The notes under the pieces were generated by a model. The model ran no database searches. It was not told where the DNA came from and saw only the letters and a program-made list of their open reading frames with translations. A program made the translations under genes and the position numbers. From a virus, in IMG/VR virus record IMGVR_UViG_3300049002_000011, positions 1 through 64,000 of that record: a stretch of DNA of 64,000 nucleotides; one strand, written 5' to 3'. Of this stretch, positions 1 to 64,000 are shown one piece after another; within the stretch, counting starts at the first letter, position 1; the number at the start of each line of letters is the position of its first letter.

Positions 1-303
1 GTCGTGCTGCTTTACAAGCGAGCTGACGGCAGCTTGTTCGCGCACAAACTTCCATTTAGGGGCGTGCCCTTCTCCGTGACGTTTCGAGTCAACGCTGAGG
101 TGCTGGCAGTGATCCACACTCATCCTAATCTGAGCAGCCCTCGGCCCTCGAGCATCGACAAAGAAGCCGCAAAGAGGCTGGGTAAGCCGGTTATCACTAT
201 CAGCAGTGGCGGCATGCACCTGTACGATCCAATCACAAAACGGACCATCGAACTCTATAAGAATCTGACTTGGCTCGATAAACCGAAGGGAGCAAACGAC
301 TGA
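1..303 (+). CDS. JAB/MPN-like (DUF4329-type) putative metallopeptidase, possibly partial
   Basis: The frame is open to the left edge, so the start may lie outside; a GTG at 4 is the first internal candidate but no Shine-Dalgarno is visible before it. The core HTHPNLSSPRPSSID resembles the JAMM signature (HxH, a short spacer, then SxxD), followed by a LGKPVITISSGGMHLYDP segment typical of DUF4329/JAB domains in RHS-type and phage proteins. Such domains bind zinc and cleave isopeptide or peptide bonds. The substrate is unknown. The next gene follows through a GGAGCAAACGAC element lying inside its last codons. Confidence 0.6.
   Translation, partial: VVLLYKRADGSLFAHKLPFRGVPFSVTFRVNAEVLAVIHTHPNLSSPRPSSIDKEAAKRLGKPVITISSGGMHLYDPITKRTIELYKNLTWLDKPKGAND
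289..300 (+). promoter_or_regulatory. GGAGCAAACGAC translation-start element
   Basis: Perfect 12-base copy, 4 bases before the ATG at 305. Confidence 0.8.
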
Positions 304-304
304 C

Positions 305-634
305 ATGAAAATTGGCAAGTGCCGGAGATGCGAGGCGCGCGTCATCATGGCGAAGTATACGAAGCCACCCTACCGCAAGGCTCCGATCGAGGTGGATCCG
401 AGCCCGGACGGCAACATCGCGTTAAGCGGCGAGCGGTATGAAATCATTCCTGAAGACCTGCGGCCGGCTTACATCGCACGCGGAGTGCCGTTGCACAAAA
501 GCCACTTCGCCACCTGCGCATTCGCCCGGACGTTTGCGAAGAAAGCGAAAGCGCGTCGCGACTTAAAAACGGAACGTGCGACGGCTGCCACGGTCGGGGA
601 GGGTGCTGGGTTTTTGCCCTTTCACGACGTTTGA
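305..634 (+). CDS. Small zinc-ribbon-like phage protein
   Basis: 109 residues. It opens with CxxC (KCRRCEARV), then a segment reading APIEVDPSPDGNIAL, and closes with SHFATC, giving a CxxC...HxxxC arrangement seen in many small phage zinc proteins of unknown function. The start is fixed by the GGAGCAAACGAC element. The tail is basic and Ala-rich. No enzyme motif is visible. Confidence 0.7.
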   Translation: MKIGKCRRCEARVIMAKYTKPPYRKAPIEVDPSPDGNIALSGERYEIIPEDLRPAYIARGVPLHKSHFATCAFARTFAKKAKARRDLKTERATAATVGEGAGFLPFHDV

Positions 635-889
635 GGGCGCGATCGCCGCTGGATCATAATAGCGATTATCAGACGCGGACCACTTTACCTTGTGCTGCCA
701 CAAGAGATTGCGCCGCGCAATGATGGTCTAACAATTAGCGCGACACGCGCCGCTGAAACGCCATGCGTGGTAACGACGCGCAGAAAATCCGCGCGGTATG
801 CCCGCGCTTCCTCATTGCAAAAAGTAAAGCGGAGCTTTTGTTGTGTGATAAGCTGGCGGGCATCTCGATCGAAAGGAGGTATCAGGACC
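635..889. other. Intergenic region, 255 bases
   Basis: No gene with a credible ribosome site was found on either strand. It holds small palindromes such as ATAAT-AGCG-ATTAT at 656-669. Long shadow frames cross it on both strands but lack domains and ribosome sites. Confidence 0.4.
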
Positions 890-1039
890 GTGCCCAAGAG
901 CGGAGGTAGCAGCAAAAAACAACGCGACGCACCTGCATCACGCGGCGACAAAAAGACGAACACCGGCAAGTCCGAAGATAAAGCGCGCAGCAACAAACCC
1001 GGATCTTCGTCGACGCGTGGCCGAAACAAAAAGACCTGA
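890..1039 (+). CDS. Very basic 49-residue protein
   Basis: A strong Shine-Dalgarno AAAGGAGGT (872-880) precedes a GTG at 890; the same frame runs further upstream but has no ribosome site there. The product is rich in Lys, Arg, Ser and Gly (for example SGGSSKKQRDAPASRGDKK) and looks disordered and nucleic-acid binding. It is the last rightward gene before a bidirectional terminator region. Confidence 0.6.
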   Translation: MPKSGGSSKKQRDAPASRGDKKTNTGKSEDKARSNKPGSSSTRGRNKKT

Positions 1040-1051
1040 TATACTCAGGTC
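1022..1051 (-). terminator. Intrinsic terminator for the leftward tail operon
   Basis: Stem GACCTGA / TCAGGTC (1033-1051) with a 5-base loop, followed on the minus strand by TTTTTG. It lies beyond the last leftward tail gene, which ends at 1136. Confidence 0.65.
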
Positions 1052-1064
1052 ACAAGCAAAGCAA

Positions 1065-1130
1065 CGGAGCCTTTCGCAATCTTCGCTTTCCTGAAAGTGG
1101 GCCGGAGACATTCGAGAGGCTTCCGTTTTT
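1065..1130 (+). terminator. Imperfect terminator for the rightward operon
   Basis: CGGAGCCTTTCG (1065-1076) pairs imperfectly with CGAGAGGCTTCCG (1113-1125), followed by a T run at 1126-1130. Together with the hairpin at 1033-1051 it separates convergent transcription units. Confidence 0.5.
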
Positions 1131-1135
1131 AGGAG

Positions 1136-2296
1136 CTACCCGATGAAGGCGTGCACCGGCACACCGCCGCTCCCGCTGTTGGCGCTGCTGTCCGGAACCT
1201 GGACCTCGTAACTCACCGCCGCGGCAGTTATCTCAATCACGTCTAACTCTTCCATGTAAACGACGCGATTCGCCGCTACGTCCGGATCGTAGTACTCGGA
1301 CGGATTACCGGTGATGGTGCATGGTGTGAGCTCAGCGTTCGACGCAGAGAACGTTGCGATAACGCGCCACGGCCGCCAGCCCTGCACCGTCGCCAGCGTG
1401 ATCGCACTGGTGAACACCAACGTGTACGAACCGGCAGCGGCTTTGTAGTAGTAACGCAATGCGCCGGAACCAGTCAGCACGATCTTGAACTTGTCACCGA
1501 CTCCCACCGTGCTCTGTGTGAAGCGCGTCGTGCCCGACTCTTTTACGAGCCCGTTGCCACCATTGATCTCCCAACCCGCGAGCAGACTGGCGACGGTGAC
1601 TGAGCCCGGCGTGTACGTGGTGGAGTGAGCGTAGATGCCAAAGGCCATTGCGGTTGTCGTGTTGATGGTGAATTCACATATCTGCGCGTCGCCGTCGTAC
1701 ATCTGCTCGACGCGCGCTGAAGCGTCGAAGCCAGCACCGCCTCCCCCGGTGTTCTTTATGCCACCGGTCGAGTCGTTCACAGTAACGTTAACCTTCTCGG
1801 CCCAATGGTTGAATTGCGCGGTCGGACTGTAAGCGGTGTCGTCATAGGTGAAGTTACAGGGCACAAAAGTGCGACTCACAGTGTTAAGCGTCCAGGCCAC
1901 CTTATTCGCACTCGAGGCCGAGGATAAGATCGTTGTAAATGCCTCTTGGTCCGGAAGCGCAGCATCATCACTGCGCCAGTTTATGGACCCGTTTGTTTCC
2001 TGCGAGACAAGGTAGTATTCGACGCCGGACTGCAGGGTCACAGGTGTTATTGCAGTGTAGTTAAACGTGTCGTTGACACCACTGGCGAGGTTAATCGAAG
2101 CCGTGGCTATGACCGCCAAGTCAGCAACACGCAGTATCTCCACGGTCCGCGTGCCCGTGTTTCCCGTTACCCACAGCCTGCCGAGCTGAGTCACTGTGAG
2201 CGGCGTGTGCGGCACAAACTTGCAGCCCACCCAGCCACTGAAGTTGTTGCGCAGGGTGCCCGTACCTGGGCCTAGTAGGAATGGTTGATTAGCCAT
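1136..2296 (-). CDS. Tail-tip accessory / receptor-binding-like beta protein
   Basis: 386 residues, the most distal gene of the tail cluster. Residues about 20-110 (GWVGCKFVPHTPLTVTQLG through GVEYYLVSQE) have the look of a DUF4082-like beta-sandwich used in carbohydrate-binding and adhesion proteins. The rest is a Thr/Ser/Gly-rich beta-type sequence. Its position after the J-like hub suggests a host-recognition or decorative role, which is inference. The start overlaps the previous stop as TAATG. Confidence 0.55.
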   Translation of the reverse strand: MANQPFLLGPGTGTLRNNFSGWVGCKFVPHTPLTVTQLGRLWVTGNTGTRTVEILRVADLAVIATASINLASGVNDTFNYTAITPVTLQSGVEYYLVSQETNGSINWRSDDAALPDQEAFTTILSSASSANKVAWTLNTVSRTFVPCNFTYDDTAYSPTAQFNHWAEKVNVTVNDSTGGIKNTGGGGAGFDASARVEQMYDGDAQICEFTINTTTAMAFGIYAHSTTYTPGSVTVASLLAGWEINGGNGLVKESGTTRFTQSTVGVGDKFKIVLTGSGALRYYYKAAAGSYTLVFTSAITLATVQGWRPWRVIATFSASNAELTPCTITGNPSEYYDPDVAANRVVYMEELDVIEITAAAVSYEVQVPDSSANSGSGGVPVHAFIG

Positions 2297-3291
2297 TAGT
2301 TACCCGACTCGAATCGCATGATGTATCCATGCAGAGAAAAAGAGGCCTGGTCCCATTGCCCGTTCATCTGCGGGCCCAGTGGAATGTAAGTGCGGTTGGT
2401 TCCGTAGAACGGGATGGTCACCGTTGTGAAGTCAACCGGGAAATCCGCTATGGCGACTGACATGATCGAGGTGAACGGATATTTCCACCCAGGCCTGCGC
2501 GCGAATATGGGGAAGGCGTAGATCTTCCCGTCCACCAGTGTCGAGCCACCGTCTGTTTGTGAACGCTGGGTAGTTCCGAAGTTCCCGTTGGCATTAGAGC
2601 CCCAGCTCGCCGTGTAGTTGAACACACCCCACCCCTGAACGTTGGCATCGACCCAAGTCGGCGCGAACGTAGTGCCCCAGGGATATAGCAGTGCGCGGGC
2701 GTTGCCGGTCGTCGTGTTATTGCCGCCTAAGAAAAACGCTGACAGCACACCGTTGCCATTGGGCGTTCCATCCGCATCACGCGTCCGCTCCAGGAAGAAC
2801 CACCTGCCGAACGGCGTCGACGCAGCGTTGGGAAAAAAGCAGATAACGAAGCGGGCCGTGTCACCCGAGCCAATGACTTTGTAGGCCGTAGTGTCAGCGA
2901 CGGTGCGAGTGCCAGTGTCGGCAAAGTTGTACGTGGTAGTGCCGGACACTATGCCTGCGAAGTTTCCGGCTCCGTCGGTTCCACACATTCCCAGGCTCAG
3001 GGTAATTCTCCATGAATTAGCATCGTTTCCACGCCCGTAAGTTATCTTGAACGTGACTGGCCGTGTGGACTGTAGTGAGTCGTTGAACCCCCAGTACTCT
3101 GATCCAGCATCGGTGTTGTTGGCTCCTGGAAAGTTGACAGTCGACGGGTTGATCTGTCCGGTGTCGCCGGTCTGCACGAACCCGCACGTGGTGCCAAAGA
3201 AATCATGGAAGAGTTGCACGATCGCGCGGAAGTCGGCGTTGGCAGTAGCGGTGACAATAAACTGTTTTGAAGTAGTGTTGAGAGTGCCCAT
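2296..3291 (-). CDS. Tail-associated protein of unknown function
   Basis: 331 residues with the Gly, Asn, Thr and aromatic richness of phage tail fibre or spike beta-structure. No domain was recognised. It is coupled by TAATG to the 386-residue gene downstream and lies in the tail-tip operon, so it is probably a virion protein. Confidence 0.5.
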   Translation of the reverse strand: MGTLNTTSKQFIVTATANADFRAIVQLFHDFFGTTCGFVQTGDTGQINPSTVNFPGANNTDAGSEYWGFNDSLQSTRPVTFKITYGRGNDANSWRITLSLGMCGTDGAGNFAGIVSGTTTYNFADTGTRTVADTTAYKVIGSGDTARFVICFFPNAASTPFGRWFFLERTRDADGTPNGNGVLSAFFLGGNNTTTGNARALLYPWGTTFAPTWVDANVQGWGVFNYTASWGSNANGNFGTTQRSQTDGGSTLVDGKIYAFPIFARRPGWKYPFTSIMSVAIADFPVDFTTVTIPFYGTNRTYIPLGPQMNGQWDQASFSLHGYIMRFESGN

Positions 3292-3321
3292 AGCTGTTGG
3301 TGGTCCGGAGGGATCTGAGTT

Positions 3322-3744
3322 TTAGGAAAGAGTGCCGGTGAGCTCGACTGAGACTTTTTTGTGAAGCGAGGTCGATTCGAGAATAAATTTGACGGCCATG
3401 CCTTGCGATAGCAGAGTGGTCCAGCCGGTGAGCGTCGCGTCTTCGTTTTTTAGGGCGGCTGTCAGCGTGGGTTTCGCTGACGCGCAGATGTTCGTCATGG
3501 TGGGATAGTTTGTGTAAGTGGCCACCTGCACGTTGACGACCGCACTGCCGCCGGCATTGTCACCAATGATCCGCACTTTGGTGATTGTGAAGTTCCACGG
3601 CAGCTCGGGCGTTACTCCAAACACGGTGCCCGTGCTGACGTCCAGGACAGTCTTGCCGTCACCAAACTCACAGCCGATCACACGCGTGTTGGCGCTGCCG
3701 CCCGGCAGCCGCGTTGTGAATCGCTCTTTGGTGCCCATCGTCAT
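3322..3744 (-). CDS. Small tail-associated protein
   Basis: 140 residues, Thr/Val-rich and beta-like. No ribosome site is seen before the ATG, and the preceding gene stops 3 bases upstream, so translation is probably coupled. The function is inferred from position only. Confidence 0.5.
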   Translation of the reverse strand: MTMGTKERFTTRLPGGSANTRVIGCEFGDGKTVLDVSTGTVFGVTPELPWNFTITKVRIIGDNAGGSAVVNVQVATYTNYPTMTNICASAKPTLTAALKNEDATLTGWTTLLSQGMAVKFILESTSLHKKVSVELTGTLS

Positions 3745-3747
3745 GGT

Positions 3748-4077
3748 TTAAGTGATCTCGACCCCGTACAGAGAAAATGAGAGCTGCGCGGCGGTAGCGT
3801 AAACACGCACGACGTCGGTCGCTCCGAGCGTCAACCCAATGACGACGATCAGCGTGTCGTTCGCTGGCACTGACACGTCATAAAACTGGTAATGCGCGTT
3901 TGCGATTGCAGCTCCCGCGGGTGAGACGGCCACGCGAAACGTCGTCGACGTCGCGCCGCGATTGCAGATTACTAACGCGCTGCCAACAACCTGCGTAGAA
4001 GCCGGTACGGTGTAAAGGTCCGTGAGCGTGGTGGCGCTGGGCGCAGACTGGCCCAACACTTTGCGGGTTTCAGGCAA
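3748..4077 (-). CDS. Small phage tail protein
   Basis: 109 residues. The pattern LYTVPASTQ...ALVICNRG...HYQFYDVSVPAND...GLTLGATDVVRVYA is a common layout of small beta-sandwich phage proteins encoded next to the tail hub. It lies 2 bases after the J-like gene. A structural or decoration role is likely but unproven. Confidence 0.55.
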   Translation of the reverse strand: MPETRKVLGQSAPSATTLTDLYTVPASTQVVGSALVICNRGATSTTFRVAVSPAGAAIANAHYQFYDVSVPANDTLIVVIGLTLGATDVVRVYATAAQLSFSLYGVEIT

Positions 4078-4079
4078 AG

Positions 4080-7000
4080 CTAACCTCCCATGAGCATCAG
4101 CGTGTGAGCGAAGCTGACCGAGTCACTGCTGGCCGTCACCGTGGCGCTGTCCATGATGTAAGAACCATCCGCGTACTTAGTGCGCGCGCGGAAGTGACGG
4201 GTGTAGGTTCCGGCGGCGAGTCCGCTTTCACGGTATGAGTTTGCGTTTCCGGAATAGATGAGGGCGCCAGGTGACCCGGCCGAGTCGGCGCGGATCTCAT
4301 AATACAACCCATCGAGCATTTGACACGAGGTTGGCGTGATCGGCGTCCACGTGTGCACCAATTCACCGGCAGACGCGGCCGCCACGTTGTAATCGGCGGG
4401 CGTGGTGACGCTGATGTTCGGAGCGGTGATGGTGAACGCAATAACGCCGGTGTCCGCGAGGTCCTGCCCAACCGTGGGCACTTTGTAATTACGCGCCACG
4501 CCGATCTCGCTCGAGTCGACGGCGATAAAGCGTAGCGCAGTGTTCAGCACCACGAACCTTTCGCCGGCAGCGTGTGATCCGTTTTGTGCCGACGTGCATT
4601 TCGCGCCGATGTTTGAAAGCGTCGTGAGACGCCAGAGGTTGGGCGAGGTCGAGAGCTGCACCGCGTCCTGGTATTGAAGGACCAGATTGCCGATCAATAT
4701 GTAACCCGCGCCGCCGGTGACTTCTCCAGACGTGAATGTGCCGAGCGTCTGTGTGCCATATAGCTCGACGTCGATCGTTGACGCGCCCGCGATCGTTGAC
4801 GGCGTGGCGTCGACAATCCCCATCGTCGCTTGTTCCGGACAGTTGATCAGGAACCCGTACCCGGCGCCGCGATCGGCGTAGACGTTCGCCCCTTCAAACT
4901 TGCCATTGCCAAAACTGCAGGCCGCGACATAGAAGCCCGGGCGGCCGTCTTGAATCTCACGATCGCGCAGCAGTCGATCGATGAACGTCGCGACTGTGGT
5001 CGCCGGAATGGGAGGCTCGGGAATCGTGCTGCCCGTGTCGGTGCCCGCGATCGTGCCGCCCGCACTGGTGCCGGTTACGATCTGCGTTTGCGCGTAAGCG
5101 TCGGCTTGCGTGACTACACCAACGATCTCCAGTGGTCCAGGCATGAAGCCGTTGAGCTCTTTCACGCGGATGGTGTGTGTGACATCCCCGCGGTCGACGG
5201 TCACGACTGTGCCAGGCTTGAGCGTGTAATACGTGTGCGGAATGGTTACGCGTATCGACTCGCGTGATTCGGTCCATGCGGTATCCATCAAACGCTGCGC
5301 GAGCTGACGTGCTTCTTTCACCGTCATCACCGCGTTGATTTCTTTGGTGTCTTCGCGGCTTGCCTCGGTCGCCAGTCGCACCACGCCAATGCTGTTTACT
5401 TCTCCGTCTCGAGCTGGATCGAAGAATTTAACGTCGATGCGTTTGGGCATCTCAGTTTGAGCAAGGTCGAGCGAATTGGTGAGCTGTGTCGGCAGGTCCT
5501 CACCGTTGGGATCATCCTCGGCCACGCCCAGATCATCTTCCGGAATGGTGAAAGCTGGTGATGAGCCACGCGTCACGGCTGAGATGATCCCATTCGACTC
5601 GACCACGTCGAACGCAAACAGCTCACCCATGAGCTCGAAGACTTGCCGCGGCGCCGTGCGGTTGAAGATCGGAATACCGCGCACAGAGAACTGGTCCAGA
5701 TTGCCGACGCTGTAATCATCCGGGTCGACGTTGACGCGTGAAGCGAGATGTTCGAAGCATTCGCCGGCAGTGCGATAAAGCTGGTTGTTGAGGACTGCCG
5801 TAAAGTTTGGGATCCGGCCGTACTTCGAGACGTTGAAATTCTCAAGCATCATCCAGCAACGTCCGAGAAAAGCAGGTGTGCGGCCCACACCGAAGCCGGT
5901 TGCAGTGTCCGCCTCGAGTATCGGATCGACGGGCTGCGTTTCAGTGCCCGAATAGAATCGCATCGTGCAATTCCCACCGCCTGAGAGCGATGTGGTTAGC
6001 ACGCCGTTTTCGTCGTAAGCCGGCGTGGCGCCAAAACGCTGCGAGGGGATGTTGAAGATGGTGGTATCGGACGGATCGAATGGATTGAGGTTGAGCTGAA
6101 CCGGGTCTGCGTCGACAGTCACATCACGCACACCAGTGCCCGTGTGCAGGTTCAGATCGACAAGCAAGTCAGAATCCCCGTACAGCGCTCCGAGTCCCAT
6201 CACGCCTTCGCTGAACATGATGCCAATATCGGCGAAGTACTCGATCGACTTCGTCTCGGGAGTCTTTTGGCCACCCTTGCCGCCGGAGCCTGGTGTGGTG
6301 GTTTCAACCTTGCGGATTTCCGATAAGTAGATCACGTTGCCAGCGACGCGCATGCCACCGCCTGGCTCGGGTACCGGACAGACTGCCGGATCGTTTTTGC
6401 CGGCGTTGTAGTTTTGCTGGACTTCGTTCGCCCCGAGCGCGAAGTCGTACAACCCAATGCGTGATGCGCCCTGGCTCCACCAGACAGGACCAAAGAAAAG
6501 GTTGGTTATATAACCGAAGCGCCAGGGCGCGTTGTTGTAATCGGCGAAGATGATCGGGTCGGTTGTGTAGTCGTCTCTTTCGTCAACCATGCAGCCGTCG
6601 ACGTAAAGACGAATCACATTGCTGCGCCGCGTGACGACGATGTGATACCAGTGCCCGAGAACTGTGGGACCAGCCCACGAGAGTGTTCCCGATCCGCCGC
6701 CAAACCCGGCATTGCCAACCGCAGCAGTGATCGAGCCGGAACTAATGCCGCCGTTAAAAGCCAAAAAGAATTGCGTGACGTCGCCACCGCGATTGATGAT
6801 GGTTTGTTGTGATGAGTGATCGTCGCTCTTGGCCCATGCTTCCCACGTGAAGTCTCCACGCATGTCGAGCGCGCTACCTGACGCTGTCGGGAGAAATCCA
6901 AACGCACCGGCCGCGCCGAAAGATGTCTCAGTCTCCAGCGGTCCAGCAATGTGCTGAGTTAGACCAAAGCCGGAGACATACCACGCGTGGTTCCCGTTAC

Positions 7001-7325
7001 CGCTGAAGTCCGTGAAGCCGCCCGGCGTCGTCGGGTACGTGTTGCCCGCGCTCGATTCTTCTGCTTTGCCGTAAAACAGTGGCCGCTTGCCGCTGATCGC
7101 CGAGTCGTAATCCGCGGCCGCGGGCGGCGCGCTGCGCCCGACGTCGGGATTTGCACCGAGCAGGATCGGAATCATTGCGCCGTACGAGGAATCCTGAATT
7201 TGGACCTCGCCCTGCAAACGGCCCTTCTCGACCGGCTTTGGTTTCGGAGCGGTTAACGCGGTGATGGTGTAGGTTGCTCCCGCGATCGCGGCGCCGATGA
7301 GAGCGGCAATAGCTATCTCAGCCAT
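4080..7325 (-). CDS. J-like central tail hub / host-specificity protein with LamG insertion
   Basis: 1081 residues. The N-terminus has a hydrophobic segment (IAALIGAAIAGATYTITAL), then KGRLQGEVQIQDSSYGAMIPI, typical of the gene-transfer-agent and siphophage hub family. Residues about 100-310 form a LamG/concanavalin-like lectin domain (FTDFSGNGNHAWY, FTWEAWAKS, WYHIVVTRR, IRLYVDG). Residues about 480-740 match the phage-tail_3 core (FTAVLNNQLYRTAGECFEHL through GTVVTVDRGD). The C-terminal part has fibronectin-like features. The role is tail-tip closure, receptor contact and DNA-channel opening. It overlaps the NlpC/P60 gene by 13 bases. The lectin domain inserted near the N-terminus is unusual. 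Confidence 0.8.
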   Translation of the reverse strand: MAEIAIAALIGAAIAGATYTITALTAPKPKPVEKGRLQGEVQIQDSSYGAMIPILLGANPDVGRSAPPAAADYDSAISGKRPLFYGKAEESSAGNTYPTTPGGFTDFSGNGNHAWYVSGFGLTQHIAGPLETETSFGAAGAFGFLPTASGSALDMRGDFTWEAWAKSDDHSSQQTIINRGGDVTQFFLAFNGGISSGSITAAVGNAGFGGGSGTLSWAGPTVLGHWYHIVVTRRSNVIRLYVDGCMVDERDDYTTDPIIFADYNNAPWRFGYITNLFFGPVWWSQGASRIGLYDFALGANEVQQNYNAGKNDPAVCPVPEPGGGMRVAGNVIYLSEIRKVETTTPGSGGKGGQKTPETKSIEYFADIGIMFSEGVMGLGALYGDSDLLVDLNLHTGTGVRDVTVDADPVQLNLNPFDPSDTTIFNIPSQRFGATPAYDENGVLTTSLSGGGNCTMRFYSGTETQPVDPILEADTATGFGVGRTPAFLGRCWMMLENFNVSKYGRIPNFTAVLNNQLYRTAGECFEHLASRVNVDPDDYSVGNLDQFSVRGIPIFNRTAPRQVFELMGELFAFDVVESNGIISAVTRGSSPAFTIPEDDLGVAEDDPNGEDLPTQLTNSLDLAQTEMPKRIDVKFFDPARDGEVNSIGVVRLATEASREDTKEINAVMTVKEARQLAQRLMDTAWTESRESIRVTIPHTYYTLKPGTVVTVDRGDVTHTIRVKELNGFMPGPLEIVGVVTQADAYAQTQIVTGTSAGGTIAGTDTGSTIPEPPIPATTVATFIDRLLRDREIQDGRPGFYVAACSFGNGKFEGANVYADRGAGYGFLINCPEQATMGIVDATPSTIAGASTIDVELYGTQTLGTFTSGEVTGGAGYILIGNLVLQYQDAVQLSTSPNLWRLTTLSNIGAKCTSAQNGSHAAGERFVVLNTALRFIAVDSSEIGVARNYKVPTVGQDLADTGVIAFTITAPNISVTTPADYNVAAASAGELVHTWTPITPTSCQMLDGLYYEIRADSAGSPGALIYSGNANSYRESGLAAGTYTRHFRARTKYADGSYIMDSATVTASSDSVSFAHTLMLMGG

Positions 7326-7789
7326 TGTGTTACTCCCCTCAGGCGAAAGGCGGCGTGGTTGCGTTCGTCGTGCGCGATGCGTTGCTCAACACAACGCGGA
7401 TGACTCTTGTTATTACTCGCGTGAATGCCCCAGCGATAGATCCCGCGCTGTGCAGAAATGATGATGATGTGCGACGCCGGCAGCCGCAGGTGAAATTTTT
7501 GCAGTAACACGTCGCCGGGCTGCGCCTCTTCCCAGTGGTCCAGCCGATCCATTTCCTTGCTCAACTCTTCTTCGAGTTGGTAGGCAGACGTGTCCTCGGT
7601 GTATTCGCGGTAATCGAAATCTTCCGGGATCTGTTTGGTGGCTTTCGCGACTGCGAGTAGCAGGCCGAGACAATCGCGGCCGAGATTCGTGCGGCCGAGG
7701 TGTCGATACGGCTCACCCACGTGGCTGCGTGCTTCAGCCACGATCGTGTCCGGAGAGACGGCCGGAATTGTGTTGGCGATCGTCAACAT
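7313..7789 (-). CDS. NlpC/P60 cysteine peptidase of the tail tip
   Basis: 158 residues. GRDCLGL places the catalytic Cys at residue 40, with ASHIII supplying His107. The order DUF2460, DUF2163, NlpC/P60, hub matches the distal tail module of Rhodobacter gene transfer agent. The enzyme would trim peptidoglycan stems or assist hub maturation. The start overlaps the DUF2163 stop as TAATG. Confidence 0.8.
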   Translation of the reverse strand: MLTIANTIPAVSPDTIVAEARSHVGEPYRHLGRTNLGRDCLGLLLAVAKATKQIPEDFDYREYTEDTSAYQLEEELSKEMDRLDHWEEAQPGDVLLQKFHLRLPASHIIIISAQRGIYRWGIHASNNKSHPRCVEQRIAHDERNHAAFRLRGVTQWLR

Positions 7790-8619
7790 TATTCCGGGAA
7801 CCTCCGCAGCAGCTTGTAAACGCCGGGGATGTTTGGCTCGCCTCGGAAGCGTTCGACCTGGCCGCGCGCGATGCAGGTTTCAAATTCACGATTGCAGCCA
7901 CGCACGATCGAGATGGTGTCGCCCAGCTCGATGATGAACGGGAAGTCTTGAACGATCGTGACGTCGGTGTGAGTGCCGGCATTGTCGACGCTGGTTTTTA
8001 CCTCGAGCTCAAGATCGACGTTATCGCCAGAGGTAAACAGCAGCGTCCCATACTGGAAATAGTTCTCTTCCGCGCCAGGCGTCGCGACGTCGATGCGAAA
8101 CGCGCGCTGATTCGTGATGCTGGTGACGGCGCCGGTGAACGTCTCAGAGGTGATGTCTTTGCCGCATTCGGTGTCGCCGTAACGTTTCACGCGGCAGAGT
8201 GGCGAATAGAGTTGCCCGATCGGCTGCGTGAACAAGTGGCTGATAGAAAGAAATTCCGAACGTGCAAGCTGACCGTTCACCACATCGGAGCGCGAAAGGA
8301 TCCCCTGCCACTTCCGTTTGGGCGCAAGCGCGAGATTTGATCGATCGATGACTTGAATGATCAGACGCGCGCGATCCCACGTGCCCGCAGTCAAAGCGGA
8401 TTCCGTTATGCCAGTAGCAGTCAGATCGATGCTGAGCTCGAGCTGGTTCGGCGATAACTCAAGCTGCTCTTCGAAACGCGTGGGCTGCATTGCCGCCGGC
8501 GTATAGAGATTGCCGTCAAATGTGTAGTTGATCGGCTGGTCCCAAGTCGTTTTACGCACGACGTTAGCGCCGCGTATGAGCGTCCAAAGCTGAGTCAGAT
8601 TTGTTTGCGTGAACGGCAT
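7789..8619 (-). CDS. DUF2163-type tail hub protein
   Basis: 276 residues. Recognised from TQPIGQLYSPLCRVKRYGDTEC and the preceding RKWQGILSRSDVVNGQ, the hallmark of DUF2163 (TIGR02218) baseplate-hub proteins, where the cysteines bind metal in some homologues. It sits between the DUF2460 and NlpC/P60 genes as expected. The role is assembly of the tail tip. Confidence 0.8.
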   Translation of the reverse strand: MPFTQTNLTQLWTLIRGANVVRKTTWDQPINYTFDGNLYTPAAMQPTRFEEQLELSPNQLELSIDLTATGITESALTAGTWDRARLIIQVIDRSNLALAPKRKWQGILSRSDVVNGQLARSEFLSISHLFTQPIGQLYSPLCRVKRYGDTECGKDITSETFTGAVTSITNQRAFRIDVATPGAEENYFQYGTLLFTSGDNVDLELEVKTSVDNAGTHTDVTIVQDFPFIIELGDTISIVRGCNREFETCIARGQVERFRGEPNIPGVYKLLRRFPE

Positions 8620-8703
8620 GTGGGAAGGCGATGCGGGCGGGAACGTATGTCAAAAAGTTGCAGATTTTGAGGTAGGTTTGTTTGTAGATTTCTTTGTTGA
8701 TTT

Positions 8704-9336
8704 CTACAAAATTTCAATCAAAGGAATGTCCGGCACGTCGACGATGCCCGAGCCATTCGAGTACTTAAGCAGGTCCATCGGCAACGTCTTCTGCAGGAAG
8801 CGACAGGGCACAAAGAATTCGAGACTGTGTGTGATTGCAGTGGGCGAACCGGAGACGACTGTGAGTAAGCCCGTGGTCGTGTCATAGGTGTAATTCGTAG
8901 TGACGGTGGCCAGCGAGCCGTCGAAATAGATCGCGCCGCCAGCTTTCGGTCGCGTAAGCGTGCGGAGATGATCGGTAGCTCCTACGGTGTACTTCTTTTG
9001 CAGTTGCCAGACGGCGCCGCCCACGTTCGTCGCGACGCCTTGCGACGTGATGCCGGTAGCGTGAGTCGTCGCGAGACGCGTTGTCTGGAAGTCGATCCAG
9101 TCCTTAACGAGAAAGCCGGTTGTTGGTCCACCCATCGCGTGCCAGAAGGTAAGGAGCGTGAAGACATCGTTGAGTGACTTCACCCCCATGGCTGCGTTGT
9201 AAGTACGCCGCATTTGCGAGCGGTTGGGATTCACGGTCTCGACACCGGTGAATGACGTGAGGATCGACACAGCCGCCTCGATCGATGGACCGAGACGCTT
9301 CGCGTTAAGCGGAAATTCAACAGCTACAATTGCCAT
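8704..9336 (-). CDS. DUF2460-type distal tail protein (Dit-like)
   Basis: 210 residues. The N-terminus AVEFPLNAKRLGPSIEAAV, then a conserved R..YNAAMGVKSLNDVFTLLTF and GFLVKDWIDFQ, match DUF2460 (TIGR02217), the distal tail ring in gene transfer agents. It follows the tape measure gene directly. Confidence 0.8.
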   Translation of the reverse strand: MAIVAVEFPLNAKRLGPSIEAAVSILTSFTGVETVNPNRSQMRRTYNAAMGVKSLNDVFTLLTFWHAMGGPTTGFLVKDWIDFQTTRLATTHATGITSQGVATNVGGAVWQLQKKYTVGATDHLRTLTRPKAGGAIYFDGSLATVTTNYTYDTTTGLLTVVSGSPTAITHSLEFFVPCRFLQKTLPMDLLKYSNGSGIVDVPDIPLIEIL

Positions 9337-9356
9337 AGGTGGAATGTGAAGAGTGA

Positions 9357-12300
9357 TTAAGCAAGTCGAAAGGCGACTTGGCGCAGACTGTCGTGCATCT
9401 TGCGTTTGATCTGCCCTTCGCTTCGTTTCACGTCGGCAGCATCGCGCGCATAGATCGGCATGCTAAAGTGAAAATGATTCTCGACTGGACCGCCTGAAGG
9501 TGAGAAAGAAGATCGTGACGCCGGGGCGGCAAAGGAGGGGCTGTCGATAATGCCGCCGTTCGCCCGGGCAAATAGGTTACTAACTGGGAAGAGCCATGAC
9601 AAGCCCTTATTCCCACGCTGGCCACCAAAGCCAAGCATCGACGCGGCGGGGCTCACAATCGCGCGGACCTTCTCACTCTTCACGGCTGCATAAACCGGTG
9701 AAAGCGCCTTAAAGAATCCGCCCCAACTGAATCCCGGCAGCTCGCCCGTTGCGTTGATGTATTCCAACGCCGATCGCTGCTTTGCCGTGGCGCGCGCGTT
9801 GACGATAAATTCGCCGCGAGACACGCGTGCGGTTGGTACGCCGTTCGGATCTACGCCCAGAATAGAGTCCGAGGTGGTCGTGCCTGGTCCGGAGATCATG
9901 CCTCCGTTTGCTAGACCACTGAGAGCCTTCCCTGCAGCACTACCAATGCCACCCTGCGAACCACTGCCACCACCAGTTAGACCGCCGATAGCACCGTTCA
10001 ACGCGCCGATCGCCATTGACGCAAACAGGCCTTTCCACGTAAACCCTCCGGTCGCGCCGAAGTTGGCCATGATGGAAAGCATTTGCGTCATCACACCAAC
10101 CATGCCCTGGCCAGCGGTGATGATCGCGGATGACGTCGACTTGCCGGTCCGATCGACAGCTCCGGCGTTCGACTCTCCGGCGGCATCGATCGCGTGAACA
10201 GCTTCGTGACCAGCTTCCGTAATCGCGAACGGACTGTTGTTTGTGAATGTACCGAGCAAGCTGCTCACGAGGTTCTGTGTGCCGCCGCCTGAGCCCGTTG
10301 CGTGATTGGAGAGAGCGCCGGCTTGACGCACGGCGGTAACGATTTGCGTCGTCGATCGATCGACGGCAGAAACGATCGGAGTCGATGTCTTGGTGGCTTG
10401 ATCGTCGACGCCGCCAAAACGTCCGAGTCCGAAAGCGCTCAGTATCGAATTAAAAATACCTTTGCCACTATTGCCAGCGTCGCTCGGCTGACTGCCCGAG
10501 GCTCCGGCGCCGCTTGCTTGCGGGATTTTGAACACGGTCTGCAACAACGACAGCACGCGTGACTTCACCAGGTCCAGGGCCATTTGTTCGAGCGTGTCGC
10601 GGAACGAATCGCCTAGCGACTTGAAGAAGCCCTTCCAACCTTCTTCCTTGTATTTGTCGAGCGCGTTTTTGAAGGTGCTTACGATCTTATCTGCCGCCTC
10701 GCGCAATCGTTCGCGCTGCTTCTCGTAGTAATCAGCGATGATGTCTTGGCGGCGTTGTGCTGAGCGGGTCTCTTCGGCCTCGATCTGATCGTTGATGCCC
10801 GCGATAATTTCGGCGCGTCGTTGTTCGTTCTTTTCAAACTTTTCAACATACTCGCGTTGGCGGCGCAAATCGTCGGTGCGACGTTGCGTAGCCATTCGCT
10901 CGATCGCGATCTCCAATTCGGCCTGTTTCTTCCAGACGACCTCCTTGCGGACACCCATCTGTTCGAGAAGGCGCAGGCGATCGCGCTCTGTCTCGGCCGT
11001 CATGTCGGCAATCGAATCGTAGATACCGCGCAACCGATCGCGGTGTTGCTGGAGGCGTTCGTATTCGCGTTTGTTCGCTTCGTCTGCGTCGGCGCCCGAC
11101 TGGCGCAGCAGGTTCGCCATACGTTGACGAATCTCCTGTAGTTGGGCCAACACGTCATTAAACTGCTTGGTGTCCGGAGTGAGACGTGACTGCTCGCCGA
11201 CAAGCGCTTGTTCCTGCATTTGCAGGATCTCGAGCTGCATTTGTGCGATGCGTTTCTGCGCGGCTCCAAAACTAACGACGCCCTGCTCCGCGAGACGGTT
11301 CCAGATAGCTTCGGTACCCGAAGCCGCTTCTTGCGCCAACGTTACGGTGGCTTGCTGGAATGAACGTTGAATCGACAATCGCTCGGAGGATTGGAAGCGC
11401 TCGATTTCCGTGACCGCGACTGAGTGTTTTTGCCAGGTGGCTTTTACTTTCTCTGAGAGCTGCGCTTCCGCAAGATCTCGCTGCCGGCCGCGCAGACCGG
11501 AGGCGGCCAGTGCAAACGCTTCCTGGTTGTTACGTTCATTCTCAGCCTTAAACAAATCGTCGCTGGCCTTACGCTTCGCCGTGACGTATTGCTCGAGTTG
11601 CTGAATGCCTTCGGAGTAGTAGTAGTCCGCGTCAGCGAGCAGCTTCTGATTGAGACGCTCAATGGTCTGGACCGCGACTTCCGCGATCTGCATTTCCACT
11701 TTGAACTTCTGTGCGGCCGCATTCTGTCCGGATTTCTTTGACCCTTCGCCAAAACCGGCGGGCAGTGAGGTTCTTGTGCTATTGGTCGCCGTTGCTTTCT
11801 CACTTTGATCGCTGTAGCCAGGCGCGCCCGAAACGTATTCGCCTTCGTCGTTGTAACGTTGCGGGTTCTGATTCGTCTGTTGAATATTTTGATTTGCTTC
11901 ATACGCCTGATTGCGCGCGCGCGCCTGCGCCACCCCAGCCGCGGCGTAAGCGGCGAGCACACTGGGAGACATCAACATAATTGCGATGCCGACAGCCGCC
12001 GCGACCGCCTCGATCGCACCGCCCTTAATTCCGGTCACCAGGCCCACAATCAGCTTCGCGCCCCAGATCAAACCGGCGCGCTGAAACTCGATGGCCTTAG
12101 CGACTAGAAAAGCGATAAGAGTAGTGAGGGCCTGTTGTGCTTTCAGCAGGATGGTGACAAAGCCGGCGAGAAAAGCGTCGACAATTCTGATCGCCATGTC
12201 CCAAACCGTTTGCCAGTCACCATTGATCATGGCGAGCACGGCCGTAATCACGCTGGAGATGACCCGGAGCGCCGTGCGAATCACCGTGGTGATGATTTCC

Positions 12301-14210
12301 CACGCCCCTTTCACCGCGATGACCACCGCTTTGCCGTGTGAATTCCAGAGCGCTTCGATCAATCCCAACACGTTCGCAGTTAAAGTTTTTAACTGCGGCA
12401 TGATGAGCCCGTAAGCGTCGCGTAGTTCATTCCACACTTGCAGCAGGAATCTCTTGATCGCATTCCACGCGGAGAGCGTCAGATCACGCACGCCGAGCCA
12501 GTTCGTTTTCCATATGGTGTAAACGGCGGTCGCGGTCGCGGTCGCCACAGCCGCAAGCTCGACGATGTAAATCGTGATCGCCGCTATCACGGCGCCGACA
12601 GGAATGAGAATCTCGGATAATGCTACAAAGCCACCCACCGCACCGGCCGCGGTCACCAGCGAAGCAATCGATCCGGCGAGTCCTAAAATTGCCGAGGCGA
12701 CGGTGCCAACGATCACGAGCACCGGACCGAGCGAGGCGACAAAGCCCAGCAATGCAACGATCCCGGCTTTCACCCCGCCGGGCATTTGTTTCCACGCATT
12801 TGTTGCCGTCTGAATCGCCGACACCAGGAACTCCGATAACGCTTTCACAACGGGCACGAGTATCGGCAGCAATTCCGCTCCGAGAGTTTCAAGAGCGTGA
12901 CGCGCAGTGTTTTTGAAGATCTCGAATTGAAAGTTGAAAGTTTTGTTGACCGTCTCGAACGCTCGATCGGCGGCTCCGGATACACCCGGGTCTTCTTTCG
13001 CTGACTGCACGGTAGGAAGTTGCCGTAACAGCGTAGCGAAACCTTTCTGCGATCGAATGTCTGGAAATAGCCCCTGGACCAGCTTCGACTTGTCTACTTC
13101 CGAGAGCGTGTCATATTTCTTTTTAACTTCATCGAGTATCTGAATGAAGGGCAGAAATTCGCCGCGCGCGTTGTGCGTCTCGATGCCCAGCTCTTTCAAA
13201 CCCTTCTGAGCTTCTTTGCCCGTGAACTGATTGAGGACCTGAGAGAGCTGCGTCATGTTCTCCGCGGCTGGTCCGGCTTCTTTGGTAGCGCCGACGACGA
13301 GCGCCATTAACGTGTCGAAGTCAACGCCCGCGTTCTGGGCCGCCTTCGAAACTCCAGCGAGCTCGCGCGAGAGCTCGCCACCAGTGATGATGCCGCGGTT
13401 AACAGTCTGGAAGAACCGATCTTGAATGTGATCGACTTCGGTGGCTTTCATCCCGTAGGCGTTCATCACGCCGAGGATTGCTGTACCGAACTCTAATGCT
13501 TCGACGCGCGCGGCCGTCGCGCCCTTACCGAACTTCTCAGTGAGATTCAGCGTCGCCGCCTGGCCGATATCGTCGAGCGAAGAAACGATGTTGTAGGACG
13601 CCTCCCCGAGTTGTTCGCTCGTCTGCGGGATGCGTGTTTGCAGCAGTGAGAGTTTGTCGAAGACCTGTGACGCGTCGAAATCCGGTCGTATGGTCCGGAT
13701 GAGCGAAACCTTCGACTCCAGATCACCGGCGAATTTGGCTGCGGCCGCTGAAGCGCCCGCGAGCGGCAAGGTCACACCTGCTGTAATCGCGGCACCGGCG
13801 CGCTGCGCATCACGCGCCATGCCTTCGAGACTACCGCGTAAGTTATCAACCGCGGCTCGATGTCGTTGCAGCGCACTGGCGGCTTGCGTCTGCGCGTTTC
13901 GGTTCGCGTTAACAGCCTGCGTGTTTTGGTTGGTGGCGCGAGTGCCCTGGGTGACCGCGTTGCTGTTTTGATTGACGGCGTTGGTGGTCTGCCGGGTGTT
14001 ATTACCCAGCAGGCTCATAGTTGTCGCCGCCTGATTATTGGCGTTGGCCCATGCTAAAAGCTTCTGTGTGTAAGACGCAACCTGGCCTTGACCGCTTTTG
14101 AGACCAGCAACGGTTTTCTCGTGCTTCTCATTTAAGCGGTCAAGGCCTTTTTCTGCGTCAGCGCCTTCGTAACCGGCACTAACTACCAGCGATGCTATTT
14201 CAGTTGCCAT
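9357..14210 (-). CDS. Tail tape measure protein
   Basis: 1617 residues. Residues about 160-420 carry the TP901-type tape-measure core (FAGDLESKVSLIRTI, ILGVMNAYGMKATE, GGELSRELAGVSKAAQNAGV, TQLSQVLNQF). Hydrophobic helices at about 480-560 and 640-760 fit membrane-insertion segments, and long coiled coils span about 850-1230. At roughly 0.15 nm per residue the tail would be about 240 nm long. The start lies inside the -1 frame end of the tail chaperone. Confidence 0.9.
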   Translation of the reverse strand: MATEIASLVVSAGYEGADAEKGLDRLNEKHEKTVAGLKSGQGQVASYTQKLLAWANANNQAATTMSLLGNNTRQTTNAVNQNSNAVTQGTRATNQNTQAVNANRNAQTQAASALQRHRAAVDNLRGSLEGMARDAQRAGAAITAGVTLPLAGASAAAAKFAGDLESKVSLIRTIRPDFDASQVFDKLSLLQTRIPQTSEQLGEASYNIVSSLDDIGQAATLNLTEKFGKGATAARVEALEFGTAILGVMNAYGMKATEVDHIQDRFFQTVNRGIITGGELSRELAGVSKAAQNAGVDFDTLMALVVGATKEAGPAAENMTQLSQVLNQFTGKEAQKGLKELGIETHNARGEFLPFIQILDEVKKKYDTLSEVDKSKLVQGLFPDIRSQKGFATLLRQLPTVQSAKEDPGVSGAADRAFETVNKTFNFQFEIFKNTARHALETLGAELLPILVPVVKALSEFLVSAIQTATNAWKQMPGGVKAGIVALLGFVASLGPVLVIVGTVASAILGLAGSIASLVTAAGAVGGFVALSEILIPVGAVIAAITIYIVELAAVATATATAVYTIWKTNWLGVRDLTLSAWNAIKRFLLQVWNELRDAYGLIMPQLKTLTANVLGLIEALWNSHGKAVVIAVKGAWEIITTVIRTALRVISSVITAVLAMINGDWQTVWDMAIRIVDAFLAGFVTILLKAQQALTTLIAFLVAKAIEFQRAGLIWGAKLIVGLVTGIKGGAIEAVAAAVGIAIMLMSPSVLAAYAAAGVAQARARNQAYEANQNIQQTNQNPQRYNDEGEYVSGAPGYSDQSEKATATNSTRTSLPAGFGEGSKKSGQNAAAQKFKVEMQIAEVAVQTIERLNQKLLADADYYYSEGIQQLEQYVTAKRKASDDLFKAENERNNQEAFALAASGLRGRQRDLAEAQLSEKVKATWQKHSVAVTEIERFQSSERLSIQRSFQQATVTLAQEAASGTEAIWNRLAEQGVVSFGAAQKRIAQMQLEILQMQEQALVGEQSRLTPDTKQFNDVLAQLQEIRQRMANLLRQSGADADEANKREYERLQQHRDRLRGIYDSIADMTAETERDRLRLLEQMGVRKEVVWKKQAELEIAIERMATQRRTDDLRRQREYVEKFEKNEQRRAEIIAGINDQIEAEETRSAQRRQDIIADYYEKQRERLREAADKIVSTFKNALDKYKEEGWKGFFKSLGDSFRDTLEQMALDLVKSRVLSLLQTVFKIPQASGAGASGSQPSDAGNSGKGIFNSILSAFGLGRFGGVDDQATKTSTPIVSAVDRSTTQIVTAVRQAGALSNHATGSGGGTQNLVSSLLGTFTNNSPFAITEAGHEAVHAIDAAGESNAGAVDRTGKSTSSAIITAGQGMVGVMTQMLSIMANFGATGGFTWKGLFASMAIGALNGAIGGLTGGGSGSQGGIGSAAGKALSGLANGGMISGPGTTTSDSILGVDPNGVPTARVSRGEFIVNARATAKQRSALEYINATGELPGFSWGGFFKALSPVYAAVKSEKVRAIVSPAASMLGFGGQRGNKGLSWLFPVSNLFARANGGIIDSPSFAAPASRSSFSPSGGPVENHFHFSMPIYARDAADVKRSEGQIKRKMHDSLRQVAFRLA

Positions 14211-14813
14211 TGCCTCTCAGTTCGCGACGCTGAGCAGCAAGGTCAGCGGCGATTTGCTCTGCATCGCTCTCGGCTGCTTCAGCGCAGAGAGCCCATTGCG
14301 TAATGCAAGTGGGAAGGTTGGCCAGATCCTTAATCGTGTAGGCGCCGCGGTAATACCGGACGGCGCGCACAATCGGATACCAGCTCGGGACAGAGCCCGC
14401 CTCGCCCCCGCTTCCTAAGAATTGGGCGAGGCTGGCTCGCTCGGAGGGTTTGCCATGTCACGCAGGTGCTCGGTGATTTGCTTGATGAAGGAAGCCATCA
14501 TGCCATACGAGAGATTGAGCCAGTTCTCGTATGTCGGGTCGAAACGCTCGCCTTTGAGCACAATCGGTTCGCCCTTCTCATCGACCCACGATTGGATCAA
14601 ATCCGAAAGCATTCTGGCGTTGTCGTCTTTGACTTCATCGGGAACGTCTGTTTCGTTCTCGCCGATGAGCTCCTCATTCGAGGTAGCCAGTGCGATCAGT
14701 TTCGCCTTGTAAGTCGGCGTCAACTTCTCAGTGAAAACGTTGCAGTTGAATTGGTAGTTTTTGTACTTCACCTCACACGATGAAGTCTCATTCAAAAGAT
14801 CACTTAGTTCCAT
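14200..14813 (-). CDS. Tail assembly chaperone, -1 frameshift product (gpGT type)
   Basis: Residues 1-123 are read in frame 0. After the slippery A_AAC_CCT at 14451-14445 the -1 frame is open for 81 more codons and stops at TGA 14202-14200, inside the tape measure start. The fusion is 204 residues. The added part reads WYPIVRAVRYYRGAYTIKDL and WALCAEAAESDAEQ, a helical sequence typical of the T half of gpGT chaperones. These proteins coat the tape measure and recruit tube subunits, and are absent from the virion. Confidence 0.85.
14415..14813 (-). CDS. Tail assembly chaperone, unshifted product (gpG type)
   Basis: 132 residues, acidic and helical, directly upstream of the tape measure as in lambda and most siphophages. 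It ends PPSEPASPNS when no frameshift occurs. The ratio of short to long form is normally fixed by the slip efficiency. Confidence 0.85.
   Translation of the reverse strand: MELSDLLNETSSCEVKYKNYQFNCNVFTEKLTPTYKAKLIALATSNEELIGENETDVPDEVKDDNARMLSDLIQSWVDEKGEPIVLKGERFDPTYENWLNLSYGMMASFIKQITEHLRDMANPPSEPASPNS
14445..14451 (-). other. Slippery heptamer A_AAC_CCT (tail chaperone)
   Basis: In frame 0 the codons are GCA AAC CCT at residues 121-123, giving X_XXY_YYZ with X=A, Y=C, Z=T. A -1 slip opens the downstream T frame. Confidence 0.8.
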
Positions 14814-14975
14814 GGTTCGTTAACAAGCTCCTTGGGCATGTCATTGAGTGGTTTTGGAAATGGGTGAGAGGAAAGGGCTACGACGCGACGCGTGACCCGG
14901 CAAGCGTGGTATGCGCTCGGGAGATCTCGCCTGCGATCCGTTTGTCGTTACCACGGACCACGCGTCGCGAAGACT

Positions 14976-15410
14976 TTACGCGAACGTCGAGCGCGTCGCG
15001 TCGCCGGTGATCTGCAATTCAGCGGTAAAGCTGGCGGCGCCGTTGACTGGAGATGTGCGGCTGAACTTCACGAGGTAGCACTTGCCGGTGTACTTCGTTT
15101 TCCCGGTAGACGTTCCTTCCGGACCATACTCGAAATCAAAACCTTCGTTGGTGGTCTGTGCGGTCGGTTCGCCCACGCCGAGAATCGCCGCCAGGTGCGC
15201 GTCGACGGTGGCGTCCCAGCGACCTTGCAGCGAAATTTTGTTGTCTTTGAAACCGACGATGAATTGCTTCGCCGATGCCTGAAAAGTGGTGACGTCCAAC
15301 AACTCAGCTTCTTGTGGAAAGTCGACGTTGTTGAGCTTCGTGCTGATATCAGTGAGCGTGTTCGCAAGATTGTCGATCTTGAACGACGTAACGCGGCCGT
15401 GTAGTGCCAT
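14976..15410 (-). CDS. Major tail tube protein (paralogue 1)
   Basis: 144 residues. It shares LLDVTTFQASAKQFIVGF and KISLQGRWDA with the adjacent 250-residue protein and ends in a beta-rich region. Position just before the chaperone genes and size fit a siphophage tail tube subunit. A good AAGGAGA site precedes the ATG. Confidence 0.7.
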   Translation of the reverse strand: MALHGRVTSFKIDNLANTLTDISTKLNNVDFPQEAELLDVTTFQASAKQFIVGFKDNKISLQGRWDATVDAHLAAILGVGEPTAQTTNEGFDFEYGPEGTSTGKTKYTGKCYLVKFSRTSPVNGAASFTAELQITGDATRSTFA

Positions 15411-15525
15411 GAGTGATTAGGTCTCCTTCGAGAAGTGAAGTTGCTGAATTGAGTAAGTTTGCTGGGGTGAGATCGGGTGTGGGGTGAGTCGCGATCGTCT
15501 TCACGCAGACGAACGATCGCGCGTG

Positions 15526-16278
15526 TTAAGAGTTGTTGCGTGCGAGCGCAACGACGAAAGTGAAAGAAGGACCTGTGCCCGCAATGGTCCAACTGACACG
15601 CACGTAGCGCCGGATTGTGCCGGCGATCGAGATGCGCTGGTGCCCGACGGCCGTCAACTGTGTGAAGGTGCCGATCGTTGCCCAGCTCACATTGTCCGCG
15701 GAGTCTTCTACGATGACGTCGAGCGTATCGCCGGCGCTGGCTTCCGTGCAGTGAATCTGCACTTTCGCTCCAAACGCGGTCGCGGCGGCGCCGTCGTAGG
15801 CGGTGCCGGTGCCGGTCGCAGTGCGCGCGACCTGGTGTGCCAGCAAAATAGCTTGCTGGATCGGGCCGTCCGATTTGACTTCGGCCATCGCGCTCACGAG
15901 CCCGTTGAAAGGCGACTGGACCGAATACTTGGTTTCCTTGCCCGCCAGGATCTGAGTATTCAAACCGAAAGTGCCCAAACCCTCCTGGCCGATGAGGAAG
16001 TACTGATCGCTATCGACGCCGAGAATGGGTTGCAGCACGTCGTCGACGCGATTATCTAATCCGGCGGGATTGTTGGTCGCTTCAAATTGATCGGCGGACC
16101 ATACTCCGGAAAGCGAGACGCCGCCCTCGACAAAGTCGGGTATGAAAGTCTTTGCGGCTGCCGTAAACGTAGTGGCGTCCAGAACGGCCGCCTCGCCGTT
16201 GAGTTCCGCGTTTTTGAAATAGATCGAGAGGTCGTATTGATTGACGAGGACCTGAGTGCGTCTGCCGTGAATTGCCAT
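15526..16278 (-). CDS. Tail tube protein (paralogue 2) with extra C-terminal domain
   Basis: 250 residues. VLDATTFTAAAKTFIPDF and GVSLSGVWSA repeat the paralogue 1 signature. Residues about 140-250 add a beta domain (DTLDVIVEDSADNVSWATI, RRYVRVSWTIAG) resembling discoidin or Ig-like decoration domains. It may form part of the tube or decorate it. Shine-Dalgarno GGAGA is 11 bases upstream. Confidence 0.65.
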   Translation of the reverse strand: MAIHGRRTQVLVNQYDLSIYFKNAELNGEAAVLDATTFTAAAKTFIPDFVEGGVSLSGVWSADQFEATNNPAGLDNRVDDVLQPILGVDSDQYFLIGQEGLGTFGLNTQILAGKETKYSVQSPFNGLVSAMAEVKSDGPIQQAILLAHQVARTATGTGTAYDGAAATAFGAKVQIHCTEASAGDTLDVIVEDSADNVSWATIGTFTQLTAVGHQRISIAGTIRRYVRVSWTIAGTGPSFTFVVALARNNS

Positions 16279-16301
16279 TTGTGAGTCTCCGAATAGAGTG
16301 G

Positions 16302-16745
16302 TTAAGCGGAAGCGTGGACGTCGAAGTAAAAACCCGCCATGCCGGTATCGATGCTGCGTTGCGCGGAGTCCGGATCATCCTGCGTCGGGATGTCGTTGGT
16401 TGGTACGCAGGCAAGGGTGACGGCGCCGGTGATGACGAGCTGCGCGTTCAGCAATAAAGTCTTGCAGAGGTCGACGATCTGCGCGCATAGCTCGCGAGCA
16501 GTTTTTGTATCGGTTCTCTCTGCATGAGCGGTGAGCATGTAAATGTGTTTCTCGCTACTGACAGTTAGACCAAACGTGTAATCCGGTACTGACGCAACGT
16601 GCGTGAACTTGACGAACGGCAGCGGCGTCCCGTCTTCGGGCTGGCCATCGTGAGCATCACCAGGCGCCAGCGTCAGCAACGTTGCGCTGCCGTGCAGGGC
16701 CTGGTAAATGGCGGCGTTGGTCGCGTCGATGGAAACGAAGGGCAA
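16302..16745 (-). CDS. Tail terminator / DUF3168-like protein
   Basis: 147 residues with an N-terminal helix (AAIYQALHGSATLLTL), a short loop with PLPFVKF, then SSEKHIYMLTAHAERTDTKTARELC and a basic-acidic beta finish, the layout of DUF3168 tail-completion proteins. The start is a TTG with no clear ribosome site. Confidence 0.65.
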   Translation of the reverse strand: MPFVSIDATNAAIYQALHGSATLLTLAPGDAHDGQPEDGTPLPFVKFTHVASVPDYTFGLTVSSEKHIYMLTAHAERTDTKTARELCAQIVDLCKTLLLNAQLVITGAVTLACVPTNDIPTQDDPDSAQRSIDTGMAGFYFDVHASA

Positions 16746-16754
16746 GGGGTAGGA

Positions 16755-16940
16755 CTACACTTTCTCGACTTGCCGAGTGTTCAGCGTGAGACCCGATCTG
16801 TAATCGCCGGGAAACATGGGTTCGACTGTTTCCAGCCCGACGTTGCAATACTCTTCGCCAGCGTCGACGCGATTGACGACTGCACGAATAAGCACTTCAT
16901 CACCAACACTCAGCGTATTTCCGTTTTTATCATGTGGCAT
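16755..16940 (-). CDS. Small beta-type protein in the connector cluster
   Basis: 61 residues. GNTLSVGDEVLIRAVVNRVDAG looks like an SH3-like barrel. GGAG lies 11 bases upstream of the ATG. The function is unknown; neighbours are head-tail joining genes. Confidence 0.6.
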   Translation of the reverse strand: MPHDKNGNTLSVGDEVLIRAVVNRVDAGEEYCNVGLETVEPMFPGDYRSGLTLNTRQVEKV

Positions 16941-16955
16941 TTCCGAGAATCTCCT

Positions 16956-17312
16956 TTAGCGTTTTGCGATGCGCTCGAACGCGCGCACCACGTTGGGTTT
17001 GACTGATTCGAAGGCGGGCATGAGAAACGGTTGCGCCGGGCTGTTTACGGTGCCGAACTCAACGTACGGCGCGTAAAACATCCCGACGACAACGCTTTTC
17101 GCTACTCCAAAACCCGGTCGGTGTCCGGAGTAGGTTTCGATCGCAATCGAGTCCCGCAAATTGCCGGTTTCACCAACCGGACAAAGCTGGCGAGCCAATG
17201 AGGCTATCTGCGTGGCTGCGTCGTCGAGGATTTTCTCGGCGCGCGGGCGCAGACTTCGACGCAGCTCGGGAATGCGGTTTCGCTTGGTGATTTTTACTCC
17301 AAGTGCAAACAT
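16956..17312 (-). CDS. HK97 gp10-like neck/tail-completion protein
   Basis: 118 residues. CPVGETGNLRDSI, FYAPYVEFGTV and AQPFLMPAFE are the standard HK97 gp10 motifs. It would act at the head-tail interface. The start is TAATG-coupled to the upstream gene. Confidence 0.85.
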   Translation of the reverse strand: MFALGVKITKRNRIPELRRSLRPRAEKILDDAATQIASLARQLCPVGETGNLRDSIAIETYSGHRPGFGVAKSVVVGMFYAPYVEFGTVNSPAQPFLMPAFESVKPNVVRAFERIAKR

Positions 17313-17716
17313 TAAAGCGGCGTCTCTTCGAAGGCGATCACTTCGCGTGTGAGCCCGACCATGTCAGTCACGCGAATAATTTCCATATCAGTTTGGGCCA
17401 ATCCGCGGGTAGCGACTCTGCGTAAGCGATCGCTGGCCAATACGTCGACGTCAGCGGCGAAAGTAAAGCGATGAAACACTCCCGGCTTCCGTTGCGAAGC
17501 GCGCATTTGCTCGCGTTCGACCTGGCCTTCTGATACGGGTGAAGAAAAACAGGAATAGGGCTGTTGAGTAGTAGCTGCGTAACTTCCAACTTTGCCACCC
17601 TTGCTGTTGGAAGTTCTGGAAGCACGCATAACAAAAGCGGAGTCGGAAGCCATGCCTTCGACAATCCGTTTCGTGGTGACTTTTAAGTTTGCGAGTAGAC
17701 CAGCGAAGGTTCCCAT
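17312..17716 (-). CDS. Head-tail joining (stopper-like) protein
   Basis: 134 residues, placed between the adaptor-like and gp10-like genes where a head-closure protein is expected. No firm domain was recognised; the call is mainly positional. It is coupled to both neighbours. Confidence 0.55.
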   Translation of the reverse strand: MGTFAGLLANLKVTTKRIVEGMASDSAFVMRASRTSNSKGGKVGSYAATTQQPYSCFSSPVSEGQVEREQMRASQRKPGVFHRFTFAADVDVLASDRLRRVATRGLAQTDMEIIRVTDMVGLTREVIAFEETPL

Positions 17717-18244
17717 TTATGCCCGGTAGACGCGCACGCTACCGCTCCCGGCAATGATTAACCAGCGACTGATGAGGTCCCACACCTGTTCAGGGATGTC
17801 CTGCTCTGACGGTACGCCTTCACGCATCTCGAGCTCGATCGCGCCCGCAATCTTCAGACGCTTGAATTGCAGTAATGATTCATCGACCAGTACTGCCGGG
17901 TTGCGCGGCAAGCGGTAAAGCGCGAGACGGACCGTAGCCTCTTTCAGCTCGAGCGGATTCGTGTTCGGATCCACAAAGTTTCCGTCACGATCTTCAAGGT
18001 TCACGCGTGGAAACTGGAGCGCTTGCACGTTCCAGTCGGTGCGCTGTCCCTCCCATTCGAGTCGATTGAGTTCACGCGTCGCCGTCACGAGCGCCTTTTG
18101 TTTGGTTAACAGGTCCGCGCCTGCGTCAGTGGCGGGCCAGTCAGAAGCGTAGAGCTCGCCGGCGAGTAAATCGTTGGCGAATTCGACAGTGCAAAAACTA
18201 TTCGCGGTTGCACCGCCTTCGGTTGCGTCGAGAACAAAGGCCAT
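17717..18244 (-). CDS. Head-tail adaptor (Pfam 'DnaT-like' phage connector family)
   Basis: 175 residues. ANSFCTVEFANDLLAGELY, KQKALVTATRELNRLEWEGQ, ALQFPRVNLEDRDGN and PLELKEATVRLALYRL match the helical adaptor family often labelled DnaT-like ssDNA-binding, which in phages sits between coat and tail genes and binds the portal. Confidence 0.75.
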   Translation of the reverse strand: MAFVLDATEGGATANSFCTVEFANDLLAGELYASDWPATDAGADLLTKQKALVTATRELNRLEWEGQRTDWNVQALQFPRVNLEDRDGNFVDPNTNPLELKEATVRLALYRLPRNPAVLVDESLLQFKRLKIAGAIELEMREGVPSEQDIPEQVWDLISRWLIIAGSGSVRVYRA

Positions 18245-18250
18245 AAGCTT

Positions 18251-18454
18251 TTAGGAGCGTTTGCGTCGTGAACGTTTCTTGCCTTTGCGCTGGAACCAGG
18301 CATCGGCCGCGGTCAACAGTGCTTCCACCCGTCCGGCGTCAGCCGCCGAGACGTGTAACTCACCGTTGATGAAGTCGAAACCGGCTATGCGCGCGTCCTG
18401 GCCAGTGAGTGGTCCAGTCAGTTCAAGAATGACGTGCGATGTAGTTTCAGTCAT
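18251..18454 (-). CDS. Small protein with basic tail, unknown
   Basis: 67 residues ending RKGKKRSRRKRS. It lies between the capsid and connector genes and no domain was recognised. Confidence 0.5.
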   Translation of the reverse strand: MTETTSHVILELTGPLTGQDARIAGFDFINGELHVSAADAGRVEALLTAADAWFQRKGKKRSRRKRS

Positions 18455-18602
18455 GGATTTTTAGGTTGTTGCGAAGGGAGGCGCCCAAGGAGTGGCGGGC
18501 CAAACGAACGCGCTCCCCTTCGCCGTCATGCGGCACGGATGTTGGTCGCTGCGTTTCCGCCCGGAAACCGTCGACCACCGTCCCGCAATTTCAAAAAGAC
18601 AG

Positions 18603-18962
18603 TTAGTTGCTCGGAGTGGCGTCCGGAGCGGTGCTCGGAGCTGGACTCGGAGGAGCTGCGGTCGGAGCGGCCGCTGGAGCTGGTCGCGGTGCGCGTGATT
18701 GGTTACGTGGCGCGGCGGCGCTTTCTTTTGGACTCATACCTTCTCCGGTAGCACCTTTGTCGGTAGCACCTTTGTCGGTAATACCCGCCTGCGCGAGTAA
18801 AGCATTTCTGTCAACACTCCAGCCGGCGAGAGCGTATTCGCCCACTTCGTTCGGGTGAACATCCGCCGAGGTTGGCCCATTCTCCCCTGGTTTGTTGGTG
18901 CGAATCATCCGGATCAAGGAAACCTCTTCCGCCGGAGCTGCAGGAGTTAATTGGTCTGACAT
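18603..18962 (-). CDS. Capsid-region protein with Ala/Pro-rich tail
   Basis: 119 residues. The first about 55 are compact (RMIRTNKPGENGPTSADVHP); then comes the repeat TDKGATDKGATGEG, encoded by tandem DNA repeats at about 18740-18785, and a low-complexity Ala/Pro/Ser tail. The function is unknown. Confidence 0.5.
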   Translation of the reverse strand: MSDQLTPAAPAEEVSLIRMIRTNKPGENGPTSADVHPNEVGEYALAGWSVDRNALLAQAGITDKGATDKGATGEGMSPKESAAAPRNQSRAPRPAPAAAPTAAPPSPAPSTAPDATPSN

Positions 18963-19085
18963 TGTTTTAGGAATCCGCCTTTCAACTTGTGGGTTAAATT
19001 TGATCCGGTGCGCGCCGCAACTTGTGTATGGTCACGCACCGGACTGAGGGATCGACCTATCGAGGTGTCGATCGGGAGAGAGCCG

Positions 19086-20234
19086 TTAGCCGAGGATGTG
19101 CGCGATGTTCTCGCTCTTGATCGCCTTCACGCCCCAGGCGAGGCGCACGTGGTAGACCACCTGCAAGTACTGACGATAGACCGCGATCTCGAATGACAAT
19201 CCGGAGACCGGATCTGTCACGGTGATCGTGTCGTCAGCAGTGTCGCCGCCTTTGGGCATCGCTGGCATACGCGCAACGAGCTGGATAGCGGAACGGTGGA
19301 ACGCGAGATTAGCGCGGAAGTTGTTGCCCACGGTCAGCGCCACGTTATCCGCCAGCGTTGCTCGCAGACCAGGTTTCGCGATCGTCACCACGCCACCACT
19401 CAAGGCCGTCGCGACGGCGTACTTGTTCGTATCGCCCGCAAACGTGATCACGTCGCCAGCCAGGATGGTGCCCGTGCCGGTATCGAGCGCGATTGCCGTA
19501 TCGCCAACCACGTAACCCGCGACGTTGTTCACCAGATAACCGGTGCCAGTACCTTTGGTGACCTGCGCGGCTTGTCCGGTGTTGCCGATCAAGAATCCTT
19601 CGAGCTCACCGATGGTGCCGCGTCGCAGCAAATCTGCGGTGCCTGCCTCGTTGACTTTGAACAACGAAGCCTGCTTACCACGAATGTTCGCCATTGCGCC
19701 CGAACCCAAGACGAGGTGCAGATCGGACTGAGGCGAGCCGTTGTCGTCGAGAATCTGACGCACGCCGGCGACATCCGACAAATCAGCCGCCGTCGCGAAC
19801 GGAGTCGTGCCGGCCGTACCAAACGCGCGCGAAGCGCCCTTGTAAGCCTCGACATAGATATCCGATTCGATCTGGTTGGCGAGTGCTCGGAAAGCCTGCT
19901 CGAACTGCGATTGCAACGTGGTGTCGTACATGCCCGAGGACTCCATGCCACGAGTCTCTTCACCGTTCCAACGAATCGGAATGTGTTTCGACTTCGTGAT
20001 TTTGATCTCGGTGTTGCCGACCGTCTGATCGCCAGTGTCCGGAGCGTTCACGCCAGGCGTGTTGTCCGCCATGGTGCCGGGTGTGGTGATGGGTACCAGA
20101 ATGGATTGATTGAGCGCTGCACGCTCAAGCGACATATTGCGCGTGACAGCAGGAATGAGTCCGACCAACTCGCGGGACACTTGGTCGAGCGCCGCGTATA
20201 GAGTCGGAATCAGTGAAGTGAGAGTGTTAGCCAA
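19086..20234 (-). CDS. Major capsid protein, P22-coat-like HK97 fold
   Basis: 382 residues from a TTG start preceded by AAGGAGA. The N-terminus MANTLTSLIPTLYAALDQ and VPITTPGTMADN through EIKITKSKHIPIRW are typical of the P22 gp5 family. Residues about 215-300 form an inserted beta domain (GYVVGDTAIAL, ILAGDVITFAGD), as P22-like coats carry. It forms the icosahedral shell with the upstream scaffold. Confidence 0.85.
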   Translation of the reverse strand: MANTLTSLIPTLYAALDQVSRELVGLIPAVTRNMSLERAALNQSILVPITTPGTMADNTPGVNAPDTGDQTVGNTEIKITKSKHIPIRWNGEETRGMESSGMYDTTLQSQFEQAFRALANQIESDIYVEAYKGASRAFGTAGTTPFATAADLSDVAGVRQILDDNGSPQSDLHLVLGSGAMANIRGKQASLFKVNEAGTADLLRRGTIGELEGFLIGNTGQAAQVTKGTGTGYLVNNVAGYVVGDTAIALDTGTGTILAGDVITFAGDTNKYAVATALSGGVVTIAKPGLRATLADNVALTVGNNFRANLAFHRSAIQLVARMPAMPKGGDTADDTITVTDPVSGLSFEIAVYRQYLQVVYHVRLAWGVKAIKSENIAHILG

Positions 20235-20341
20235 GAGAGTGTCTCCTTAAAAGAGGTGTGAAAATTGGTCCAAGGTAGGAATCCGACTCGCGCCACAGGC
20301 GCTTGTGGGTGCGATCACAGACCGCGTAGTGCAGAGTTTTT

Positions 20342-20365
20342 GGAGCTCCGAGACTTCGGAGCTCC
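20342..20365 (-). other. Perfect 10-bp hairpin between scaffold and coat genes
   Basis: GGAGCTCCGA-GACT-TCGGAGCTCC. No T run follows on either strand, so it is not a classic terminator. It may be an mRNA processing or stabilising element upstream of the coat message. Confidence 0.55.
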
Positions 20366-20374
20366 GAAAGGGAA

Positions 20375-21193
20375 TTAGTCGACGATCTTGCCGCCGCCGA
20401 TCACGTGTGCTCTCTGTGCTTCCGGAGACAGGCCGTCAAAGGTCGAACGTTTCATCGTTACGCCCTTGCCCTGCGCCCCAGCCGTTTTCGATTGCTGTCC
20501 GGCGCCGCCACCGCCAACACCTTCGGCGGCAAAGAGACCACCAAAACCTTCTGTGTTCTTCAACTGCTCGACGAACTGCTCCACGTTCATCAGGTCGCTG
20601 CCAACGTAGAGCGGTGTGCGATTGTTTTTCACGTCGATCATCCGCGTCACAAACTGTCGCGCGTCGCCTTCGCCATCCTCAATCATCTCCATCGCTTCGA
20701 TGACGTGCGGCAGCAACGCTTTCGCGCCGCCTTTGATGGGATTGGCTTTCTCTATCGCGATTTCTGCCGCGGTCGTCACCATGGATTTACGCAGTTGCGA
20801 CATCAGGAACTCTTCGCGCTGCTTTGAAGTGTTTTTGACCGTGTCCAGCTCGCGCGTGTGTGATCCCTTCAACGTCTCGATCTCGCGCGTGCGTTTTTGC
20901 TCTTCCGTGAGTTTTGCGTCCTCGGCGGCTTGCTTCGCCTGCTGGAGTTCCGCGATCTGTTCAGCGGAAAGCCCGAGGTCCTGGAAAGCTTTGAGAGCGT
21001 TGGCCGCGGTCTGCTTTTCGGTTTTTAGCGCGTTGTTGTTTTGCGTGAGCGCTGCGCGTTCAGCTTTGAATAGCGGGTGCAGGTCGTAAGTTTCGGGCTG
21101 GCCGTTCTCGCCGCCCGTCTTCATGTAGATCTGGCGATCGTTCTCGCCTAATCCGTTGTACTCATCGAGAGTGAGTGTGTCTTTAACTGGCAT
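20375..21193 (-). CDS. Capsid scaffold protein
   Basis: 272 residues from the ATG at 21193, with AAGGAGA upstream; a longer frame to 21295 lacks a ribosome site. The middle is a long coiled coil (residues about 35-135, KTEKQTAANALKAFQDLGL, TEEQKRTREIETLKG), followed by a Gly-rich linker and a short C-terminal segment, as in DUF4355-like scaffolds directly before a coat gene. Confidence 0.75.
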   Translation of the reverse strand: MPVKDTLTLDEYNGLGENDRQIYMKTGGENGQPETYDLHPLFKAERAALTQNNNALKTEKQTAANALKAFQDLGLSAEQIAELQQAKQAAEDAKLTEEQKRTREIETLKGSHTRELDTVKNTSKQREEFLMSQLRKSMVTTAAEIAIEKANPIKGGAKALLPHVIEAMEMIEDGEGDARQFVTRMIDVKNNRTPLYVGSDLMNVEQFVEQLKNTEGFGGLFAAEGVGGGGAGQQSKTAGAQGKGVTMKRSTFDGLSPEAQRAHVIGGGKIVD

Positions 21194-21234
21194 GGTGGTT
21201 GGTTGGTCTCCTTGCGTCACAGACGCGGCAGGGT

Positions 21235-21283
21235 GTGGCCACTGGCCACGGGTGGGTGCGCGTGTGAGAACTGCACAGCAGTT
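21235..21283 (-). promoter_or_regulatory. Two spaced palindromes upstream of the scaffold gene
   Basis: GTGGCC-ACT-GGCCAC (21235-21249) and AACTGC-ACA-GCAGTT (21269-21283), each 6+3+6. They follow a strong terminator, so they may be operators or leader hairpins controlling capsid expression. Confidence 0.4.
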
Positions 21284-21293
21284 GAGAACGCGC

Positions 21294-21359
21294 AAAAAGA
21301 AAAATCGCCCGCCACTCCTCCGGGTATCCTCACAGAGAATCCGGATTGAATGACGGGCG
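21294..21359 (-). terminator. Strong intrinsic terminator before the capsid genes
   Basis: On the minus strand CGCCCGTCA pairs with TGGCGGGCG over 9 bp (one G-T), with an inner TCCGG/CCGGA pairing, then ATTTTTCTTTTT. Confidence 0.75.
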
Positions 21360-21404
21360 GAACGTTCAGGCGAGTTAACGTGCGGCGTTAGAAAACGCGG
21401 GACG

Positions 21405-21614
21405 TTACCCTTCGCTGGCTCGTGAAGCCCTTTGGTTTGTCAGAGCGCGCTCGAATCTTTCGAGTGCAGCTACTTCGCTAAGTTTTGCTCGGCGACTGGC
21501 GCGGAGGTATTCGAGAAGCGCCGATCGCAAGATAGCACAATCACCCGGCTGCTTTGCAAGCATTTCTTCGAACCGCGCTGCGTTCAACGATTCTTCGTTG
21601 CTGATTTTGCTCAT
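21405..21614 (-). CDS. Small helical protein, unknown
   Basis: 69 residues, helical and charged (SLNAARFEEMLAKQPGDC). The start overlaps the minor head protein stop as ATGA. The terminator follows it, so it ends the portal-minor head unit. Confidence 0.6.
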   Translation of the reverse strand: MSKISNEESLNAARFEEMLAKQPGDCAILRSALLEYLRASRRAKLSEVAALERFERALTNQRASRASEG

Positions 21615-22648
21615 AGCGTAATGAATCGAGAGTAGACATAGATTGGCCCACGCTTGACCCGAACCAACTCGCGCCGGCGCGTAAGACGATTAGCGATGGT
21701 GGCCTCGTATGGCGTGAGGTCCTGCAGCCGGACTGGTCGCGTGGCGTTGGAGATCCTTTGAAAGACGCGCAGCTCCGGCGCCGACATTTGTGCGGTTGGA
21801 GTCACCAAAGCCAATTGGTTCTGAACAGCGACGCCAACATCATTCGCGAAATAGACGAACCTCCCGTCGACTTTCTCTTTGCGCAGGCTGCCACGCCCAC
21901 TCAGGCGGTTGGCGACTTCGCGCTCACGGTTCGTCATTTCGTTCGCCAGCAGGGGAGTCTCACGCGTAGCGGTCTCGGCGCGCGCGGTGAAGGATTGAAC
22001 CTGGTGCGCGCTTAGTTGTGGCGCGCGCGTCAAGCGATAAATGATCGAGCACTGACAAAACCAGCGACATTCGAAGCTGCCGATCGCAGGCAATTTCGAG
22101 AGCAGAGTCCATGTGCCGGCGGCGCTCTTACAACCTGCACAATGCTCCGTTTCAACCGGACCAGTTTTGCGAGAAGCTTCGACGATCATGCCCGACTCTT
22201 CCATGCGAGTGTTGAGCGTCTCCCAATACTCGAGACGAGCGTTAGACGTGTAAGAGCGAGCGCGAGCGCGAATGCGTGCGGAGTCTCGCGGCAAGCCGCG
22301 CGTGCCGATCTCTGCGCCAAACTGGTTTAGAAACGAATACTCACGGCGCAAGTGGGCCCCCACTTTGCCCCAGCGCGCCTGAGTCATTTGTGCGAGGCCT
22401 CCGTTACCCGCGATCGACGTCGCGACGTGCAGCGCCTTTACCTCAGCGCGCATCGAGTCTCTGAACTGCGCGATCGTAATTTCTTTGGCGCGCACCTGAT
22501 CCGCGAGTTTCAACATGCGACGTTCGGAAACATCGATCACGCGGTTGACCTGGCGGAACACGCGATCGGGAGGGACGAACTGTCCACTCTGCGCGTTGCG
22601 GAATTGCAGACGACTCAAATCCCAGGTGTATTTGCTTTGTGTGGGCAT
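21611..22648 (-). CDS. Minor head / head morphogenesis protein (SPP1 gp7, Mu gpF type)
   Basis: 345 residues. The helical N-terminal half is followed by EHCAGCKSAAG and LPAIGSFECRWFCQCSIIY, the cysteine signature of phage head-morphogenesis proteins that bind the portal and sit inside the head. The C-terminal 110 residues are extra. Confidence 0.8.
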   Translation of the reverse strand: MPTQSKYTWDLSRLQFRNAQSGQFVPPDRVFRQVNRVIDVSERRMLKLADQVRAKEITIAQFRDSMRAEVKALHVATSIAGNGGLAQMTQARWGKVGAHLRREYSFLNQFGAEIGTRGLPRDSARIRARARSYTSNARLEYWETLNTRMEESGMIVEASRKTGPVETEHCAGCKSAAGTWTLLSKLPAIGSFECRWFCQCSIIYRLTRAPQLSAHQVQSFTARAETATRETPLLANEMTNREREVANRLSGRGSLRKEKVDGRFVYFANDVGVAVQNQLALVTPTAQMSAPELRVFQRISNATRPVRLQDLTPYEATIANRLTRRRELVRVKRGPIYVYSRFITL

Positions 22649-22750
22649 GACGTGAAATTGCGTCCAGCAACGCGAGGAATTGCGCTGGCGACGTGGGAAA
22701 CGGGTCAGACGAGTGTTTGCATGTCTGGAAGCTAAAACGCGTCCTACGCG

Positions 22751-23350
22751 TTAGGAGAGCGTGAGCGGCGCTATTTCAGCGGGTTGCCCGGGAACTGTCC
22801 AGCCCCAGAAAAACGGAGGACCACAGCACTTGTCATAATACGATGCGGCTCGCAAGGCGCGCTTCATCGTGGTCATGGCAGACTCGTTCATGTCCTGAGT
22901 CGCGTGGAGTGCTCCCAACGCCAACCGCGCGCCCGTACCGATCGACAGTAATCCATTGTCCGGTCGCGTGACCGTAAGGTCTGAATCGAATTCAAAAACG
23001 TAGCCGCGGACCGCTAAGAGGAATTCTGAGTCAGCTAGACCTTTTTGCATGTCAAACAAACCAGGAAACTTCCTGAGACAGATAAGCAGCTCCGGTACAA
23101 AGTCAGTGATCAGAAACGAATGTAAAAGCTCACCGCTGGTTTCGTACTTTTCAGGAATCGCGGGCGGCTTGAATGTCGAACGCAACGCCTGTTCATAGCG
23201 AACAGCGCCGGCTGCGCCAAAGAGGTATTCACCGATCGTGAATAGCTTTCGGCCGGATTGCACCGTGTAATGATGCTCACCATAAGACACGCGCGCGTCG
23301 GCGCCGATGTAGGCGACGCCGCGATCCGTGAAACCAACTATGCAAGTCAT
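22751..23350 (-). CDS. HslV/proteasome-beta-like Ntn hydrolase in the head module
   Basis: 199 residues from the ATG at 23350 (GAGGAAA just upstream); the frame extends further but lacks a start. It begins MTCIVGFTDRGVAYIGADAR. Removing Met would expose Thr as the N-terminal nucleophile. Asp18 and Lys35 (SGRKLF) fall where HslV has Asp17 and Lys33, and FGAAGAVR resembles the oxyanion turn. No prohead protease of the S14, S49, U9 or U35 type is seen nearby, so this may be the head-maturation protease. That role is inference. Confidence 0.7.
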   Translation of the reverse strand: MTCIVGFTDRGVAYIGADARVSYGEHHYTVQSGRKLFTIGEYLFGAAGAVRYEQALRSTFKPPAIPEKYETSGELLHSFLITDFVPELLICLRKFPGLFDMQKGLADSEFLLAVRGYVFEFDSDLTVTRPDNGLLSIGTGARLALGALHATQDMNESAMTTMKRALRAASYYDKCCGPPFFWGWTVPGQPAEIAPLTLS

Positions 23351-23493
23351 TCGCTTTCCTCCGCGAGAACCATGTCCGCCAATTCCGGCGAAGCTTCTCG
23401 GAGCAGGTCGAGAGCTCGCCAGATATCGGAGGCTGTGATTTCGGCCGCGTCTTGAATTTCCTGACGCGTCCACCGTGGTGTGATTTCTGCCAT
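23347..23493 (-). CDS. 48-residue acidic helical protein between portal and HslV-like genes
   Basis: It starts MAEITPRWTRQEIQDAAEIT and ends LAEESE. The start is TAATG-coupled to the portal stop, and its stop overlaps the HslV-like ATG (AATGA). Double coupling in a late operon supports a real gene. It could be a partner or regulator of the protease. Confidence 0.65.
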   Translation of the reverse strand: MAEITPRWTRQEIQDAAEITASDIWRALDLLREASPELADMVLAEESE

Positions 23494-24980
23494 TACTGTT
23501 TGGGCGGGAGGTTGGTGTTCGGAGGTTCCTGTCGTGAGGGGTCATTTTCTGCTTCGCGCACGACGTCGGGCTTGTCGCAGTCGGGACCGAAGATGCGCAC
23601 CATCTCTGCATCGATGTCGAAGTCCGGACCAAGCTTGCCAGCTGTCTTCAACAACATGAGCAGCGTGTACGTGGACAGATGATGATCGTTGGCGAGGTTA
23701 CGCAGCGTGTCGATATCCTGCGAGTCGAGGTGCAGCCGATCATATTGCACATTCAGCTCGATCGTGCCGAGCTCGTCTTTGCCGCGGTAATCACCGTGGG
23801 CGATCAGGGCCAGCTTTAACGCGTTCGTCAGAGACTTCACCGCCAGCGACAATTCGGAATCGCTCTCAACGGTGTCTTTAATTTCTCCGGTGGCAGTGCG
23901 TGGACCACTGGTTTGTGGCACTAACAGTTTGAACCCGGCGACCGCCATGCGCTGCTCGAGCTGTTTGATTTCGTCCTGCGCCTTGCCGATCGCGTGCCCC
24001 TGGTGCTCGGCGTAACCGAGCTCCGAGTGCTCGCCTTTCAAATCGATAAGCACACTCGGGCCAACTGATTCGAATTTCTTTTTCTGATCGCGATCGCGGG
24101 CCCAAAGGATCGGGACGTTCGCGACGTGAAGGATGCCGTGTAAGTCGCTGGTCATTTGCAAGTGCTGAACGACCATGAGTGCGAGGTCCAAGAGGGCTGG
24201 TTCAGAAACAAACGGATCCAGTTCTTCGCCGCCGTAAATCGGGAAGAGCGGTATGTACGGCAGACTCGAATTTGAACGTCCCTCGAGCTCGCACGTGCCA
24301 TCGGCTTTCTCGCGCCACATGGTGATCATGCCGGGCGTCAACACTCGATACCTGACTACGGTCTTTTCACCGAAATCACCATCTTCCTCCTGTTGGCACT
24401 CACGCAGCGAAACGCGTTTGAGGACCTGGTGGCCATAGACGTTCTCAAACTTCCAGTTAACGACCTGCGCTTTTTGGTAGAGAACCCAGTACGGCCGCAA
24501 CTTCTGTTCATCCAGATAGGTTGGTTCGCTGGCATTCGTCTCTTCCGATTGAGTGAGGGTTTCTGTCACCGACTTCGGCATGTCGACGTAGATGAATGAA
24601 TGTCCGTCTCGCAATGCGGTTTTGAGTGCTTCGCGAGCAAACAGACCAACCGACTTCCCTGCCAGATCGATGTTCTTTAGCTCTTGCTCGATCTGCTTAT
24701 CGACGTCCTTCACTGTCGGGTCTTTATCAAACACGAGACCCAGGGCCAGCGTGATAGCGCGCTTCACGGCGGGCAGGGCCACCGACTTCTGCACGCGCAG
24801 CTCATACTCGTCTTTCGGTTCCTGCGGGTTCTTCGGTAAGTACTCAACCTCGCAGTGGCGAAAACGCAACGTGCCGGCGTAAGCGTCCTGACATATCTTC
24901 ATTGCCGGGAGCTGATCGATGTACGCCTTGATCCGGAAGTTTGGGAATTTTTTGTTTTGTTCTTTCGCGACGGTCGCCAT
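23493..24980 (-). CDS. Portal protein (DUF4055 family)
   Basis: 495 residues from the ATG at 24980 with AAGGAAA upstream. AVKRAITLALGLVFDKDPTV, EALKTALRDGHSFIYVDMP and LMVVQHLQMTSDLHGILHVA match DUF4055 portals, whose dodecamer forms the DNA entry ring. It lies directly after the large terminase gene. The C-terminus is acidic and proline-rich. Confidence 0.85.
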   Translation of the reverse strand: MATVAKEQNKKFPNFRIKAYIDQLPAMKICQDAYAGTLRFRHCEVEYLPKNPQEPKDEYELRVQKSVALPAVKRAITLALGLVFDKDPTVKDVDKQIEQELKNIDLAGKSVGLFAREALKTALRDGHSFIYVDMPKSVTETLTQSEETNASEPTYLDEQKLRPYWVLYQKAQVVNWKFENVYGHQVLKRVSLRECQQEEDGDFGEKTVVRYRVLTPGMITMWREKADGTCELEGRSNSSLPYIPLFPIYGGEELDPFVSEPALLDLALMVVQHLQMTSDLHGILHVANVPILWARDRDQKKKFESVGPSVLIDLKGEHSELGYAEHQGHAIGKAQDEIKQLEQRMAVAGFKLLVPQTSGPRTATGEIKDTVESDSELSLAVKSLTNALKLALIAHGDYRGKDELGTIELNVQYDRLHLDSQDIDTLRNLANDHHLSTYTLLMLLKTAGKLGPDFDIDAEMVRIFGPDCDKPDVVREAENDPSRQEPPNTNLPPKQ

Positions 24981-25030
24981 GGTTGAGGTTTTCCTTTGCG
25001 TAGTAAGAGAGGTGTGTGGCAGGTGAGAAT

Positions 25031-26443
25031 TTAGCGGCGGAGGATGACACGGGCGTAATCGTATTCGGGCGCCAGATCTACACTGGCCACGCGGTAACGC
25101 ATCGCATCGCAACCGTGATCGTTTTCTTTAACGGGCTTGCCGTCTTTACCGTAAACGTAGCCCCAGATTTCCTGGTGCGTGGACGTGGGCTTTTTCTTTT
25201 TTTCCATCTCCTCATCAACTTTCACCGTCGCATCACGGCGAATGAACAAGCGCGGACGTCCATCGAGTTGCAGTTTCAAACGAGCGCGAACCATGTCGCA
25301 GCCGGCATCACGTTCTTTAGTCGCTGCCTGCGTTTGCAGATTCTGAAAGCGCCAGTTCTTGCCGAGGTGTCTTTCGAGGGTGGCGCGATCCTCTGCATCG
25401 TGGTCGACGTAAACCTCGTCGAAGCCGGGCTCGTCGAACTCTTCGCATAAGCGAATAATTTCGGCGGCGTGATCTTCAACAATCACGCCCGACATGTAGA
25501 TCTCGCGATACATGTAAAGGCGTCCGTCTTCGTCTGCGGCCCAGAACTGACAGACGAACGGGTTTGAGTGTCCGAAGTCGACCGACAGGGATCGCGCCCA
25601 GCTTTTCGGCGGCTCGGTCTTGTACTCTTCGACTCGCGACCGATACGAGCTCGAGTCGTCTTTGTGCAGTGAACCGTCATCATTCCAGCCGTAAAAGAAA
25701 TGAATGTCTTCACGGAACCCGTCGAACACGAGACCATCGGCCGAACACCAAATGCCGTCACGCAGCCGTAATCGCTTTGTGCCGGTGAGGCTTTCCAGTG
25801 CGCCGAGTACATACTCAACACCGGCGGGCGTCCATTCCTGCTTTTCCTGATCGAATAGCTTTGGATTGTCCGTGTGTTGGGCAAAGATCATTTTCAACAG
25901 CTTTGCGTCGGCTCGCTTCTTCAAAAAATGAATCGGCGCGTCCGGATTGCACGCGAGCAGTAACTGATGAAAAGTGGTTTTGCCGTTACGAAGGCGAGTG
26001 ATGAGGTCCTGGAAATCGTCTTCGGTGATTTCTGTCCCTTCGTCGACTACGATCAAGTCATATTCGGCTGACATGACCTTCGCCGATTTATCGAGTCCAC
26101 CAATCACGCACACCGACCCATTCGGGTAGCGGTATTCCATGTCAGTGTTGTGGAAGTAGACGAACTGCCGCGACGGTTTCTCGGCGAACCTGCCGGCAAG
26201 TACCTGGCGTTCAAAGATCACAATCGAGGACTGAGTGAGAGATGAGCGCGTTTTACGTAGCAGCAACGTGCGCGCGCTGGGGAAGTAGCGATTAACCGCG
26301 TCGAGCTTCTCCAGACACCCGCGCGTTTTTCCCGTTCCCGCTGGGCCAGAAAACACAAGGGCCAGATCGCGGTTGTCCATCATCTCGCGCACCTTGCCGT
26401 ACGCGGTGTAATCAGCCTGCTTCTGGGTTGTCTTCCTGGACAC
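25031..26443 (-). CDS. terL: Terminase large subunit
   Basis: 470 residues. Walker A GPAGTGKT at 33-40, Walker B DLIVVDE at 129-135, coupling motif ACNPD at about 164-168. RNase H-like nuclease residues are visible in SVDFGHSNP (287-295) and VYVDHDAEDR (345-354). It pumps and cuts DNA at the portal. The listed start is a GTG overlapping the small subunit end by 32 bases and lacks a clear ribosome site; Met21 is an alternative. Confidence 0.9.
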   Translation of the reverse strand: MSRKTTQKQADYTAYGKVREMMDNRDLALVFSGPAGTGKTRGCLEKLDAVNRYFPSARTLLLRKTRSSLTQSSIVIFERQVLAGRFAEKPSRQFVYFHNTDMEYRYPNGSVCVIGGLDKSAKVMSAEYDLIVVDEGTEITEDDFQDLITRLRNGKTTFHQLLLACNPDAPIHFLKKRADAKLLKMIFAQHTDNPKLFDQEKQEWTPAGVEYVLGALESLTGTKRLRLRDGIWCSADGLVFDGFREDIHFFYGWNDDGSLHKDDSSSYRSRVEEYKTEPPKSWARSLSVDFGHSNPFVCQFWAADEDGRLYMYREIYMSGVIVEDHAAEIIRLCEEFDEPGFDEVYVDHDAEDRATLERHLGKNWRFQNLQTQAATKERDAGCDMVRARLKLQLDGRPRLFIRRDATVKVDEEMEKKKKPTSTHQEIWGYVYGKDGKPVKENDHGCDAMRYRVASVDLAPEYDYARVILRR

Positions 26444-27128
26444 TGTCGGCGGCGGTTGGTTCGGGGGTGGGCTTGTCCCAATCGGCGGGATTAAAACCTG
26501 CGACGAGTTTGACGTCGGTGGGAGCCAGGTTGAGGTTCACTTCCTTGTCGACCACGCCGGTCACTTCGGCGAGGTCCCGTAAGGTTTCGCCAATGACTTT
26601 GAGGAAACGAGGATCGCCGTAACCTTGTGCGCGTTTTTTCTTTTGTTGGATCTTCCGCGCGGGCACGACAATTCGACGCGTGAGTTCAGGGTTATCGGCG
26701 TCGAATTCCTCTGTGGTCCGTAGAGCAATGTTGGTTTCCGTTTCCTGCGTTTCATCGAGTGGGCGCTTTGACTTTTCGTAATCGATCCACGCCGTCCGAA
26801 ACAGTTCTTCCCAATGATGAATTAGATAACCCTTCATCGTGTCGTACTTTTCGGTTGCGCGCCGGCGAAAGTCGCGCTCGAGTACTTTGACGTCGTAATC
26901 GATCATCTGCCGCGTGAGGGTGTACGGCAGTGGCACATTCGGGATTGGATCGTTTGGTCCAAGCCCGTCGAGAACGCTTCGCAATGCATTCTCGTATTCC
27001 TCGACGCGTCGCCGGTTCAAAATGTCGGCGATGCGCTGGTGTGACATGCGGCGATTTCGAGCGAGTAACGCGGCGATTTCTTCGCGGTCGCGCTCGATCT
27101 CGTATTGCGAGCGTTTGGTCTCGGCCAT
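26412..27128 (-). CDS. terS: Terminase small subunit (probable)
   Basis: 238 residues. An N-terminal helix-turn-helix-like segment (LLARNRRMSHQRIADILNRR) is followed by a helical oligomerisation region and an acidic tail (EPTAADSVQEDNPEAG) overlapping the large subunit. Position and architecture fit DNA recognition for packaging. Confidence 0.7.
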   Translation of the reverse strand: MAETKRSQYEIERDREEIAALLARNRRMSHQRIADILNRRRVEEYENALRSVLDGLGPNDPIPNVPLPYTLTRQMIDYDVKVLERDFRRRATEKYDTMKGYLIHHWEELFRTAWIDYEKSKRPLDETQETETNIALRTTEEFDADNPELTRRIVVPARKIQQKKKRAQGYGDPRFLKVIGETLRDLAEVTGVVDKEVNLNLAPTDVKLVAGFNPADWDKPTPEPTAADSVQEDNPEAG

Positions 27129-27167
27129 GGTGGGTCGTGAGGTTTGAGGATCCGGAGCGGGACAACA

Positions 27168-27743
27168 TTAGATGTTCGCGGTCGCCAGGACCGGGCGAAC
27201 GTAAGGACGTCGAGCATTGGGATCACGCAGGCGTTTCGTGTGAGCTGCGCAAAACTCTTTCAACGTGAGACTGCCACGCCGCGGAGTCGCTCGACGCTGC
27301 ATCTTTGTGCCGCGTTTCTTCCACGTCTTTTGGCGCATGGCGCGATTTGCCTTCACCTGCTGCAACACGGTGTCAGCGTTCTGTAAACGAGATTCACCGA
27401 TCTCCGTGACTACGCGGCCGTCGAGAATGAATTCCTCATTGTCGCCAACCTGCTTCGCCAGTTTCTCGACCGATAGCGCGGCCTCGAGCTGGTGGGCGCC
27501 CACGCCGATCGGCAAGCCGCGCGAGTTGCGGCGATAAGAAACGATCAGGTTGTGCCGCATCTGTTTCGCGAATGAAGCCGCCATCGATGTCTGGTAGCTA
27601 TCACCGCGAGCCTCGATCGACTGTGTTGACCGTTTCTCGCCAGCCTTCGTAACACGCGTGCGGCCGAAAATGGTGGTTACGAATTCGCGCAGGCGATCAG
27701 GAATGATGTTGAATTTGCGGGTGTTGTTCGAGTCGTTGGTCAC
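27168..27743 (-). CDS. Basic protein upstream of terminase, unknown
   Basis: 191 residues from a GTG with GAGG upstream. The C-terminal third is strongly basic (KTWKKRGTKMQRRATPRRG). No domain was recognised; it may bind DNA near the packaging genes. Confidence 0.55.
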   Translation of the reverse strand: MTNDSNNTRKFNIIPDRLREFVTTIFGRTRVTKAGEKRSTQSIEARGDSYQTSMAASFAKQMRHNLIVSYRRNSRGLPIGVGAHQLEAALSVEKLAKQVGDNEEFILDGRVVTEIGESRLQNADTVLQQVKANRAMRQKTWKKRGTKMQRRATPRRGSLTLKEFCAAHTKRLRDPNARRPYVRPVLATANI

Positions 27744-27750
27744 TTAGTCC

Positions 27751-28485
27751 TCACTTCTTAATGCAGACGCAGCCCGGCTTACACTTCTTTCCGTTGCCGA
27801 TCAGCGTTGTGCATGGTCCAGGCGTTGGAGTTGGCGTCGCCGTTGGGGTCGGTGTTGGCGTTGGAGTTGAAACTGGGGTTGGAGTCGGAGTCGGAGTCGC
27901 TGTGGCGATCGGCGTAGGCGTTGGTGTCGGCGTGCTCGGCGTGGGAGTCGCGGTCGCTTCCGGAGTTGGAGATGGACTCGGATTCGTGCTCGGGTGAAAG
28001 TAGATTCGAATGGGCTCGGACGTGACACTGTTGCCCTCGGTGTCCGTCGCCGTTGTCGAGATGGGAACATAACACGGCGCGTTCGTGATGGGCCGCGGCA
28101 GTATGCAGAGTGGCGGAAACCAGCTATTCGGTCCAGCGTAGGTCAACAAACCTGAAACTGGTCCAGTGATTTCAGTCAACTTTATTTCAGGTGGCGCGTA
28201 ACCATAGCCGTCTTGTGCGCCACGCACCAAGTAAGTCTCACCAGTCAGCCCAGGAAAGAGGAATCCGCCCTCATCATCGAGTTGTAGCGTGTAGAGGAGA
28301 TTTTCCTGCGCGTCGAAAACGTTAACCAGTGACCACGCGAAAGGAAGGCCGTCATAGATACGAACCTGCCCGCGTACCTCGTAGTACATCGGCATCTGGA
28401 CAGAAACCGGCGGCACATAAGCAGAAGGCTCGAAGATTGAAAAGGAAAAGAGCGTGAGTAGCGCTAACAAAAGTAAGGTTCGCAT
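27751..28485 (-). CDS. Secreted protein with CarboxypepD-like domain, Thr-Pro repeats and Cys-rich tail
   Basis: 244 residues from the ATG at 28485 (AAAGGACC upstream). Residues 1-20 are a signal peptide ([18 protein letters not shown]). Residues about 30-100 look like a carboxypeptidase regulatory-like beta domain ([20 protein letters not shown]). A 50-residue Pro-Thr-rich linker follows, then a terminal [20 protein letters not shown] knot-like segment. Pro-Thr linkers of this kind are common in cell-surface proteins of soil phyla. It may coat the host surface, but that is inference. Confidence 0.6.
27821..27975 (-). repeat. Tandem short repeats coding for the Thr-Pro linker
   Basis: Degenerate 6-base repeats of the ACTCCA/ACCCCG kind encoding TPTPTP. 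Such tracts change length easily. Confidence 0.8.
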
Positions 28486-28582
28486 TGGGAGTGGTCCTTT
28501 TCTTAGATGGTGGTTCTGAGTGCGAAGATGATCCACCAAAGGAGTCGATAACTAAAATAGAGAAGGCGATGCATGGTGCGTG

Positions 28583-28840
28583 TCACAAAACGATCATCGC
28601 GATGATGAGCGCAACACCCAGTTTGAAAATGATCGAGCACTGGATCTTTGAAATAGGAAGTTTTTCCAGTAGTGCTTTGTGCTTCTCCAGGTTTGCGGCG
28701 TCAATCGCCAGATTTCGTTTTTGAGCTCCCTTTATGAGCCACGTCGTGAGACGTAGACAGACTTTTGCCAGCACGAGCATGAACAGCTCGAGCCCGGCGA
28801 ACGCGAGCAAAACGATGATGACTGCGATAGCGAGTGTCAT
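28583..28840 (-). CDS. Two-TM membrane protein (holin candidate)
   Basis: 85 residues. The N-terminal TM (LAIAVIIVLLAFAGLELFML) and C-terminal TM (IIFKLGVALIIAMIVL) flank a short basic helix. Size and topology would fit a holin, but the lysis genes lie 6 kb upstream, so this is tentative. Confidence 0.55.
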   Translation of the reverse strand: MTLAIAVIIVLLAFAGLELFMLVLAKVCLRLTTWLIKGAQKRNLAIDAANLEKHKALLEKLPISKIQCSIIFKLGVALIIAMIVL

Positions 28841-28871
28841 TGGGATGGTCCTTTCAGGAGTTGGTAAGAGT

Positions 28872-29102
28872 TCAGTTGACGGTAGGCGGTCGCGCTGGAC
28901 CGTTTCGACGGTAGATGATTACGCCAGTGTAGCAACCAGTATTGCGGAACCGTTTAGTCCCGTCCTCAGGCTCGACTTCTTCGATGTGTGCGTCCTGAGA
29001 GAAACATTCCACCACTATCTCCCCCGCCTCGGCTTTTTCGATCAGGCGTCGCAGGCTCTGTATGATTCTTTCACTGTCGGCTGGGTAATGGATGATGTTC
29101 AT
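28872..29102 (-). CDS. Small protein, unknown
   Basis: 76 residues beginning MNIIHYPADSERIIQSLRRL. No motif was recognised. A GGATGGACC leader precedes the ATG, similar to the AAGGACCA leaders of its two downstream neighbours. Confidence 0.5.
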   Translation of the reverse strand: MNIIHYPADSERIIQSLRRLIEKAEAGEIVVECFSQDAHIEEVEPEDGTKRFRNTGCYTGVIIYRRNGPARPPTVN

Positions 29103-29127
29103 TGGTCCATCCTGTTCAAGTTGTCGT

Positions 29128-29934
29128 TTAGTTGCCGGCGAGATAGTCGGCGCAAATCAGCTCGAGACAGCGACCCTCTGTGAGTGATTGATCGGCGCAA
29201 ACGTAACGGACTTTCTCGAATGCCTGGTTAATGATCTCGCGCATGTTGGGCGTGATGCCGTTTATGGCGAGGTCATTCCGCGCGCGGTCAGCGGCATCCG
29301 GAGGCGGCGGCTTTACTTCACGCGGTTTCTTCTCTTGTGCAGGCGGTGAGTTTGCATCGACGGTCGTGAGGGCTTCGTGCTCCTGGCCAGCAAGATCTTC
29401 AGTGCTGTCGTCGAGGTGCGCAAAGATGCTGGTCGGTTCCGATTCGGCGAACACCCCGAAGTCTTCGTCGCTGAAAGGCGCAACGTTCTCATCATCGGGC
29501 ACCCACGATCGCAAATCGCGAAGATGCGCCGGCAATCGATTTTCATCCCACTGGCTGGTTAAGCCGGTTTGATTGTCACTGATGCCATAGGCGCGCAGCT
29601 CCATTCCGGTCATACCGGTGGTAACAACCCAAATGTATTCCCAGCCTTCGAGCTCTGCGGCTTCGTGCGTGCCGTTGCCTTTTGCGATTACGCCGTCGCG
29701 GTCGACGACGATCGGCGTGACCTGGCCACGGTCTGGACGACGCAGCGAAGCGCGCAGCCCGGTAATGTTTCGATCCGGGTGCAGGCGTGCGTTCTCCGGG
29801 TCGCGCCTAACCGCGTCGAGTCGAACGATCAACTTGCTCGGATCGTCGCTAGTTGCAGTGCCGTGGTATGGCGCAAAGATCGGCAGTGACAGCGCCGCGA
29901 TGAATTCTTGCTTGGTGGGTTTTTCTTTCTTCAT
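29128..29934 (-). CDS. ParB/Srx-fold nuclease-like protein (cassette copy 1)
   Basis: 268 residues from the ATG at 29934, which overlaps the preceding stop as ATGA. LIVRLDAVRRDPENARLHP, then GQVTPIVVDRDGVIAKGNG and EYIWVVTTGMTGMELRAYG match the ParB N-terminal domain (substrate loop GNGTHEAA in place of GxHRxxA). The C-terminal half is acidic then Pro-rich. ParB folds bind nucleotides or act as nucleases or base-modifying partners. It shares an operon with an ABC-GNAT fusion. Confidence 0.75.
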   Translation of the reverse strand: MKKEKPTKQEFIAALSLPIFAPYHGTATSDDPSKLIVRLDAVRRDPENARLHPDRNITGLRASLRRPDRGQVTPIVVDRDGVIAKGNGTHEAAELEGWEYIWVVTTGMTGMELRAYGISDNQTGLTSQWDENRLPAHLRDLRSWVPDDENVAPFSDEDFGVFAESEPTSIFAHLDDSTEDLAGQEHEALTTVDANSPPAQEKKPREVKPPPPDAADRARNDLAINGITPNMREIINQAFEKVRYVCADQSLTEGRCLELICADYLAGN

Positions 29935-30056
29935 GCGCGTGGCGTCATATCTCCAAACAAAAAACCACCCTCGGCGCAGTGCTCTTCCAGCATTGCGACG
30001 AATTCGCGGTTTCGTTCGTCGACGCGTTTCTGTTGTTCGATCGGATCGTGGTCCAT
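29931..30056 (-). CDS. 41-residue helical linker gene
   Basis: It begins MDHDPIEQQKRVDERNREFV and ends GDMTPRA. The start is TAATG-coupled to the ABC-GNAT stop and its stop overlaps the ParB-like start, so translation of the three is linked. Confidence 0.65.
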   Translation of the reverse strand: MDHDPIEQQKRVDERNREFVAMLEEHCAEGGFLFGDMTPRA

Positions 30057-31210
30057 TAGATAGCAGCGTTGATAACGCGATGCGCGAGCGCGCGATCGGC
30101 GGCAGGTCCGGCGAATTGAAAGACAGCGCATGGTCGCTCGCCAAAACCGGCCATGCTCAGTTCTGACTTGTTGATCTCACCACGCGCGGCCGCAAGCTTC
30201 CGCTGAATGCCGGTGAAGTTTGTTTTCGGTAAGCCGGGTTTAGCTTCCAGTGACCAGGCCGCGGATTTGTCGAACGATCGGATCAATGCGGGGTGCGCCG
30301 GGTAAGTTCTCATGCGTTTCCCGAGCGCCTTATACATCGAGCCAAGCTTGTCAACGAGCACCATTGCCAGTCCCAGACCTTGCCAGTCCGGCAACGTTAC
30401 GAGACGCGAGCATTTAATGATGTCCTTCACGATTGGGTGTGGGAAATGCAACATGCCGGCGAATGCGGCGAGACGATCATCGACGAACAAACCGAAGCAT
30501 TGCGCTGCGCGGTGCAGCTCTCCGGTCAAATAGTGAAACGGAGCGAATTGCTTCCACGTGGACCACGGGACGCGCTCGATGGTGATGTTGAGAGTTGGGC
30601 GGCGCCGAAGTGACCTCCTTGTGAACGACATGGTCACAGGCTCGAAGATCCAGTCGGGCTGTAACCACTCGATCACGTCGTAGTGGCAAGTGGCCGCTAC
30701 GAATTGTCGGTTATCTTTGCGCACCCGCTTTTGAATTGCGTGCGCGCCTATCTGCGCTACTTGTCGATCGACGACTGAGGTGAATTCGTCGACGACGATA
30801 ATTCCCTGAGTCTCCAACACTCGCCGTGCCATCTCCACCCGGAAACGTTCACCGTTCGAGAGCACATGGTAAGGACGTAGCCAGGCGGGAATGGTGTTAA
30901 AGCCGACAGCCTGGCAGACGTCGGCGATCTGGTCCATTTTGAAACGCTGATCGAAATCATCAACGACTGATTTGCCCTGCCAGTCGAATTGCTTTTCATC
31001 ACCGAACACCTTGCGAAGAATGGTCGACTTACCCGCGCCTGAAGGTCCGACAATCAAACCAACGTTCCATTGCAGGCCCTCGATCGGGAAATCACCTTGC
31101 CATGACAGCGAAGTCTTTTCTTTCGCCGGCACGTCAAACATCGCTTCGAGCTGGCGAGCTCGAGGGGAACGCGAAACGTCGCTTTCAACTTGAATTGAAA
31201 CTTTAGGCAT
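30056..31210 (-). CDS. ABC-type ATPase fused to a GNAT acyltransferase-like domain
   Basis: 384 residues. Walker A GPSGAGKST at 55-63, ABC signature LSNGERFR at 117-124, Walker B GIIVVDE at 136-142, and a switch His in TCH (174-176). Residues about 207-330 form a GNAT fold with the acyl-CoA loop LPDWQGLGLA (273-282). No membrane segment exists, so it is not a transporter. Mu Mom shows that GNAT folds can modify DNA bases, but no such activity can be claimed here. It is flanked by two ParB-domain genes. Confidence 0.75.
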   Translation of the reverse strand: MPKVSIQVESDVSRSPRARQLEAMFDVPAKEKTSLSWQGDFPIEGLQWNVGLIVGPSGAGKSTILRKVFGDEKQFDWQGKSVVDDFDQRFKMDQIADVCQAVGFNTIPAWLRPYHVLSNGERFRVEMARRVLETQGIIVVDEFTSVVDRQVAQIGAHAIQKRVRKDNRQFVAATCHYDVIEWLQPDWIFEPVTMSFTRRSLRRRPTLNITIERVPWSTWKQFAPFHYLTGELHRAAQCFGLFVDDRLAAFAGMLHFPHPIVKDIIKCSRLVTLPDWQGLGLAMVLVDKLGSMYKALGKRMRTYPAHPALIRSFDKSAAWSLEAKPGLPKTNFTGIQRKLAAARGEINKSELSMAGFGERPCAVFQFAGPAADRALAHRVINAAI

Positions 31211-31418
31211 ACTTCTTTAGCAGTCGCTCGCGGGTTTCAGTGTTTCGCCGGTACAGCGCGAGACACCTTTTGCAAGTAGTTGTTTCAATGCTCGCCGTCG
31301 TGACGATCGATCCTCTTCGACCGCAGTAAGCACCGTCACGTAACAAAACGAGATGCACTGAGAGTTTCACGTCACGAGCAGCGTTCCTTAACAGCTTTAA
31401 GAAATCAGCGGTCGGCAC
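31203..31418 (-). CDS. Small basic protein with CxxC, ParB/ABC cassette
   Basis: 71 residues from a GTG at 31418 with GAGGGG upstream, overlapping the second ParB-like gene by 22 bases and the ABC-GNAT start by 8. It contains AYCGRRG and TTCKRCLALYRR, a possible zinc site. Confidence 0.55.
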   Translation of the reverse strand: MPTADFLKLLRNAARDVKLSVHLVLLRDGAYCGRRGSIVTTASIETTTCKRCLALYRRNTETRERLLKKYA

Positions 31419-32047
31419 GTGATCCCCTCCAGTTCGAATGCGGCAAGTAGTTCCGCCTGGTGGGCTTCGTCGCGACAATCGACGATGACGCGATAGGTGA
31501 GTGCGCCTAACTGTGACGACGTGTCATTTTCTGCCCCGGTTGTTGTAGTTCCGGATGCGCTCGTCAAAGCTTCGGCGCTATTCCCGTCAAGCGCGGGATT
31601 GCTCATGTAATCGTCACTGGCTTGTGCGTACAACGCATCGAACTCGGTTTGGTCCAGGAACCCAGCGTCGAGTAAATCGGAACCTATGTCGGCAACGACA
31701 TCCGGATCCGGGTTGTAACCAGCGTGCGAGGTTAGATTATCGACGTGTGCAAGCATCTGTGTGCGGCGATCGTCGCTGTCCAGATCGGTGCGCTGCACAA
31801 CTACCAGTTTCTTTCCATCGGACTTCACCACGATGATGTCGTCGGGATTCGCGACGTCGCGCCACGCGTCAGTGGTCGTGTGGCCACCGATCAACTCACC
31901 GTTACGATCGACGACGACGCTGCGTCCGGCTTTCAGCACTCGCAGCGATGCCTTTGTCAGTTCGCGGCCGCGATCCGTTCCGCGGTTAGGATTTCGCTCA
32001 CGTGCGCGAATGTCGTCGAGCGACTTGATGTCTTTCGTTTCGCTCAT
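31397..32047 (-). CDS. ParB-fold protein (cassette copy 2)
   Basis: 216 residues. TKASLRVLKAGRSVVVDRNG, GELIGGHTTTDAWRDV and IIVVKSDGKKLVVVQR follow the ParB N-terminal fold, with GGHTTTDA in the substrate loop. The C-terminus has an extra domain (TYRVIVDCRDEAHQAELLAA) like a ferredoxin-type strand-helix unit. Coupled to its neighbours by ATGA and overlaps. Confidence 0.7.
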   Translation of the reverse strand: MSETKDIKSLDDIRARERNPNRGTDRGRELTKASLRVLKAGRSVVVDRNGELIGGHTTTDAWRDVANPDDIIVVKSDGKKLVVVQRTDLDSDDRRTQMLAHVDNLTSHAGYNPDPDVVADIGSDLLDAGFLDQTEFDALYAQASDDYMSNPALDGNSAEALTSASGTTTTGAENDTSSQLGALTYRVIVDCRDEAHQAELLAAFELEGITCRPLIS

Positions 32048-32304
32048 TGCGTATTCGATACTTGTTGCAGGCCAAAAGCCTCCAACGAACGTTTCAAGTG
32101 CTCTAAGCAGCTTCCGGCTTCATCAACTGGACCAGCGCAGACCACGCCGCGCATCGAGAGTAAGAACCCAAACGGAGCGCATCTGACTTCCAGCGCGCAG
32201 TCGTTGCAGACGTCTTTGGAACAATGCACACACCGGCGCACGTTGCCTTCTTTCGCGCAGGCATCACACACATGCACCTCAATAGTTTTTTGTCTGACGG
32301 CCAT
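32044..32304 (-). CDS. Zinc-finger protein
   Basis: 86 residues from the ATG at 32304. VCDACAKEGNVRRCVHCSKD with VCNDC gives a treble pattern of CxxC pairs resembling B-box or ribbon zinc fingers. Its stop overlaps the ParB-like start as ATGA. Confidence 0.65.
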   Translation of the reverse strand: MAVRQKTIEVHVCDACAKEGNVRRCVHCSKDVCNDCALEVRCAPFGFLLSMRGVVCAGPVDEAGSCLEHLKRSLEAFGLQQVSNTQ

Positions 32305-32308
32305 TTGC

Positions 32309-32773
32309 TTACTTGAGTTCCTCCGTGGCAGGTTCCTCGGGCTCGGTCGTGAAGCTAATGAGGCGCTTGCTCTTGTCACCGAAGGCAGTCACATCGGTAA
32401 TCGGATTCTGCTGCAAACAGTCCGGACACTTGCGCAGCACCGCAATGGCTTCGGGTAGCGCAGAGACATCACAGGTCGCTACTACTTCGAGCCACGCCGT
32501 ATTTACCTTCCCTACGCCGATGTCAATGACAATGTGTTTCACGAGATGGGAGATCTCGTTGCCTTTGTCGTCGAAGACTTGCGTGCTTTTACCGTGCTGA
32601 ACTCCGGGCGCCGTGACAATACGCATCGATTTACCGAATTTGAGTGGCAGCGGTGCATGCCGAATGCGCGTCCGTACAATTTCGATAATGCGCAGGCCTT
32701 CAGGACCGTCGAGCTCACAACCCTGCAACATGTCGACGATACGATCGGCGTTACTCTTGTTTGTTTGGTCCAT
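32309..32773 (-). CDS. Unknown 154-residue protein
   Basis: Contains RKCPDCLQQ near the C-terminus, possibly a metal site, and an acidic end (TTEPEEPATEELK). It overlaps the RHH-like gene upstream by 23 bases. Confidence 0.55.
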   Translation of the reverse strand: MDQTNKSNADRIVDMLQGCELDGPEGLRIIEIVRTRIRHAPLPLKFGKSMRIVTAPGVQHGKSTQVFDDKGNEISHLVKHIVIDIGVGKVNTAWLEVVATCDVSALPEAIAVLRKCPDCLQQNPITDVTAFGDKSKRLISFTTEPEEPATEELK

Positions 32774-32970
32774 CGTAGGTTATTCCTGCAGCAGCTTCGT
32801 AAGCGTCCAGCTCGCGTTCAAATATGTGAAGACATTGGGCTGAGAGTGTGCGGAACTCTTTTTTGGCGAGACGTTGCAAGCGTCGTTTTGTTTCCGCCGG
32901 CACGTACATAACCAATGCTGCGGCCGCGGCGGTCCCATTTAATCGGATTCTCACTGCGCGGTTTGGCCAT
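32751..32970 (-). pseudogene. Ribbon-helix-helix-like gene with a probable frame break
   Basis: The ATG at 32970 is TAATG-coupled to the upstream gene and reads MAKPRSENPIKWDRRGR, then runs into an implausible frame. The +1 frame holds ALVMYVPAETKRRLQRLA and LSAQCLHIFERELD, a good RHH-type sequence, but its own starts (ATG 32909, GTG 32954) have no ribosome site. One extra base between about 32935 and 32915 (for example in TGGGACC) would explain it: mutation, sequencing error, or +1 frameshifting. Confidence 0.5.
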
Positions 32971-33179
32971 TAGCGTTTCTCGTATTCGTTACAGACCTGG
33001 CAGCGATCAATTCCGAACACACCACACTGCTCATAATGGAAACGCAGACAAGCGGGCTGAGTCGCTTTCAGCCGGACGGCCGCAATCCAGATCGTGGCGG
33101 CCGTGAGACACACCAAAATCCAGACGAAGAGGATCCACGCCATGTGCTTCACCATGTTCCGTAGTTCCTTGTCTTTCAC
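32970..33179 (-). CDS. Single-TM membrane protein with Cys-rich tail
   Basis: 69 residues. TM at about 14-35 (AWILFVWILVCLTAATIWIA), then CLRFHYEQCGVFGIDRCQVC, which may bind zinc or form disulphides outside the membrane. Confidence 0.6.
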   Translation of the reverse strand: MKDKELRNMVKHMAWILFVWILVCLTAATIWIAAVRLKATQPACLRFHYEQCGVFGIDRCQVCNEYEKR

Positions 33180-33514
33180 TTCTGCGTTCCCTCGATTAGA
33201 GAAGCCTCGATCAGTTCATTGGGCGCGATTCGGATTGGCATGTGAGCGCAGCCGGCATCGCGCCGTCTGAGGTAACGGTGTCGACCGTCGAGAAGTCTCA
33301 TGTTTTGATCCGCGATACCCGGAATACCAGGATCGCAAAGCGCGTAGCGGAGCCCTGAGAAACCAGTGCTGGGCTTATTACTCACACCACTGATGCGCTC
33401 AAGAGGCACATTTTCAACGGGCAACGCTGCAACGGCACTTTGTAGCTGTAGGACGTCAACCTTCCGCCCATCGGGAAGCGTGGTCGTGTGACGCTTTGCG
33501 CGGTTTGTCGTCAC
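33176..33514 (-). CDS. Short ParB-like domain protein
   Basis: 112 residues. NVPLERISG and LLDGRHRYLRRRDAGCAHMP give the ParB/Srx substrate loop GRHRxxR. It is a single small domain, with no HTH. Confidence 0.6.
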   Translation of the reverse strand: MTTNRAKRHTTTLPDGRKVDVLQLQSAVAALPVENVPLERISGVSNKPSTGFSGLRYALCDPGIPGIADQNMRLLDGRHRYLRRRDAGCAHMPIRIAPNELIEASLIEGTQK

Positions 33515-33804
33515 TTCTGCCTCGCTATCTCACGCAGCAGCTCGGGCAACATCTCCGTTTGACCCTTTCGAATCTCACGGACGTCATCACGAATTTCATC
33601 CAGGCGTTTGTTGATGCGCTGCTCTGACTTTTCGATCGCGACCGGCGTTTCGTCCTGCTTCTTTTCGACCGTCGTGAGCCGTGACTCCTGATTCGCCTGC
33701 GCGCGCGTGACGGCCACGTAAGCGCTGACAGAAGACACCAACACGGCCAGCACTCCGGGGAGTATGGCCAGCGTCAATCTAAAAAGTTGCGGTCTGCGAA
33801 TCAC
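33511..33804 (-). CDS. TM plus coiled-coil protein (XhlA/spanin-like)
   Basis: 97 residues. A TM at about 8-32 (FRLTLAILPGVLAVLVSSV) is followed by a charged coiled coil. The layout resembles haemolysin XhlA-type or i-spanin lysis accessories and it lies next to the lysis genes. Confidence 0.55.
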   Translation of the reverse strand: MIRRPQLFRLTLAILPGVLAVLVSSVSAYVAVTRAQANQESRLTTVEKKQDETPVAIEKSEQRINKRLDEIRDDVREIRKGQTEMLPELLREIARQK

Positions 33805-34003
33805 GGTTTTCCTAGGTATTTGAGGCGGTGAGAAAAAATGATGAAACGTTTTGGGGTTTTAAATCACTATAATATTTACCCTTTTGTAAAGTGCGGGGAG
33901 CCGCGGACGACCTTTGCCCCAGTGGTCGCTTTGAACGGCTCCCCTAAACGCGCCTGTCAGTTCCGCCATCCTCACCAGTGACGGAACCAACCACGTAAGC
34001 GCG
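33805..34003 (-). other. Intergenic region with a long inverted repeat and AT-rich stretch
   Basis: GGGGAGCCG (33895-33903) pairs with CGGCTCCCC (33936-33944) with an inner CGACC/GGTCG pairing; then comes an AT-rich stretch with TATTAT-like boxes at about 33860-33885. No T run follows the stem. It may be a structured leader or processing site between lysis and packaging genes. Confidence 0.45.
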
Positions 34004-34474
34004 TCATCTCAAGAATTTCAACAGAGTTAACCCGGCATTGATGAGGCGCTCGATGAGTAGTTGCTTTTGAAGCGTTTTGATCTCGCCGTCTTTCTTTGCC
34101 ATGGCCTCTTTCAACACCCGAATCTCTTCGTTTTTGTCGATGAGGGCTCGCTCGGTGCTTCTAACCTTCTCGCGCAGCTCGCCGATTTCGATAAGCGCCA
34201 GGCGGTAACTCTCGGTGAGTTTTTGGTCCGTCGCCTCCATGTCTTTGATCTGCTTATCCAAAGCAGTGACACGGTCCTTATAGGCGTTGAGCAATTCCTG
34301 TTTTTGCTCAACTTCTTTCACCAGCCGATTGAGGACAGCATTGCGATCGACGGGAGTTTGCGGCGCGACGCTGTTAGCGGCAGGGAACTGGCGGGTCGAG
34401 TTTTGCGAGTCTTGCGCAAAGGTCGTCGTCGCTGATAGTGCGAGTATCAGGACCAGCACTCCGAGTCTTTTCAT
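34004..34474 (-). CDS. Exported coiled-coil protein, lysis region
   Basis: 156 residues from the ATG at 34474. Signal peptide MKRLGVLVLILALSATTTFA, then a long coiled coil (residues about 50-135) and an amphipathic C-terminus. It overlaps the TM protein upstream by 101 bases in another frame, like Rz/Rz1, but no lipobox Cys is present. Confidence 0.6.
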   Translation of the reverse strand: MKRLGVLVLILALSATTTFAQDSQNSTRQFPAANSVAPQTPVDRNAVLNRLVKEVEQKQELLNAYKDRVTALDKQIKDMEATDQKLTESYRLALIEIGELREKVRSTERALIDKNEEIRVLKEAMAKKDGEIKTLQKQLLIERLINAGLTLLKFLR

Positions 34475-34874
34475 TTTGTCCCTCGATCTGTCGAATTTTC
34501 TGTGCCGTTTGCTCCGAGACGCGTTTGTCTTCACTCACCTGCTGCCGACTTTGCTGGACACCGGCATCGTTGACGTCGCGACGAACGGCCGCGTCGTTTG
34601 CATTGTCGCCATGCCGCGCCGCGTCCTGCAGGTTCTTGTTCGCGTTGCTCTCGATCTGGTTTACGGTCTGGGTAGTGTTGGCTGTGGCTCGATTCGTGCG
34701 CCACCGCTGTACGAAGTAGATCGACACGACAAGCGCGACGAATAGGACCACAGCCAACAAGATTTTGCCGCGTCGGTTGAGATGACACAGGCCGTCCCAG
34801 ATCACTTGGAAAACTGTGCGTTGGTTGTTTATGTCTGGTGGCAGCAAAACTAAACCTCTCGGGCCTTGGTCCAT
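34374..34874 (-). CDS. i-spanin-like TM/coiled-coil protein
   Basis: 166 residues from the ATG at 34874, TAATG-coupled to the endolysin stop. One TM (KILLAVVLFVALVVSIYFVQ) precedes a long helical region, ending DDLCARLAKLDPPVPCR, a finish like Rz-type spanins. Confidence 0.65.
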   Translation of the reverse strand: MDQGPRGLVLLPPDINNQRTVFQVIWDGLCHLNRRGKILLAVVLFVALVVSIYFVQRWRTNRATANTTQTVNQIESNANKNLQDAARHGDNANDAAVRRDVNDAGVQQSRQQVSEDKRVSEQTAQKIRQIEGQNEKTRSAGPDTRTISDDDLCARLAKLDPPVPCR

Positions 34875-35989
34875 TAGTCGGTAAGGAAATCGACGGCGTG
34901 ACGCGCAGCCCACTTTATCCAGTCGAGGATTTGCTTGTGATAAAGCACGACGGCAACAACCAGCACGAGCACTCCCAGAATTGTTCCAGAGATCGCGAGC
35001 GCGCTGCCGCCCTTTAATGCGGTGATGAGCAGAAGGATGGGACGCCATAACGCGGCAGCACCCCTTACACTCGCCACCTTTGCGGATTGTTTGACGGACT
35101 CTTTTCGCAGCAATTTCTTGAAGTCGATGTCCGAACCCGCTCCTGGATCTGTGGTCGCCGGCGTTTGCGCTGGTTGCGCGTCGACCGACGTGGACGTCGT
35201 GACACCCGCGGATATGGGACTCGACGCGTCCTGAACGGAATCCTGCGCGGGAATCGATGTTTTAGTGCGATTGTCAACAGGTTCGTCTACCGATTTGTTG
35301 ACAGGTTTGACGACCTCAACGGAGCCACGTGACGGAATTGCGCGGAGCGTGTTTTCGTAACGTGTCACACGATCGTCGAGTCCATTCAAACCACCGTTGA
35401 CGCCTTTGGTGAGCGCCTTCAAAACTTCAAACTCACGCGAATCTGATACGCCTCGTAGCTTATCCGCCACAGGATTCAATTGCTTTTCGTAAGTCCAGAA
35501 CCACGCGGCCGCGCGGAATCCGTTCTCAGGCAGTTCGAGCAGCTCCGGATGTTCCTCGAGGGGAAGATTCAGCGCTAAACCCACTTTGCGATACATGTCT
35601 CGGCCGGTGATGCCGATCGGGCCTCGCGCAATGAACTTCCAACCGTCGCCAGGCATGAAGTTGCCGAGGTCTGAACGGTTGCCGTAGACGTGGTTTGCTA
35701 ACGCGACGGGGTTGTGAGCGAGCTGGTTGGCGAGAGCGTCCGTCGGCACACGTTTCTTGAAGACCTTGCGAATTTGCTTCGCCGAGTAGTTCATGTTCTC
35801 GCGCCAGTGAGTCAGGTCCATCGACTCGTGGCCGAGATGTGGGAGGTAAGCGCAAACGCGGATGCGCGTGTTAATGAAAGACTCGTCGAGCGACGCTTGA
35901 ATGAGGTCCAGCCAGGCGCGCGCTTTCGCGTCTGACAGACCTGGCATTGCGTTGCGCAACTGCGCGAGGGTGAGCTTAAAGGATTTCAT
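34874..35989 (-). CDS. GH19 chitinase-fold endolysin with C-terminal TM anchor
   Basis: 371 residues from the ATG at 35989. Catalytic-type Glu in HLGHES (Glu55) and ENMNYSA (Glu64), then HVYGNRSDLGN and GDGWKFIARGPIGITGRDMY match GH19 lysozyme-like lysins (usual form GRGxIQLTG, here RGPIGITG). A Pro/Ser/Thr linker (about 230-300) leads to a TM near the C-terminus (AISGTILGVLVLVVAVVLY). A membrane-tethered lysin suggests controlled release. Confidence 0.8.
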   Translation of the reverse strand: MKSFKLTLAQLRNAMPGLSDAKARAWLDLIQASLDESFINTRIRVCAYLPHLGHESMDLTHWRENMNYSAKQIRKVFKKRVPTDALANQLAHNPVALANHVYGNRSDLGNFMPGDGWKFIARGPIGITGRDMYRKVGLALNLPLEEHPELLELPENGFRAAAWFWTYEKQLNPVADKLRGVSDSREFEVLKALTKGVNGGLNGLDDRVTRYENTLRAIPSRGSVEVVKPVNKSVDEPVDNRTKTSIPAQDSVQDASSPISAGVTTSTSVDAQPAQTPATTDPGAGSDIDFKKLLRKESVKQSAKVASVRGAAALWRPILLLITALKGGSALAISGTILGVLVLVVAVVLYHKQILDWIKWAARHAVDFLTD

Positions 35990-36180
35990 GCGGTGCTTCC
36001 CGGCAGGAGATCGATCGCTATCGGCGAGCACCAGCACCACTCATTTGAGTGGGGGCGCGTATCGGACGCTGTGACCTTGTGAATCACTTTCACCTTTTGA
36101 AACCATGCAAACGTCCGGCGACCGCCAGTCAATCGATTGATCAACGTGCGGTCGCGCAGACGATTAAGAAATTGAATCAT
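35986..36180 (-). CDS. Small basic protein before the endolysin
   Basis: 64 residues, ATGA-coupled to the endolysin. It starts MIQFLNRLRDRTLINRLTGG. No Shine-Dalgarno is seen, so the start is uncertain. Confidence 0.45.
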   Translation of the reverse strand: MIQFLNRLRDRTLINRLTGGRRTFAWFQKVKVIHKVTASDTRPHSNEWCWCSPIAIDLLPGSTA

Positions 36181-36515
36181 GGTGAATGAAAATGAATGAA
36201 AGTGAATAAGAAGCCGGTCACGCGCACAGCTCGAGTTCGACTGTTTGGTTGGCGTCGAGAGTGCCCCTGGACGGAGCGGCGGGAACCTCGTTCACAGACT
36301 TTCGCCTGCTACAAAGTGTTTGGTGGTAAACGAGTGTGCGCGTGAATCTCAAAATCGAAAAGTTAATTGGAGAGCAAAAGAAAAAGCGCTGACTCCGGAA
36401 AGCGAATGATCCGGAATTTGCGCCTCGGTAGGTTCGGCCGCAACGTTTACGGCCCTACACGGCAAACATACCAACAAACAGCGTTGACACGCAAGAGATA
36501 TCACAAAACAAAGAG
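36181..36515 (-). other. Untranslated leader of the late operon
   Basis: About 335 bases without a credible gene, between the terminator at 36516-36554 and the first lysis gene. A long frame begins further upstream at 36600 and crosses the terminator; it is not accepted as a gene. Confidence 0.45.
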
Positions 36516-36554
36516 AACGGGCTCGGTCCGCTGTCCAAAGCAACCGAGCCCGTT
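36516..36554 (-). terminator. 12-bp stem terminator in the late leader
   Basis: AACGGGCTCGGT and ACCGAGCCCGTT form a perfect stem with a 15-base loop; the minus strand continues CTCTTTGTTTTGTG. It lies about 100 bases after the predicted late start site. Confidence 0.7.
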
Positions 36555-36565
36555 TCTCAGACACC

Positions 36566-36650
36566 CCCAAGTTTTTCGCCCTGAGATATCTGTTGAGCAT
36601 GTCCTCACCCCACGCACAACACTCAGAAACTTGGGAGGTTTTTTACTCCC
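36566..36650 (-). promoter_or_regulatory. Mutually exclusive hairpins in the late leader
   Basis: CCCAAGTTT (36566-36574) pairs with AAACTTGGG (36627-36635), with inner CTGAG/CTCAG. GGGAG (36633-36637) can instead pair with CTCCC (36646-36650). The two structures share bases, as in attenuators. Confidence 0.5.
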
Positions 36651-36663
36651 ACATGTGCGGCGC

Positions 36664-36691
36664 AGTATAGCACAATCGTTGCGCGGTGCAA
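36664..36691 (-). promoter_or_regulatory. Candidate late promoter with operator
   Basis: Minus strand TTGCAC-N16-TATACT with an extended -10 (TGC before TATACT). The -35 overlaps a TTGC-N5-GCAA operator (36679-36691). Start predicted near 36657. Confidence 0.65.
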
Positions 36692-36697
36692 GGGTTT

Positions 36698-37009
36698 CTA
36701 CATCGTCAATTCTTCATCGCGCGAGTTTTCGAAAAACTCTTCGTCTTCGGTCGCTGTTTGCTCATCGAGCACTTTCGCAATCGCGGCCAAGCTAGCTGGG
36801 CGTGCAGCGTTCGACGCTTTGGTGAAAAGCTGGTGAATCACGCTCATCGGCTGTGCTAACAGCTCGGCTGGCAAAATCTCCGTCGTTGACCGTGATGCGA
36901 TAAATCCGAGCATCGAAGTAAGACCGGAGAGTCCCGGCTCACTGACCGTCAGAAAGAGTGAGTACTCGATCCCAGTCATTTCATCGCTGCGAAACTCTAC
37001 TTCGTTCAT
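36698..37009 (-). CDS. Unknown 103-residue protein
   Basis: Acidic C-terminus (DEQTATEDEEFFENSRDEEL). ATGA-coupled to the gene upstream. No domain recognised. Confidence 0.6.
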   Translation of the reverse strand: MNEVEFRSDEMTGIEYSLFLTVSEPGLSGLTSMLGFIASRSTTEILPAELLAQPMSVIHQLFTKASNAARPASLAAIAKVLDEQTATEDEEFFENSRDEELTM

Positions 37010-37200
37010 GGCTCACTCGCTTTCTCCGTTAGGGCTTTGCTCTTAATCCTGGCAAGCAGGAAGCACAACAATCGCGTGTGTTGGCGAATGCAGACGTGTA
37101 GCTGCGCGACAGTATCGTGATTACGGCGCCACGGTTCTCTCTTGTAAGCGGCGTTCAATCGCGACATTTGCCAACGTCGTCGACGACAGTTTGCTTTCAT
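37006..37200 (-). CDS. Small basic protein
   Basis: 64 residues from the ATG at 37200, with GGAGG encoded in the end of the preceding zinc-protein gene. Rich in Arg/Lys (MKANCRRRRWQMSRLNAAYK). Possibly nucleic-acid binding. Confidence 0.6.
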   Translation of the reverse strand: MKANCRRRRWQMSRLNAAYKREPWRRNHDTVAQLHVCIRQHTRLLCFLLARIKSKALTEKASEP

Positions 37201-37340
37201 CGCATCAACCTCCGTTCGCGATAGTGACAGTCGTGCTGACACAGCTTTGCGGAGCAACTCTCACAGCGTTTGTTCTTACAGCTTGCGCTCAGCGTGGTGG
37301 ACGGCCGTGCGCCAGATGTGTTGCGTGGTTCGCGTTTCAT
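37197..37340 (-). CDS. 47-residue Cys-rich zinc-binding protein
   Basis: ATG at 37340 with AAAGGAA upstream. CKNKRCESCSAKLCQHDCH packs five Cys and two His, likely one or two zinc ions. Both ends overlap neighbours by ATGA, supporting a real gene. Confidence 0.7.
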   Translation of the reverse strand: MKREPRNTSGARPSTTLSASCKNKRCESCSAKLCQHDCHYRERRLMR

Positions 37341-39115
37341 GGTTCCTTTCTCTGAAGACGAATACGGCGCCGTTTCTTTGGGCCATCGTCTGGTGCTGGA
37401 GTGATAGGCGTGGAGGAAGTCTGGGGCGGGCTGTCGAGACGGGCGGCGCTGACGAGGGCATCAAGTCGCGCTATCTCGAGCTGGACTTTTGCTGCGCGTG
37501 CGAAATTCTCTGAGCTCATGCTACCGAGGGCGGCGCCGCGTGACAGTTCAATGAACTCTGCGCGTAATCTCGCGAGCTGCTCGATGTTCGATTCTTGCGG
37601 CGTTGGCGGCGCGAGTATTTGCCGTTCGATATCACGAGCCATTTTGTCGAAAGTCGCTTTCGACGCCTTAACGATCAGATCATCGAGTACGCCTTTCTTT
37701 AGAGTGGCGGCGCGTGAGTTGATTCGTATTTCACTCTCGGGCAAGTTGTCGACGATTTTGTTTCCCGTCGTGGCAAACTTCATTCGGTCAGCGAGGCTCA
37801 ACGCGTCAAACTCTGCGCGCGTGATCGTCACGGACTCATAGCCACGTTTTCCATTTTCGATGGTAATGGCCCGTTCGATCTTTTGAAGCATCGACGCCAT
37901 GTCTTGTTCCATGGTTATTCGTTGCCGGCATTCAAAATCGTTCGTCTGCGGGCGACACGAGGCGAGCATTCCCTCGGGAGTCTCGGTAAGAACCAGCGAC
38001 CAATCCGCGTGGCGTTTCCGGAACGCTGCGATTGCGAGGCGCGAAACGGATGGCAGTGTTTGTTCGAACGCGCGATCGAGGATTTCAGCAGTTTTGCCAC
38101 CTCCTGAACCGCCGCCACGAAGCAGGCCCTTCACATAATCGATCGCGTTGTCTCTCAAACTGCTTTTTACATCAGGTTGGAGCATCGATTGTGGCGGGGT
38201 CGCGGGCGTCCCGAATTCCGTGAAGGTGGCATAATCAGCTTTGCCATACACCTTCGGATTCAGCGGAGGTGTGAGCTTCGGAGATGCCCCGGTCAAACGC
38301 CTGCTTATTTCCTTCTTCAACACTTCCTCCAGTTGGTCCAGCAATAGTGGCAAGGCTTGAGGCGTTTCGAAACTGCCGCTGGCACAATAGCGACCGAGGT
38401 CTGCGCCATTCTCATTGACGATCGACACCGTGACTTCAACTTTTGTGAGGTTGTATTGCTGGAAAAATGACACCTTCCAATCAGGATGTTTCTCCATGAA
38501 CGCTTCGATAACAGCAGTCACGCCGGTGGCTTCCGTTGACTCGACACTTTTCCGGTAGTAATCGATCGTCATGCGATACTCTTTGCTTACGAGGATGCGC
38601 TCAACCTCGCTGCTGCCGAAGGTTGTCATATCTCGATATTCGGCATTCACCTTCCATTGATCAGCGCGCAGTTTTCCATCGTCCAGGGCAGCCCTCAGTC
38701 TCGCTTCAATGTCGAGTAGAAGCGTTTCCGTTTGGCTCTCAGGCGCTCGCCCCTCGACGATGAATGTCCCGCGCTTATTCCCAGCTCGCACCTCAACGCT
38801 GACGGTATTCTCGCGACGACCTGTGGCTGACAATTCGCAGTTGCACACCCACTCCGGATGTCGGTCGATGAACTGACTGAAAGCGTCGTTTGCGCTCACG
38901 ACTGATTTGAAGTTTAGGGATTGCGGCATTTCGTTGTCTCCGGTTTCGCGTTTTAGGAATTGGACCTCGCCGAAGTGAAATTTGTGTCTGAGCACAAATG
39001 GCGGGGGCGCGAATCCGTCTTTCAGTGGCGGACTGTATTCGTTACATGATGAACACCACGCAAAGAATTCAACCCTTAGTGGTTTTTGCGGTCTGCTGTC
39101 ATTTGCTCCGTCCAT
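37337..39115 (-). CDS. Large unknown early protein
   Basis: 592 residues. Two alpha/beta repeats seem present: FSQFIDRHPEWVCNCELSA and IEAFMEKHPDWKVSFFQQYN, with a third-like AIAAFRKRHADWSLVLTETP, suggesting a triplicated small domain with HPDW motifs. The C-terminus is coiled and ends in a basic stretch. An alternative start at 38929 has GGAG 8 bases upstream; the longer form adds a CSSC-containing segment. Confidence 0.6.
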   Translation of the reverse strand: MDGANDSRPQKPLRVEFFAWCSSCNEYSPPLKDGFAPPPFVLRHKFHFGEVQFLKRETGDNEMPQSLNFKSVVSANDAFSQFIDRHPEWVCNCELSATGRRENTVSVEVRAGNKRGTFIVEGRAPESQTETLLLDIEARLRAALDDGKLRADQWKVNAEYRDMTTFGSSEVERILVSKEYRMTIDYYRKSVESTEATGVTAVIEAFMEKHPDWKVSFFQQYNLTKVEVTVSIVNENGADLGRYCASGSFETPQALPLLLDQLEEVLKKEISRRLTGASPKLTPPLNPKVYGKADYATFTEFGTPATPPQSMLQPDVKSSLRDNAIDYVKGLLRGGGSGGGKTAEILDRAFEQTLPSVSRLAIAAFRKRHADWSLVLTETPEGMLASCRPQTNDFECRQRITMEQDMASMLQKIERAITIENGKRGYESVTITRAEFDALSLADRMKFATTGNKIVDNLPESEIRINSRAATLKKGVLDDLIVKASKATFDKMARDIERQILAPPTPQESNIEQLARLRAEFIELSRGAALGSMSSENFARAAKVQLEIARLDALVSAARLDSPPQTSSTPITPAPDDGPKKRRRIRLQRKEP

Positions 39116-39687
39116 GCTGGATCCGCCTTACTCATGTGGACGATACCACTCGACATCAATTTACCGTCCACTTGTGCCAGGCAAGTAAAACATGTGCGCC
39201 AGTTCTGTGCTTCGAAGGGATCGTCGGTGACATGGAGTGGCACGATACAAAGCCCATTGCAGGCAGGACAGATGCGACCGACAGCACTCAGCGTGAGGAT
39301 CCGAGTGCCTACCTTGCGCACCACGCGCGCGGAGATCTCGGCGTGATGGTTCACGACGGCGACTTGGACCGTCAAATTAAACTCTTTGTTCTGGAAGACT
39401 GGCCATTCCAGCGTGACAAAATCTTCCACTTCCTCTTCACACAGAAGGTCAGAGTCAATCAGTACACGCGCGACGCCTTCGATCGCTTCGTACATCGCGG
39501 GGATGAGTGGCGTTAGCGAGGGGCGCTTTGGCTTGTTGGTCGCTTCAACTGACGGCTGCATGTGGTCCTCGTAGAATGAGCGCGCAATATGATCGAGCAT
39601 TTGCTGGTCCGCGTAAGATCGGCACGCGACGAGCGCTTTGAGTTGCGTTTCAATTATAGGCAGCCAGTCGATCAGCATCGTCTTCAC
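39076..39687 (-). CDS. Unknown protein with C-terminal zinc ribbon
   Basis: 203 residues. RICPACNGLC and NWRTCFTCLAQ give two CxxC pairs. ATGA-coupled to the AAA gene. A one-mismatch copy of the start element (GGAGCAAATGAC) lies in its last codons. Confidence 0.6.
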   Translation of the reverse strand: MKTMLIDWLPIIETQLKALVACRSYADQQMLDHIARSFYEDHMQPSVEATNKPKRPSLTPLIPAMYEAIEGVARVLIDSDLLCEEEVEDFVTLEWPVFQNKEFNLTVQVAVVNHHAEISARVVRKVGTRILTLSAVGRICPACNGLCIVPLHVTDDPFEAQNWRTCFTCLAQVDGKLMSSGIVHMSKADPAWTEQMTADRKNH

Positions 39688-40790
39688 CCGTGCAGTGTTG
39701 TCGCGACAAACCCGGGCCTATGAACTTGCGGAACGTCGCCACCGTCTTTCATGGCGAACAACTCCGCGAGCGTAGATTGCTTCGTGTTGGAGTTCGGATA
39801 CAACAGCGCTTGCGATCGGGCGTCGTGCTCGTCAAGCCATTTGTAAGCTTCATCGCGTCCGAATTTTGAGAACTCGATTTGCGAGAAGCAACGACCAGGA
39901 CGTGAGACTGCTTCGTGAAGTGCACCAACATCTTCGTTGGTTGTAATTAACACTAACACACGCAAGCCCTGTCCGAGCAAGCCCGATGTAAGATTGAGAA
40001 AGCGCGAAAGACGTCCGCCCGTTTGCAGACGCGCATCCTTCGCGAGCAGCTCGCCGGAATCCTCGAGCACGACCAGTCGATACCTCTTTTTTTGCTCACC
40101 GGTAGTTGGTCCACCATCATCACCGAGAATCACGCGCAGCAAATAATCGCCGTGGTCGAAGAAGTTGTCAGCGTCGATCACAATATGCAGACGACACCAC
40201 GGGCCCCACACGTCGCCGAGCGCACGCAGCGCGTATGTTTTGCCAGTGCCCGGCTCGCCACGCCACAGCATCAACTTGCCGCTGTCTTCGGTTGGCCTCA
40301 TTCCGTGCAACCTCACCAGTTGATCACGCGTGGCCGCCGGATAGTTGGCCGCGATTTGTTCCCACGTCGGCACTTGCAGTTGTCGATCGAGAGTGCGTAC
40401 ACCGTGCTCTGTGTAGTGCCAGTAAGTGACGTCGAGCAATCCCGATTTCCGCTCTGACCATGGCAACGCCTTTCGAAAGACGTCCAAAACATCAGTTGCG
40501 CTTTGCATACTCGAGTTGTAGACGGTGCACGTAAATTCACGATTTTCTCGGATGAGTGAAACGATCGCGCGGCCCTGCTGAAGCACAAGCGAGTGCGAAT
40601 CAGCGCGCGGGTAAAATTCTTCGCATAATAGCTTTGTGCCGTCGATCTTCAGCGCGGTTTGTATGGTTTCGTCGGACACCCACGCGTCACGGACCGAAGA
40701 GACGGCGCCGCGCTCGTGGGCTTCGTTCAGCGCGGTAAAAGTAACGCGATCGTGAATGTTCAGGTTGGCAACGGATCGAATGCTGGTCAT
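39684..40790 (-). CDS. AAA+ ATPase (DUF5925-AAA type)
   Basis: 368 residues. Walker A WRGEPGTGKTYALRAL (about 176-191), Walker B YRLVVLEDSGEL, sensor-1 VLVLITTNED and Arg finger in SRPGRCFSQIEF. The N-terminal 150 residues resemble the DUF5925 region found with such ATPases. It may remodel a replication or defence complex. Start preceded by GGAGGAAACGA, close to the genome's usual start element. Confidence 0.75.
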   Translation of the reverse strand: MTSIRSVANLNIHDRVTFTALNEAHERGAVSSVRDAWVSDETIQTALKIDGTKLLCEEFYPRADSHSLVLQQGRAIVSLIRENREFTCTVYNSSMQSATDVLDVFRKALPWSERKSGLLDVTYWHYTEHGVRTLDRQLQVPTWEQIAANYPAATRDQLVRLHGMRPTEDSGKLMLWRGEPGTGKTYALRALGDVWGPWCRLHIVIDADNFFDHGDYLLRVILGDDGGPTTGEQKKRYRLVVLEDSGELLAKDARLQTGGRLSRFLNLTSGLLGQGLRVLVLITTNEDVGALHEAVSRPGRCFSQIEFSKFGRDEAYKWLDEHDARSQALLYPNSNTKQSTLAELFAMKDGGDVPQVHRPGFVATTLHG

Positions 40791-41065
40791 TGGTGAATCG
40801 TTTCCTCCCTTGGTGGAATGAAGCCCCGATCGCGCTGCACGCTGCGCACGCGAGCGAGGCGTGACAAATTACGTTTGCGAGACACGGCCGTACCACGCAT
40901 ATCGAGATTACGTGACCATAGCTCGAACGTGTTCGCCAGTTCTTTGAGCTCAGTCTTACTCAAACGCTTAAGCAAGACGCGTGAGACGCGAGCGGGAATG
41001 ATTCCCTCGCGCCGGTATAGTTCAACTGCTTCGTTTGTTTTCTTGGCTCTGCTGGCTCGCCTCAA
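40787..41065 (-). CDS. Basic helical protein
   Basis: 92 residues from a TTG set by GGAGCAAACGAC. It has helical repeats (VSRVLLKRLSKTELKELANT) and a basic end. It overlaps two other small genes at its start. Confidence 0.6.
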   Translation of the reverse strand: MRRASRAKKTNEAVELYRREGIIPARVSRVLLKRLSKTELKELANTFELWSRNLDMRGTAVSRKRNLSRLARVRSVQRDRGFIPPREETIHQ

Positions 41066-41240
41066 CGTCGTTTGCTCCGTGAAAGATTTTTAGTTGCTCG
41101 CCGACGCGTCGAATTAGTTTCTCTCCGCTGGGGCACAGGTTGAACGGTTGACTCGCGCACCGGAAACAAATCTCCAGGTGCAGAAGAAACAGGCGCGTCA
41201 TCTGGTCCAGCATCGCGCTTGTTGCGTTTCGATCGCGCAC
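41022..41240 (-). CDS. Small Cys-containing protein, overlapping frame
   Basis: 72 residues from a GTG placed 2 bases after GGAGCAAACGAC. LFLLHLEICFRCASQPFNLC and SGEKLIRRVGEQLKIF look like real protein. It overlaps the 88-residue gene upstream by 179 bases in another frame. Confidence 0.55.
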   Translation of the reverse strand: MRDRNATSAMLDQMTRLFLLHLEICFRCASQPFNLCPSGEKLIRRVGEQLKIFHGANDVEASQQSQENKRSS

Positions 41241-41328
41241 CTGTCGTTTGCTCCTCGTCTTCGAACCAGTTCACGCCGATGAGCGCCGGATCCAGCCCGA
41301 AGCAATAACAATCGCCGTCCTGGCTCAT
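41062..41328 (-). CDS. Unknown small protein, overlapping frame
   Basis: 88 residues. SQDGDCYCFGLDPALIGVNW is compact, the rest is polar and basic. ATGA-coupled upstream. Much of it is overlapped by the next gene, so its C-terminal part may be under weak constraint. Confidence 0.5.
   Translation of the reverse strand: MSQDGDCYCFGLDPALIGVNWFEDEEQTTGARSKRNKRDAGPDDAPVSSAPGDLFPVRESTVQPVPQRRETNSTRRRATKNLSRSKRR
41067..41078 (-). promoter_or_regulatory. GGAGCAAACGAC translation-start element
   Basis: One base before the TTG at 41065. Confidence 0.8.
41243..41254 (-). promoter_or_regulatory. GGAGCAAACGAC translation-start element
   Basis: Two bases before the GTG at 41240, inside the coding part of the previous gene. 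Confidence 0.75.
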
Positions 41329-41642
41329 GGTCCGTCCCTGAGTGCGAGGTACGCTTCAAGAACCGGCGGTAACGATTCTTTCCGCTCGTGCGGAACGAAA
41401 TCAGGCACGATCGGATCGCGTGGTTCATCAAACCAAACTGACCACCAGCGACGGTGCGCCATTATCGGCCGTTGTTCTTTACTTGACCAGCCGACCTCTA
41501 CTACACCTTCCGCAATACCACGATGTGGGAAGAGCGTTGGCATATGACCGTGTTCGCCCGCGTAAATCTGACATGGACCAACGTTCGTGTAACGCGGATG
41601 CATGGCGCCGCAAATTTGTGGTGGACCTTCTGTTTCGTTCAT
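41325..41642 (-). CDS. Unknown protein with Cys/His pattern
   Basis: 105 residues from the ATG at 41642 (a TTG at 41648 is also possible). ICGAMHPRYTNVGPCQIYAG and EHGH suggest a metal site. No Shine-Dalgarno seen. Confidence 0.55.
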   Translation of the reverse strand: MNETEGPPQICGAMHPRYTNVGPCQIYAGEHGHMPTLFPHRGIAEGVVEVGWSSKEQRPIMAHRRWWSVWFDEPRDPIVPDFVPHERKESLPPVLEAYLALRDGP

Positions 41643-41648
41643 AATCAA

Positions 41649-41792
41649 CTCAACGCGTCTTCAGTAACCGAGACGAAGGGTAAAATTGCTCCGGCGTTCG
41701 CGGGCTAATCGTCTAAACGTCTAAGAACGCGCCAACTGTGTTTGCACACAGAGGTTCGCTGCGTAGCGGCAGATGCTGACGACGCGCTTTTT
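41649..41792. other. Structured intergenic region
   Basis: CTGTGT-TTGC-ACACAG and CGCT-GCGT-AGCG hairpins followed on the plus strand by CGCTTTTTTT at about 41787-41795. It could be a plus-strand small RNA end or a leader. No tRNA cloverleaf could be built. Confidence 0.3.
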
Positions 41793-42005
41793 TTAGCTCG
41801 CTCTTTCGGCATCACGAATTTTCTCTACCTCTTTGGTTAATTGTTGTAACTCTCTCCATTCTGCATCCGTAAATCGAACCGTTGCGCCGGGTGGCTGGCC
41901 GAACTCAATGAAGTCGATGCCTTCACAGTCCTGCACGTGCTCGATGTACTTCCGGAGTAAGTTGCGATAGTCGAGCATCAAGTCGGACATATCACTGCCA
42001 CACAT
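41793..42005 (-). CDS. Small acidic helical protein
   Basis: 70 residues; ATG directly after the upstream stop. Contains FTDAEWRELQQLTKEVEKI. Function unknown. Confidence 0.55.
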   Translation of the reverse strand: MCGSDMSDLMLDYRNLLRKYIEHVQDCEGIDFIEFGQPPGATVRFTDAEWRELQQLTKEVEKIRDAERAS

Positions 42006-42404
42006 TTAGCTGCCTGAATCGATGTCGCAGTCGATACAAACCCGCAACCCGTATTTGTGATCGCAAAACGAAGTGACGGTGCCGCAGACGATACACGGCT
42101 GCAAATCGTTCGGGTGATAACTAAAACGTTCAACCATCACGCCAGTCTCAAAATCTGTGACGAGCTCGAGCAGTCCATCGTAATGTGGGTGATCGATCAA
42201 GATCGAGGAATGCTCTGAACCAATCATTGCGGTAACTTGGGTCGTGACTGTCGGCGCTGTCTCGATGCGCCGGCCGTACGGTCGCACCTTCAACGGACGC
42301 TCCTCGATCGCTGCCGTTGTTTGTATGCGGAGATCGTCCAGCTTGCCCCGCTCGGGCTTAGCTTTACGTCTCAACAGATGTTTGAGCAACGCATTGCCAC
42401 TCAC
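42006..42404 (-). CDS. Zinc-ribbon protein
   Basis: 132 residues from a GTG overlapping the preceding stop (GTGA). The C-terminus PCIVCGTVTSFCDHKYGLRV then CIDCD is a zinc ribbon. Confidence 0.6.
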   Translation of the reverse strand: MSGNALLKHLLRRKAKPERGKLDDLRIQTTAAIEERPLKVRPYGRRIETAPTVTTQVTAMIGSEHSSILIDHPHYDGLLELVTDFETGVMVERFSYHPNDLQPCIVCGTVTSFCDHKYGLRVCIDCDIDSGS

Positions 42405-42628
42405 CGCGGGACCTCTACATCCAATTCGACGTGCTCGAGCTGGTCGCGACGAACGCCTGCAGCTCTTGAACGATGAAAAGTCACTCCGGTAACTGTAACC
42501 GCGTGATCGATTTCGAACTGCTGGATGACTCCCAAAATAAAAGTCTCCAGCACGCCGCGTTGTTGTTGAATTAAAGCGACAGCGCCGGCCGTCGTCGCTT
42601 CTTCGTCATCAACTATTTCCAGCTTCAT
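42401..42628 (-). CDS. Unknown small protein
   Basis: 75 residues; beta-rich C-terminus (HAVTVTGVTFHRSRAAGVRR). ATGA-coupled to the large gene upstream. Confidence 0.55.
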   Translation of the reverse strand: MKLEIVDDEEATTAGAVALIQQQRGVLETFILGVIQQFEIDHAVTVTGVTFHRSRAAGVRRDQLEHVELDVEVPR

Positions 42629-44361
42629 TCGAGTCCCTCCGGATCTATCTTTTCGATCTGCTCTTTGATCGCCTGCATGATCGTGAGTCGGTCTTTTTGT
42701 TCCTGCCCTCGCTTGGCGTAACTCTTCTGCGTGTCGATGCGGCCTTGGATCACGTTCGCGGCTGCATTGCGCATCGCGAGAACCCTGTCAGAGCTGCCTT
42801 GTGACACTGTTGGTTGTGCGTCCATCGTTGTGAGCGCATACATATCGGCGAACTCAGTCAAAAGCACCGCCTCGATTAACGAGTGCGCGTTGAGGGTAGG
42901 CAACAGGTGACCCACACGATCCATTGTGCGTTCCACGCGTCGTGCGTAATCACGCTCCTGGACGCTTAGGACTGCCTTAATAAACTCGGCCATGAACCTG
43001 CCCGCTTCTGCCTGCGTGCAACCAGACGTCGGCAGCCATTCAGCAAAAGCAATTAAGTGGTACGACAGACTCTTCGAACCGTCGAGCGCGAATTGGTACG
43101 CGAACCCGTTTGCAAGACGGAAAGAGATGTCGGCGCGCGGTGCTGGCTTCGCGAGTTGAAACGTTGCTTGGCCGGAGAAGACGCTACCGGCTGGTCCACC
43201 CGGCACGACTGCCATGCTGACTCTGTCGGGATCTACTCTGCATCTTGCATCGTCATACATGGAACGATCCTTTCCATCGAAAAGCGTGGCTTCATCTTTC
43301 ATTTGGCCCCACGCTTCAAACGTAAAGATTCCAGGCATCTCGCGCACTTCACCAGCCGGCGGTGGAATTAACTTCTCGCACTTGCCAAACACTTGTGCCT
43401 TCTCGCAGCCATCACGTCTCACAAGAGAGAACGCGGTGTCATAGATCGGCTGGTCTTTCACCTTCGAGAAATAGATGAAGTGTCCGAGGGCCCAACGCGT
43501 CGAGGGCACAATCTCACTGTAACCAGGTGCAATGCACCACTCACCGTTGACCTCGTACACTTCGAAATCGGAATCGCTGGGTTGCTCGTTGATACGACCG
43601 CGCCATTGATTCCGGAAGTTGCGACTTCTATACGCGATTGTGGCGCTGACCATGACTTCAGCCACACCATCGTCGTCGGGGCGCCACTCTTCCACGAGCT
43701 GCAAAGGTAACTTGGCCTGAATACGAAGAGACGACGCGGCCGAATCGAGCTCGATGATGTTATCTTCCTCGACAATCGGGAAGTCAGGTTTGGTGGCGTG
43801 AACGGCGTGAAAGTTCAGTAGGGTTTCAAGCGATTGAGCTGCCTCGACTTCAAAAAGCGCCGAACGCTCATGGACATAGCTGAACCAATCTCGGGCATTC
43901 AGTTCACTCAGCTCACGCAATGGTGCTTCAGCGTCCCAAAAACCGTTGAGCAGAGCAGATCGGCGAACAAGAGTTGGTTTGTATGGATCATCCGCTTGCG
44001 TCTCACCGGTGACAGGTTCAACGCGCACCGCTACAAAGATTTCCCCCTTCTCGGGTTCGACTTTCCAGTGAACGCACTCAACTACTTTCCAAGGTGTGCG
44101 CGTGCCGTCCGCATGGTGAAAGACTCGTAGATATCCAAGCTCTTTCCCGATGCCTCGCGATACATCGCCCAGATAAGGCATCGCAAGAGTGAAAGTTGCG
44201 GACTTTTGTTCATTGATGAGCCCAACCCATGAGTTACCGTCGGGCAATAGTCTCAGCGTGAGCGTTGCGGTCGCAAAGCCACCCTTATGATCTGTCGGAC
44301 TCCAAGCCGCGTCCTCCGGCAGCGTCTTTTTAGCTTCATCCTGGAACCATTCTGATTTCAT
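42625..44361 (-). CDS. Large unknown early protein
   Basis: 578 residues from the ATG at 44361 with GGGAGG 9 bases upstream. The N-terminal 130 residues are beta-rich (FATATLTLRLLPDGNSWVGL). The C-terminal third is helical. No catalytic motif recognised. Its size among tiny genes makes it the main effector candidate of this block. Confidence 0.6.
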   Translation of the reverse strand: MKSEWFQDEAKKTLPEDAAWSPTDHKGGFATATLTLRLLPDGNSWVGLINEQKSATFTLAMPYLGDVSRGIGKELGYLRVFHHADGTRTPWKVVECVHWKVEPEKGEIFVAVRVEPVTGETQADDPYKPTLVRRSALLNGFWDAEAPLRELSELNARDWFSYVHERSALFEVEAAQSLETLLNFHAVHATKPDFPIVEEDNIIELDSAASSLRIQAKLPLQLVEEWRPDDDGVAEVMVSATIAYRSRNFRNQWRGRINEQPSDSDFEVYEVNGEWCIAPGYSEIVPSTRWALGHFIYFSKVKDQPIYDTAFSLVRRDGCEKAQVFGKCEKLIPPPAGEVREMPGIFTFEAWGQMKDEATLFDGKDRSMYDDARCRVDPDRVSMAVVPGGPAGSVFSGQATFQLAKPAPRADISFRLANGFAYQFALDGSKSLSYHLIAFAEWLPTSGCTQAEAGRFMAEFIKAVLSVQERDYARRVERTMDRVGHLLPTLNAHSLIEAVLLTEFADMYALTTMDAQPTVSQGSSDRVLAMRNAAANVIQGRIDTQKSYAKRGQEQKDRLTIMQAIKEQIEKIDPEGLE

Positions 44362-44377
44362 AACTACGATCCTCCCT

Positions 44378-44614
44378 TCACATGCCGCCATTGGCGATCG
44401 CTGAATTAAACTGCATCTGCGCAGAATGCAACGCGCGAACGGCTACCGTCTTGCCAGGTCCATCCGGAACGTGTTGCCAGATATTCTTTAGCAGTTGATC
44501 AAAGTTGAGATTGACGTGGTCCACCGCCACGCGCGCCGGTTCATCGAGTCCCAAATTCTTCGGCGCGAGAAAAGCGCGCGCGCCGTCGAGTGTTCGCAAA
44601 TCAGGTTGTTGCAC
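44378..44614 (-). CDS. Acb2/Tad1-hairpin-like protein (candidate cyclic-nucleotide sponge)
   Basis: 78 residues from a GTG with GGGAGG upstream. NFDQLLKNIWQHVPDGPGKT and VRALHSAQMQFNSAIAN match the two-helix layout of the Acb2 family (helix, PxGxxK turn, helix ending in A.fwanaAIA). Acb2 proteins bind CBASS signal nucleotides. The match is by eye and could be another helical hairpin. An HD-GYP gene lies 1 kb away. Confidence 0.45.
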   Translation of the reverse strand: MQQPDLRTLDGARAFLAPKNLGLDEPARVAVDHVNLNFDQLLKNIWQHVPDGPGKTVAVRALHSAQMQFNSAIANGGM

Positions 44615-44626
44615 GATTGACCTCCC

Positions 44627-44725
44627 TTACCTGCATAACAAAAGTTTAAGAAGCATAAGAATCGCAACGACGAGTAGCGCAATCGGCACGACGAACCTTA
44701 AAAATAACCAATCAAACAATCGCAC
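44627..44725 (-). CDS. 32-residue single-TM protein
   Basis: GTG start with AAGGAG 9 bases upstream. The product is nearly all one TM (FVVPIALLVVAILMLLKLLL). It overlaps the nuclease gene end by 14 bases. Confidence 0.5.
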   Translation of the reverse strand: MRLFDWLFLRFVVPIALLVVAILMLLKLLLCR

Positions 44726-45401
44726 GCCGCAATTCTCCTTCGAGATTGACGTCACAACCGCATCGACGATCGTGACCGCCAAGTTTTTCAGCCAACCAGA
44801 CGTCGAGCTTCCCGATCGACATCCAGACATTTCGTTCCTGCACCTGAAAATACCACGCGTGCAGTGCGGCGGCTTCAGCCCATGACCACACGACATGCGC
44901 GGATTTGTCTTGCGATCGCAGCCAAGCGAGTTCACGCACCTGATCCCACTCGGCCGAGGCGTCGTCGATCAGTTCGTTGTGCCGAACTTTGAGCTCGATG
45001 AAGAGACCGGAAAAGGTTTGTTTGTAATCTGCGCCCTCCCACGGCTCCCCCATTTCAACGTGCGTGACTTGCGCGTGGTTTGCGACGTCAAGAATGCCAG
45101 GCTTCACGCCTTCGGCCTTGCGTTTCGCTCCCGCCGGCGAATAGGTAACACGTCCACGAGTTGTGTCACGCGTTACTGTCTCCGAGATCAATTCATTCGC
45201 CGGATGATAGGAGCGCGCAAACTCAGGGACGTGTTTGGACCACAAGCCCAACCACCGAAACAACGTTTGCTGGTGTGTCGATTCATCAGTCTTCTGTTTC
45301 AGCGTTAAGGCTCGCAGTGACGTCGAGAGAGTGCGCGCTCTCGTTTGTCGACCGCCTACAGTCGGGAACAGACTCCCGACTAAATCCAAGTTCTTCGCCA
45401 T
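44712..45401 (-). CDS. VRR-NUC family nuclease
   Basis: 229 residues. QQTLFRWLGLW near the N-terminus, EGVKPGILDVAN giving the catalytic GxxD, GLFIELK giving ExK, and AEWDQVRELAWLRSQDKSAH complete the VRR-NUC pattern. These are PD-(D/E)XK nucleases acting on branched DNA, common in phages. Confidence 0.75.
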   Translation of the reverse strand: MAKNLDLVGSLFPTVGGRQTRARTLSTSLRALTLKQKTDESTHQQTLFRWLGLWSKHVPEFARSYHPANELISETVTRDTTRGRVTYSPAGAKRKAEGVKPGILDVANHAQVTHVEMGEPWEGADYKQTFSGLFIELKVRHNELIDDASAEWDQVRELAWLRSQDKSAHVVWSWAEAAALHAWYFQVQERNVWMSIGKLDVWLAEKLGGHDRRCGCDVNLEGELRRAIV

Positions 45402-45458
45402 GATAGTGCCAAGGCCGGACCGTTGCAGGGCAAAACAAACGCGCGGCGTGTGAAAGAG

Positions 45459-45737
45459 TTACGTGCGGAGGTGATTGCAGCCGCCCGCGGCATGAATCAA
45501 CCGCGAACGCCACTCAGTATACACGCTGCGAAACTGTTCCGGATCATCTCCGGGGAACAACGGCGGCGCACTTAGCGCTATCTGCTGGAGCTGCTCGGGC
45601 GGTGATGGGCAGGCAAAACAAACCCCTTCGACCTCGATACACATTTTAGGAAACCGACATCGTTTTCGCGGTGTGTCTGCCACAAGGTTCTCAAGACGCC
45701 AGGCCTGCGGCTGGCTGTGCTTTTCGGCCCGCTCCAT
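45459..45737 (-). CDS. Small Cys-containing protein
   Basis: 92 residues from the ATG at 45737 with GGGAG upstream. Contains RCRFPKMCIEVEGVCFACPS. Overlaps the HD-GYP 3' end by 47 bases. Confidence 0.5.
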   Translation of the reverse strand: MERAEKHSQPQAWRLENLVADTPRKRCRFPKMCIEVEGVCFACPSPPEQLQQIALSAPPLFPGDDPEQFRSVYTEWRSRLIHAAGGCNHLRT

Positions 45738-46497
45738 CAATACTCCCAGGAGGATCAACGCCAAAGTCTTTGGCGCTATAAACGCGTTCGGCGCGAATCT
45801 GCGCTTCGAAGCAAGGTAAGTTTTTGATGAACAAACCAACGAGAAACGGATCGTAGTGGGAGCCCGAGCCATCGAGCACGAGGTCGATCGCCGCCTGGCG
45901 GGTCATGCCTTTTCGATACGGTCGATCTTCACGTACCGCGTCGAAGCAATCGACGATCGAAAGCACGCGCGCGGTTAGTGGAATTGCAGCGCCGCTCAGC
46001 CCGTCCGGATAACCAGCTCCGTCCCAACGTTCGTGATGGTGACGCACGCACGAAACGATCGGAAACTCAAAATCGATGTGTTCCAGGATCTGAGCGCCGA
46101 CGATGGGGTGCAACTTCATCCGATCGAATTCATCGGCAGTTAACTTGCCGGCTTTGCCGAGAATATTATCCGGCACGCCGATCTTCCCAACGTCGTGCAG
46201 CAACGCGCCTTCTTCAAGCGCGCGTATCTCGAGCTCGCTGCAACCTGCCAGTCGACCAAGGCCCATCGCGTAGATCTGGACGCGCCGAACGTGGTCAAAA
46301 GTCAGTCTGTCCTTTGCGTTGATCGCAGTGGCGAGAGCTTCAATCGTACGTCTCTGCATCTGCGAAGACATTGTCCTTACAACGCTCGGTACCCACCGAT
46401 GCATACGCAGCAGCAGATAACCAATCAAAATTGTGATGAAAATACGCCAGAAAAATGCTACATCAAGGGCCAAACCGGGAAAGATAAAGGCATCCAT
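45691..46497 (-). CDS. Membrane-anchored HD-GYP phosphodiesterase
   Basis: 268 residues. One N-terminal TM (about 10-31), then a complete HD-GYP domain: LLHDVGKIGVPD (HD at 101-102, Lys105), His130, HHHERWDGAGYP (153-164) and SIVDCFDAVREDRPYR. HD-GYP enzymes hydrolyse c-di-GMP and some hydrolyse 3',3'-cGAMP. A phage copy could change host motility or remove a CBASS signal. All catalytic residues look intact. It is the first gene after the parS-like region. Confidence 0.85.
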   Translation of the reverse strand: MDAFIFPGLALDVAFFWRIFITILIGYLLLRMHRWVPSVVRTMSSQMQRRTIEALATAINAKDRLTFDHVRRVQIYAMGLGRLAGCSELEIRALEEGALLHDVGKIGVPDNILGKAGKLTADEFDRMKLHPIVGAQILEHIDFEFPIVSCVRHHHERWDGAGYPDGLSGAAIPLTARVLSIVDCFDAVREDRPYRKGMTRQAAIDLVLDGSGSHYDPFLVGLFIKNLPCFEAQIRAERVYSAKDFGVDPPGSIDGAGRKAQPAAGLAS

Positions 46498-46575
46498 ACA
46501 CGAAGTTCCTCAGAAAGCAGGGGGGGCCGAAACGCAGGGTTGTTGGTTGACTCTGATGCAGGGAGATGCGGCTTT

Positions 46576-46591
46576 AGTTTCACGTGAAACA
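46576..46591. other. parS-like site
   Basis: AGTTTCACGTGAAACA matches the bacterial parS consensus TGTTTCACGTGAAACA at 15 of 16 bases; the inner 14 bases are a perfect palindrome. Confidence 0.75.
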
Positions 46592-46663
46592 TGATCCACC
46601 GCGCTGCCTCGCAAAGATGCGACAACACACCGCTTTACGTCAATAGCAACGGATGAAGCAATG

Positions 46664-46682
46664 GTTTCACGCGCCGTGAAAC
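46664..46682. repeat. Spaced parS-like inverted repeat
   Basis: GTTTCACG-CGC-CGTGAAAC: the parS half sites separated by 3 bases, 73 bases from the first site. Confidence 0.6.
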
Positions 46683-47171
46683 ACGACGAGGGACGCCCTC
46701 CCAAGCGTCCCTCGCTCGCTCCCGCCGGGAGCGAATCGGTCTCAAGCTGAGCCCAGGTGCTGACCTCCTCCGCTTGAGCACTTGCCTTTAAGTGCCGCGG
46801 ATTCTCGCACACGCGCAAATCTTGTAAACTGGTTTTTGAGCGTTCGTTGCGTGGCATCGGTTAGCTGGGAGTGCGTGGGCGCACAGGCCTCGCCTGATAA
46901 GCACGTGGATCGGCCTCGAGGTTTGCCGTTCAGAGCGGCGCCGGAAGCGAGCCATGAAAAATCTCTCTTTCCGCTCATCGAGTAAGGCGGACGGCGAACG
47001 CTCCCCGTTCGTAGCTTATTAAACGACAACACGCACACGACCTCGCAATGCAAACTTGAGAGCAAACCGAGCGACGTAGCGCCGGGTCAACCTCAGACGT
47101 GCTCCGCACGCGGAGATACCCTCCCTGCACGATAGCTATCCTTAACAGCACCTAGAAGCGTTTGCGATTGG

Positions 47172-47483
47172 TTATGCGCTGGCGTTGTCGGAGACGAGTT
47201 TCTGTGAAATCGGAAGATTGACTGCTGTCATCTGTGAGAATAGCGTCTGTTTGCGCAACATTAGACGCTGCTCGCGTTTGGTCCGTGCCTGCATCGTTCT
47301 CTCCATGATGTAACCGCACTCAACGCAACTGAGCGAAATGCCGGACATTTCAGCGCCCCATTCTACTTCCAACACTGTGCCTCTGAGTTCGAGCCGACAT
47401 AGTTCGCAGAGCGTCACGACGCGAATCGCTTTCAGCGGACCGCGCGGTTTCCAGTGATAACGATTTACCTCGATACGTGGCAT
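47172..47483 (-). CDS. Zinc-ribbon protein
   Basis: 103 residues. TLCELCRLE and LSCVECGYIME give a four-Cys ribbon. Overlaps the preceding gene by 19 bases. Confidence 0.65.
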   Translation of the reverse strand: MPRIEVNRYHWKPRGPLKAIRVVTLCELCRLELRGTVLEVEWGAEMSGISLSCVECGYIMERTMQARTKREQRLMLRKQTLFSQMTAVNLPISQKLVSDNASA

Positions 47484-47731
47484 TCCTTCACTGCACCCAG
47501 CAATTGCATCACATGATTGAGCGATACCTGCGAGAACTCCACCGTGACCGCAGTCTCTTCCGGTTCGTCTGTCTGTGCGAGGACCTCGTGAACGCGCACG
47601 CTGATCACGCGGTCGCCCACGCGGAACACCTGCAATTCATCGCACCCATTGATTGAGTCGAACCGGCTGAGCAGCTCCACGAGCGGACGCGAATCGTCTG
47701 CACCATTGTTTTTCTGAGTTTGAGTTGCCAT
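47465..47731 (-). CDS. Unknown small acidic protein
   Basis: 88 residues; beta-type middle (ELQVFRVGDRVISVRVHEVL). GGAGG lies 13 bases upstream of the ATG. A terminator precedes the gene. Confidence 0.55.
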   Translation of the reverse strand: MATQTQKNNGADDSRPLVELLSRFDSINGCDELQVFRVGDRVISVRVHEVLAQTDEPEETAVTVEFSQVSLNHVMQLLGAVKECHVSR

Positions 47732-47756
47732 TTGTATTCAGGAACCTCCAGAACTT

Positions 47757-47795
47757 AAAAACACGAACGGGAGGCGATTCGGCGCGCCTCCCGTT
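47757..47795 (-). terminator. 11-bp stem terminator
   Basis: AACGGGAGGCG / CGCCTCCCGTT (47766-47795) with an 8-base loop, then CGTGTTTTT on the minus strand. It ends the 48336-47821 gene unit. Confidence 0.65.
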
Positions 47796-47820
47796 TTCCG
47801 TGCATTGAGGGAAAGAAATC

Positions 47821-48336
47821 TCATTTCGCGAAGAACACGACCGTGTCGTCTCGCTTTTCCATCTTGACCGCGCCCACGCTGGCGGCGATCTTCGCGAGAC
47901 GCAGTTCGTATTTGGCATCGAGCGCGGTGGCGCGCAGAGGTTTCGCTGACGTGTGTTTGTTAATCTTCGCGACTAATTCCTGCGTCGATTCACGCGCCAT
48001 TACTCTCTCTTTCCACGTAGCGCCATCTTTCGAGGCGCGTGCCGCGCGAGCCTTTGTGCCTTTGGCGGTGGACGGTTTTGATTGTGGGACCTTCGCCTCC
48101 GGAACGCGCACGGCGAAGATCGGCGGATCGAATTTTGTGCTGCCGATCGCGTAGACGGATTTCACTACCGCGCCTTCAGGAACGCTGGTGGGTCGCTCTG
48201 CGTAGTAGGTCTTTCCGTGCATCGTAGGGTTATCGAGGTTGTTTATTCTCTGTCCAAAGGTGATGCCGAGCTTTTTGGCTTTCGCGGCGTTGTCATTGCC
48301 AGTCGCTTTGCTTTTTTTGGTCGTCTTTTTAGCCAT
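47821..48336 (-). CDS. Basic unknown protein with own promoter
   Basis: 171 residues. Lys-rich start (MAKKTTKKSKATGNDNAAKA), a beta-type middle (GKTYYAERPTSVPEGAVVKS) and a helical C-terminus. It lies between a promoter-operator and a terminator, so it is probably expressed as a single gene. A chromatin-like or abundant early protein is possible. Confidence 0.6.
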   Translation of the reverse strand: MAKKTTKKSKATGNDNAAKAKKLGITFGQRINNLDNPTMHGKTYYAERPTSVPEGAVVKSVYAIGSTKFDPPIFAVRVPEAKVPQSKPSTAKGTKARAARASKDGATWKERVMARESTQELVAKINKHTSAKPLRATALDAKYELRLAKIAASVGAVKMEKRDDTVVFFAK

Positions 48337-48938
48337 CGTTTTGTTCTCCGTCGATAATTGGAATTTGTTAAAGCAGGCATACTATTGCACCGCGCAACGG
48401 AAAAGCCAACTCCTTTTTTAGCATTTTCTGCCACGCGGTTTAACTGTCTTTTGCTGAGTGACGCGCGATTGCGCGTGCTCTGCGTTCCTCCGCGTTTTGG
48501 TCGCAGTCCGCGTAAATCCATGCCCGGATCGATCTGGTGCGTTCCTACGTCTATTCCTAATCGCCGCGCGTGTGTTTCAAGACGTGCGACGACCTCACGC
48601 AGCTCGACATCTGAGAATTTCCGATGACCGCGCCACCTCAGTTCCAGTTGGTGGTAAGCAAAGTCGCCCCACTTCGTTTTGAACCATTCACGATAGGGCT
48701 TTTTGTTGTACGTGTGGCGCTCATTACAGGGCCAGCATTGGCGGTAACAATTGCCGCCACGCTGCACGTCCCATCGTGTTGAATGGTTCGTTCGACCGAA
48801 TAGGTGTCCACACGTTGGTTGCGCGACTGAGCCACACGTCACGCACGCGTGGTCCAGTACGATGACGATCGTGGACGTCAACTCATCCGCTCGAATCACA
48901 AGCAGATCGCGTTCCGTTCGACGTGCTTGGTGTCTCAT
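48243..48938 (-). CDS. NinG/HNH-like endonuclease
   Basis: 231 residues. CVTCGSVAQPTCGHLFGRTN, then TRWD, NCYRQCWPCNERHTYNKK and YREWFKTKWG follow the NinG/HNH layout (zinc knuckle plus CGH active site). NinG proteins act in phage recombination. The last about 45 residues overlap the next gene's promoter and start, so the original stop may have been further upstream. Confidence 0.7.
   Translation of the reverse strand: MRHQARRTERDLLVIRADELTSTIVIVLDHACVTCGSVAQPTCGHLFGRTNHSTRWDVQRGGNCYRQCWPCNERHTYNKKPYREWFKTKWGDFAYHQLELRWRGHRKFSDVELREVVARLETHARRLGIDVGTHQIDPGMDLRGLRPKRGGTQSTRNRASLSKRQLNRVAENAKKGVGFSVARCNSMPALTNSNYRRRTKRWLKRRPKKAKRLAMTTPRKPKSSASPLDRE
48379..48409 (-). promoter_or_regulatory. Promoter with TTGC-N5-GCAA operator in the spacer
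   Basis: Minus strand TTGGCT-N19-TAGTAT with the operator at 48385-48397 directly upstream of the -10. It lies inside the end of the HNH gene. Confidence 0.5.
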
Positions 48939-49166
48939 CTAAGTGCCGACTTTTACTCTCGGTACACGGTGGCCAGCGTCAACGTAACGGTGAATGAGCG
49001 TGGAGTGCGTTGAGTGCGTTGAGTCAGGTAAGTGGTCCGAAACCTCCTTTAGTGCCTTGACATCCGTGCGCGATGCCGGGTGACAGATTGCACTCTGACC
49101 ACAATTGCATGACCCACACTTGTTGGGTTCGTGAGTATTATGGTTACAGTCTGGACAGCGTTTCAT
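48939..49166 (-). CDS. Small multi-Cys zinc protein
   Basis: 75 residues from the ATG set by GGAGCAAACGAC. CPDCNHNTHEPNKCGSCNCG packs five Cys and a His. A DNA direct repeat encodes STHSTHST. Confidence 0.65.
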   Translation of the reverse strand: MKRCPDCNHNTHEPNKCGSCNCGQSAICHPASRTDVKALKEVSDHLPDSTHSTHSTLIHRYVDAGHRVPRVKVGT

Positions 49167-49168
49167 TT

Positions 49169-49180
49169 GTCGTTTGCTCC
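49169..49180 (-). promoter_or_regulatory. GGAGCAAACGAC translation-start element
   Basis: Two bases before the ATG at 49166. Confidence 0.8.
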
Positions 49181-49211
49181 TTTCTAACATAATGAATTGT
49201 GCCGTGAATCA

Positions 49212-49655
49212 TTACGCTGGTTCTACCTCATCAGGCTCGGTGTTGCCGTCGTGAACGTACAGCGTTTGAGCAAGTTGCCGACCGATGCGAGCAACGCAAA
49301 TGCGGGCTGTTACTGGCGCGCACCAACCGCGCGGTGAGTAGTCAACGCATACATGCATTTCGTGTCCAGCTTTGCGTCCTCGCTTACTCATCAACTGCTG
49401 TGCGCCCTCCAGATCCTTGTAAGCGCCGACGCATTCACCTTTGCGGCTATACACTTGAAACACTACTCCCCGCGGAAAGTATTCGACCCGTCTCCTTCCG
49501 TCCGTGAACGGCTCTGGCGGCAACCAGACGTAGTAGCCGCAGATCCTCAGCCTCTTACAGTCCGGTCCACCTTTCTTAGCACAGCGTTTTCCACGCCGCT
49601 TGAAATCAGCGGCTTCTTGCGGCGTGAAACGGAACTCCGGAAGCATGTATGTCAT
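49212..49655 (-). CDS. Unknown protein
   Basis: 147 residues with scattered Cys (KKGGPDCKRLRICGYYVWLP) and a C-terminal strand ending LYVHDGNTEPDEVEPA, slightly like the next gene's LYIYDGDTGD. Confidence 0.55.
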   Translation of the reverse strand: MTYMLPEFRFTPQEAADFKRRGKRCAKKGGPDCKRLRICGYYVWLPPEPFTDGRRRVEYFPRGVVFQVYSRKGECVGAYKDLEGAQQLMSKRGRKAGHEMHVCVDYSPRGWCAPVTARICVARIGRQLAQTLYVHDGNTEPDEVEPA

Positions 49656-49658
49656 TTT

Positions 49659-49925
49659 TTACCTCGGCTTCGTGATCAACGTCTTCACGCAGTCGCCCGT
49701 GTCGCCATCGTAAATGTAGAGCCATACCGTTTCACCATCTGCGAGAGCTGCTCGGGCCTCGTCGCCCTGCATCTCTGCGATAGCACTCACGAAGGACGGA
49801 ATACTTGCGCCGTGCTCACTCAAGAGACGTCGAAGAGTACATTGGCGGAACCATAGCCCACCCGGTTGTTTGTTGGGCGCGATGCGCTCGAGGTGAATGC
49901 CCGCACCTGGAATTTTGTACTTCAT
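49659..49925 (-). CDS. Unknown small protein
   Basis: 88 residues from the ATG at 49925 with GAGG upstream; ATGA overlap with the preceding stop. C-terminus VWLYIYDGDTGDCVKTL. Confidence 0.55.
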   Translation of the reverse strand: MKYKIPGAGIHLERIAPNKQPGGLWFRQCTLRRLLSEHGASIPSFVSAIAEMQGDEARAALADGETVWLYIYDGDTGDCVKTLITKPR

Positions 49926-50278
49926 CGCGGACCTCGTTTCGTCCACTGTTGCGGCGTCATGACTACGTTTCGGATCGGACACCAGACCGTGACGCAATTG
50001 ACCTTGACTATCCGAGAATCATTGCGAGCCTGGGGAAGTTGTCTGCACCAGGGGCAAACATCATTCGATAAGTCGATCACGCGCAGCAGAATCTGGTCAG
50101 CCTCAAAGCGGTAGGTCGTCTCTACGTTCCCCTCGTGCTCGAATCGCACACACACATCGACGTCGTCCTTCACGTCGATGTAACGGATGGACCTGGTTTC
50201 GATGTCTCCGAAAATCACAGAGTCGTCTTGGACCAACTCTGCCGCAGTGATTTGTTCAAAAAACATGCGTTGGCTCAT
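49922..50278 (-). CDS. Unknown protein with CPWC motif
   Basis: 118 residues; the ATG directly abuts GGAGCAAACG. NDVCPWCRQLP and VTVWCPIRN may bind metal. Mostly beta-like. Confidence 0.6.
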   Translation of the reverse strand: MSQRMFFEQITAAELVQDDSVIFGDIETRSIRYIDVKDDVDVCVRFEHEGNVETTYRFEADQILLRVIDLSNDVCPWCRQLPQARNDSRIVKVNCVTVWCPIRNVVMTPQQWTKRGPR

Positions 50279-50511
50279 CGTTTGCTCCCTTTCCCTGTTG
50301 TCTTTCTTTTCCGATCAACGTTGATGCGGCGCTGCGCCTCAATAATTCCTTTACGCAACTCTTCGCTTAGTTGAATTGCATCATGCACAGGCAGATCGAA
50401 GAAAACGCTAACCACTTCATTCGTTAGTTGAATCTCGACCTCGCCGACCGCCTGCACGTTTGCATGTACCGACAGGTACAGCCTCTTGTGTTTTGTCTTT
50501 ACTTCAATCAC
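50275..50511 (-). CDS. Unknown small protein
   Basis: 78 residues from a GTG (GTGA overlap with the preceding stop) with AAAGGAG upstream. DLPVHDAIQLSEELRKGIIE is a helix; the end is basic. Confidence 0.55.
   Translation of the reverse strand: MIEVKTKHKRLYLSVHANVQAVGEVEIQLTNEVVSVFFDLPVHDAIQLSEELRKGIIEAQRRINVDRKRKTTGKGSKR
50279..50288 (-). promoter_or_regulatory. Translation-start element, short form GGAGCAAACG
   Basis: Runs straight into the ATG at 50278. Confidence 0.7.
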
Positions 50512-51128
50512 GCCGGCAACTCTCCTTTCATTTTTCCGGTGGTTAAAATCGTCAGCAGCCGCAGAGCTAGCATTCGTTCCTGCATCGTCTTGCCTTTGGT
50601 CGACGCCTGCATTGCCTGTTGTGTCAGCGTGGTGCGACGTTTGGGCCACAGATCAGGCCCGCGGTGCCCGAGCTGCCACAGATGCAGCCATGTCTGCCAG
50701 TACATGCCGTTCTCTTCGCGGTCCTGAACGATCGTGTGCATCACGAGACCTGAACGGCGGTTGGCTTCGCGCTCGCCCATGTGTTCATCGACGAAGGCGC
50801 AACCAAAAGGCGACACGGAATGAACCGCGCAGCGGCCGTCAACAAAGTGAATGCACGCTCCTGTTTCACTTGCGCGGGGAATGATCGTGGGGATTCTGAG
50901 TAGCCCTTCTTTGTTGGCGACGACCGCGCCGGGAGAAGCCGTCAAAAACTTCTCAGCGTAAGCGAGCCGATCGGTGTAGCCGGCTGCGAGGGGCATTTGA
51001 ATGAGATCGAGCGGTGAAAGGTAACCCGGCATATACGAGCAAAACTTCGCGCAGTCGTGACACATGCACGTGGTCCGCTCAAACCCGTATTCGTTTCGTG
51101 GTCCGTTTGTTAGTGTCGTTGGCATCAT
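50508..51128 (-). CDS. YkgJ-type CxxCxxC metal-cluster protein
   Basis: 206 residues from the ATG at 51128. TCMCHDCAKFCSYMPGYLSP, then ACIHFVDGRCAVHSVSPFGC matches the YkgJ/CxxCxxCC zinc- or iron-chelating family. The start overlaps the zinc-ribbon gene upstream by 50 bases. Confidence 0.65.
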   Translation of the reverse strand: MMPTTLTNGPRNEYGFERTTCMCHDCAKFCSYMPGYLSPLDLIQMPLAAGYTDRLAYAEKFLTASPGAVVANKEGLLRIPTIIPRASETGACIHFVDGRCAVHSVSPFGCAFVDEHMGEREANRRSGLVMHTIVQDREENGMYWQTWLHLWQLGHRGPDLWPKRRTTLTQQAMQASTKGKTMQERMLALRLLTILTTGKMKGELPA

Positions 51129-51258
51129 TAGCCTCGCGTGTTGGGTGTGTTGAGACAGCATCGAGTCGTGCACCGCAGCGGGGGCAAGTCTTACGACCGC
51201 CCCGCAACGGCAACCACTCGCGACCATACGAGCATTGCACTTCGCGTTTGCCGCTCAT
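51079..51258 (-). CDS. 59-residue zinc-ribbon protein
   Basis: ATG at 51258 overlaps the preceding stop (ATGA). QCSYGREWLPLRGGRKTCPR with CGARLD is a clear single zinc ribbon. The C-terminus is basic. Confidence 0.65.
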   Translation of the reverse strand: MSGKREVQCSYGREWLPLRGGRKTCPRCGARLDAVSTHPTREANDANDTNKRTTKRIRV

Positions 51259-52280
51259 GCACGCTTCGCCAGTGAGAACTTGCGGCGCCGTACGACGACT
51301 GCTTTGTCGAGCTCGCCTTTGATGCGTTCGAACTCTTTCAGCACGGCGGTGCGCGTATCCACGTTGTCACGCAAACGTTCGGCCGTGACGCCAGTCACTG
51401 CCTGGCGCGCGCGTTTCGCGAGTCGATTCAGCTCTTCGACGTTCGTGATATTGCGTGCTTCGAACGACGCCAGGAATTCATTGATGCGCTGGACCATCGA
51501 ATCACGGAACACGTTTGGTTTGCCCTCTTCGTCAGTGCCAAGACGGCTAACAGCGTGCGCGATGATCTCCTGATATCCGACGGCGAGTGCTCGCGGAATA
51601 TCCGCGGCCGCGTCCTGCCACTGGGCTTCGACTTTGCGTTGCTGCCGCTCCCAGATTTCACGATTCACCTTTTCGAGCTGCGTTGGCAGACTGAGCGACG
51701 GTCGCCAGTTCGCGTCGACTACAAAAGCCTTACGTAGTTCCTTCGGCGTGGGATAATCACGCTGGTCGAAGTGCTCGGCGAGACGTCTGCGCGCTTCTGA
51801 CACCAGCTCGTCATAGCGCTCGATCAATCCATCGAGCAGCTCGTCTCGTTTCTCGATGAACGCGGCAACTTCGTCATCAACTTTGTCCACCAGGCCAAGA
51901 GGGATCACGTACATCCCGCCTCGCAGCATCCGCTCGGGCAACGGCACTTCCTGTAACCACAGCCAACGCGTTAGAGCGCCCTTTGACTTGCTCAACTCAC
52001 AGAGCGCGTCCTTGTCGATCAGATCCTTCGAGACATGCACCATGCTTGGATCTACGCCCGCCTCGTCGGTGTCTCGGTCGCCGTTTTTGATTATGTCCTC
52101 ACTGTTGATCTTCTTGCGGAATGAGGGTGCATGAACGCGCAGGTCCAGCACCACGCTGTTCTCAATCACTGCCTGAGTGTCGGCGTCCAGAATGCGCGGT
52201 TGAATGACACGCAGCTTGCTACGGCGCAACGCGTCGGGCGTGCCGCTCTTCTTTGTCTTTTTTAATGTCGATGCTTTCAT
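51255..52280 (-). CDS. DUF3150-like protein (tentative)
   Basis: 341 residues, ATG right after GGAGCAAACGAC. Helical core VAAFIEKRDELLDGLIERYD and SEARRRLAEHFDQRDYPTPK, with an earlier RGGMYVIPLGLVDKV, resembles DUF3150 proteins encoded beside AAA ATPases. Two ATPase genes lie in the same block. Function unknown. Confidence 0.5.
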   Translation of the reverse strand: MKASTLKKTKKSGTPDALRRSKLRVIQPRILDADTQAVIENSVVLDLRVHAPSFRKKINSEDIIKNGDRDTDEAGVDPSMVHVSKDLIDKDALCELSKSKGALTRWLWLQEVPLPERMLRGGMYVIPLGLVDKVDDEVAAFIEKRDELLDGLIERYDELVSEARRRLAEHFDQRDYPTPKELRKAFVVDANWRPSLSLPTQLEKVNREIWERQQRKVEAQWQDAAADIPRALAVGYQEIIAHAVSRLGTDEEGKPNVFRDSMVQRINEFLASFEARNITNVEELNRLAKRARQAVTGVTAERLRDNVDTRTAVLKEFERIKGELDKAVVVRRRKFSLAKRA

Positions 52281-52292
52281 GTCGTTTGCTCC
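52281..52292 (-). promoter_or_regulatory. GGAGCAAACGAC translation-start element
   Basis: Directly before the ATG at 52280. Confidence 0.8.
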
Positions 52293-52310
52293 TTTGTTTG
52301 TGGTCTAAGT

Positions 52311-52592
52311 TCACTCTAATGGCAGCGATTTAGATCGCGCGTCTTTCAGCACGATCGGAAACGCGGCGATTAAAGCGTCAGCTTGCTTTTTGTCGCGAAA
52401 GAAAAAGGCGCGGTTCCAGTTCGAGGATCCGAAATAAGGAACCCCGGACAGGTAACGGCCGTCTGCCAGTACGATGTGAGTCCGAGTGCCATCGCCCGGC
52501 TCTTTCGCCTCGTCGATCTTTGTGAGCATGTCTCGAACTCCGTCCTGTTCTCGAACCAAATCGGGCAGTTGAGATTGCTTTGCTTGCTTCAT
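52311..52592 (-). CDS. Unknown small protein
   Basis: 93 residues; middle beta region (GTRTHIVLADGRYLSGVPYF). GGGGGAAC precedes the ATG. Confidence 0.55.
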   Translation of the reverse strand: MKQAKQSQLPDLVREQDGVRDMLTKIDEAKEPGDGTRTHIVLADGRYLSGVPYFGSSNWNRAFFFRDKKQADALIAAFPIVLKDARSKSLPLE

Positions 52593-52607
52593 GTAGTTCC
52601 CCCGCTT

Positions 52608-52823
52608 TCAATGAGTGTGTTTGTGGCCCTCTTCGGCCTCGTGGAAATGATGGTGATGGGCGTGCCCGATTTTCTGTTCGCGCACTTCGCCGCCGGCCAG
52701 GCGCGCGATGTTCTCAAGGAACTGATCCGCCGCCTGGTGCGCTGGTCCAGCCATGTCGCCAGTCTCAGTTTTGATTGTGCCGTCGTCGAGAATTGTGATT
52801 CTCATCTCTCCTTTACCCAACAT
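52608..52823 (-). CDS. DUF2997-like protein with His-rich tail
   Basis: 71 residues with GGAGG 10 bases upstream. MRITILDDGTIKTETGDMAG fits the small DUF2997 family. The tail AHHHHFHEAEEGHKHTH is probably metal binding. It follows the DUF1257-like and AAA genes, the usual company of DUF2997. Confidence 0.6.
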   Translation of the reverse strand: MLGKGEMRITILDDGTIKTETGDMAGPAHQAADQFLENIARLAGGEVREQKIGHAHHHHFHEAEEGHKHTH

Positions 52824-52827
52824 GGCG

Positions 52828-53163
52828 TTAAAACCTCCTCTTTGCTGTCATTACGTTGGCGTCATTTGTAGCCGTGAGTTTCCAGCCGAAACGAGAAGCG
52901 GACTGCTTCACCACTTCGAATGAATAGGCCCGTTTGATTTCGTTGACGATAGAAGCGTCGCTCTCGCGCACGACCATCGTGCCATTCGTCAAATTGATCT
53001 CCGCGCGCCGGGAGTCTTTGCTGACGCTAATCACTCCATCTTTGGTTGCGTTGGCGCTGAAGCCTTCTTTGACCAACCCGCTTACCAGGATTTCCGCATT
53101 CTCGGCTTTAAACGCCACTGTCTGTTTTACGTCGACTGCTCTTTCGGTATAACAAGGCATCAA
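52828..53163 (-). CDS. DUF1257 (Ycf35)-like protein
   Basis: 111 residues. Residue pattern VAFKAENAEILVSGLVKEGF, then INLTNGTMVVRES and IKRAYSFEVVKQSASRFGWK fits DUF1257, whose chloroplast relative Ycf35 pairs with Ycf46. GGAGG precedes the ATG. It lies 17 bases after the AAA gene. Confidence 0.6.
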   Translation of the reverse strand: MMPCYTERAVDVKQTVAFKAENAEILVSGLVKEGFSANATKDGVISVSKDSRRAEINLTNGTMVVRESDASIVNEIKRAYSFEVVKQSASRFGWKLTATNDANVMTAKRRF

Positions 53164-53180
53164 TCGATCCTCCTTTTTTG

Positions 53181-54770
53181 CTAGTTGAGTTTTGCGTTAC
53201 GCGGTCCACCGATCGAGAGACGTCGACCGCCCTTTTGTCCGTTGCTCTCGCTTTCATCGCCGGACGTTGTCTGGAACACCTTACCCGTTGCGGCATCGAG
53301 TAACTTGCCATGCGCTTCACGCCGTCGGCGTGCGATATCATCGGAAGCGGATTGCGCCACCGGAATGATGTATTGAGCAACCTGGTCCGGCGTTGTTCTG
53401 AGTTTCTTGGCGAGGTCCACGCACCGTTGAATTTCTGATCCGGTCCAGTCTTTGTCTGGTATCGTCGTCGCGTATTGTTCATCAAAGCCGTAAGCTTTCA
53501 GATACATGCGCCACGCCTCGCGACGCGCCTCCTTGTTCATCAGATCAAAGAAGAAAGTCGGCAACCCAAAGCGGCGTTTGAGTTCTGGCTTGATGGGAGA
53601 GAATTCGTTGCACGTGGCAATGAACAAGACTCGTTGACCGCCCACCGCCTGAACGACCTTGAAAGCTTCGCGCGTGTAACGACCTGATTCGCCCACCAAC
53701 TTGTCCTGCATTTCGCCCATGTCGAAATAGATGGTCGGACAGCCAGCCTCGTTACCGATGGTTTTGGCCAGCAGTGTTTTCCCGGTACCCGGATGCCCGT
53801 AAAGAATCGATCCGGTCCAATTGTTATCCTGCATTTGCGTAAGAATCACCCCGAGCTGATCGTTCGCTGTTCCGGACGTATCACCGAGGCCTCCGACAAT
53901 GCCGGTCTTATCGAGCTCGTCAATGAATACAACCAACGCCGGCGGCTCATCACCAGCGATGTACGCACGAAAGAAATCTACAGCGCCGTCGATCCCGCGC
54001 GTATCCTTAAAGGTCTGTCCTTCACGCCAAACAGTCAGACCGCGGTTCTGCTCGATCATCTGACGCTTGCGCTCCCAAAGAGCCTTCATGTTTATAAACG
54101 CGCGGTCCTGCTCATCGAGCTCGAGCGCCATCGATATCACTTGTTCAGCGGAGAACGCGGCGAGACCTCGCAACGCGTCAACGATTTTTGGCGTACAGGT
54201 GAGATTCGCGGCGACCGCATCATCGGAAGAAACGAGCGTGTCGGTCACGATGCCCTCTAACTGCGCGTCATCTGGTCTCGGCTCTTGAAGCAAGAAAACA
54301 TCGTTCGCTACTTCCGGCGGCAGGGTAATACTGGAGCCCAGCAGCACCAGCGTGCGACCGTCCTGTTTGAACTGATCGCGCAGGTTTGCTATCGCCTGCA
54401 CAAATCCGTTTGGTCCTTCCGTGTTGCCGGTCCAGTAACGAGGCGCGTTGTGAATGAACAAGATGCTGGTTTCTGGTAACTGCGGCGCCAGCATGAGAGA
54501 CTCAACCGGATTCCCGGTAACCGATTTGATGTCCGCTTTCAGCTCGGCGCTTAGCTGGAGCAACACTTTCTCTCCCACTGCATTCACGCTCTGCCAGCCG
54601 TTACATACATCCCAGGCAATCATCGGAGCCGCGTCGCCCGTTTGAACATCATCGACAGGCACGCTCTTGATCGTAGTAATCGTCGCCCACGGATCCGGCG
54701 TCTCAATTCCCACAAGTGGCGTCGACGTTTGTCGCGCTATCGCGAATTGTTCAAGCATTTTCGTCATCAT
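53181..54770 (-). CDS. Ycf46-like AAA+ ATPase with Walker B ahead of Walker A
   Basis: 529 residues. N-terminal region as in Ycf46 (TSILFIHNAPRYW, DGRTLVLLGSSITLPPEVAN). A Walker-B-like ALVVFIDELDK (278-288) comes before Walker A GHPGTGKT (325-332), pore-type MGEMQDKLVGES (351-362), sensor-1 FIATCNEF (383-390) and Arg finger RRF (399-401). In normal AAA+ proteins Walker B lies between the pore loop and sensor 1, so the strand order is permuted. It heads a conserved-looking AAA / DUF1257 / DUF2997 trio. Confidence 0.8.
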   Translation of the reverse strand: MMTKMLEQFAIARQTSTPLVGIETPDPWATITTIKSVPVDDVQTGDAAPMIAWDVCNGWQSVNAVGEKVLLQLSAELKADIKSVTGNPVESLMLAPQLPETSILFIHNAPRYWTGNTEGPNGFVQAIANLRDQFKQDGRTLVLLGSSITLPPEVANDVFLLQEPRPDDAQLEGIVTDTLVSSDDAVAANLTCTPKIVDALRGLAAFSAEQVISMALELDEQDRAFINMKALWERKRQMIEQNRGLTVWREGQTFKDTRGIDGAVDFFRAYIAGDEPPALVVFIDELDKTGIVGGLGDTSGTANDQLGVILTQMQDNNWTGSILYGHPGTGKTLLAKTIGNEAGCPTIYFDMGEMQDKLVGESGRYTREAFKVVQAVGGQRVLFIATCNEFSPIKPELKRRFGLPTFFFDLMNKEARREAWRMYLKAYGFDEQYATTIPDKDWTGSEIQRCVDLAKKLRTTPDQVAQYIIPVAQSASDDIARRRREAHGKLLDAATGKVFQTTSGDESESNGQKGGRRLSIGGPRNAKLN

Positions 54771-54806
54771 TTAAGTTTTCTCCTTTTGGTTTGGATTTGT
54801 TGGAAA

Positions 54807-55250
54807 TCAGGCTCGACATTGAAGTTCGGCTTTGTGCGCTTCGTCACGCGGCTCGACGTGATACGACCCGCATGGTTCGCACCACGGCATATCGCGCGGA
54901 CCGTAAGCTCTCGCGGCGGCGCGCTCGTCGATCAATTTCACCATCCGATCATCCGTCAGCTTCGTCATTTGCGCGTCGAAGAGCTGAGCCACGAGATCGT
55001 GATCGTCAAGGTGCCCGATCAGTTCGACGCGCATGTCGTTGCTCGGATAGTAGACGTCTCGGCCCCAGAGATTGCCACTGGCGGCAATCAGCAAGTCAAA
55101 ATCGCCAACGTAAAAAATCCTGGTGGCTTTCAACAGCAGCCGGTAATCGCGCTCGTGTGTGGTCCGGAACAGCGAGCCGACCGGAATACTTTTAAAAGTC
55201 GGACGTGGCAACGCGAGCATTGGTCTGTCACGATTTGCGTCGTTTTTCAT
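54807..55250 (-). CDS. Unknown protein
   Basis: 147 residues; AYGPRDMPWCEPCGSYHVEP gives a CxxC...H site near the C-terminus. Overlaps the gene upstream by 23 bases. Confidence 0.55.
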   Translation of the reverse strand: MKNDANRDRPMLALPRPTFKSIPVGSLFRTTHERDYRLLLKATRIFYVGDFDLLIAASGNLWGRDVYYPSNDMRVELIGHLDDHDLVAQLFDAQMTKLTDDRMVKLIDERAAARAYGPRDMPWCEPCGSYHVEPRDEAHKAELQCRA

Positions 55251-55542
55251 TCTTCTCCCTTCGTTTTTGTGCTAAGGCCCTAAATTCATGCGCAGCGTTT
55301 CGCGCAATTTCCGAGGCCGGCAAGTTGAGTCCGAGTCGCCGCGCTTCGACCATCGCGCATTGAATGAAGATTGAGAGCGTCACGCCGCCCGTATGGTCGA
55401 CGAGATGCCAACGGCCGCTGGCGGGAAAACGCCGCGGCTTCTTCAGCCCGGCGAGCTCGCGCTCAGCGATCGCTCTCTCTGCTTCCCAACGTGTGGAAAA
55501 GGTATCAGGGAACGCTTTCACAGCGTCGAACGTTTTGGCCAT
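55228..55542 (-). CDS. Unknown basic helical protein
   Basis: 104 residues; ATG right after GGAGCAAACGAC. Helices WEAERAIAERELAGLKKP and EFRALAQKRREKNEKRRKS. Confidence 0.6.
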   Translation of the reverse strand: MAKTFDAVKAFPDTFSTRWEAERAIAERELAGLKKPRRFPASGRWHLVDHTGGVTLSIFIQCAMVEARRLGLNLPASEIARNAAHEFRALAQKRREKNEKRRKS

Positions 55543-55554
55543 GTCGTTTGCTCC
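55543..55554 (-). promoter_or_regulatory. GGAGCAAACGAC translation-start element
   Basis: Directly before the ATG at 55542. Confidence 0.8.
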
Positions 55555-55569
55555 GCATCCTCTTTTCTC

Positions 55570-55707
55570 TTACCGCGTTGCTTTCGCCGCAGTCGCGAAC
55601 GTTCGCTCGACGCTTGAATAGATCGAGACTCCCAGGCGCTGCATGGTCCAGACAACCAGCACCAGCACCAGCACCACGGATACGATATAAGTCAACAAGT
55701 CTTTCAC
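55570..55707 (-). CDS. 45-residue single-TM protein
   Basis: GTG start overlapping the preceding stop (GTGA), AAAGGAG upstream. TM LLTYIVSVVLVLVLVVWTM, encoded by a GTGCTG repeat. Confidence 0.6.
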   Translation of the reverse strand: MKDLLTYIVSVVLVLVLVVWTMQRLGVSIYSSVERTFATAAKATR

Positions 55708-55874
55708 TGCTCTATCTCCTTTTCATCGTCTTGCTTTGGGGCGCGTGTTACGAGGTATTGCTCTACGTCTGCTCGCGTGTATCCACCGCGCTTGTCGAAG
55801 GTCGCGACCACGGCGAGCTCGCCTTCACCGTCAACCACTTGCCAGCCGTTTTCTGTTTCAGTGATTTTACTCAT
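55704..55874 (-). CDS. 56-residue acidic protein
   Basis: ATG at 55874 overlaps the upstream gene end. Begins MSKITETENGWQVVDGEGEL. Coupled to the TM gene downstream. Confidence 0.6.
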   Translation of the reverse strand: MSKITETENGWQVVDGEGELAVVATFDKRGGYTRADVEQYLVTRAPKQDDEKEIEQ

Positions 55875-56070
55875 GTTCTTTTGGACCTCCCTTCTGGCGA
55901 CGACGGTGATTTAAGCCGATATCAAGACGAGGATGCCCGTAGTATGTGAGCGACGGGAACATTCTGTAGATGTCAACGGGCGGCTCATAGTCGTCGAGCG
56001 ATTCGTCGTCGTCTGCGTCTGGAACTTCCGGCAAGCCGGTTAGTTGTTTCTCAGTTACTGTCTTTGTCAT
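55867..56070 (-). CDS. Small acidic protein
   Basis: 67 residues from the ATG set by GGAGCAAACGAC. Acidic then proline-rich (DADDDESLDDYEPPVDIYRM). First gene after the 56.2 kb promoter. Confidence 0.6.
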   Translation of the reverse strand: MTKTVTEKQLTGLPEVPDADDDESLDDYEPPVDIYRMFPSLTYYGHPRLDIGLNHRRRQKGGPKEHE

Positions 56071-56072
56071 TT

Positions 56073-56084
56073 GTCGTTTGCTCC
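56073..56084 (-). promoter_or_regulatory. GGAGCAAACGAC translation-start element
   Basis: Two bases before the ATG at 56070. Confidence 0.8.
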
Positions 56085-56255
56085 TTGATACAGATTGAAG
56101 AGACGCGCGTGTTCAGACGTTCGATTTCGATAGCGGATGATCGGGCGGTTGGCCGTGCGTGGCGATTGCGGCGGTTTGTTGCGGGAAATAGGTGAAGAGG
56201 ATCGGACATCTTTTGACGTTTCGCGTCTGCGTTTCGTCGTTTTTTGGACGCGTAA
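56085..56255 (-). other. Leader of the 56.2 kb promoter
   Basis: About 165 untranslated bases between the predicted start site near 56249 and the first accepted gene. Two overlapping basic frames of 72-73 codons cross it and were rejected. Confidence 0.4.
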
Positions 56256-56285
56256 ATCATTGCACGACGCAACGACTTGTGTCAA
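56256..56285 (-). promoter_or_regulatory. Sigma-70-type promoter with operator in the spacer
   Basis: Minus strand TTGACA-N18-AATGAT. A TTGC-N5-GCAA operator (56260-56272) fills the spacer end. A degenerate copy lies at 56295-56307. Confidence 0.65.
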
Positions 56286-56327
56286 CTAATACAATTGCAC
56301 CACGCGATTCTTCCTTATTTCCTCGCA

Positions 56328-56372
56328 AAAGACGCAGAAACGACGCGAGATCCTCGTGGGTCGCGCGTCGTT
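56328..56372 (-). terminator. 9-bp stem terminator
   Basis: AACGACGCG / CGCGTCGTT (56339-56372), then TCTGCGTCTTTT on the minus strand, after the gene ending at 56400. Confidence 0.5.
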
Positions 56373-56399
56373 CCGGTGTCAGAGAATTAGGGTTTTAGA

Positions 56400-56693
56400 T
56401 TAGACGGACAATGTCTCTTGTGCCGGGTCATTCCAGCGCTCTAAAACCAGACCGAGGTAGTGCTCGTTGCAGTCGAGTTGCTCGACCCCTCCGGTCGTAA
56501 CCATTGTGCCCGCCGGATTCGTCTCTGCCACCTCAAAGCGGCCGGCGTTGAACGATTTGACGATGTAGTTCTTATCGCCGTCTGTGATCCGAATCGGATT
56601 GTCTTTCAGACGCTTGTTAAGCGTGGTTTCCAGCGTCTGCGCGATTTGTTGTTGATTTGGGCCAGCACTTGTGGCCGCTGCTGATTGCGTCAT
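56400..56693 (-). CDS. Unknown small protein
   Basis: 97 residues; RITDGDKNYIVKSFNAGRFE in the middle. Flanked by a promoter-like box and a terminator. Confidence 0.6.
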   Translation of the reverse strand: MTQSAAATSAGPNQQQIAQTLETTLNKRLKDNPIRITDGDKNYIVKSFNAGRFEVAETNPAGTMVTTGGVEQLDCNEHYLGLVLERWNDPAQETLSV

Positions 56694-56767
56694 AGACGTT
56701 TCGCACTCCTTCTAAATCGAAAGGGTTATAAGGGAACCGCGGGTTGGGACCACGATTCTGTTGAACG

Positions 56768-56787
56768 TTGCGCGGCGAAGGATAGCA
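56768..56787 (-). promoter_or_regulatory. Candidate extended -10 promoter with degenerate operator
   Basis: Minus strand TGCTATCCT (56787-56779), with TTGC-GCGGC-GAAG at 56768-56780 overlapping. No clear -35 box. Confidence 0.35.
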
Positions 56788-56801
56788 CGGCGCGGCCGAC
56801 T

Positions 56802-57035
56802 TTACGATGAGGAAGTTTCGCTGCCGTTGAAAGCGAGTACAGAGTCGAAGGCGAGAATCATTTCGGCTTCTGATCCGGATTGAAGTGTGCGCCACAGTTC
56901 AGGGAGATCTCCCGAGTCGGTCACTACCAGGTCCGCATCGGTTTTATTGTCATGGTAGAAAACTGCCAGCGTGCGGCCGTCTGCGAGACGCCGGCGAGTC
57001 ACTACGAGATCAGGGTCAGGACCACACTGAAACAT
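56802..57035 (-). CDS. Unknown small protein
   Basis: 77 residues; starts directly after the HTH gene stop. VVTRRRLADGRTLAVFYHDN is beta-like. Confidence 0.55.
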   Translation of the reverse strand: MFQCGPDPDLVVTRRRLADGRTLAVFYHDNKTDADLVVTDSGDLPELWRTLQSGSEAEMILAFDSVLAFNGSETSSS

Positions 57036-57356
57036 TTAACGCACTCCAGCAGCTCGTTTTGCAGCGCCGCCATAGCGCAGCCGTCTGGGAATTTTGACGC
57101 CGAGCTCGTCAACGATCTGGACCAATGCACGGCGCATCATTAGCGGGTGCTTAATGTTGCTGCCCTTTTGTTCCATGCGCCACACACTCGAAGGATCCAA
57201 CCCTAACGCGTTGGCGAGCCGAGTGCGCCCTTGAACAGCGCGGCCAGGTCCTCGGCGAGTGGTCTCACTGTCGGCGTTATCCGGAAAGATGAGCTCGCGG
57301 AATTCGGCCAGCTCCTCCGGCGTGACTGGCGCCATTAGCAAAAGGTTCGTGCTCAA
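57036..57356 (-). CDS. XRE-like helix-turn-helix regulator
   Basis: 106 residues from a TTG (TTGA overlap with the preceding stop; AAAGGAG upstream). GRTRLANALGLDPSSVWRME is a Cro/C1-type HTH, followed by a helical end. A candidate reader of the operators. Confidence 0.65.
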   Translation of the reverse strand: MSTNLLLMAPVTPEELAEFRELIFPDNADSETTRRGPGRAVQGRTRLANALGLDPSSVWRMEQKGSNIKHPLMMRRALVQIVDELGVKIPRRLRYGGAAKRAAGVR

Positions 57357-57628
57357 AACGGGATCTCCTTTTCTTCCTTCACAAATTGTCCGGCGCGGAC
57401 TTTGATTTGAACGAAACGACGATTGCCGAGCTCCGGGAAGAGATGCCGATCGGCGGGCGTAATCAGTAAGTGCAGACCGTGATCGCCTTCGTCGGGAACG
57501 ATGTTGTCCTGGACTGCCTGTTGCCACAGGTAAGGAATGTAAATGCTTTGACCGTACCATTCGCTCTCGAGCGTGATACGTCCATCCTCATCCGGGAAAT
57601 ACTTATCATCCCACTCAGACCTCAACAT
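57353..57628 (-). CDS. Unknown small protein
   Basis: 91 residues; acidic N-terminus (MLRSEWDDKYFPDEDGRITL), beta-type end. Overlaps both neighbours. Confidence 0.55.
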   Translation of the reverse strand: MLRSEWDDKYFPDEDGRITLESEWYGQSIYIPYLWQQAVQDNIVPDEGDHGLHLLITPADRHLFPELGNRRFVQIKVRAGQFVKEEKEIPF

Positions 57629-57797
57629 TGCTGTCTACCTTACCAGATTCGTCAATGGGCTGTATCGCCAACACGTAAGGGCAATCGCCCGAATGCTGGT
57701 CCAGCTTGTAATTGCCCGGAGACGGCTGTGGGCCGCCGCAATTACAGTTGGCAGCCCACAGGTCGGTAGTTGCTCTTATCGCTGACGTGTCGATCAT
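57615..57797 (-). CDS. Small Cys-containing protein
   Basis: 60 residues; NCNCGGPQPSPGNY and SGDCPYVL suggest a metal site. ATGA-coupled to ParB. Confidence 0.55.
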   Translation of the reverse strand: MIDTSAIRATTDLWAANCNCGGPQPSPGNYKLDQHSGDCPYVLAIQPIDESGKVDSNVEV

Positions 57798-59590
57798 TTC
57801 CTTAATCGTTTGGCCTTCTTCGAAGCGGCCTTAGAGACGCCACGCACCGCGCGTTTAGCTGGCTTCTTGCTCTTGGTCGCCTTCTTAACTGGCAGCGTTG
57901 GCTTTGCTTCGTCGATGTAAATTGACGGCACCGCCGGACGCTTACCTTCTCGCACCTGTTCGAGATACGTTTGATGGATCGCCCGAGCCTTGCGCGCGCA
58001 GAGCTCGACGCGTGTTTCCGCGTCACGCAGCAGATAATCAATTCTCAACTCTTTGCTGATCGAAACGAATTCCGATTGATCCACGGTGCGAGCCATGTAC
58101 TCATTCCAACCAACCGGCACGAGTGTCAGCAACATGAGCAGTTGAGCCACCTCGTCGTCTCGCATCTTCCCGATCATCTTCAGAGCCTCGGACGTGTCGC
58201 GTTGGTAGCCAGTGAAGCTGTCGGGCAGTTCCTTGTCGTCACCGCGTCCTAACACTTCGTTGACGATCGACACGAGCTTTGTTGGCGTCCGGCCGAGCAG
58301 CTCAACTGCCACGGCGTTAAGCCAACGACGGTTCAAAGGCCATTTCACTTTCGCCAAAGCTTCTTTGAGAATTCGCTGGCGCGTTGTCTCTGCGACTCTG
58401 AGGTTGAAAAGCTCCTGTCGTCGTTCACGAAACTCTGCGGTGCTTTTGTTTTTCTTTGAGGGCGAGCTCGACGATGACGAAACAGAAACGGCGCCCATGT
58501 GGTCTTTGCACTTCTTCGACGCACAAACCATGATTGAGCGGCCAAACTTCTCGCCGTCTGTCGCGATCGCGGTCTTCGCGTGTTCGCATTTATGCTTACC
58601 CTCGACGATACGATAATCGCCGGTTGTCAGCGTTCCCGGAGGATGTTCTTTGGGGTCGCTTAGGTATTGGAGCGTCGACACGAACAGGACCTCGCTGCCC
58701 GTTTTTGTTCGCGCCTCGTCTGCCTGGCGCGTAATGTATTGTCGCTGCTTCTGCATGAAGCCAACGCGATTCGTGCAAAGGTTCTCGTCTTTCACGTCCG
58801 GAAACAGGGATGGAGTTGTGCCGGTGCGATATTGGCACGTCATGCACGCGCCTAAACCCAGCGTCTCGTCTTTCAGATCCCACGGCACTTTACTGAGGTC
58901 CATGACACTGAATCGATCGATCCATTCCTCGAGCTGACGCACGGAGCGCGGTCTGGTTTTATCGGGCTTGCTGCCCTCGGGCGTCCATCTCGACTCAAAA
59001 CAGCCCTTGTTCAACGCTTCCAATTGCGTTTCAGGTCCAATGCGCGCGATAGCCAGCGCGTGCCCTAATGTTATGTCGCCGGCGAGAAAAGCTTCTTTGA
59101 CCGGGTTGACTAAGTTGTTCAGAGACATACACCGCGTTACATAGTCGTGACTCTTGCCCACCCGCCGCGCGATTTCTGCGTCGGATAAGCGCGGATCAAC
59201 CTGGACCATGCGGCCGTAATAGTCACCCTCGTCGATCGGGTGAAGATTCTCGCGTTGCACGTTCTCGGTTATTTGCGCCAGGCTCGCTTCGACGTCATCC
59301 AGCTTCTTGATCATCGCCGGAATTTCTTTGCGACCAGCTTCCTGCGACGCGAGCCAACGTCGTTCACCGAAGACGAGCTCATACATGCCTTTGTACTTGG
59401 CTTCGTTCTCGATCGGGCGCACCAGGATCGGTTCGAGTACTCCGCGTTCTCTTACGCTCGCAACCAGTCCATCGAGTGGCCCACGATTCTTTTTGGAGCG
59501 CGCCTGTCGAAAGCGCGCGGGGATGATCGATTTTACGGGCAGTTGGACTATGTCCGTGTTACCCGACACTACGGGCTTTACCGTTGCCAT
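57794..59590 (-). CDS. Large ParB/RepB/Spo0J-family protein
   Basis: 598 residues. ParB N-domain with GERRWLA (75-81) in place of GERRxxA and box III ENVQRENLHP (109-118); a KorB-type HTH at about 136-156 (LSDAEIARRVGKSHDYVTRC). Residues about 250-370 hold Cys pairs (ACMTCQ, ENLC, KHKCEHA, MVCASKKC) seen in phage and plasmid ParB relatives. The C-terminus is Lys-rich. ParB proteins are CTP switches loading at parS; a parS match lies 11 kb away at 46576. No ParA is seen in the window. Confidence 0.85.
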   Translation of the reverse strand: MATVKPVVSGNTDIVQLPVKSIIPARFRQARSKKNRGPLDGLVASVRERGVLEPILVRPIENEAKYKGMYELVFGERRWLASQEAGRKEIPAMIKKLDDVEASLAQITENVQRENLHPIDEGDYYGRMVQVDPRLSDAEIARRVGKSHDYVTRCMSLNNLVNPVKEAFLAGDITLGHALAIARIGPETQLEALNKGCFESRWTPEGSKPDKTRPRSVRQLEEWIDRFSVMDLSKVPWDLKDETLGLGACMTCQYRTGTTPSLFPDVKDENLCTNRVGFMQKQRQYITRQADEARTKTGSEVLFVSTLQYLSDPKEHPPGTLTTGDYRIVEGKHKCEHAKTAIATDGEKFGRSIMVCASKKCKDHMGAVSVSSSSSSPSKKNKSTAEFRERRQELFNLRVAETTRQRILKEALAKVKWPLNRRWLNAVAVELLGRTPTKLVSIVNEVLGRGDDKELPDSFTGYQRDTSEALKMIGKMRDDEVAQLLMLLTLVPVGWNEYMARTVDQSEFVSISKELRIDYLLRDAETRVELCARKARAIHQTYLEQVREGKRPAVPSIYIDEAKPTLPVKKATKSKKPAKRAVRGVSKAASKKAKRLRK

Positions 59591-60184
59591 GATTTGTCGT
59601 TTGCTCCTTTTTGATTTTGATTAAGACACTCACCGCGTACTGATCGCGTTTCGTCTCTATGCGGCCGTCACGGTCGATTTCGACGTCGATGAAGGCGTAC
59701 TTCTTTTGCGCGTCGACCGCGACGACTTTGCCTCGGTAATTGCAGTAACGGACTTGGACGTCGTCGCCGGCTTTGATTTCGTCGTCTTCGTTCTGGTCCG
59801 TTCCTTCGTAGGGTTTGCGGGCTTCTCCGGAGTCGGCAGACGCTTCGCAAAACCTTCTTCTTTCGCGACCTGGTGAAACACGCTTTGAATTGCGTCTGAT
59901 ACTGATTGCCCGTTGGCGACCAGACTACAAAGTTTGGCGCGCAATCGTGAACGTTTTGCGGCCGCGCTGTGATGCTGTTCAGCCCACGAACCTTTCGGGA
60001 TAGCGGCTTTATCACTCTCTTTGGCGCGTTCTTCGAGCCAGTGTGCATGACTCGAGTAAGCGTCGGCTGCCGCCAGGCCTTTGTATTGAGGCAGATTCGG
60101 AACCGATTTCAGAAACACAAAAACATCGTCGAGCGTGTTCTTTGATTCTTCGTCTGTACCGTTTTTCTGATTTTTGGTTGTCAT
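59559..60184 (-). CDS. Early protein with SH3-like domain made by predicted -1 frameshift
   Basis: Residues 1-125 in frame 0, then a -1 slip at A_AAC_CCT (59816-59810), then 83 more codons to TAA 59561-59559. The -1 part reads AGDDVQVRYCNYRGKVVAV, DAQKKYAFIDVEIDRDGRIE, a well-formed SH3/KOW-like barrel, with no start codon of its own in that frame. Total 208 residues. The end overlaps the ParB start by 32 bases. The heptamer and its GCA AAC CCT context are the same as in the tail chaperone. Confidence 0.65.
59596..59607 (-). promoter_or_regulatory. GGAGCAAACGAC translation-start element
   Basis: Five bases before the ATG at 59590, and inside the -1 frame extension of the upstream gene. Confidence 0.8.
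59657..60184 (-). CDS. Unshifted form of the early frameshift gene
   Basis: 175 residues from the ATG set by GGAGCAAACGAC. The N-terminal 100 residues are helical (VFVFLKSVPNLPQYKGLAAA, HSAAAKRSRLRAKLCSLVAN). After the slip site the frame-0 tail is low-complexity Lys/Ser/Thr. Confidence 0.75.
   Translation of the reverse strand: MTTKNQKNGTDEESKNTLDDVFVFLKSVPNLPQYKGLAAADAYSSHAHWLEERAKESDKAAIPKGSWAEQHHSAAAKRSRLRAKLCSLVANGQSVSDAIQSVFHQVAKEEGFAKRLPTPEKPANPTKERTRTKTTKSKPATTSKSVTAITEAKSSRSTRKRSTPSSTSKSTVTAA
59810..59816 (-). other. Slippery heptamer A_AAC_CCT (early gene)
   Basis: Frame-0 codons GCA AAC CCT, residues 123-125. A -1 slip gives AAA CCC then TAC GAA, entering the SH3-like frame. Confidence 0.65.
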
Positions 60185-60188
60185 TGTC

Positions 60189-60200
60189 GTCGTTTGCTCC
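60189..60200 (-). promoter_or_regulatory. GGAGCAAACGAC translation-start element
   Basis: Four bases (GACA) before the ATG at 60184; the sequence from the motif through ATGACAAC is the same as at 62621. Confidence 0.8.
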
Positions 60201-60223
60201 TTCTAGCTTTTTGCCGGATGGTC

Positions 60224-60979
60224 CTATCCGGATTTTTTGGTTGCTTGTTTCAGCATCTCCCGGACCTCGTCTGCCGAAGCCCGATCTGATTCTGCGGGCG
60301 CCTTTAATTCTTGGCGTTGTTGGAAACGCGCTTGTTCAGAGCGCATCTTGGCGGCAAAGTACTCACGAATGTCTTCGTCCCAATCTCCGTTTTTGGATTT
60401 GAAGATCCACCCCTTGCCGAGTTTGGGAGTTTGAGCACTTGCGTATTCAACTCTTTGCTCCCTGGAAAACTCGGAGAGACACACACGCTCTGTTGTTTGT
60501 ATGTGTGTGTGTGTGTTTTTAAAACTAATATTAGGACTCGCGCTTCCGGAGTTAAATTTCTTAACTGCGGCATGGTTTAAATTTTTTACTTCGAGTGCAG
60601 TTAAATTCTTTGACTCCGAATCGTGCAGGTCCTGAACGTTGAGCGGCAATGCGCGCTGTTTTTCGGGCTCTGTTTTGGAGGGAAGGACTCTGAGGTTCTG
60701 AGTCTTCAGTAAGCGGTAGCGGTAGGCCTCACGTGACGCGCCGCGGCGTCTCCCGATACACCCGCGACCCACCAAATTATCGAGCGCGGTTATCACTGTC
60801 GGACGCGTCATGCCGGTCAGTTCCATCCACTCCTCGATTTTCAATTGGACTTCTTCACGCTGCCAGCCAGCGGTTTGATCAATCAGTGCAACTACGCATT
60901 TGGTTTCGGCTCCACCTAGGACGGGAAGCCAAGTACGGGCAAAGACATCGGGCATCTTTGAAAACCCGTTGTCTCTCAT
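60224..60979 (-). CDS. Replication initiator (O-like, winged helix)
   Basis: 251 residues from the ATG at 60979 with GAGGTG upstream. FARTWLPVLGGAETKCVVAL, DQTAGWQREEVQLKIEEWME and LTGMTRPTVITALDNLVGRG match the Rep_O/DnaD-like winged helix of phage initiators. The middle is a low-complexity linker; a GT microsatellite encodes NTHTHI. Phage origins often lie inside such genes. Confidence 0.65.
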   Translation of the reverse strand: MRDNGFSKMPDVFARTWLPVLGGAETKCVVALIDQTAGWQREEVQLKIEEWMELTGMTRPTVITALDNLVGRGCIGRRRGASREAYRYRLLKTQNLRVLPSKTEPEKQRALPLNVQDLHDSESKNLTALEVKNLNHAAVKKFNSGSASPNISFKNTHTHIQTTERVCLSEFSREQRVEYASAQTPKLGKGWIFKSKNGDWDEDIREYFAAKMRSEQARFQQRQELKAPAESDRASADEVREMLKQATKKSG

Positions 60980-61024
60980 GCACGACACCTCGAAGGAGAT
61001 GATCGGGGAAACTTAGTGGTCGCT

Positions 61025-61036
61025 GTCGTTTGCTCC
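61025..61036 (-). promoter_or_regulatory. Orphan GGAGCAAACGAC element
   Basis: Perfect copy after the HTH gene stop, but the following AGCGACCACTAAG holds no start codon. It may be a relic of a lost small gene; compare AGTTGACCAC after the copy at 63183. Confidence 0.6.
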
Positions 61037-61046
61037 GTCCGGATTG

Positions 61047-61289
61047 TCATGCGGCCTTTGGTTCCTCTCGCAAATCTCTAAGAGCTAGAACTTGCGAACG
61101 AAGAACCATTGGAGGGCCACCGCCAACGCGGTAAAAGTCAAGCCGTTTCCGGCGAATAAGCTGAGAAACTGCCGAACGCGTGGTCTTACGTAGCCGCGCA
61201 GCTTCCGCCTGTGTGATCAAGTCGTTGATGTTGATTTCGCGAATCCCGCTAGTCGATTTACTATCGGATTCGCGTTTACCTTTTTTCAT
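61047..61289 (-). CDS. HTH (MerR/excisionase-type) DNA-binding protein
   Basis: 80 residues from the ATG at 61289 with AGGAGA upstream. LITQAEAARLRKTTRSAVSQ, then LIRRKRLDFYRVGGGPPM is a HTH plus wing. First leftward gene of the divergent control region, so a likely early regulator. Confidence 0.7.
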   Translation of the reverse strand: MKKGKRESDSKSTSGIREININDLITQAEAARLRKTTRSAVSQLIRRKRLDFYRVGGGPPMVLRSQVLALRDLREEPKAA

Positions 61290-61414
61290 CGGAAAATCAC
61301 GTCTCCTAAAGATTTTCGTTGCGCGAAGCAACGATGCAATGTCAGAATGCATTGCGGATATTAACATGATTAAGATTTCCCGTTTCGGAAAAACAAACGC
61401 TGGAGAGAGAAGTC
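61290..61414. promoter_or_regulatory. Divergent control region with operators
   Basis: Holds GTTGC-GCGAA-GCAAC (61318-61332), a copy of the TTGC-N5-GCAA operator, and GCAATG-N8-CATTGC (61336-61355). AT-rich stretches at 61358-61375 could be -10 boxes, but no consensus promoter is clear. Confidence 0.55.
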
Positions 61415-61771
61415 ATGTACAAACTGGATGCCAATGAATTGATCCGCGCGCGCGCGCGATCTGATCAATTACTGCAAAGAAGTGGACGCGGGCCGATTAC
61501 GGTTCCGTTGGGACGCGATTCGGATGACCTGTTCAATTACCTCGTGGTGACGGTCAAACCGAATCAAACTCATTCGGAACACGTGGCCAAGTTTGGCGTT
61601 GCGGGCGGTGATGAAAAATATGAAATCGCTGGTTGCACCTGCAATGCCGGCGAACACGATAATCACTGCCGACACGTCGCAGACGCCTACCCGGTCCACC
61701 GTACCTTTATCCTCATTGAGAACATCGATGACGTGTACCGAATGGTTCTCGGTGAAAGGAGCAAACGTTGA
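61415..61771 (+). CDS. SWIM zinc-finger protein
   Basis: 118 residues. AGCTCNAGEHDNHCRHVADA is a SWIM motif (CxC...CxH), a DNA/protein-binding zinc finger. First rightward gene, with GGAGAG upstream. Early takeover role possible. Confidence 0.75.
   Translation: MYKLDANELIRARARSDQLLQRSGRGPITVPLGRDSDDLFNYLVVTVKPNQTHSEHVAKFGVAGGDEKYEIAGCTCNAGEHDNHCRHVADAYPVHRTFILIENIDDVYRMVLGERSKR
61758..61767 (+). promoter_or_regulatory. Translation-start element, short form GGAGCAAACG
   Basis: Runs straight into the TTG at 61768, in the last codons of the SWIM gene. Confidence 0.75.
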
Positions 61772-62253
61772 CTACACCAAACCAACAATCGCAAGAAGGT
61801 CTGGAAGTTATATTTGCACGCGCATTCGCTGAACAGGCCGCCATTCCGCTACTACGGGCAGTGACGCAATTCATTGCCAACAGTCCCGTGAGTTTCGAGG
61901 GCGAAGGCCCTGATAACGATGTCCGTGAGAGATTTGTAGAAGGTCTCGGTCTGATTCAATCCGCAATCGAGAGCGCTCTTGGACAACCCCGACCGGAGGC
62001 TTCTCTTCGGTTTCTCTTGGCGGACGAAAACGACGAAAAGAACGTGATCGAACTGCGCGTTGCCGGTGAAAAGACCTGGCTGACGGAAGTGTTGCCGGCT
62101 TCGCTCATAATGTTGCGTCATGCCGCAAACATGGGCATCACCAACGCAAAATCAGCTTACGAAGAACTCATGGCCGCACAGGTCTCTGTGATTAAAGGTG
62201 AGTCGTACTTGGGAGAGACGGTGAGACTCCTTCGAAGGGAGCCCAGCGCATGA
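61768..62253 (+). CDS. Unknown early protein
   Basis: 161 residues from a TTG (TTGA overlap with the preceding stop). Helical, acidic; no motif recognised. Confidence 0.6.
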   Translation: MTTPNQQSQEGLEVIFARAFAEQAAIPLLRAVTQFIANSPVSFEGEGPDNDVRERFVEGLGLIQSAIESALGQPRPEASLRFLLADENDEKNVIELRVAGEKTWLTEVLPASLIMLRHAANMGITNAKSAYEELMAAQVSVIKGESYLGETVRLLRREPSA

Positions 62254-62600
62254 CTCGCTTAAAGCTTACGGCAAGGGAACAACGCGTACTTGAATTCATC
62301 CGCGGCTACATTTCGTCGAACAACGAATCGCCAACCATCGCGGAGATCGGGCGCCACTTTCAGTTGAGATCGTCGGCGAGTGTTCACCAGATCATCATCG
62401 CGCTGGAGAAAAAGGGCGCGATCAACAAAAAGCCAAACGTGAGTCGGGGGATCACGATCGTCACAGATAGCGACGTGACGGAAGAGATAGTCAAAGTTGG
62501 ACCGGAAACGGTTTCGCTTGATCATCTGACCCCGCGACAAAAGGAACAGGCCGCGCGAGCATTTGCACGTCTCGACAGACACAGGAACTCATCTATGTGA
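62250..62600 (+). CDS. LexA-type winged-helix protein without protease domain
   Basis: 116 residues. LTAREQRVLEFIRGYISSNN, ESPTIAEIGRHFQLRSSASV and ALEKKGAINKKPNVSRGI match the LexA DNA-binding domain. No Ser-Lys peptidase half follows. It could bind SOS boxes or phage operators without cleavage. ATGA-coupled upstream. Confidence 0.75.
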   Translation: MTRLKLTAREQRVLEFIRGYISSNNESPTIAEIGRHFQLRSSASVHQIIIALEKKGAINKKPNVSRGITIVTDSDVTEEIVKVGPETVSLDHLTPRQKEQAARAFARLDRHRNSSM

Positions 62601-62620
62601 TCGATCTTTAAACCTTGGAA

Positions 62621-62632
62621 GGAGCAAACGAC
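62621..62632 (+). promoter_or_regulatory. GGAGCAAACGAC translation-start element
   Basis: Four bases before the ATG at 62637. Confidence 0.8.
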
Positions 62633-62636
62633 GACA

Positions 62637-62957
62637 ATGACAACAAGAGACTCAGCCTTGCCTTTGATGAACCACACTGACCTTTCTAACACAATTCACG
62701 ACGTCATCACGCGCGGACCGTCACGCGTAATCGTGGACACAGATGCCGGTCGCGCCAGTCCCGCGCGAGCTCTTGGCATGGGCATTTTGTCGGACGTGAT
62801 TTTTATACGTGACGACGGCTGGAGTCTTGGAGCTCCAACCGACCTGATCCAAGTTGCACATGACCTGTGGCCCGAACAGTGGGCCGCCGTCGTCAATGTG
62901 CAAACGAGGAACTGGCGCGTGTATGACCGAAACTGGCAAGAGGTAGTTGTTAATTGA
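62637..62957 (+). CDS. Unknown early protein
   Basis: 106 residues; begins MTTRDSALPLMNHTDLSNTI and has a beta-type end. No motif recognised. Confidence 0.6.
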   Translation: MTTRDSALPLMNHTDLSNTIHDVITRGPSRVIVDTDAGRASPARALGMGILSDVIFIRDDGWSLGAPTDLIQVAHDLWPEQWAAVVNVQTRNWRVYDRNWQEVVVN

Positions 62958-63136
62958 GCAGCCACGACGACAACGCCCAATATGTTTGCACGACGCAGCC
63001 ACTCTGTCTTTGCATTGGTGAGAGCACGGACGCTCTCGCTGAATACGAATGTAGCTGCACGGGCAACATGCCGGGTTGTTCGAGAAAACGCTGCGAGAAC
63101 TGCGACGCTCAGCTCAGATTAACACGAGACGAGTAA
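62954..63136 (+). CDS. Small multi-Cys protein
   Basis: 60 residues from a TTG (TTGA overlap). CLCIGESTDALAEYECSCTG, then CSRKRCENCD: eight Cys in all, probably zinc binding. Confidence 0.6.
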   Translation: MSSHDDNAQYVCTTQPLCLCIGESTDALAEYECSCTGNMPGCSRKRCENCDAQLRLTRDE

Positions 63137-63153
63137 GCCCTTTAAAAGAGGAT

Positions 63154-63182
63154 GAGCGCGCCGTTCGACTTACGGCGCGCTC
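63154..63182 (+). promoter_or_regulatory. 10-bp hairpin abutting a start element
   Basis: GAGCGCGCCG-N9-CGGCGCGCTC ends one base before GGAGCAAACGAC. It may control access to the ribosome site or mark an mRNA end. Confidence 0.6.
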
Positions 63183-63194
63183 GGAGCAAACGAC
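63183..63194 (+). promoter_or_regulatory. GGAGCAAACGAC translation-start element
   Basis: Two bases before the TTG at 63197. Confidence 0.75.
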
Positions 63195-63196
63195 AG

Positions 63197-63415
63197 TTGA
63201 CCACAACAAAAGGGAGGGCCAGCTTTAGGCGGGCACCGCTCTCAAAGCGGCTACTGTCATTCGTGCGAAGAATAGCACGGTTGCTCCGAGCGCGCATCGA
63301 CAAAACAAACGCGACCGCGAGGAGCGAAACGAATGCCACGGAAAACACGGAACATGAAGCTCTGCCAGTATTGTCAGAAACGCCCACCTGTGCCGGGAAT
63401 GAAAGGCTGTCCTGA
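63197..63415 (+). CDS. Basic 72-residue protein, unknown
   Basis: TTG start set by the start element. Arg-rich helix (LSKRLLSFVRRIARLLRARI) then acidic end. Its last third overlaps the next gene. Confidence 0.5.
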   Translation: MTTTKGRASFRRAPLSKRLLSFVRRIARLLRARIDKTNATARSETNATENTEHEALPVLSETPTCAGNERLS

Positions 63416-63668
63416 ATGCGCCAGAGGCAACAAACAGGCCATGCGCAAGAAGCGGCAGGCAATCCTCGACGGCGGGATGTGCCAGTATTGCAGTAAAGAA
63501 CCGCACGCTTTTGAAAAGAAGGGCTGTGCCGGTTGTTTGCGAGTGGCTAAAGTCAAGAGTCAAGTTCAACGGGAGAAACGTCATGCAAGTACCAATAATC
63601 ACGATGGACGCGGGGGAAGCGCAGCGGCAGGTCAATTTGTATCGAGAGTCGTTGAAGCAACGAACTGA
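63333..63668 (+). CDS. Double zinc-ribbon protein
   Basis: 111 residues. Two repeats: CQYCQKRPPVPGMKGCPEC and CQYCSKEPHAFEKKGCAGC. The ATG follows GGAGCGAAACGA, a one-base-longer variant of the start element. Confidence 0.7.
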   Translation: MPRKTRNMKLCQYCQKRPPVPGMKGCPECARGNKQAMRKKRQAILDGGMCQYCSKEPHAFEKKGCAGCLRVAKVKSQVQREKRHASTNNHDGRGGSAAAGQFVSRVVEATN

Positions 63669-64000
63669 CACCGTCGATCGAATGCTCTTGCGCGGTTACA
63701 GGAAACTGGCCGCGGGGCAGCGGCTCGTTGATGTCATCGAGGTCTTTCGTTCGCTGGACCGGTCACAGTACGACGACCAATGCCGGCCGCGTCTTGCGTT
63801 TGCACGCGCGACCGCAACTTACTGTCAATTTCAAAGAATCTCCGGAAACGGTTCGGCGCGGTTTACGGATTTGCCGGGTAAACCAAGCAAACGAAAACGA
63901 CACGAATTTCCGGGCGGTACTTTCCTTCACTGGGACGCAATTGGACACTCGCACATGCCGGTTAATTACTGGAGCCGACACGAGGCGCGCGTGCCTTTGA
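63583..64000 (+). CDS. Unknown protein, runs off the window
   Basis: 139 codons visible, no stop. ATG follows GGAGAAACGTC, another variant start element. QVNLYRESLKQRTDTVDRML and RKLAAGQRLVDVIEVFRSLD are helical. Overlaps the preceding gene by 86 bases. Confidence 0.6.
   Translation, partial: MQVPIITMDAGEAQRQVNLYRESLKQRTDTVDRMLLRGYRKLAAGQRLVDVIEVFRSLDRSQYDDQCRPRLAFARATATYCQFQRISGNGSARFTDLPGKPSKRKRHEFPGGTFLHWDAIGHSHMPVNYWSRHEARVPL

What the first reader, a model, noticed from the sequence alone, without database searches (positions are those of the whole stretch)
59559..60184. Hidden -1 frameshift in an early gene appends an SH3-like domain
Frame 0 ends in a low-complexity Lys/Ser/Thr tail, while the -1 frame from the A_AAC_CCT heptamer at 59816-59810 is open for 83 codons and encodes a barrel-like sequence (DDVQVRYCNYRGKVVAVDAQ) with no start codon of its own. 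The heptamer is in the correct phase and is the same, with the same GCA codon before it, as in the tail chaperone. Programmed frameshifting outside tail genes is rare in phages.
Basis: partly seen in the sequence, partly recalled or inferred. Interest (0 to 1): 0.85.

Follow-up and report, generated by a model that had tools for sequence, protein, structure and literature searches.

The report
Candidate hidden frameshift in phage replication gene
A small gene next to the replication genes of an uncultured tailed phage carries the same in-phase ribosome "slip" sequence as the phage's tail chaperone gene, and just past it the codon signal moves into another reading frame, so the phage probably makes two versions of this protein with different ends, although no relative could be found to prove it.

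Summary
The sequence facts are correct. A_AAC_CCT (59816-59810, minus) is in phase with the 175-codon frame-0 ORF. The -1 frame is open for 83 codons and has no ATG/GTG/TTG. GCA_AAC_CCT also sits in phase in the tail chaperone. Codon content alone places the frame switch within 0.2 nats of the heptamer (52.4 against 14.6 nats for no switch). A_AAC_CCT is in phase nowhere else in 10,825 codons of other genes. The upstream GGAG meets a published stimulator rule, but 12% of random positions do too; the downstream fold is ordinary. The -1 ORF also lacks the stereotyped start leader that the early gene and ParB both carry.

Three cautions. (1) No homologue was found in any collection searched, so the decisive conservation test could not be made. 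(2) The frame-0 Lys/Arg/Ser/Thr tail (76%) is richer than expected as a by-product of the -1 frame, so frame 0 may be the selected frame, or both may be. (3) The SH3-like domain is unproven: no significant profile or fold match, and a low-confidence four-strand model.

Best reading: a -1 programmed frameshift giving two C-termini (basic tail, or acidic linker plus beta domain), about 0.6. This is a new variant of a known mechanism, in an unusual place.

The parts
59657..60184 (-). Frame-0 ORF (175 aa): predicted helical N-terminal region (about residues 1-124) plus basic K/R/S/T-rich tail
   Evidence: ORF list; helices in a single-sequence model, pLDDT 53; codon LLR +18.1 over 122 codons before the heptamer
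59810..59816 (-). Slippery heptamer A_AAC_CCT in phase with frame 0
   Evidence: sequence; within 0.2 nats of the best frame-switch point
59825..59828 (-). [quoted passage not shown]
   Evidence: meets the Sharma et al. 2014 criterion (PMC4066793); 12% of random in-phase positions also do
59559..59810 (-). -1 frame extension, 83 codons plus stop: acidic linker then predicted beta-rich region; its last codons overlap the ParB leader and start
   Evidence: open frame; codon LLR +24.5 over 50 codons, above the 95th percentile of the phage's own genes
59740..59809 (-). Predicted downstream hairpin, helix starting about 8 nt after the heptamer, -16.5 kcal/mol
   Evidence: fold, z -1.1; not stronger than random gene positions
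60189..60201 (-). Start leader AGGAGCAAACGAC of the frame-0 gene
   Evidence: exact copy, ATG 4 nt downstream
59596..59608 (-). Start leader AGGAGCAAACGAC of the ParB-like gene, inside the end of the -1 frame
   Evidence: exact copy, ATG 5 nt downstream
57794..59590 (-). Downstream neighbour: ParB-like protein, 598 aa
   Evidence: Pfam ParB_N 4.3e-21; PHROG ParB-like 7e-31
60224..60988 (-). Upstream neighbour: replication initiation O-like protein, 254 aa
   Evidence: PHROG phrog_678, E 8e-15
14415..14813 (-). Comparison: tail assembly chaperone (G-like) ORF, 132 aa, just upstream of the tape measure gene (9357-14210)
   Evidence: position and frames; tape measure by PHROGs; no PHROG hit of its own
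14445..14451 (-). Comparison: same heptamer A_AAC_CCT in phase, followed by a strong hairpin (-35.3 kcal/mol, z -2.4)

Best explanation
The early gene at 60184 is decoded in two ways. Most ribosomes read frame 0 and make a 175-aa protein with a basic Lys/Arg/Ser/Thr-rich C-terminal tail (net about +11 over its last 50 residues). A fraction slip back one base on A_AAC_CCT (Asn and Pro tRNAs re-pairing on AAA CCC) and make a protein of about 208 aa that shares the first 125 residues but ends in an acidic linker and a beta-rich, possibly SH3- or Tudor-like segment. Because the gene lies between a replication O-like initiator and a ParB-like protein, the two isoforms are most simply a DNA-binding accessory factor and a protein-interacting version of it, in a ratio set by slippage. 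Shown here: the heptamer and its phase, the codon-usage switch, the shared heptamer with the tail chaperone, and no start codon or leader for the -1 ORF. Inferred: that slippage occurs, its efficiency, the fold, and the function.
For: Codon content: -1 frame +24.5 nats over 50 codons, frame-0 tail -3.1; best switch point at the heptamer, 52.4 against 14.6 nats. Given the frame-0 residues and the phage's codon usage, a -1 signal this strong arises in 0.04% of resamplings. A_AAC_CCT is in phase at both frame transitions and at 0 of 10,825 codons in other genes. In a window-wide scan of in-phase heptamers leading into coding-like -1 frames it scores second of seven, beside the tail chaperone site; of the rest, I checked that two lead into ORFs with their own start. 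Tail chaperone precedent in the same genome, with a strong hairpin. GGAG at 9 nt meets published stimulator rules. In E. coli, A_AAC_CCU is not among the three heptamers that failed to shift with a strong stimulator (PMC4066793). The -1 ORF lacks the AGGAGCAAACGAC leader present at the starts of this gene and of ParB. Hydrophobic alternation in the -1 peptide exceeds order-shuffled controls, P 0.02.
Against: No homologue, so no conservation test. With the tail's own codon usage kept, the -1 signal is reproduced by permuting synonyms (mean 20.0, P 0.15) and in 3.4% of order shuffles. The downstream fold is no stronger than at random gene positions. CCN A-site codons are weak shifters in E. coli. 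Most known phage cases are in structural genes.
Confidence: 0.6

Rival explanations
1. Only frame 0 is used. The gene ends in a genuine low-complexity basic tail, and the -1 ORF is a by-product: T/S/K codons ending in G read as D/V/E codons ending in C in the -1 frame, which look coding-like.
For: Tail K/R/S/T 76% against 53+/-5% expected from the -1 residues (0 of 5000), and above the maximum (68%) of 961 +1-frame windows of real genes. Codon choice in frame 0 is ordinary (42nd percentile) while in the -1 frame it is unusually good (99.9th). With a fitted composition, frame 0 has the higher likelihood (-159.6 against -184.7 before penalty). Permuting frame-0 synonyms keeps a high -1 score.
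Against: Under the phage's codon usage the -1 score has P 4e-4. The in-phase heptamer at the switch, identical to the tail chaperone site, would be coincidence (below 0.2%). No other scored gene has such a tail (next highest 48%, ParB, whose -1 frame has stops and scores -13.4). The -1 frame stays open and coding-like (+6.0 over 16 codons) beyond the frame-0 stop.
Confidence: 0.22
2. A recent one-base insertion (biological, or an assembly error) split a gene that was once continuous; the frame-0 tail is an accident.
For: The two coding-like parts would join if the frame were continuous; the record is an uncultured virus.
Against: The break falls on an in-phase canonical heptamer shared with the tail chaperone. 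There is no long homopolymer to slip or misread (longest runs at the site are three bases). Frame 0 stays open 51 codons beyond it, with an unusual composition.
Confidence: 0.14
3. The -1 ORF is a separate gene with its own, non-standard start.
For: The -1 frame is open from about 59921, 37 codons upstream of the heptamer.
Against: No ATG/GTG/TTG; only ATC at 59906, 59900 and 59777, without a Shine-Dalgarno. The stretch upstream of the heptamer is strongly non-coding in this frame. It has no start leader, whereas the early gene and ParB do.
Confidence: 0.04

Closest known systems
Lambda-type tail chaperone G/GT -1 frameshifting
   Same: In-phase canonical heptamer and -1 extension giving two products with a common N-terminus; this phage's own chaperone uses the same heptamer
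   Different: Not beside the tape measure gene; a 51-codon frame-0 tail follows the site instead of about 11 codons; no strong hairpin
Ig-like domain extensions of phage structural proteins by -1 or +1 frameshifting (phages T3, A2, A118; reviewed in PMC5009743)
   Same: A frameshift adds a C-terminal beta domain to a fraction of a phage protein
   Different: Those are capsid or tail proteins; this gene is in the replication region, and the added segment has no identified family
Bacterial dnaX -1 frameshifting
   Same: Two isoforms of a replication-associated protein; upstream Shine-Dalgarno-like stimulator (PMC3711429)
   Different: In dnaX (established knowledge) the shifted product is the shorter one and the heptamer is A_AAA_AAG; here the shifted product is longer and the heptamer is A_AAC_CCT
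Lactobacillus phage A2 cro -1 frameshifting in E. coli (PMC5009743)
   Same: A frameshift in a non-structural phage gene
   Different: The A2 product is only 12 aa shorter and the shift seems irrelevant in its own host; here a whole new C-terminus is appended

Membership tests
Programmed -1 ribosomal frameshifting | X_XXY_YYZ heptamer in phase with the zero frame inside the overlap | tested here: met
   59816-59810
Programmed -1 ribosomal frameshifting | -1 ORF that is coding-like and has no start of its own | tested here: met
   LLR +24.5 per 50 codons, no start; part of the signal could come from frame 0
Programmed -1 ribosomal frameshifting | Upstream Shine-Dalgarno-like stimulator 6-17 nt from the site (optional) | tested here: met
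   GGAG at 9 nt; 12% of random positions also qualify
Programmed -1 ribosomal frameshifting | Downstream stimulatory structure | tested here: inconclusive
   Hairpin -16.5 kcal/mol at about 8 nt, but z -1.1 and 64% of random positions fold as well
Programmed -1 ribosomal frameshifting | Slip site and -1 frame conserved among homologues | tested here: inconclusive
   No homologue found
Programmed -1 ribosomal frameshifting | Fusion product made in vivo at a reproducible ratio | not testable with these tools
   needs reporter assay or proteomics
SH3-like domain | Significant match to an SH3/Tudor/KOW family profile | tested here: not met
   Best Pfam E 0.03 and PHROG E 0.11, neither named as an SH3 family; order-shuffled controls reach similar E-values
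SH3-like domain | Confident small beta-barrel fold | tested here: inconclusive
   Four strands, pLDDT 50; PDB matches include several SH3 domains but none with E below 0.5
Tail assembly chaperone G/GT | Gene directly upstream of the tape measure gene | tested here: not met
   The early gene lies between O-like and ParB-like genes; the chaperone is a different gene at 14415-14813

The most novel reading that the evidence does not exclude
A dual-coded early phage gene in which both overlapping frames are under selection: one heptamer lets the replication operon make two isoforms with oppositely charged C-termini (basic DNA-binding-like tail, or acidic linker plus beta domain) from one message, using the same slip signal as the tail chaperone.
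Probability: 0.35. Interest if true: 0.7.

Novelty: new variant of a known kind. Interest (0 to 1): 0.52.

Why it matters
Almost all established phage frameshifts serve tail or capsid assembly. A frameshift that sets the ratio of two isoforms in a replication operon would extend this control to early phage functions. It would also show that gene callers, which report only the frame-0 ORF, miss a domain here. The case is cheap to test with one reporter construct.

Tried and rejected
Homologue searches, all empty or chance: early ORF and -1 peptide in viral contigs (L001 is a short coincidence in another frame), phages, plasmids, genome contigs, 50 records sharing the capsid gene (L091 is an integrase frame), 45 host genomes, 754 genomes of two classes (no positive control, so weak). 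ParB, O-like and portal proteins also gave no close kin. 80 ParB-like loci gave no related upstream gene; the L228 match is antisense with a stop. A degenerate search for RGKVVAVD found a 57-aa stand-alone phage protein in L276, but its flanks align no better than shuffles. The PHROG phrog_2737 hit to the frame-0 ORF (E 0.001) falls to 0.087 without the K/R/S/T tail. Tail chaperone relatives in phages: none. Stereotypy of 'GCA before the heptamer' adds little: GCAAAC occurs 76 times in the window, partly because it lies inside the start leader.

Full report
What is there. The window belongs to a 70,994-base IMG/VR virus record, a siphovirus-like tailed phage: P22-type coat protein, portal, terminase, tail terminator, two major tail proteins and a tape measure protein. 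The early region on the minus strand reads: helix-turn-helix gene (61367-61047), O-like replication gene (60988-60224), the gene in question (60184-59657), ParB-like gene (59590-57794). A_AAC_CCT at 59816-59810 is in phase with frame 0, and the -1 frame runs 83 codons to 59559 with no standard start.

Is it more than chance? I scored codons against the phage's other genes. Frame 0 scores as coding before the heptamer (+18.1 over 122 codons). After it the -1 frame scores +24.5 over 50 codons, above the 95th percentile of real genes, and frame 0 about -3. Scanning all possible switch points, the maximum (52.58) and the heptamer position (52.40) are indistinguishable; no switch gives 14.6. In-phase canonical heptamers occur at 0.21% per codon, so about 0.04 are expected in the 18-codon interval; this particular heptamer is in phase nowhere else in 10,825 codons of other genes. 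The other in-phase copy is in the tail chaperone gene, where a -1 extension of about 81 residues past the site reaches into the tape measure start and a strong hairpin follows. This is the best internal evidence that the signal is used.

Stimulators. [quoted passage not shown] (PMC4066793), but 12% of random positions qualify. The downstream hairpin (-16.5 kcal/mol) is ordinary for this genome. In E. coli, CCN codons shift less than AAN or UUN, but A_AAC_CCU is not among the three heptamers that failed with a strong stimulator.

Not a separate gene. The -1 ORF has no usable start and its upstream part is non-coding. A stereotyped leader AGGAGCAAACGAC precedes many genes of this phage (17 sites with up to two mismatches, 2.5 expected; usually 0-5 nt before the start), including this gene and ParB, but not the -1 ORF.

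The main caution: which frame drives which? The frame-0 tail is 76% K/R/S/T. If only the -1 protein were selected, 53+/-5% would be expected (0 of 5000 reach 76%), and no +1 frame of 961 gene windows exceeds 68%. Conversely, if only frame 0 were selected with the phage's codon usage, a -1 score this high has P 4e-4. Codon choice is ordinary in frame 0 and unusually good in the -1 frame. If the tail's own codon usage is kept, the -1 score is largely reproduced, and 3.4% of order shuffles reach it. Both frames therefore look constrained under the genome-wide model, yet a real low-complexity tail with a by-product -1 frame cannot be excluded. The K/R/S/T statistic was chosen after seeing the tail, which weakens its significance.

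The domain. No profile match is significant, and order-shuffled controls give similar E-values. A single-sequence model shows four strands with pLDDT about 50-66 in the core; the best PDB match has E 0.5, with several SH3 domains among the insignificant matches. Alternation of hydrophobic residues is above controls (P 0.02). 'SH3-like' is a plausible guess, not a result.

Relatives. None was found for the early protein, the -1 peptide, the O-like protein, the portal or the tail chaperone at the sensitivities available, apart from distant O-like and ParB-like family members. The coat protein has relatives up to 67% identity, so the structural genes have kin while the early region is an orphan here.

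Verdict. A programmed -1 frameshift with two alternative C-termini is the most likely explanation (0.6). Frame-0-only use (0.22) and an indel or artefact (0.14) remain serious. It works like other phage frameshifts that append a C-terminal segment, but the gene location is unusual.

Noticed in passing
window 60189-60201, 59596-59608, 56073-56085, 55543-55555, 52281-52293, 49169-49181, 41243-41255 (-); 288-300, 62620-62632, 63182-63194 (+) and others: A stereotyped leader (A/C/G)GGAGCAAACGAC lies 0-5 nt before the start codon of many genes on both strands, outside the head and tail module (17 sites with up to 2 mismatches, 2.5 expected, 0 of 100 shuffles reach 17). It resembles in kind the start-associated sequences reported for cluster K mycobacteriophages (PMC3203893, found by search, not read) and could help call starts, e.g. 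embedded starts near 50278 (-) and 61768 (+).
   Followed up: partly
window 14200-14813 (-): Apparent -1 frameshift of the tail assembly chaperone: A_AAC_CCT at 14451-14445, extension to 14200, strong hairpin downstream; the protein has no relative in the phage collection.
   Followed up: partly
window 16302-16745 and 15526-16278 (-): G_GGT_TTT at 16335, in phase near the end of the tail terminator gene, leads into the -1 frame that continues as the major tail protein; that gene has its own ATG, so this is probably chance.
   Followed up: partly
window 15526-16278 and 14976-15410 (-): Two different proteins both match major tail protein families, so the phage may carry two tail tube-type proteins.
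   Followed up: no
window 57794-59590 (-); L228 3935-5680: The ParB-like protein has a Cys-containing 'CxxC...RTG' segment, a poly-Ser stretch and a long C-terminal region shared with a phage ParB in L228, an architecture longer than ParB_N plus HTH alone.
   Followed up: no
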